From positions 1 to 21,392 of the forward strand of contig JAQUJJ010000058.1 in the NCBI GenBank assembly GCA_028681035.1: DNA of 21,392 nt, given 5' to 3'. Below the pieces are notes generated by a model, which saw only the letters and a program-made list of their open reading frames with translations, was not told the origin of the DNA and did not search any database. Both the position numbers and the translations under genes were made by a program. This DNA is from Candidatus Cloacimonadota bacterium (GTDB lineage Bacteria > Cloacimonadota > Cloacimonadia > Cloacimonadales > Cloacimonadaceae). This document shows positions 1 to 21,392 of this stretch, in pieces (position 1 is the stretch's first letter; each line of letters starts with the position of its first letter).

Positions 1-360
1 GAAGGGGTTTATGCCTTCCCTGAAAAGTTCAATCCTATCGTACTGGATTCTTTTTACAGGGATCCCGTTGCCAATGCTTTCATGGCTCAGATAGAGTTTT
101 TCAATGGCAGATTAGATAGGCAGAAGCTGATTCAAACTTGTAGGGGGATTGTGCTGGAAGATAGAACTCTCGCAGAGGATTATCACATTTTCGGCAAAGC
201 TCAACGCATATTGCAGAATATGTCCGAACCAGAGTTTATCACCTACCAGCGTACCTAAAGACTTATGACAGAACAAATACAAGAGCCAGATCTCTTAGTA
301 TATTTCAAAGCAGATGTTTCCGTCCTCCGCGCCAGAATACGAGAGAGGACGCGAAAGTGA
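1..360 (+). pseudogene. Deoxynucleoside kinase domain 1, broken (5' end outside window)
   Basis: Frame 1 from the window edge reads as a deoxynucleoside kinase (dGK/dAK type, which phosphorylates deoxynucleosides for salvage). Seen are the substrate-lid stretch NAFMAQIEFFNGR, then EDRTLAED (the DR motif), then EPDLLVYFKADV. The P-loop must lie upstream of the window. Two lesions interrupt it. TAA at 256-258 stands where the family has an aromatic residue (ITYQRT-stop-RLMTEQI), and homology resumes at once in the same frame. Then at the GAGAGA tract around 341-346 the frame moves from 1 to 2, and RIRER in frame 1 continues as GRESELAIPAEYL in frame 2. Restoring one lost GA unit would align it with the usual RI-x-x-RGR pattern. 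The rest of domain 1 and all of domain 2 follow in the downstream frame. This is a decayed first half of a tandem kinase, or the lesions are assembly errors. Confidence 0.8.
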
Positions 361-1279
361 ACTGGCTATTCCTGCGGAATACCTCGAACTGCTAAATAAT
401 CTGTACGAGGATTTCATAGCTCACCATGTAGGGTGTCCTGTGCTGGTTATTGATGCAGATAAAGCAGTGGATAAGGCAGAGTGGCAGCGGCGTACCATCA
501 ACTTGGTGGCAGAACAGGTGAAAGCTTTGGGGCTGCGTGTTTCCAGCCCGGGTATCAGTGAATGGGTTACTTTGCCGCAGACTGAAGCCACGCTAAAAGC
601 TATTGATGTAGAGCGTAATCTGGAACAATACCTGTCAGAACACCCAAAGCTGATAACTATAGCCGGCAATGTGGGATTGGGAAAATCCACGCTCACCACC
701 ATTATGGGACGCAGCCTTAAGATAAATACCCTGTATGAAAAACCAGAAGAGAATCCCCTTTTGGAGAAGTTTCTGGGAGATAAGAAAACCTATTGCTACG
801 ATTTACAGCTACATTTTCTGGAAATGAGAGCCAAGCAACGGCGGTTGGGTAAAAGTGGAGATGGAAGCTACGTGAAAGACCGCTCACTTCCAGAAGATTT
901 GTTGGTGTTTTGTAATCAGTTCCATGCCGATGGCTTGCTTACCGATGATGAATTAGACAATCTGGTTACGCAGTTCCAAACTGTTAACAGGCAGCTCCCT
1001 TCATCTGATCTGATCATCCTTTTACAGGGGAGTCCATCCTTGGCTTGGGAACGCATTCAGCAACGCGGACGGGAAATGGAAATCGAAGGCGGATGGAAAT
1101 CCACGGAGATAAATAACCTGAATCACTTGTATAAAGCCTACGGAGCTAACGTTGTAAAGCTGGGTTTTCACAATGCTCCTGTCCTGGAAATCGATGTGGA
1201 AAAGCTTGATCTCACCAATCGCATCCATGTGGGTTACATCTTCGAGCGCGTGCTGGAAATCCTAAAGAACCAAGATTAA
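314..1279 (+). CDS. Deoxynucleoside kinase, second domain of a tandem fusion
   Basis: Open frame of 321 codons. Residues from about 13 to 100 are the C-terminal part of the upstream, broken kinase domain (IPAEYLELLNNLYEDFI onward) plus a linker. A complete second kinase domain follows: P-loop GNVGLGKST at 118-126, EKPEENPLLEKF from 142, lid helix QLHFLEMR, KDRSLPED at 188-195 (the DR motif), SDLIILLQG and a basic lid region WERIQQRGRE. It would use ATP to make dNMPs from deoxynucleosides in the cytoplasm. The ATG at 314 lacks a Shine-Dalgarno sequence and lies out of frame inside domain 1, so it is probably not a natural start. The natural product would be a single double-kinase protein of about 430 or more residues starting upstream of the window. 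Separate dGK and dAK subunits are known in lactobacilli; here the two are fused. Family assignment is strong, substrate unknown. Confidence 0.85.
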   Translation: MFPSSAPEYERGRESELAIPAEYLELLNNLYEDFIAHHVGCPVLVIDADKAVDKAEWQRRTINLVAEQVKALGLRVSSPGISEWVTLPQTEATLKAIDVERNLEQYLSEHPKLITIAGNVGLGKSTLTTIMGRSLKINTLYEKPEENPLLEKFLGDKKTYCYDLQLHFLEMRAKQRRLGKSGDGSYVKDRSLPEDLLVFCNQFHADGLLTDDELDNLVTQFQTVNRQLPSSDLIILLQGSPSLAWERIQQRGREMEIEGGWKSTEINNLNHLYKAYGANVVKLGFHNAPVLEIDVEKLDLTNRIHVGYIFERVLEILKNQD

Positions 1280-1298
1280 AAACCTGCTCTTGCGTACC

Positions 1299-1349
1299 GT
1301 CGCTTGCTATAGCGACGCACATTTTGGTGTCGGCGGAACAGCCTCCGCC
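1299..1349. repeat. Pair of hairpins downstream of the kinase gene
   Basis: Two short hairpins lie 15 bp apart: GTCGCT-tgctat-AGCGAC (1299-1316) and GGCGGA-acagcc-TCCGCC (1332-1349). They start 20 bp after the kinase stop codon. No T-run follows, so this is not an ordinary intrinsic terminator. The paired-hairpin layout resembles the twin-hairpin elements at 1565 and 18611, but sequence similarity is too low to place it in that family. Confidence 0.45.
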
Positions 1350-1399
1350 CTTACCTTCGCTGCCGATAATGAAAGTAGTGTTCTGAAGACCAGCATCTT

Positions 1400-1509
1400 C
1401 CTTGCTTATGCGAAGCCGATTAGATGCCCATCTGAAGCGGTGTTGATCGGGTTGCATCCCGATGAGATCCCGATCGGATCCCGATGAAACCCCCTTCGGA
1501 TGAGCAAGG
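1400..1509. mobile_element. 110-bp MITE-like element, copy 1
   Basis: Terminal inverted repeats CCTTGCTTATGCGAA (1400-1414) and TTCGGATGAGCAAGG (1495-1509) match at 13 of 15 positions when one is reverse-complemented. The interior holds GATCGGG from 1445, then CCCGAT and a GATCCCGATCGGATCCCGAT tract. A second copy at 16786-16896 has nearly the same length, similar ends, and the GATCGGG motif at the same offset of 45 bp. It encodes no protein, so movement would need a transposase from elsewhere. Confidence 0.7.
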
Positions 1510-1521
1510 AAGAGGGTGTAG

Positions 1522-1541
1522 AGCAGGATTCCAATCCTGCT
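1522..1541. repeat. Dispersed TGTAGA-hairpin repeat, copy 1
   Basis: Perfect 9-bp stem AGCAGGATT-cc-AATCCTGCT just after GTGTAG. Related copies stand at 13269 and 16929. The TGTAGA leader and central TCC are shared, while the stem bases differ yet still pair. Confidence 0.6.
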
Positions 1542-1564
1542 GAAGTCCTTTAGTGCAGGTGATT

Positions 1565-1612
1565 GTAACTTCACACGCCTCGTGTGAAAACAGCCGGGGC
1601 GGCTGTTGTTAC
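1565..1612 (+). repeat. GTAAC-bounded twin-hairpin element, copy 1
   Basis: The element starts with GTAAC and ends with GTTAC. Between them are two 8-bp hairpins back to back: TTCACACG-cct-CGTGTGAA (1570-1588) and AACAGCCG-ggg-CGGCTGTT (1589-1607). With the outer 5-bp pair it can fold as a three-way junction or cruciform. A copy in the opposite orientation is at 13361-13409, and a longer relative at 18611-18687. It lies in the 549-bp gene-free stretch between the kinase and the HEPN-like gene. Confidence 0.75.
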
Positions 1613-1706
1613 TGAATGTGAGTTAAAAAAGTGGGAACAAAGTTATAAGTGATACAATTATTTGACAGCTAGAAACACAGCATTCGAAGTCAGGGATAGA
1701 TTGATG

Positions 1707-1735
1707 TTGACAGTTACAAACTTATAGTTTTATAC
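1707..1735 (+). promoter_or_regulatory. Possible sigma-70-type promoter for the HEPN-like gene
   Basis: TTGACA at 1707-1712, a 17-bp spacer, then TTATAC at 1730-1735. It lies about 95 bp upstream of the start codon at 1829 and in AT-rich sequence unlike the repeats before it. The -35 is a perfect consensus, the -10 is weaker, and promoter rules for this lineage are not known to me. Confidence 0.4.
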
Positions 1736-1828
1736 GTTATCTGCTAACGAGAAGCATCATTTGAATTCAAGGTGTAATGAAGCCATGTTAGCCAAGCGTA
1801 GTATAACATCTGTGTTAAGGAGCGTGTA

Positions 1829-3130
1829 ATGTTCGCAGTTATAGTTAAGGATTTTATTCAGAGCATTGATAATTTGAGGGATTTCTCCCACCATTTAAGT
1901 AGATATCTTATTGATTCATATAACTATGAACAAGAAGTCTCTCAGCTTGAAATTGATTATAACACAACGTACATTAAGATAAAAACTGATTCTTTGCTTA
2001 GAGAAGTCGAGGTAGAGAAGTTGGAATGCAATCTTGTACGAATTGAGGATCGGATTAAGACATTATGTGGCGAGGATGCTTACTTTCGTAAATTTCCACT
2101 TTCTCCACCAACAAAGCCGAGATCATTTAACCAGAGAGCTGTTTTGCTTTTTGTAAAAGGTAGATGGTACTTCCCAACATATGGAGAATGCGATTCTAAG
2201 AGCTTTCTTGATCATTGTAACACGATTTACAAAAGCACTTTTATAAATTTGATAACTACAGTGGAATTCTATATTACAAAACTGTTTCACGCTCATTACA
2301 ACAAATATCCTGAGGCAGCAGAGCTAAGTAAGAAAACTCTTACTTATGAAGAATTAAACGATATGGGATCGATTGAAGCAGCTACCAAATATCTGATTGA
2401 CCATAAGATAGACAAAATACTAAAAGACGGTACTGAAGCTTGGATTGGTGAATTTGAAAATAAGATCAAGCTAGAGCTTAAATATGTTAAACCAGTCTTG
2501 TATAAAGTAACTGAGTTATTTCAGCGCAGAAACTTATTGGTGCATAATATGGGGATTATCGATGCAAGATACTGGGGTAAGGTTGATAAATGTTTTAAAG
2601 AAAGGATGAATAAAGGTGATACACTAAGTATTGATGAAGAGTATCTAAATGACTCGATCAACTTGTTAAATGAAACGTTCATTTCTATTGCAGTAGAGCT
2701 TTGGTTGAAAGATATTGTGAATGAAGATGGAAGGATGATAGTTCTTAACAAACTTATTGACTCCTTTATGCGGGATGAAAGGTTTAGTATAGTAGAAGAA
2801 CTAAGTAAACTAATACTTCTTGATAAGAATGTCTCTCAATATGAAAAGAACTTAGCTCTTCTGAATAAGCTGTGGAGTATAAAAGAGCAAGGTGATGTTT
2901 TAGTCATCCAAAAGGAACTACAAGGTCTTGATTTTACAGAGGATGATATTAAACTGCAAGTGTACCTATTAGCTATCAAAGATGATTTTGATGGAATATC
3001 GAACATACTGGAAATTGGGATAATTGATAAGAAAATTGAAATCAATGAAATCATGGAGATTCACTTCTTATCTGAATATATATACTCCGAACATTTTAGA
3101 ATATTGTTGAACAAGGTTATTCCAGACTGA
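1829..3130 (+). CDS. HEPN-like protein with R-x4-H motif, possible RNase/defence protein
   Basis: 433 residues, with AAGGAG at 1817-1822 seven bases before the ATG. No full-length family is recognised. The clear signal is ELFQRRNLLVHNMGIIDARY (residues 229-248). This is an R-x4-H motif (R234, H239) followed by N-x-G-I-I-D, as in HEPN-type proteins of abortive-infection and toxin systems, where the R-x4-H pair makes a metal-independent RNase site. The predicted fold is largely helical. There is no signal peptide or transmembrane segment, so it should be cytoplasmic. Residues 250-433 look helical and repeat-like. The gene is noticeably richer in A+T (many AAA, ATT, GAT codons) than its neighbours and stands alone between a repeat cluster and the RAYT/REP cluster, which suggests acquisition by transfer. 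No partner antitoxin or nucleotidyltransferase is next to it. Function is inferred from one motif. Confidence 0.7.
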   Translation: MFAVIVKDFIQSIDNLRDFSHHLSRYLIDSYNYEQEVSQLEIDYNTTYIKIKTDSLLREVEVEKLECNLVRIEDRIKTLCGEDAYFRKFPLSPPTKPRSFNQRAVLLFVKGRWYFPTYGECDSKSFLDHCNTIYKSTFINLITTVEFYITKLFHAHYNKYPEAAELSKKTLTYEELNDMGSIEAATKYLIDHKIDKILKDGTEAWIGEFENKIKLELKYVKPVLYKVTELFQRRNLLVHNMGIIDARYWGKVDKCFKERMNKGDTLSIDEEYLNDSINLLNETFISIAVELWLKDIVNEDGRMIVLNKLIDSFMRDERFSIVEELSKLILLDKNVSQYEKNLALLNKLWSIKEQGDVLVIQKELQGLDFTEDDIKLQVYLLAIKDDFDGISNILEIGIIDKKIEINEIMEIHFLSEYIYSEHFRILLNKVIPD

Positions 3131-3153
3131 AACATTCCAGCGTAAGGGAGTGC

Positions 3154-3303
3154 GAGTATGCAGAGGAAACGACAAAAGTCCCTTGGGACGGCAGATATTA
3201 GCCTGAGGTGTAAACCTTCGGTATGCAGAGACAACGATTATAGTCCCTTGGGAAGAAAGATATTAGCCTGAGGTGTAAACCTCAGGTATGCAGATTATAA
3301 AGA
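3154..3303 (-). repeat. Left REP array upstream of the Y1 transposase
   Basis: Two direct units of about 65 bp begin at GTATGCAGAG (3157 and 3221). Each contains a GTCCCttGGGA hairpin (3178-3189, 3243-3252), GATATTAGC, and a variable stem. The second variable stem is CCTGAGGT-gtaa-ACCTCAGG (3267-3286). A third partial unit starts at 3287 (GTATGCAGAT). They are reverse complements of the units to the right of the transposase, so the gene is flanked by inverted arrays. Confidence 0.8.
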
Positions 3304-3340
3304 TAAAAACCCCTTGCGGGTGACAGAAACAGGAGGAAAA

Positions 3341-3775
3341 ATGGCAACATCCTATTGTTTTATGGCAGTACACATTGTGTTTTCCACAAAAGAAAGATAC
3401 CAATTCCTTTCAGGTGAGAACAATGAACATATGCACCAATATCTGGGAGGCATTATCCGCAACATTAAGGGTGAACCACTAATGATTAATGGGATGCCGG
3501 ATCATGTGCATGTGCTATGCCTGTTACCCAAAGAGATGAGTATTGCCGATTTTGTGCGAACCATAAAGGCAAACACCAGCAAATGGTTCCGAGAAAAACA
3601 TAATCCAAAGTTCGAATGGCAGGTGGGGTATGCTGCATTTTCGGTTAGTAAATCATCCCTGGAAATGGTTAAACAATACATAACTGACCAACAGAAACAC
3701 CATAGTAAGATGCTATCCATAGATGAAATGCGAATATTGATCGAGAAACATGGAATTCAAATGAATATAGAATGA
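3341..3775 (+). CDS. Y1 (HUH) single-strand transposase, IS200/RAYT-like
   Basis: 144 residues from the ATG at 3341, preceded by AGGAGG at 3331-3336. A TTG start at 3314 would add nine residues and has no such site. Family IS200/TnpA (Y1 transposase): it nicks single-stranded DNA at hairpin-marked ends using one tyrosine and a metal held by two histidines. Visible are the HUH motif DHVHV (H55, H57) and the catalytic helix VKQYITDQQKHH (Y113). FEWQVGYAAFSVSKSS is typical of the RAYT-related group found as single genes in Bacteroidota-type genomes. The length is normal for the family and the catalytic residues are present. No tnpB or other cargo gene follows. Instead REP-like hairpins lie on both sides in opposite orientation, the arrangement expected of a REP-associated tyrosine transposase that spreads short non-autonomous repeats. 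Confidence 0.9.
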   Translation: MATSYCFMAVHIVFSTKERYQFLSGENNEHMHQYLGGIIRNIKGEPLMINGMPDHVHVLCLLPKEMSIADFVRTIKANTSKWFREKHNPKFEWQVGYAAFSVSKSSLEMVKQYITDQQKHHSKMLSIDEMRILIEKHGIQMNIE

Positions 3776-3780
3776 GGCTT

Positions 3781-4364
3781 CCTGAGGCTCACGCCTCAGG
3801 CTAATATCTTTCGTCCCAAGGGACTATTATCGTCGTCTCTGCATACCGAAGGTTTACACCTCAGGTATGGATAGGAGTAGCAAACAAACCCCAAGGGGTG
3901 ACACAATAACTGGCAACAGATTGCTATATTGTTATATGTGTCGCCCTAAAAGGGCTTTATGTCTCTCTTAATGCTGACCTGGGGTTTCGCTTCGCTACAC
4001 CCCAGGCTAATATCTTTCGTCCCTGCGGGACTCTGGCAACAGATTGCTATATTGTTATATGTGTCGCCCTAAAAGGGCTTTATGTCTCTCTTAATGCTGA
4101 CCTGGGGTTTCGCTTCGCTACACCCCAGGCTAATATCTTTCGTCCCTGCGGGACTTTATCAACAGCCTGCGTTCCATGGGACTATTATCATCATCTCTAC
4201 ATACCGAAGGCTCACGCCTCAGGATAATATCTTTCGTCCCTGCGGGACTTTGTCAACAGCCTGCGTCCCAAGGGACTATTATCGTCGTCTCTGCTAACGG
4301 AGGTTTACACCTCAGGCTAATATCTGCCGTCCCAAGGGACAATTATTGCCGTCTCTACTTATCG
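3781..4364 (+). repeat. Right REP array
   Basis: About six units. Each has a variable hairpin, then CTAATATCTTTCGTCCC, a GTCCC/GGGAC hairpin, and often ATTATCGTCGTCTCTGCATA. Variable stems include CCTGAGGC-tcac-GCCTCAGG (3781-3800), CCTGGGGT pairing with ACCCCAGG (from 3981 and 4104) and GGCTCACGCC (from 4210). The GTCCC hairpin loop varies between aa and tgc. A second direct repeat, TCAACAGCCTGCGT, occurs near 4159 and 4252. Short reading frames of 64-71 codons across this stretch run through the repeats and are not genes. The array ends at the XRE remnant. Confidence 0.8.
3910..4155 (+). repeat. Perfect 123-bp tandem duplication inside the REP array
   Basis: Bases 3910-4032 and 4033-4155 are identical by eye. 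Each copy carries an AACAGATTGCTATATTGTTA stretch, a CCCTaaaAGGG hairpin and one full REP unit ending in GGGACT. The lack of any difference points to a recent duplication. Confidence 0.85.
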
Positions 4365-4448
4365 AAGTAACTCTCTTTTAAAGAACACCTCCTTCACCTT
4401 TTCGCCGAAGACCTTGGCAATCCTGAAGGCACTTTTATGGTCTAAAAA
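4359..4448 (-). pseudogene. 3' remnant of an XRE-family (HTH_3) regulator
   Basis: The minus strand reads LDHKSAFRIAKVFGEKVKEVFFKRELLR then TAA at 4361-4359, split here as LDHKSAFRIAKVFGEKV and KEVFFKRELLR. The segment AFRIAKVFG..V.EVF matches the last helices of small XRE/Cro-type repressors (usual pattern LA.RIAKVFG..IEEVF). The N-terminal DNA-binding part is missing: upstream the frame enters a run of nine A/T bases and unrelated sequence. Its stop codon falls at the very edge of the REP array, suggesting that repeat spread or a deletion cut the gene. Confidence 0.55.
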
Positions 4449-4509
4449 AAAAGGCTTTACGAAAAAGGGCAGTTTACAAACATGTGCTTAACTCTTGAGT
4501 GGAGGAAAA

Positions 4510-6762
4510 ATGCAAAGATTTTTGATGTGCAGCCTAATTGTGCTGCTGCTTACCAGCTTAGCCGGCTCCTTGTTTGCCGTGGGAGAGACCATCTATGAGA
4601 TTAAGGTGGAAGGGGCACAGAATATAGATCCAGAGTTAGTTACTTCTGCTCTAAGTTTTAGGGTTGGGGATACTATGGATCCAGAAGATGTGGCAAAATC
4701 CATCCGTAACCTGTATAAAATGGGTGTGTTTTCAGATATACAGATTGGTTCAGAGCCGTATCGCACAGGGATAAACATTACTGTTGTTGTTCAGGAAAAT
4801 CCCATAGTATCAAGCATAGAATATATCGGATTCAAGGCTGTGAAGCGTGAAAGAATAGATGAATTGGTTAGTTTGCGGATTGGCAGTTACTGGAGTGAAG
4901 CAGTAAAAAACCTGCTACTACGCAAGCTTAAGGGAGAATACTCCACCAAGGGTTTCAGCAATGCCAAGATAGAGATTTTCGAAGCCAAAGGCGATAAGAA
5001 CAAAATAGGGCTGAAGGTGCAGGCAGAAGAAGGCAAACGCGTATCTATTAAGCAGATTACCTTTACTGGCAATGAATCTTACGATACCAAAACGCTAATA
5101 AAGAAAATGAAAACCAAGCCTGCCAACTTTATCCGCTCAGGTAGATTCGAACAGGCAAAGTTTGATACAGATTTGCTTAACCTTGCGTCATTTTATCGAA
5201 AGAATGGCTATATAGACGTGAAGGTGGGTCCCTATGAATTGCAATCTGTCAGCGAGAAATCCATGGAATTGGTGATAAACCTTGAAGAAGGGATTCAGTA
5301 CAATTTTGGCTCGGTGATTATCGATGGCAACGAACACTTTAGAGATGAATTGTTACAGGCAGTTTTCACATTAAAAAGTGGGGAAGCATTTGACCAAGAG
5401 AAGTTTGATTCTCAAATAGGCACGCTTTATACCATGTACTTTGATGAAGGCTTTATCTACACAGAGATTAAGCCAGATTACCAGAAAGATGATAACCTGG
5501 TGAATGTAGTGCTAAACATTACGGAAAACACCCGTGCCCGCATCAGACAGATAAATATTTTCGGCAATAGACGCACCAAAGAGAAGGTTATTCGCAGACA
5601 GTTAGAGATATCCCCTGGTGATTATTTCCGTCAATCTCAGGTAATTCGCAGCCAGCAAAACATCTATAATCTTGGTTTCTTCGAACAGAATATAAGCCTA
5701 GATTATGAACGCATCAACAGCGAAGGTGATATAGACTTGCAGCTTGGTGTGATAGACAAATCCAGTGGTGTGGCAAATGGGGGAGTGGGCTATAACTCTC
5801 AGGATAGTTTTGTGGGTCAGCTTTCCTTTTCTCAGAATAACTTGTTCGGCAACAACTGGTCAAGCGGCTTAAAATGGGAGTTTGGCGGTACTACTCAGAA
5901 TTTTGAATTCAATTTCACCAATCCCAACCTCTATGATAGTAATCTGTTGATGGGTACCAATTTGTATTACACTAAAAAAGAATGGAGTTCTTTTTACTAC
6001 GAGATTTACACTCGTGGAGCAGGTATTCACGTGGGACAGGCAATCCCTTGGGTGGATAGAACCAGAGCTATATTGGGCTATTCGCTATATTCAAAGAAAT
6101 ACCGCATCACAGACATGGAATCTATAAATGAAAACCCGTCTGCTAATGCCACGCTAATAGAATTGAATTCCCTTGCCTGGCGTTATACCAGTGCGTTAAA
6201 CGTAACGCTTAGCCGGGATACCAGAGATAATGTGTTTTTCCCCACTACTGGAAGCCAGTTTACGCTGTACTCGGAAGTAGCTGGAGGTCCCTTGGGTGGT
6301 AATTTTGACTATTTCAAACAAATAGCACAGGTTAATTGGTACACCGATACTTGGAAGAAGCTGGTGTTGCGCACCAAATGGCGTTTCTGCTACGTTACAC
6401 CCTATGCAAACTCGAATGATGCGCCGCCGGATGAGAAATTCTATCTGGGCGGAACTGGTCCAGATGGCATCCGTGGCTTTGCAGACCGTTCAGTTGGTCC
6501 AGCCGGAGGCGGAACCAGAGCTATCATATTCTCCACAGAGCTTGGCTATCCCATTGGCAGCGATCAGATAATCGGAGTGGGTTTCTTTGATGCCGGAAAT
6601 AGCTTTAACAAACTTCGGGACTTCAACTTTATAGATTTCAAGAAAGGCGTGGGAGCTGGAATAAGAATTCGCAGTCCCTTTGGACTTATTGGTTTTGATT
6701 ATGCTTACAACCTGAACGATGGTGGCTGGGAACCACATTTACAGTTTGGGACAACCTTCTAA
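4510..6762 (+). CDS. bamA: Outer membrane protein assembly factor BamA
   Basis: 750 residues from the ATG at 4510, with GGAGG at 4501-4505; a TTG at 4495 is in frame but would overlap this site. BamA inserts beta-barrel proteins into the outer membrane. A signal peptide is visible at residues 1-23 (hydrophobic LIVLLLTSLAGSLFA). Five POTRA repeats follow, each ending in phrases such as NLYKMGVFSDI, FYRKNGYIDV, MYFDEGFI and NIYNLGFFEQNI. A 16-strand barrel takes the C-terminal half, with the conserved loop-6 motif GPDGIRGF (family VRGF/Y) and a terminal aromatic strand ending QFGTTF. The length is normal (about 750-810). It heads the long plus-strand gene string; the next gene starts on the base after its stop. 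This is the strongest evidence that the organism has an outer membrane. Confidence 0.96.
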   Translation: MQRFLMCSLIVLLLTSLAGSLFAVGETIYEIKVEGAQNIDPELVTSALSFRVGDTMDPEDVAKSIRNLYKMGVFSDIQIGSEPYRTGINITVVVQENPIVSSIEYIGFKAVKRERIDELVSLRIGSYWSEAVKNLLLRKLKGEYSTKGFSNAKIEIFEAKGDKNKIGLKVQAEEGKRVSIKQITFTGNESYDTKTLIKKMKTKPANFIRSGRFEQAKFDTDLLNLASFYRKNGYIDVKVGPYELQSVSEKSMELVINLEEGIQYNFGSVIIDGNEHFRDELLQAVFTLKSGEAFDQEKFDSQIGTLYTMYFDEGFIYTEIKPDYQKDDNLVNVVLNITENTRARIRQINIFGNRRTKEKVIRRQLEISPGDYFRQSQVIRSQQNIYNLGFFEQNISLDYERINSEGDIDLQLGVIDKSSGVANGGVGYNSQDSFVGQLSFSQNNLFGNNWSSGLKWEFGGTTQNFEFNFTNPNLYDSNLLMGTNLYYTKKEWSSFYYEIYTRGAGIHVGQAIPWVDRTRAILGYSLYSKKYRITDMESINENPSANATLIELNSLAWRYTSALNVTLSRDTRDNVFFPTTGSQFTLYSEVAGGPLGGNFDYFKQIAQVNWYTDTWKKLVLRTKWRFCYVTPYANSNDAPPDEKFYLGGTGPDGIRGFADRSVGPAGGGTRAIIFSTELGYPIGSDQIIGVGFFDAGNSFNKLRDFNFIDFKKGVGAGIRIRSPFGLIGFDYAYNLNDGGWEPHLQFGTTF

Positions 6763-7710
6763 ATGAAGTATAAGCATCTCTTTGGACCTGTTATGTCCCG
6801 CCGCTTGGGGGTATCCCTCGGTGTGGATTTGGTTCCCTATAAGTACTGTCCCTTAAACTGTGTATATTGTGAAGTGCAAAAGACTACTAATCTTACCTTG
6901 CAACGGGAAGAGTTCTTTTCTACCGAGGAGATAATTGGAGAATTGGATGCTTTTCTATCAACTAGCCCCCATCTGGATTATATAACTTTCTCAGGCGCAG
7001 GAGAACCCACCCTTAATAGCGGACTGGGAAGAATAGTAGAGCATATTAAAACCACGTATCCTGCCTATAAACTTGCCTTGCTTAGCAACGGAGTGCTCTT
7101 TAACCACTCCGAAGTAAGGGAAGAAGCTCTGGGTTGTGATGTTGTTCTTCCCTCTCTGGATGCGGCAACTCAAGGCGTGTTTGAACAGATAAACCGACCT
7201 CATTCTGACCTGAAAGTAGAAGATTTGATAAGCGGGTTGATAGATTTTAGACATGAATATAAGGGAAAAATGTGGCTGGAAGTGTTTTTGATAACTGGCA
7301 TAAACGATACTGACACAGAGCTTGCAGCCCTACTGAAGGCAATAAAGAAGATTAGCCCAGATTTGGTGCAGCTAAACAGCTTGGATCGTCCCGGTGCGGA
7401 AGCTTGGGTTAAGCCATTGACACTAATTGCATTAAAACGTGTGCGGCAGTTCTTTTCTGCTGCGCTGCCCATGCCTGTGGAAGTAATTGCCAAAGTCAAA
7501 TACGATACTCGTGGCAGCCGCTTGGATGAAGAGGTGATTAACCTGCTGCATAATACCCTGAAACGGAGACCCTCAACAGCGGAAGACCTTTCCGCAATGC
7601 TGGAAATTCATATCAATGAAGTTGGCAAGGTGCTTAGACAACTGCATCTTGAGGGAAGAGTTCTGGTGAAAAGAGAAAGCAGGGGAGTATTTTATTCATG
7701 GAAAGAGTGA
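6763..7710 (+). CDS. Radical SAM protein (COG0731-like) with C-terminal winged helix
   Basis: 315 residues; the ATG directly follows the bamA TAA, so translation is probably coupled. The [4Fe-4S]/SAM motif C-x3-C-x2-C is at C29, C33 and C36 (YCPLNCVYC). SGAGEPTL at 77-84 is the glycine-rich SAM-binding strand. The opening FGPVMSRRLGVSLGVDLVP is typical of the COG0731 group, related to wyosine-synthesis enzymes but widespread in bacteria without wyosine. Residues from about 250 look like a winged helix-turn-helix (RRPSTAEDLSAMLEIHINEV then LHLEGRVLVKRE), a common tail in this group. Substrate unknown. It overlaps ispD by 13 bp. The position between bamA and ispD does not by itself indicate a role. 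Confidence 0.88.
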   Translation: MKYKHLFGPVMSRRLGVSLGVDLVPYKYCPLNCVYCEVQKTTNLTLQREEFFSTEEIIGELDAFLSTSPHLDYITFSGAGEPTLNSGLGRIVEHIKTTYPAYKLALLSNGVLFNHSEVREEALGCDVVLPSLDAATQGVFEQINRPHSDLKVEDLISGLIDFRHEYKGKMWLEVFLITGINDTDTELAALLKAIKKISPDLVQLNSLDRPGAEAWVKPLTLIALKRVRQFFSAALPMPVEVIAKVKYDTRGSRLDEEVINLLHNTLKRRPSTAEDLSAMLEIHINEVGKVLRQLHLEGRVLVKRESRGVFYSWKE

Positions 7711-8402
7711 TATCCACCACTGCCATTATTACCGCTGCCGGAAGCGGATTAAGGCTTACTGGTGCCACCAAAAAACAGTATCGGGAACTTGGTGGCATTC
7801 CTATTTTAATGCGCAGTTTAGAGCCTTTCTTTGTTTCGCCGCTGGTGAATAACATCATCGTTACTGCTCCGGAAGAAGATGTTTTGTATTGCGAAGCACT
7901 TATAGAGCAATACTTTGAGGATTGTGAAAAACCTTACCTGGTGATTGCAGGTGGAGGGCTTAGGCAGGACAGCGTGTTTGGCGCATTGCAGAGTTGCCCG
8001 GAACTTACAGATTATGTATTTATCCACGATGGGGTGCGCCCCTTTGTTACTATAGATTTGCTGGATGAATTGATGCAGGTTGCCCTACAGGAAGGTGCAG
8101 CAATACCTGCTGTGCCCATGAAGAATACCGTAAAACAAATAGAAGGGCTGTACGCTGTGCAAACTATTCCACGAGACCAGTTGATCCAGGTATTTACTCC
8201 TCAGGTGTTTGCCTATCCCTTGATCATGGAGGCATATCTGAGTGCTTATGCAAGTGGCTTTGTGGGCACAGACGATGCATCGCTGTTGGAGCTTATCGAT
8301 AGGAAGGTTCGCTACATATTGTGTAGTGAATACAATATAAAAATCACCGATGAGACAGACTTGTTTTACGCTACCCAATTGATTGAAAAGAATATGATAT
8401 AA
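7698..8402 (+). CDS. ispD: 2-C-methyl-D-erythritol 4-phosphate cytidylyltransferase
   Basis: 234 residues, the usual length. IspD joins CTP to methylerythritol phosphate in the non-mevalonate isoprenoid pathway, in the cytoplasm. Motifs: AAGSGLRL at 13-20 with KKQY at 25-28 (CTP binding), GGGLRQDSV, FIHDGVRPFV and the late GTDDASLLE. AGGGGAG at 7681-7687 precedes the ATG. The start lies inside the radical SAM gene. The pathway partner ispF follows two genes downstream. Confidence 0.96.
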   Translation: MERVISTTAIITAAGSGLRLTGATKKQYRELGGIPILMRSLEPFFVSPLVNNIIVTAPEEDVLYCEALIEQYFEDCEKPYLVIAGGGLRQDSVFGALQSCPELTDYVFIHDGVRPFVTIDLLDELMQVALQEGAAIPAVPMKNTVKQIEGLYAVQTIPRDQLIQVFTPQVFAYPLIMEAYLSAYASGFVGTDDASLLELIDRKVRYILCSEYNIKITDETDLFYATQLIEKNMI

Positions 8403-8417
8403 TAAAGAGGAAAGAAC

Positions 8418-11180
8418 ATGGGAAACCAGAATAACAGATACTTGAGAAATATGCTAAATAAGGCTATTAATAAGACAGTAAACAAACTCCCATCATTTGA
8501 AATCAGACTGCCTATTCTAGGGCTTGGTTGTGGTGTGCTTGGCATGGCACTTCCCAAGGTGTCTGTAAACATGGGACAGTATGCTTCCAAGCTGCTTAGG
8601 GCATTGGAATACCGTGGCTACGACAGCACCGGAGCAGCTTTTCAGGGGGATACAGAGAGTGTCACCTTACTTAAAGACGTTGGTGCACCCAGTACGCTTG
8701 TTAAAACCCTTGGTATCGAGAAACAAGCCGGCAAGATATTCTGCGGACAGGTACGTTGGGCAACCTTTGGTTACGTAAACAAGATTAATGCCCAGCCCCA
8801 CGAAGTAGCCTGCAAACGCCACATCTATGGTGCACATAATGGAAATATTACCAATACCAGAGAGCTAAAGAGTTTCCTCATCAAAGAAGGGCATTTCCCG
8901 CAAAGCGATAACGATGGTGAGATGCTGGTGCATACCGTAGAACACTATTTTGATATAATGATGGATAAAGCAGGCAATCCCGCAGACCCTGAAGCCCGCA
9001 AAGACTGCATGCGTCAGGCGATTATAGAGACAGGGGATAAGATTATTGGCTCTTACGCAGCCGTGATTGTCGATCCTGTTACTCAAACATCTTGGGCAAT
9101 AAAAGCCGGCAGCAGCTTATATTTTGGTATCGGTGAAATTGAGGGTATGCCTTTTGGGCTTGCATCCTCAGACCTTACGGCAGTATTGCGCTTTACCAAG
9201 CAACTGCTTAACCTGAGGGAAGGCGAGTTTGTAGAATATACTGCGGATTACTATCAGATTTATGCGCAGAAAGACTTGAAGTTCAAGCGACTTAATCAAC
9301 CCTACGAAAAGTGGAACAAGGGCGATAAAATACCCACGAAGCCGGTTTATTCAAAATTAAGGGCAGAGGATGTGGAGCTGCTGCCGGAGTTCGAATACTT
9401 TATGGAACAAGAAATATATGCCCAAAGCGAATCTACAGGAAAGCTAATAAAGCTCTTCCAGGGCGGTTCTAATTCCGGGAAAAGCATGCTGGAACTGATG
9501 ACCAAAGAAGGCATAAAAGGGCAGATGCTAAGTGAAATGCATGCAATTTTAGATGCCCACAACATGGAAGATAAACGTAAACTGTTTGATGCTTTGTATG
9601 ATTCAGATACTGTTACAAAGCTCTTCTCCAGTGCCCAGAAGGCTTATTCAGCCATCTTTGATGTTGCAGTAAAGGAACACTTTGACAAGAAATACTTTTT
9701 CTCCAACGAAAAGAACATCTTTATTGAGCTGATGAACGGGGAATTTGACCTGAAGAAGCTGAGCCTGTCCAAGGCTCTTGATGCTCTTTCCGAAGAGATT
9801 AGTGTCGCAGAATTCGAGCAAAGTGTCCAAGGTTTTCTGGCATTGATGAAAAACACTATCCGCAATAACAGAAACGCCTACTCCATAGCATGCGGCACGT
9901 CCTTTCATGCCACCAAGATAGCAGCACTGTTCTTCAATCAAATCGCCCGCATGGAGATTTTGCCTATCCTACCGGGTGATTTCAGAGGAGAGTATTCCAA
10001 TTGCATTAAAGATAACGACCTTATTATCGGAGTATCCCAATCCGGCGAAACCAAAGACCTGATAGACATCTTTAACGATATAGACTCTCAGGATTTAAAT
10101 GTGCGTAAAGTAGTGCTGGTAAATAACATGAATTCTACATTAGGACAAGAGAAGAGCGATGTTGCCATCCCTATTCTTTGTGGTCCTGAGATTGCCGTCC
10201 CTGCTACCAAGAGCTTTATGAACCAGATTACTCTATTCTACTATCTGGCAATACGTACTGCTGAGATGAAGCTGAAAGAGCTGGATATTAACCTTTCACC
10301 CGAAGTTAGAAAAGAACGGGAAACTGAAGTCGCTAAACGTTATGAGTCTCTTGCCAATATCCCCTCATTACTTAAAGAAACTGTGGTAAGCACCGATGAT
10401 TTGATTGATTCCATGGCTGCTAAGATATACATGGAACCCTCCCTGCACATCCTTGCCACCAAGATAAGTGGCGTTGCCATGGAGGGAGCACTAAAGATTA
10501 GGGAAACTGTGCTGAACCATGCAGAAGGTCGTGAGGCATCGGAGTTTAAGCATGGTCCTAATACTATTCTTGGAAAGAATACTGTATTTGGGGTTAAGCA
10601 TGTGCGCAGCTTTGTCCGTGCATTTAGCTCTATCATTGATAAAGTGGATGATTTGGGGCGTTCCCGCGGCATAGAGCACAGCGAAGCCAAAGAGATATAC
10701 AAGGCTTTGGGCGATTATATGTTCACACACAACCTTCCCTTCAACCTATCCAATGAAGGCAATAAGTTATTCCATGAGGTTGTGGAAGGACAAGACTTTT
10801 TTAAACCCTTGTACCGTAACTACCCCTTGATTTATGTAACCGGTCCAGAAGCTAGAGATGTAAACCTTACTATCTCACAGATAAATACTCACAAGATACG
10901 TGGGGCAAACACCTATGTGATAGCCGAAGAGAACGAGCAATTGCTTAAGAACGCTTCTTCCAACCCCAATGAAGGGGGATATTACGGATGGGCATATGTT
11001 ATGCTGCCTAAGACTGGTGATAGCCTGATGACCTGCTTCTCTGCTACTATCGTATTGCAGCTTTTAGCACTACGGATGAGTATCCGTAAGCTGAATAAGC
11101 TGGATAAGTTAGGCGTGGCAGACCATGGCGTGCATCCAGATGTGCCCAAGAATGTATCCAAATCCATTACCGTAGATTAA
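8418..11180 (+). CDS. glmS: Glutamine-fructose-6-phosphate aminotransferase, long form
   Basis: GlmS makes glucosamine-6-phosphate from fructose-6-phosphate and glutamine, the first step to UDP-GlcNAc. Glutaminase domain: C38-G-V-L-G, LEYRGYDSTG, RWATFG (R113), HNGNITN (139-145), SDNDGE (D166). Then EYFMEQEIYAQ near 327-336, first SIS domain ACGTSFHA (491-498), SQSGET (540-545), VPATKSF; second SIS domain EGALKIRE and HAEGREASEFKHGP; end KSITVD. Two oddities. It has 920 residues against about 610, mostly from an extra helical stretch of about 110 residues between the glutaminase and first SIS domain, plus extra C-terminal sequence. Also, the catalytic cysteine follows 37 residues instead of the initiator Met, so activity would need cleavage before C38. 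No start codon lies next to C38. GAGGAAAG precedes the ATG. A related amidotransferase-isomerase with another sugar substrate is possible. Confidence 0.88.
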   Translation: MGNQNNRYLRNMLNKAINKTVNKLPSFEIRLPILGLGCGVLGMALPKVSVNMGQYASKLLRALEYRGYDSTGAAFQGDTESVTLLKDVGAPSTLVKTLGIEKQAGKIFCGQVRWATFGYVNKINAQPHEVACKRHIYGAHNGNITNTRELKSFLIKEGHFPQSDNDGEMLVHTVEHYFDIMMDKAGNPADPEARKDCMRQAIIETGDKIIGSYAAVIVDPVTQTSWAIKAGSSLYFGIGEIEGMPFGLASSDLTAVLRFTKQLLNLREGEFVEYTADYYQIYAQKDLKFKRLNQPYEKWNKGDKIPTKPVYSKLRAEDVELLPEFEYFMEQEIYAQSESTGKLIKLFQGGSNSGKSMLELMTKEGIKGQMLSEMHAILDAHNMEDKRKLFDALYDSDTVTKLFSSAQKAYSAIFDVAVKEHFDKKYFFSNEKNIFIELMNGEFDLKKLSLSKALDALSEEISVAEFEQSVQGFLALMKNTIRNNRNAYSIACGTSFHATKIAALFFNQIARMEILPILPGDFRGEYSNCIKDNDLIIGVSQSGETKDLIDIFNDIDSQDLNVRKVVLVNNMNSTLGQEKSDVAIPILCGPEIAVPATKSFMNQITLFYYLAIRTAEMKLKELDINLSPEVRKERETEVAKRYESLANIPSLLKETVVSTDDLIDSMAAKIYMEPSLHILATKISGVAMEGALKIRETVLNHAEGREASEFKHGPNTILGKNTVFGVKHVRSFVRAFSSIIDKVDDLGRSRGIEHSEAKEIYKALGDYMFTHNLPFNLSNEGNKLFHEVVEGQDFFKPLYRNYPLIYVTGPEARDVNLTISQINTHKIRGANTYVIAEENEQLLKNASSNPNEGGYYGWAYVMLPKTGDSLMTCFSATIVLQLLALRMSIRKLNKLDKLGVADHGVHPDVPKNVSKSITVD

Positions 11181-11183
11181 ATT

Positions 11184-11663
11184 ATGATACGCATTGGCAG
11201 CGGCTACGATGTTCACCAATTAGCACCTGGCAGAGCACTTATTTTGGGGGGTGAGCATATCCCCTATCCCTATGGTTTGCTTGGTCATTCCGATGCCGAC
11301 GTACTAATACACGCCATTATTGACGCGCTTCTTGGAGCTTTGGCGTTAGGGGATATCGGCTCTCACTTTCCAGATACAGACAGCCAATATAAAAACATAG
11401 ATTCCCGTATCTTGCTTCGTGAAGTATATGCCTCAGTTAAAGCAAAAGGCTGGCAACTGGTTAATCTGGATGCCACCATTTGTGCAAAAGCCCCCAAACT
11501 GCGCAACCATATAGATTTTATGCGTAGCAACCTTGCTTTAGACATGGGTTGCAGCCTTGAGCAGATATCTGTGAAAGCTACTACCGAAGAAGGCTTGGGC
11601 GTTTCCGGTAAAGGCGAAGGTATCGCAGCTTACTGCCATTTACTGCTACAGGAGCTAAGGTAA
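11184..11663 (+). CDS. ispF: 2-C-methyl-D-erythritol 2,4-cyclodiphosphate synthase
   Basis: 159 residues, the usual length. IspF cyclises CDP-methylerythritol phosphate, two steps after IspD. Metal ligands are visible: D9 and H11 in GYDVH, and H43. GHSDADV (34-40), HFPDTD (61-66), KATTEEGLG and the ending [12 protein letters not shown] are all family motifs. It starts 3 bp after the glmS-like stop with no clear Shine-Dalgarno, suggesting coupled translation, and shares one base (TAATG) with mobB. Confidence 0.97.
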
Positions 11664-12415
11664 TGAAAGCATTAGCGGTTATCGGTTACCACCACACCGG
11701 CAAAACCACCTTGGTTACTGCCATAATAGCCGAGCTTAAGCAGCGCGGCTACAGCGTAGTATCCATCAAAGATATCCATAGCGAAGCATATAGAGCCGAT
11801 ACAGCAGGGAAAAATACAGCTTTACATACCAAAGCAGGCAGCGAAGCAGTCTTTGCCAAAGGGCTGCACGACAGTGCCCTGCTTTTTCCCCGCAGCCTTG
11901 ACCTCAAAGAAATGCTTAGCTATCTTAAAGCCGATTTCCTCATCATAGAGGGGCTGAAAGATGCTCCTGTACCTAAGATAGTGTGTGCCGAGAGCACAGA
12001 GCAGCTTGATGAACTTATAGACGGCACCACTATAGGCATTTCGGGTATTATATCCGACCACTTAAGCGACTATGCAGGACAGCCAGTATTCTGTTTGCAG
12101 AAGGACATGAGCCGCCTGATGGATACCATCCTATCTAAGACCTTTGATATTCTGCCTGTTAGTGACCCAGAATGCTGCTCCGAATGTGGTTTTACCTGCT
12201 ATACCATGGCAGAGAACATAATCCAAGGCAAAGCCAAGCGTAGCGATTGTGTGTTAGACGGCAATCCAGACCTTAAGCTGCGCATAGGTGGTAAAGAGTT
12301 AGTAATCGTTCCCTTTGTGCAGAAGATATTGCGAGATGCGATTCTTTCCATGGTGGATAATCTGAAAGACATTGACCCCAAAGGCAAGATTTCTATAGAG
12401 ATACGGCGTGATTAA
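11663..12415 (+). CDS. mobB: MobB-like GTPase with C-terminal four-cysteine (Fe-S-type) domain
   Basis: 250 residues. The N-terminal ~160 residues are MobB: P-loop GYHHTGKTT (8-16), then IKDIHSEAYRADTAGKNT and the DFLIIEGLK strand. MobB helps late steps of molybdenum (or tungsten) pterin cofactor synthesis, such as the MobA guanylylation step. The tail adds C172-x2-C175-x3-C179-x16-C196 in ECCSECGFTCYTMAENI and GKAKRSDC. That spacing and wording (C..CG..C..MA..I..GKA...DC) match the small 4Fe-4S domain (pfam FeS/RnfB type), so cluster binding is likely but inferred. C171 is an extra cysteine. GGAG at 11651 serves the ATG. The end overlaps thiF by 8 bp. Confidence 0.88.
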   Translation: MKALAVIGYHHTGKTTLVTAIIAELKQRGYSVVSIKDIHSEAYRADTAGKNTALHTKAGSEAVFAKGLHDSALLFPRSLDLKEMLSYLKADFLIIEGLKDAPVPKIVCAESTEQLDELIDGTTIGISGIISDHLSDYAGQPVFCLQKDMSRLMDTILSKTFDILPVSDPECCSECGFTCYTMAENIIQGKAKRSDCVLDGNPDLKLRIGGKELVIVPFVQKILRDAILSMVDNLKDIDPKGKISIEIRRD

Positions 12416-13040
12416 CAGAGAAACATACTTTAGCAAACGCCATCCCACTGCCTTCCCCATTTGGCAGAAAGCCGTTATTGGCATAGCCGGAGCAGGTGGT
12501 TTAGGCTCAATAGTTGCCAGCTCCTTAGCCAGAGCAGGCATAGGCAAGTTAATTATAGCCGATTTCGATACCGTAAGCTTGGAAAACCTGAACCGCCAAC
12601 AGTTTAACTTACAGCAGGTTGGGGAAGCCAAAGTACATGCTTTAACTTCCATTATCGCAAGCTTTAACCCATTTATCACCATAGAACCCCATTTCGTTAA
12701 AGTAACACCTGCCAACATCGACGCTTTATTTAGTGCTTGCGATATATTAATCGAAGCCTTTGACGATGCAGCTCAGAAAGCGATGCTTTTTCAAAGCTGG
12801 ATGGGAAACTATCCCGCCAAGCCTATCATCGGGGCGTCCGGAATTGCCGGATATGGTAACAATGAAAGCATCCGTATTCGCCGCTATGATAAACTATACA
12901 TCGTGGGCGATATGCAAAGCAAGCTGGAAGAGGGAATAAGCCCCATTGCTCCGAGGGTTGCCATAGTAGCAAACATGCAAGCTAACCTTGCTTTGGAATT
13001 ATTAGCTCCCCACAATGCAGACGGAGACCAAAGTGGATAA
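12408..13040 (+). CDS. thiF: ThiF/MoeB-type sulfur-carrier adenylyltransferase (short form)
   Basis: 210 residues, GTG start within the last codons of mobB. E1-like enzymes of this family adenylate the C-terminal glycine of ThiS or MoaD so that sulfur can be loaded. Seen: nucleotide-binding GAGGLGS (28-34), acidic ADFDTVSLENLNRQQF (51-66), and EAFDDA. There is no CxxC zinc pair and no conserved C-terminal cysteine, as in the short ThiF family 2 rather than E. coli ThiF or MoeB (about 245 residues). The adjoining thiS is the obvious substrate. Whether the sulfur goes to thiamine or to a metal-pterin is open, since no other thi gene is in the window. Confidence 0.88.
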   Translation: MINRETYFSKRHPTAFPIWQKAVIGIAGAGGLGSIVASSLARAGIGKLIIADFDTVSLENLNRQQFNLQQVGEAKVHALTSIIASFNPFITIEPHFVKVTPANIDALFSACDILIEAFDDAAQKAMLFQSWMGNYPAKPIIGASGIAGYGNNESIRIRRYDKLYIVGDMQSKLEEGISPIAPRVAIVANMQANLALELLAPHNADGDQSG

Positions 13041-13242
13041 GCCCATCTTCACTGTAAATGACCATAAACTCCCCTGGCAGGAGGGCTTAGTAATCCGCGA
13101 TGCTCTAACCATGATGAACTACACCTTCATGATGCTGGTGATAAAGATAAACGGTGTTTTGGTCAAAAAAGGCGATTACGATACTGCCCCGATTCCCTTA
13201 AATGCGGAAGTACAAGTAATACATCTGATTAGCGGAGGATAA
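13033..13242 (+). CDS. thiS: ThiS/MoaD-type sulfur carrier protein
   Basis: 69 residues from the GTG at 13033, ending in the diagnostic Gly-Gly (HLISGG), which is adenylated and thiocarboxylated. INGVLVKKGDYDTAPI and AEVQVIHL are typical of ThiS. I prefer GTG 13033 because GGAG stands at 13023-13026, six bases before it, and it gives the same 8-bp overlap seen between mobB and thiF. The alternative ATG at 13015 (75 residues) has no such site. It is the last gene of the long plus-strand string. The partner is ThiF just upstream. Confidence 0.88.
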   Translation: MDKPIFTVNDHKLPWQEGLVIRDALTMMNYTFMMLVIKINGVLVKKGDYDTAPIPLNAEVQVIHLISGG

Positions 13243-13263
13243 TCAGTTAAGAGTTGAGATCAA

Positions 13264-13291
13264 TGTAGATCAGGATTCCGATCCTGTTAAG
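13264..13291. repeat. Dispersed TGTAGA-hairpin repeat, copy 2
   Basis: TGTAGAT followed by CAGGAT-tccg-ATCCTG (13271-13286). It shares the leader and TCCG centre with copies at 1522 and 16929. It lies in the short gap between thiS and trmFO. Confidence 0.6.
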
Positions 13292-13360
13292 GTGTAAGTT
13301 AAGAGTTAAACTGGGCAAATCTGATAGATGCTGTGATTTAGCCTAAGACGCCGCGAAATT

Positions 13361-13409
13361 GTAACAACAGCCGCCCTCGGCTGTTAGCACTCGAGGCGAG
13401 TGCTGTTAC
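13361..13409 (-). repeat. GTAAC-bounded twin-hairpin element, copy 2 (inverted)
   Basis: GTAAC, hairpin AACAGCCG-ccct-CGGCTGTT (13366-13385), hairpin AGCACTCG-agg-CGAGTGCT (13386-13404), GTTAC. Reverse-complemented, it lines up with copy 1 at 1565: same order and bounds and the same AACAGCCG stem. The other stem differs at several bases but still pairs. It sits between the convergent thiS and trmFO genes and might also end transcription, although the nearest T-run begins about 15 bp further on. Confidence 0.75.
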
Positions 13410-13444
13410 GGAAATCTTTATTCCTCTTTTTTAAATATGATTTT

Positions 13445-13462
13445 CTCTTTTACTCTTTGTTA
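13445..13462 (-). repeat. 18-bp dispersed motif, copy 1 (overlaps trmFO 3' end)
   Basis: CTCTTTTACTCTTTGTTA. Near-identical copies are at 17181, 21190 and 21372. Read on the minus strand, this copy supplies the last codons (ANKE) and the TAA stop of trmFO. Confidence 0.6.
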
Positions 13463-14760
13463 GCTAAAGTTTTGTCCAATGCCTCTATTGACCTCTCAGC
13501 ATACCTCTGTTTCTTCTCTTTTTTATCCCGTGGTTCATTTTCCAGCCGTGGTAGTATTCCAAAGTTCGCATTCATGGGCTGAAACTTGCCTTCTTTGGGA
13601 TAGCAGAGATGCCTCCAAAGCTGACCCAGTATCGTTTCTTCCGGCAATAAGCTTAGCCCTTCTGAGATACACTTAGCCACCAGCATTCCGCTGGCGATGC
13701 ATTCCACATAGCCTTCCACTCCAGCCAACTGACCTGCCAGATACAAATGCGGAAGTTTCACAAAGCTGAAGTCTGGATTTAGCAAAGCAGGAGAATTCAG
13801 GAAAGCATTTCTGTGTACCGAGCCAAGGCGCAAGAATTCAGCGTTTTCCAAGCCGGGAATCAGTCTAAAGATATCCTTTTGTGCTCCATAACGCAGCATT
13901 GTTTGGCATCCCACCAGATTGTAAGCCGTGCAATCCACATTTTCGGCTCTTAGCTGCAGCACCGCAAATGGCATCTTACCTTCGGGATTTTCCAAGCCCA
14001 TGGGGCGCATAACGCCATGACGCAGAGTATCTTTGCCGCGTCTTGCCAGTTCTTCGATAGGTATGCAATTCTCATAAAAGCTAAACTTAATGCCCGCAAA
14101 GAATTCGTTTTCAAATTCGTGTGCCTCGTGTTTTTCACCTTCCAGCAAAGCATCTACAAAGTGGTAATACTCCTCTCTAGTAAAGGCACAATTCAGGTAA
14201 TCCGCATCACCCTTATCATAGCGGTCTTTTTTGTATATTTTATTGAAATCTATGCTACTTGCATCCACAATGGGGGCGATAGCATCAAAGAAATAGAGAT
14301 GATCCTCCCCAACTGCTTTGCTTAGCGAACTCATCAGCGCATCGGAGGTTAAAGGTCCGGTAGCTAAAATCGCCGTTGATGCAGGCAATTCTGTTACTTC
14401 GCTGCGGATAACTCTTATGTTGCTGTTGTCTGCAATCGTAGATTCCACCTTTTGCGCAAAAAGCTCGCGGTTCACCGCCAAAGCATGCCCTGCTGGAACA
14501 GAACAAGTTTCGGCTATCTTTAACAAATGTCCACCGAGAGCATTTATCTCTGCTTTCAACAAGCCTGATGCGGTGTCCAAGCGAGTGGATTTTAGCGAAT
14601 TACTACATACCAATTCCGCCAAGTAAGGCGTTTCGTGTGCAGGGGTGCTAGTTTCTGGGCGCATCTCATAAAGCTGAACCTGCCATCCTGCTTCTGCAAG
14701 GCACAAGGCAGCTTCGCAACCTGCCAAGCCACCACCGATGATTGTTATTTCTTTTTTCAT
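13450..14760 (-). CDS. trmFO: Methylenetetrahydrofolate-tRNA-(uracil-5-)-methyltransferase
   Basis: 436 residues from ATG 14760-14758, where the family normally begins (MKKEITIIGGGLAG). In-frame ATGs at 14766 and 14772 and a longer frame to 14811 exist, but none has a clear ribosome site. TrmFO makes 5-methyluridine at tRNA position 54 using methylenetetrahydrofolate and FAD. Motifs: FAD-binding GGGLAG (9-14), CEAALCLAEAGW, LVCSNSLKS with the conserved cysteine C52, GLENPEGKMPFAVLQLRAEN and the late AGQLAGVEGYVECIASG. The length matches the family. It is a single gene on the minus strand, convergent with thiS. Its stop lies in a dispersed 18-bp repeat, so the extreme C-terminus may be repeat-derived. 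Confidence 0.95.
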   Translation of the reverse strand: MKKEITIIGGGLAGCEAALCLAEAGWQVQLYEMRPETSTPAHETPYLAELVCSNSLKSTRLDTASGLLKAEINALGGHLLKIAETCSVPAGHALAVNRELFAQKVESTIADNSNIRVIRSEVTELPASTAILATGPLTSDALMSSLSKAVGEDHLYFFDAIAPIVDASSIDFNKIYKKDRYDKGDADYLNCAFTREEYYHFVDALLEGEKHEAHEFENEFFAGIKFSFYENCIPIEELARRGKDTLRHGVMRPMGLENPEGKMPFAVLQLRAENVDCTAYNLVGCQTMLRYGAQKDIFRLIPGLENAEFLRLGSVHRNAFLNSPALLNPDFSFVKLPHLYLAGQLAGVEGYVECIASGMLVAKCISEGLSLLPEETILGQLWRHLCYPKEGKFQPMNANFGILPRLENEPRDKKEKKQRYAERSIEALDKTLANKE

Positions 14761-14882
14761 ATCCATAACCATAGCAAAAAAGACAGCAAGCAAGTCAAGC
14801 GATTTCGACACATTGTTACCGCCGAGCTGGCTTACTCACAATTACTATGTTTAAATAGTGCAAAGCGGACATATCTAATAGG

Positions 14883-15055
14883 AACACGGATGGGGCTGAT
14901 TTTACGGATTTACACGGATTATTTAGCTTGATTATTATTATGGGATACTTAAGATGTAAATATTGGAGTCCCTTAGAGGCTCAAGTATTTTCCATATAAA
15001 CAGCATTATCCCCTTTTAATCCGTGCCAATCCGTAAAATCAGCCCCATCCGTGTT
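14883..15055. repeat. 39-bp inverted repeat with 95-bp centre
   Basis: The left arm (14883-14921) begins AACACGGATGGGGCTGATTT. The right arm (15017-15055) is its reverse complement at 37 of 39 positions. Inside each arm CGGATT recurs. The arms fill most of the 383-bp gap between trmFO and the MFS gene, which diverge from it, and no coding signal is seen in the centre. It could be a non-autonomous mobile element. Confidence 0.8.
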
Positions 15056-15143
15056 GCTATTTGTTATTTTGGGGATGCCTGATTTAGTTCTCTATTGACA
15101 GGATAATCTAATTCTAAAGATTGCTCTGGAAAAGGAGAACAAA

Positions 15144-16403
15144 TTGCGTCTTAAGCACCTAAGTCCAAGCGAAAAACATAGCACCATCCTGCTTTTAGTG
15201 GCAGCACTGTTTAACGGTGTGGTGCAGAGTCTGGGGCAAACTCAGGATATCATTGCCCGTAAGGCTCTACACGCTCAGGATTGGCAACTGATGCTGATGA
15301 CGATGATTTGGCCTGTCTCCAATTTTCTTTCCATCTGGTGGGGCAGGATATTCGAAAAGTCCCGGCACAAATCCCGCTATTTCCTTCTGGCTGGTATTGT
15401 TGGTCGTCTCAGTTTGGTTTACGCCATCTGGATTGTTAGCATGAACGAATACATGGTGCTATTGGCATTGGTGTTTTCCGCCAATTCTTTGCTGATTCCG
15501 GCTCAGAACAGCATCTACCAAAAGAACATCAAGTCCAGCCGTCGCGCCAAAGTGTTTGGATACACCATTAGCTTGGGTATGGTGGTATCTGTTACCGTTA
15601 CTTTTATCGCCGGTAGGTTGCTGGATATCCACGAGGCAAGCTTCCGCTGGATTTTGGTGGGAACGGGTTTATGCGGATTCATCAGTTGTGCGGTGTTATC
15701 CTTCATCCGTATTCAAGAGCCTATTGGTCAGATGGAAAGCTCTAAGAATTCTTTTAGGCAGCATCTTTTTGATCCCATAAAGCGCACTATTACACTTTTG
15801 AAAGAAAATAAGCCTTTTGCCGCTTTCGAGCGCAGTTTTTCCATTTACGGCATGGGTTTCATCATGATGCAGCCCATTATTCCCATCTATCTGGTGGATA
15901 AGCTGCACCTTAGCTACACCAGCAACTTCCTCGCCAAGGGTGTGCTTTCTCAGCTCGGAATGCTGTTTTTATCGCCAATTATTGGTAAAATTCACGACCG
16001 CATGCACCCTTTCAAGTTTATTAGCCGAGGCTTTGCGATACTGATGATATTTCCTTTGTTATTCGTGCTTTCCTCCCTTTGGGCAGGTGAGAGCGTGATA
16101 CCTGTTATCATCGTTTTCGTAGCTTATCTGATATTTGGCGTGGCGATGACAGTGATAAACGTATCCTGGAATATGAGTTCCATCTTTTTCGCAGGGAAAG
16201 AAGATGCCTCCATGTATCAAAGTGTGCATGTAACCATGACCGGAATCAGAGGTGTGATAGCACCTATTTTAGGCTTTACTCTGCTGCGGTTGTTCAATAT
16301 CACGGCGGTTTTCATGGTGGCGGCAGGCTTCCTGGCTTGGGCATCTATCATCAGCTACCGCGATTTTAAGCGCGTGAAGAAAGTGCCAGACATCCTTCTA
16401 TAG
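15144..16403 (+). CDS. MFS transporter
   Basis: 419 residues, TTG start at 15144 chosen because AAGGAG stands at 15132-15137 and no ATG lies near. About 11-12 hydrophobic segments span the protein, for example STILLLVAALFNGVVQSLG, YFLLAGIVGRLSLVYAIWI, VIIVFVAYLIFGVAMTVI and VFMVAAGFLAWASII. Cytoplasmic basic loops such as KSSRRAKVFGY after segment 4, and a charged central loop near residues 190-230, fit the major facilitator superfamily. Inner-membrane permease; substrate not predictable. Single gene, preceded by the long inverted repeat and followed by the REPIN-like pair. Internal reading frames on either strand are shadows. Confidence 0.85.
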   Translation: MRLKHLSPSEKHSTILLLVAALFNGVVQSLGQTQDIIARKALHAQDWQLMLMTMIWPVSNFLSIWWGRIFEKSRHKSRYFLLAGIVGRLSLVYAIWIVSMNEYMVLLALVFSANSLLIPAQNSIYQKNIKSSRRAKVFGYTISLGMVVSVTVTFIAGRLLDIHEASFRWILVGTGLCGFISCAVLSFIRIQEPIGQMESSKNSFRQHLFDPIKRTITLLKENKPFAAFERSFSIYGMGFIMMQPIIPIYLVDKLHLSYTSNFLAKGVLSQLGMLFLSPIIGKIHDRMHPFKFISRGFAILMIFPLLFVLSSLWAGESVIPVIIVFVAYLIFGVAMTVINVSWNMSSIFFAGKEDASMYQSVHVTMTGIRGVIAPILGFTLLRLFNITAVFMVAAGFLAWASIISYRDFKRVKKVPDILL

Positions 16404-16485
16404 TCTTTTTAGGCTCATGTTCAATTAGAGTGGGTGAGTGCATCAATGAAACATTTTATAGCTCGTTTAGAGCAACCAGCCTAAA

Positions 16486-16710
16486 TCCCAATAGGGATGG
16501 TAGATAATAGCGACGGGTTTTAACCCGGCGTTAATGAATTTATCATTCCAAAGAAAGCCCCATCGGGGCGAAAGGTGTCTTTGTATAGCCAACAAATATA
16601 GCCAAATATTCATAAGACCATCTGTCGTCCCGTTGGGACTAAAACGTGGTTTTGCTCTATCTTCGCCGGGTTAAAACCCGTCGCTAATACCTATCGTCCC
16701 GTCGGGACTA
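16486..16710. repeat. REPIN-like inverted pair of REP units, away from the transposase
   Basis: Right unit: GCCGGGTTAAAACCCGTCGC (16664-16683), then TAATACCTATC and GTCCC-gtc-GGGAC, the same order as the REP units beside the Y1 transposase. The left unit is its mirror: ATCCC-aata-GGGAT (16486-16499), GTAGATAATAGCGACGGG and TTTTAACCCGGCG. Between them are GCCCC-atc-GGGGC (16557-16569) and GTCCC-gtt-GGGAC (16627-16639). An inverted pair of REPs without a gene is the mobile form (REPIN) moved by RAYT proteins. Confidence 0.7.
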
Positions 16711-16785
16711 CTGTCTTGTATTTTTGAAGCTCAATTTATCTTACCCACCATAAATGAATATGAGCCTCTTTTTATCCTGTTTTCT

Positions 16786-16896
16786 GCCTACTTATCCGAA
16801 TCAGATCAGAAAGCGTACTGAACGGACTTTGATCGGGATTCAACCCGATTAGATCCCGATCGGATCCCGATCGGCTCGCTGTCGGATAAGCAAGCG
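16786..16896. mobile_element. 110-bp MITE-like element, copy 2
   Basis: The left end has CTTATCCGAA (to 16800) and the right end TCGGATAAGCAAGCG (16882-16896), inverted to each other. The interior has GATCGGG at offset 45 and GATCCCGATCGGATCCCGAT, as in copy 1 at 1400-1509. The short frame read on the minus strand here is only repeat sequence. Confidence 0.7.
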
Positions 16897-16928
16897 GTTA
16901 GTACGAACATGCTGGAGGGAAACTGTAG

Positions 16929-16948
16929 AGCAGCACTCCGATGCTGCT
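16929..16948. repeat. Dispersed TGTAGA-hairpin repeat, copy 3
   Basis: AGCAGCA-ctccga-TGCTGCT after TGTAG. As at 1522 it follows a MITE copy (33 bp beyond it here, 13 bp there). The stem sequence differs from copy 1 but is fully paired. Confidence 0.6.
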
Positions 16949-17065
16949 AGAGTTAGGAATGAACCGTTATTAAGTGTGGAGTCGATTTGGCTGATATTAA
17001 TATCGTTTTTACCTGTATTGTTATTAGCCAAATGGACTACACCGCTAGTATCTCGCTACCCATCG

Positions 17066-17131
17066 TTGTAGTCCTGAACGCCTTTAAAGATAGTGACAAG
17101 TTCAAGCTATTATTGGCGTTAACGACTCCAG
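17066..17131. repeat. Small hairpin element (TGTAGTCC...GACTCCA), copy 1
   Basis: TTGTAGTCCTGAACGCC (17066-17082) and GGCGTTAACGACTCCAG (17115-17131) are inverted with a few mismatches around a 32-bp centre. A relative lies at 21235-21296. Apart from the listed repeats nothing else is visible in the 865-bp gene-free stretch 16404-17268. Confidence 0.55.
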
Positions 17132-17180
17132 GCTCGTTGTCTGAACTGCGTCATCTACGCACGATTCTCATTGATATGAA

Positions 17181-17198
17181 CTCTTTTACTCTTTGCTA
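17181..17198 (-). repeat. 18-bp dispersed motif, copy 2
   Basis: CTCTTTTACTCTTTGCTA, one base different from the copies at 13445, 21190 and 21372. It lies 49 bp beyond the small hairpin element, a pairing also seen at 21235-21392. Confidence 0.55.
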
Positions 17199-17268
17199 AT
17201 AACTTCGGTGAATTAGGTGTTCTCGGTGGTGAAACAAATCTGCGTTCTATGGCTTGCAGTTAGTGCAA

Positions 17269-18699
17269 TTATCTTACAGCACAAAGATGCGTAAGGCGTT
17301 TTAGCAGAGAGCCTCGCAGGCTGTTTTGGCTGAGGTAGAGGTCGCTTACCACCGTTTTATTTATCACATAGATTTCGTTTTTACCATCGGCACCAGGTTT
17401 GCGAAAGCCCCAGGTATCGTGGATTGCATACGCTTTGCCGCCTGATTCACCTAGATATAGCATGATGTGTCCTTCCATGCGTAGCAAGCTGATTGCCGGA
17501 AGACCCTTTTGAATTATGATTCTTTCCCGCTTTGCCTCGCTATCCATAGGCTCAAAACCGTGTATCAGTTTGCTTACTTTTGCCTGTTGTAGTCCGTTGC
17601 GGGGTAGGCTAAAACCAAAGCAGGCGAAAATGCGCATAATAAGGCTGCTGCAATCATAATCGCCATCGGTATCTCCCCAGCCATAGGGCATATTCAGCAT
17701 CCTAAAGGCTTGTTTATACACATTACGGGCAGTATAGGGCAGATAACCCAAGTTGGCATCTTCCTTGGCGATATATGCTATGCCAAGGCTATCCTTTACC
17801 GGCATTTGTATCTGGTAATAATCGGCAGTCTCGGAAAGCAGCGGGAAAGCTGTTCCCATTCGGCAATAGCTTAGATACTGAGTGGCAGCAGCATCCTTCC
17901 AGATATCTGTTCTGGCTTTCAGGCTTAGCACTTTTTGGGTGGCACTAAGGTAAGAAACCCAATCCTGTTGCGAAACAAAACAAACTTCGCTAACCAAATA
18001 CCAGCCTACGGAAGTGGAGCAGGCACCATATACCCATTTGCCATCTTCGGAAGTGTGATAGAACAATGTGGGTGTGCCAATGTCATAACCGCTGTTCTGC
18101 ATTTCGTCGAACTCGATATCTAATACTGCTTTGTTCAGGTTTACAGTCGAGGGGGCATAACGCTGACGGGCTACTGTAACAGGAAAGCCAAAACGTACCT
18201 TCACACTTTGTGGTACTGCGTTAATGTTAGCGTTTTTGCGCAGCGAATCCAGCAATGCCTGGCTTACTTTCGCACCAGTGCTGTCATATTTGCCTATTTC
18301 TGATATGGTTTTAAGCAGGTCTTTTATCTGTGTTTTTACGGTGGAACCGGAAAAGTGAGATGAGTATTGCGTATATTTGGTGAAGGTGCCGTAGGGGTTG
18401 GTGCGAGAGTTGATCTTCGCTATTTGGCTGGGGGTCAAAATCAGCGAATCAGGGTTAGGATGGCGGGAAATCCAGTAACCGGCGGTATTCATTTCGGGGC
18501 TGGTGCATTCCAGCCTAGCGGGGGCAGCGTAGTGTACGGGTTCCAAGGGATTGCGGGCAAAGAGGTTAAAAGTGATTAAAACGAAAAACAACAGGCTCAG
18601 AATAGGCTTTGTAATTGCAGACGCACCGTCTGCATTGGTTTGCGGGGTTTGCTTTTCATGGTAACACACGAGGGCGTGTGTGGTTACGCTTTTGTTCAT
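17269..18699 (-). CDS. NlpC/P60 (C40) cell-wall peptidase with SH3-like domains
   Basis: 476 residues; the ATG at 18699 has GGAG in the end of tgt, six bases away, so the start is secure. A signal peptide is visible but displaced: the hydrophobic run ILSLLFFVLITFNLFA spans 33-48, preceded by about 26 residues encoded by a palindromic repeat. The middle part (about 165-320) carries SH3-like beta repeats (GKWVYGACSTSVGWYLVSE and LGIAYIAKEDANLGYL). The C-terminal NlpC/P60 domain has PYGWGDTDGDYDCSS with nucleophile C350, H411 in MEGHIMLYLG and H427 in HDTWG. The layout resembles exported gamma-D-glutamyl-diamino acid endopeptidases (YkfC-like) that trim peptidoglycan stem peptides. Last gene of the rseP-tgt string, 2 bp after tgt. 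Enzyme class is sure, exact bond inferred. Confidence 0.9.
   Translation of the reverse strand: MNKSVTTHALVCYHEKQTPQTNADGASAITKPILSLLFFVLITFNLFARNPLEPVHYAAPARLECTSPEMNTAGYWISRHPNPDSLILTPSQIAKINSRTNPYGTFTKYTQYSSHFSGSTVKTQIKDLLKTISEIGKYDSTGAKVSQALLDSLRKNANINAVPQSVKVRFGFPVTVARQRYAPSTVNLNKAVLDIEFDEMQNSGYDIGTPTLFYHTSEDGKWVYGACSTSVGWYLVSEVCFVSQQDWVSYLSATQKVLSLKARTDIWKDAAATQYLSYCRMGTAFPLLSETADYYQIQMPVKDSLGIAYIAKEDANLGYLPYTARNVYKQAFRMLNMPYGWGDTDGDYDCSSLIMRIFACFGFSLPRNGLQQAKVSKLIHGFEPMDSEAKRERIIIQKGLPAISLLRMEGHIMLYLGESGGKAYAIHDTWGFRKPGADGKNEIYVINKTVVSDLYLSQNSLRGSLLKRLTHLCAVR
18611..18687 (-). repeat. Twin-hairpin palindromic element inserted in frame in the peptidase gene
   Basis: It is bounded by GTAAT (18611) and GTTAC (18687). 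Hairpins are TGCAGACG-cac-CGTCTGCA (18615-18633) and CACACG-aggg-CGTGTG (18665-18680), with about 30 bp between. The CACACG stem and CCT loop are shared with the element at 1565. Translated on the minus strand it gives residues 5 to about 30 of the peptidase, between MNKS and the hydrophobic core of the signal peptide. Confidence 0.7.
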
Positions 18700-18701
18700 A
18701 T

Positions 18702-21126
<2,425 letters not shown>

Positions 21127-21144
21127 GGTCGGTTCCTATTGCTT

Positions 21145-21210
21145 GTCGAGAGGTCGAGAAGTCGAGGTGCCGAGAAGTAAATCTCTTTTCTCTTTTACTC
21201 TTTGTTAATA
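21145..21210. repeat. Composite repeat: (GTCGAGNN)4 plus 18-bp motif, copy 1
   Basis: Four 8-bp units of the form GTCGAGNN (21145-21176; the last starts GCCGAG), then AAGTAA region and CTCTTTTACTCTTTGTTA (21190-21207) ending AATA. It lies directly upstream of rseP. A second copy is at 21310-21392. Confidence 0.7.
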
Positions 21211-21234
21211 TGTCTTTTATCAAAGCAGTAACGC

Positions 21235-21296
21235 TGTAGTCCTTGCTGCCCATAGTTATATGTATAGCTAATCTTCGTTTGGCAGCAACGACTCCA
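21235..21296. repeat. Small hairpin element (TGTAGTCC...GACTCCA), copy 2
   Basis: TGTAGTCCTTGCTGCC (21235-21250) and GGCAGCAACGACTCCA (21281-21296) are inverted with 14 of 16 matches around a 30-bp centre. It is related to 17066-17131 and lies between the two composite repeats. Confidence 0.6.
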
Positions 21297-21309
21297 GACT
21301 TAATGAGAT

Positions 21310-21392
21310 GTCGAGAGGTCGAGGTGTCGAGAGGTCGAGAAGTTACGCTCATCAGTTCTTTTCCTCTTTTACTCTTTTACTCTTTGTTAATA
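21310..21392. repeat. Composite repeat: (GTCGAGNN)4 plus 18-bp motif, copy 2 (reaches window end)
   Basis: GTCGAGAG, GTCGAGGT, GTCGAGAG, GTCGAGAA (21310-21341), then a spacer and CTCTTTTACTCTTTGTTA (21372-21389) with an extra CTCTTTTA before it. It has the same order as copy 1. The stretch 21127-21392 holds no convincing gene; the 77-codon minus-strand frame there reads through the repeats. Confidence 0.7.

Follow-up and report, generated by a model that had tools for sequence, protein, structure and literature searches.

GTAG and CGTC repeats, as set out in the available part of PMC3733652, form head-to-head dimers; intragenic REPs are described there from several bacterial groups, and dimers or groups of repeats within genes can encode 20-30 residues. 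The same source cautions that many N-terminal REPs may be extragenic, through misannotation. The GTAG tag varies in some families (GYAG, GYRG, GTRG, GTMG, GTGG), and RPE-4 and RPE-6 are placed among the CGTC-tagged repeats (PMC3733652, same part). RPEs are 105-146 bp long and have been seen in 19 reading frames (PMC2229807, in its available part), and the RU-2/YPAL element of Yersinia contributes to a predicted signal peptide in YPO1552 (PMC2759123, in its available part). Because in-frame REP dimers and a repeat as part of a signal peptide are already published in these sources (PMC3733652, PMC2759123), the locus described below is a new example of a known phenomenon. The GTAA-tagged family and the peptidase case themselves are, to our knowledge, new; no report of such a family in Cloacimonadota was present among the matches listed in literature on Cloacimonetes palindromes and on REPs, signal peptides and in-frame insertion.

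The window, that is, the whole stretch of 21,392 nt from a Candidatus Cloacimonadota bacterium that was analysed, holds an element of this kind in frame near the start of a predicted exported peptidase gene, and two further copies between genes (Table 1). Like the GTAG REP dimers described in the portion of PMC3733652 at hand, the element has a short hairpin with a four-base tag at one end, a stem of 6-9 bp, a small loop and compensated stem changes; it is dispersed, mostly intergenic, arranged in head-to-head pairs and in places in tandem clusters, it is sometimes in frame within ORFs, and its tags could provide stop codons. Unlike those repeats, its tag is mostly GTAA rather than GTAG and no linked RAYT was found for it (0 of 18 Y1 loci), and the phyla given for GTAG REPs in that portion of the paper do not include Cloacimonadota. 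With RPEs it shares, in the peptidase copy only, palindromic DNA in frame at a tolerated position of a protein gene; however, the family is mostly 47-58 nt long and GTAA-tagged, with neither the RPE length nor a CGTC-type terminus, and up to 128 copies yielded a single recognisable host gene instead of a recurrence in many genes. The likeness to RPEs drawn in an earlier note on this DNA therefore holds for the in-frame palindrome, but the copies lie almost all outside recognisable genes and a REP-dimer architecture is closer. The copies that the note expected elsewhere are present in the window and in related genomes, none of those examined being found in another recognisable gene, and the unrelated lineage that it pointed to is not a novelty, given the intragenic REPs already recorded in PMC3733652. 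Like RU-2/YPAL, the element is a small mobile repeat contributing to a predicted signal peptide; RU-2, as presented in the available part of PMC2759123, supplies part of a signal peptide and is proposed to help form a new protein, whereas here an existing signal peptide is lengthened in its n-region, and the two elements are unrelated by length and structure. On sequence features, the architecture is a better fit to GTAG-type REP head-to-head dimers than to RPEs.

Table 1. Positions of the repeat copies and of the peptidase locus in the window
Feature	Position	Strand	Basis
Intergenic element copy, 48 nt	1565..1612	-	gapped pattern; model E 1.6e-24 (sequence was in model)
Intergenic element copy, 49 nt	13361..13409	+	gapped pattern; model E 2.8e-26 (sequence was in model)
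SH3_6 + NlpC/P60 exported peptidase (predicted), 476 aa	17269..18699	-	Pfam PF12913 and PF00877 over cut-off; homologues
Signal-peptide hydrophobic core, residues 33-44 (ILSLLFFVLITF)	18568..18603	-	hydropathy window
GTAA-tagged hairpin dimer, REP-dimer-like, 77 nt	18611..18687	-	sequence, scanner, alignment with ten family copies
Hairpin B, GCAGACG-GTG-CGTCTGC	18617..18633	-	sequence / fold
Long spacer between hairpin units, 27 nt by scanner	18635..18660 (ends approximate)	-	scanner
Hairpin A, ACACACG-CCCT-CGTGTGT	18664..18681	-	sequence / fold
tgt (queuine tRNA-ribosyltransferase), immediately upstream of peptidase	18702..19814	-	start as listed; synteny
GGAG ribosome-binding site within tgt end (putative)	18705..18708	-	context conserved with empty-site orthologues

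A GTAA-tagged repeat family in Cloacimonadota

A gapped pattern (GTAAC..TCG..GTTAC) revealed both intergenic copies in the window, against a shuffle mean of 0.12. The core CANNCGCCCTCGNNTG has six exact matches in the genome of HGW-Cloacimonetes-3 (G001), where the reversed-pattern control gave none. Of the 124 genomes of the phylum, 7 contained the core pattern: G009 had ten matches, G001 six and five genomes one each; these single matches are at chance level because the reversed-pattern control also gives five of them. Ten copies, aligned without the peptidase copy, gave the 49-base consensus GTAAT-GACAGCCG-CCCT-CGGCTGTC-TGCACACG-AGG-CGTGTGCA-ATTAC. In this ten-sequence alignment 5 of 20 stem pairs are altered on both sides, a count reached by none of 500 shuffles, with kinship between the sequences ignored.

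The 124 Cloacimonadota genomes were searched with a covariance model (R1, made without the peptidase copy) at E<=0.01 and with stricter filters, up to 48 candidates being scored per genome. Twelve genomes gave matches, strong ones in three only, with 18 in G004, 17 in G001 and at least 48 in G009; about one match over all 124 genomes is expected by chance at this threshold. The other nine positive genomes had one to three weak matches (best E 7.5e-7 to 0.0072). A search of G009 alone, in which the best 150 of 907 candidates were scored, gave 129 matches; near-symmetric copies count on both strands in this figure. When the element itself was compared with five relatives by BLAST, only weak matches came back (best E 0.05); the family is visible only through the core pattern and the covariance model. 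At the three window copies no Rfam family reached the gathering score.

Each unit of the family is a GTAA-tagged hairpin with the tag on its outer side, and two units stand opposed, like REP dimers (BIME/REPIN). Among 72 copies, selected for an initial GTA or a near variant, GTAA forms the left tag in 50 and the right tag in 49; GTAG is the left tag of 6 and the right tag of 1. Length was taken over 69 copies and is 47-49 nt in 44 and 58 nt in 11, compared with 77 nt for the peptidase copy. Of 68 scanned pairs, 51 have a spacer of -2 to 2 between the units, three one of 3-4 and ten one of 7-13, and the peptidase copy has 27; the remaining three pairs are two tandem-neighbour artefacts and one locus (L092) with a spacer of 37. 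The stems are more variable than the loops and tags, the flanks lean to TC..GA, and the 72 copies show no consistent target-site duplication, a MITE feature (z at most 2.4 across many settings). One G009 locus (L064, contig C368, 10371-11210) carries nine copies in tandem at 99-base spacing, and further tandem arrays in that genome have 54-, 65-, 66- and 88-base spacing.

The copy in the peptidase gene

Read on the minus strand from 18687 down to 18611, the peptidase copy consists of a GTAAC tag, hairpin A, the spacer, hairpin B and an ATTAC tag. These limits are exactly those of the earlier note, which also read the twin-hairpin element correctly as in frame: in the frame of the ATG at 18699 it occupies residues 5-30, beginning at codon 5 (GTA) and ending within codon 30, so that the last of its 26 codons is partial. 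The two hairpin sequences are each unique in the window at up to three mismatches (0 in 100 shuffles), and hairpin B (TGCAGACG-GTG-CGTCTGCA) also matches its own reverse complement. The RNA fold of the whole 18611-18687 strand is unexceptional (z -1.74; 8 of 200 shuffles equally or more stable), and the reality of the element rests on the repeat family, not on the RNA fold. Paired GTA-tagged hairpins number 153 in 533 kb of fetched DNA versus 0, 0 and 0 in three Markov resamplings, a count that is no genome rate because the loci overlap and most were fetched for holding the element.

The covariance model R1 matched hairpin A with its tag (18661-18687) at E 7.6e-05 and the hairpin B half (18611-18643) at E 0.033 (plus strand) or 0.42 (minus strand). 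The score is weak because the spacer is 27 nt long instead of the -2 to 2 of 51 of the 68 scanned pairs; once a long spacer is allowed, the full copy aligns to the family, and outer tags, loop-closing CG motifs and stems all match. A 5-base direct repeat, AAAGC, lies on both sides of the insert.

Between codon 1 and the hydrophobic core, GTG11 is the only in-frame ATG, GTG or TTG and lies within hairpin A; TTG37 sits in the core already. The predicted n-region comprises 32 residues with a net charge of +1, and the hydropathy of the core is 2.94 versus 2.13-3.05 in the orthologues P0003-P0013, so that both charge and core are within the range of these proteins.

Empty site in relatives and insert in a sister protein

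The tgt end and GTGGAGTARATATG are common to the window and to the G001 loci L001/L200, where the ATG runs straight into the core. Across tgt end, ribosome site and start, the junction reads ..ACTATTGTGGAGTAAATATGAAACTGAATCTGAGC in G001 and ..ACGATTGTGGAGTAGATATGAACAAAAGC followed by the element and AAAGCCTATTCTGAGC in the window; the same junction without the insert is present in L201 (G007) and L202 (G009). Twenty-four loci of the phylum encode the peptidase; 11 of them have tgt upstream in the same orientation, and in the other 13 it is unseen, partly from contig ends or a distant homologue. No covariance-model match was found at the peptidase gene start in the 24 loci (L216 being without that start). 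In L200 (G001) and L202 (G009) element copies follow the peptidase gene at its 3' side, and none lies inside it.

The start-to-core distance, from ATG to CTGAGC, is 99 bases in the window versus 12 in G001, a difference of 87 bases or 29 codons. An insert of 77 bases alone would break the frame, and therefore flank or spacer changes, of about ten further bases or small indels, are involved. The earlier note expected the N-terminus without the insert to read MNK-TKPILSLL; exact excision of the 77 bases does not yield this, since 77 is not a multiple of 3 and the frame is not restored. Given the shared start context and the absence of a model match at the gene start in relatives, the ATG is most simply ancestral, with the element arriving behind it. 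The peptidase start codon looks genuine, as tgt end, ribosome site and ATG are the same as in the empty-site orthologues; the firm start claimed in the note is upheld to this extent, but GGAG lies five, not six, bases before the ATG.

At the protein level 193 homologues were obtained, and the insert motif was sought in the 120 listed. Among these it occurs in the N-terminus of P0002 only, which is 84% identical to the window peptidase, has the same 476 aa and carries an insert of equal length (MNQLVTTHAPVCYPKKQATQPYAGEAFAITKP vs MNKSVTTHALVCYHEKQTPQTNADGASAITKP in the window); P0001 is 100% identical and is a fragment without the N-terminus. P0003-P0013 start where residue 30 stands in the window protein, directly ahead of the hydrophobic core, and close relatives thus lack residues ~5-30, as the earlier note had anticipated. 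The observation it named against its own reading, the same N-terminal residues without palindromic DNA, was absent in the orthologues with DNA, P0002 being compared as protein only. Identity between the window peptidase and P0002 is 15/25 over residues 5-29, 17/21 over residues 30-50 and 365/426 over the remainder (mature part); divergence of the insert faster than that of the mature part is as expected for a tolerated n-region extension.

Eight of nine hairpin-A residues are conserved in P0002 (VTTHAxVCY in both). The hairpin-B consensus of the family encodes A-x-E-A-x-A-I in frame +3, and the A-G-E-A-F-A-I of P0002 would fit a family hairpin B (GCA NNC GAG GCG NNT GCA ATT); judged from the protein, hairpin B of P0002 would be nearer to the consensus loop than that of the window copy. 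Long N-termini, without the insert motif, are also present in P0014, P0025, P0044 and P0019, and some of these may be misplaced starts. P0019 has a different repeat-like peptide before its signal core (SFPRRRESS..LDSRLRGND), and either its start is misplaced or a repeat may have been captured independently. Residues 1-40 used as a protein query gave no match, a result that is uninformative on other proteins with the peptide, because P0002, which shares several 5-residue words, was also missed.

Copies in and near genes

The copies examined were 84 model matches with flanks, or up to 128 with scanner copies added, some possibly double-counted. Copies lie within 12 distinct frames of 120 codons or more, the peptidase included. 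Seven of the 11 others were given to Pfam (an RNase as its first 330 residues) and the RNase alone matched; the four left out of this set (L111, L115 and two in the L064 array) are all repeat-rich stretches. The RNase II-family gene of G001 (L095; weak model match, E 0.0015) was a candidate for a second in-frame case and was rejected because eight homologues from other genomes show no shorter spacing there. The open frames L099 and L146 were also rejected as insertions, because by eye the element precedes the start codon that is probably the native one. Up to 128 copies, with 7 of the 11 other long frames covered by Pfam, thus gave no further case in a recognisable gene. The copies are translation-permissive, being open in frame +1 in 60 of 69 and in frame +3 in 51 of 69. 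These data indicate that the element is not habitually intragenic and that the in-frame peptidase case is an exception, unlike RPEs.

Four open frames of 107 to 439 codons (L091, L119, L113, L137) stop at or within an element, and in L091, L119 and L137 the stop codon falls at the outer tag. Stop codons may thus come from the tags, a role described for GTAG repeats in the available part of PMC3733652.

Y1_Tnp genes are present in the three carrier genomes G001, G004 and G009, but G006 and G008, without a model match, have them too; in 18 Y1 loci taken from these five genomes no element copy is near the transposase. Y1-type (RAYT) transposases are held responsible for REP dimers, which the element resembles in its opposed tagged hairpins and absence of duplications, and it may be mobilised in trans by a REP-type transposase. 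At 3202-3865 the window has a Y1/IS200-like transposase ORF (to 3775) between 98-nt inverted arms that are 88% complementary. Four Rfam Acido-Lenti-1 RNA matches lie to the right of this ORF (3781-4249), the first inside the right arm, suggesting that the Acido-Lenti-1 'RNA' is possibly a transposase-recognised hairpin; no such match was found in 17 scanned Y1 loci of relatives. Other intergenic repeats of the window are a 104-base repeat with CCGATCGGATCCCGATCGG-like palindromes (1405-1508 and 16791-16894, 73% identical) and a pair of 70-base inverted arms, 80% complementary and built on a CACGGATGGGGCTGATTTTACGGATT repeat (14852-15086).

Discussion

Most probably, a dispersed REP-dimer-like repeat inserted behind the peptidase ATG and is translated as a polar n-region, as a tolerated passenger rather than an adaptation. 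The insertion, directly after the start codon, would date from an ancestor shared by the window organism and the sister that carries P0002, and would have left ribosome site and ATG intact. As the net change in length is 29 codons, the frame stayed open, and it is open in both lineages, the sister being seen as protein only. The repeat would now be translated as a long polar n-region ahead of an ordinary hydrophobic core that would still direct export. Its persistence is most likely due to an n-region that tolerates extra residues and would be removed along with the signal peptide on cleavage, making the insert presumably neutral.

It is unlikely that the insert is domesticated, as the earlier note had proposed, with an n-region or an early mRNA hairpin that is useful because it, for example, slows targeting, tunes translation after tgt or marks an export route. 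The length of the insert is exactly kept in P0002 with 8/9 hairpin-A residues retained, and a hairpin stands about 10 nt behind the start codon, both of which would suit such a role; however, no function is evident, the insert diverges faster than the mature part (15/25 vs 365/426), and the n-region net charge (+1) and the core are in the range of P0003-P0013. Furthermore, P0014 has an unrelated N-terminal extension, which suggests that the site tolerates extra residues. There is likewise only a slim chance that the GTAA-tagged REP-dimer family gave the peptidase a functional n-region (or a start-proximal mRNA hairpin) that has been selected since before the split of the two lineages; if true, the selected n-region or hairpin would be a REP element recruited to control export or translation.

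Slightly less probable again is an untranslated element, with initiation downstream at GTG11, ATT29 or TTG37 and the repeat as 5' untranslated sequence, which is the common artefact with N-terminal REPs. The caution about misannotated N-terminal REPs in the available part of PMC3733652 points in this direction, and a start at ATT29 would give back nearly the ancestral length. Nevertheless, the codon-1 ATG and the ribosome site are common to the empty-site relatives, GTG11 is inside hairpin A with no obvious ribosome site (by eye), and TTG37 is within the hydrophobic core. ATT start codons are rare. In P0002, moreover, the frame is kept and no Met precedes the core, other start codons being invisible in a protein. 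If the N-terminal extension were native and its palindrome a product of chance with no relation to the repeat family, the deviant spacer length and modest model score would agree with this, but such an origin is highly improbable, as both outer tags, loop-closing CG motifs and stems align with the family, P0002 appears to read what the hairpin-B consensus encodes in frame +3, and the paired-hairpin scan gave 0, 0 and 0 in the Markov control versus 153 in loci mostly chosen for the element.

The peptidase insert, behind an apparently ancestral start codon, is a cleanly polarised case, with an empty site in relatives, the same start context and an insert kept through one split. Because the case is polarised and no usable ATG or TTG lies behind the insert, the misannotation objection to N-terminal REP peptides is largely answerable here. 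Finally, the analysis adds a GTAA-tagged REP-like family in Cloacimonadota, and its stems, being more variable than its loops and tags, could be used to seek the enzyme that recognises it.
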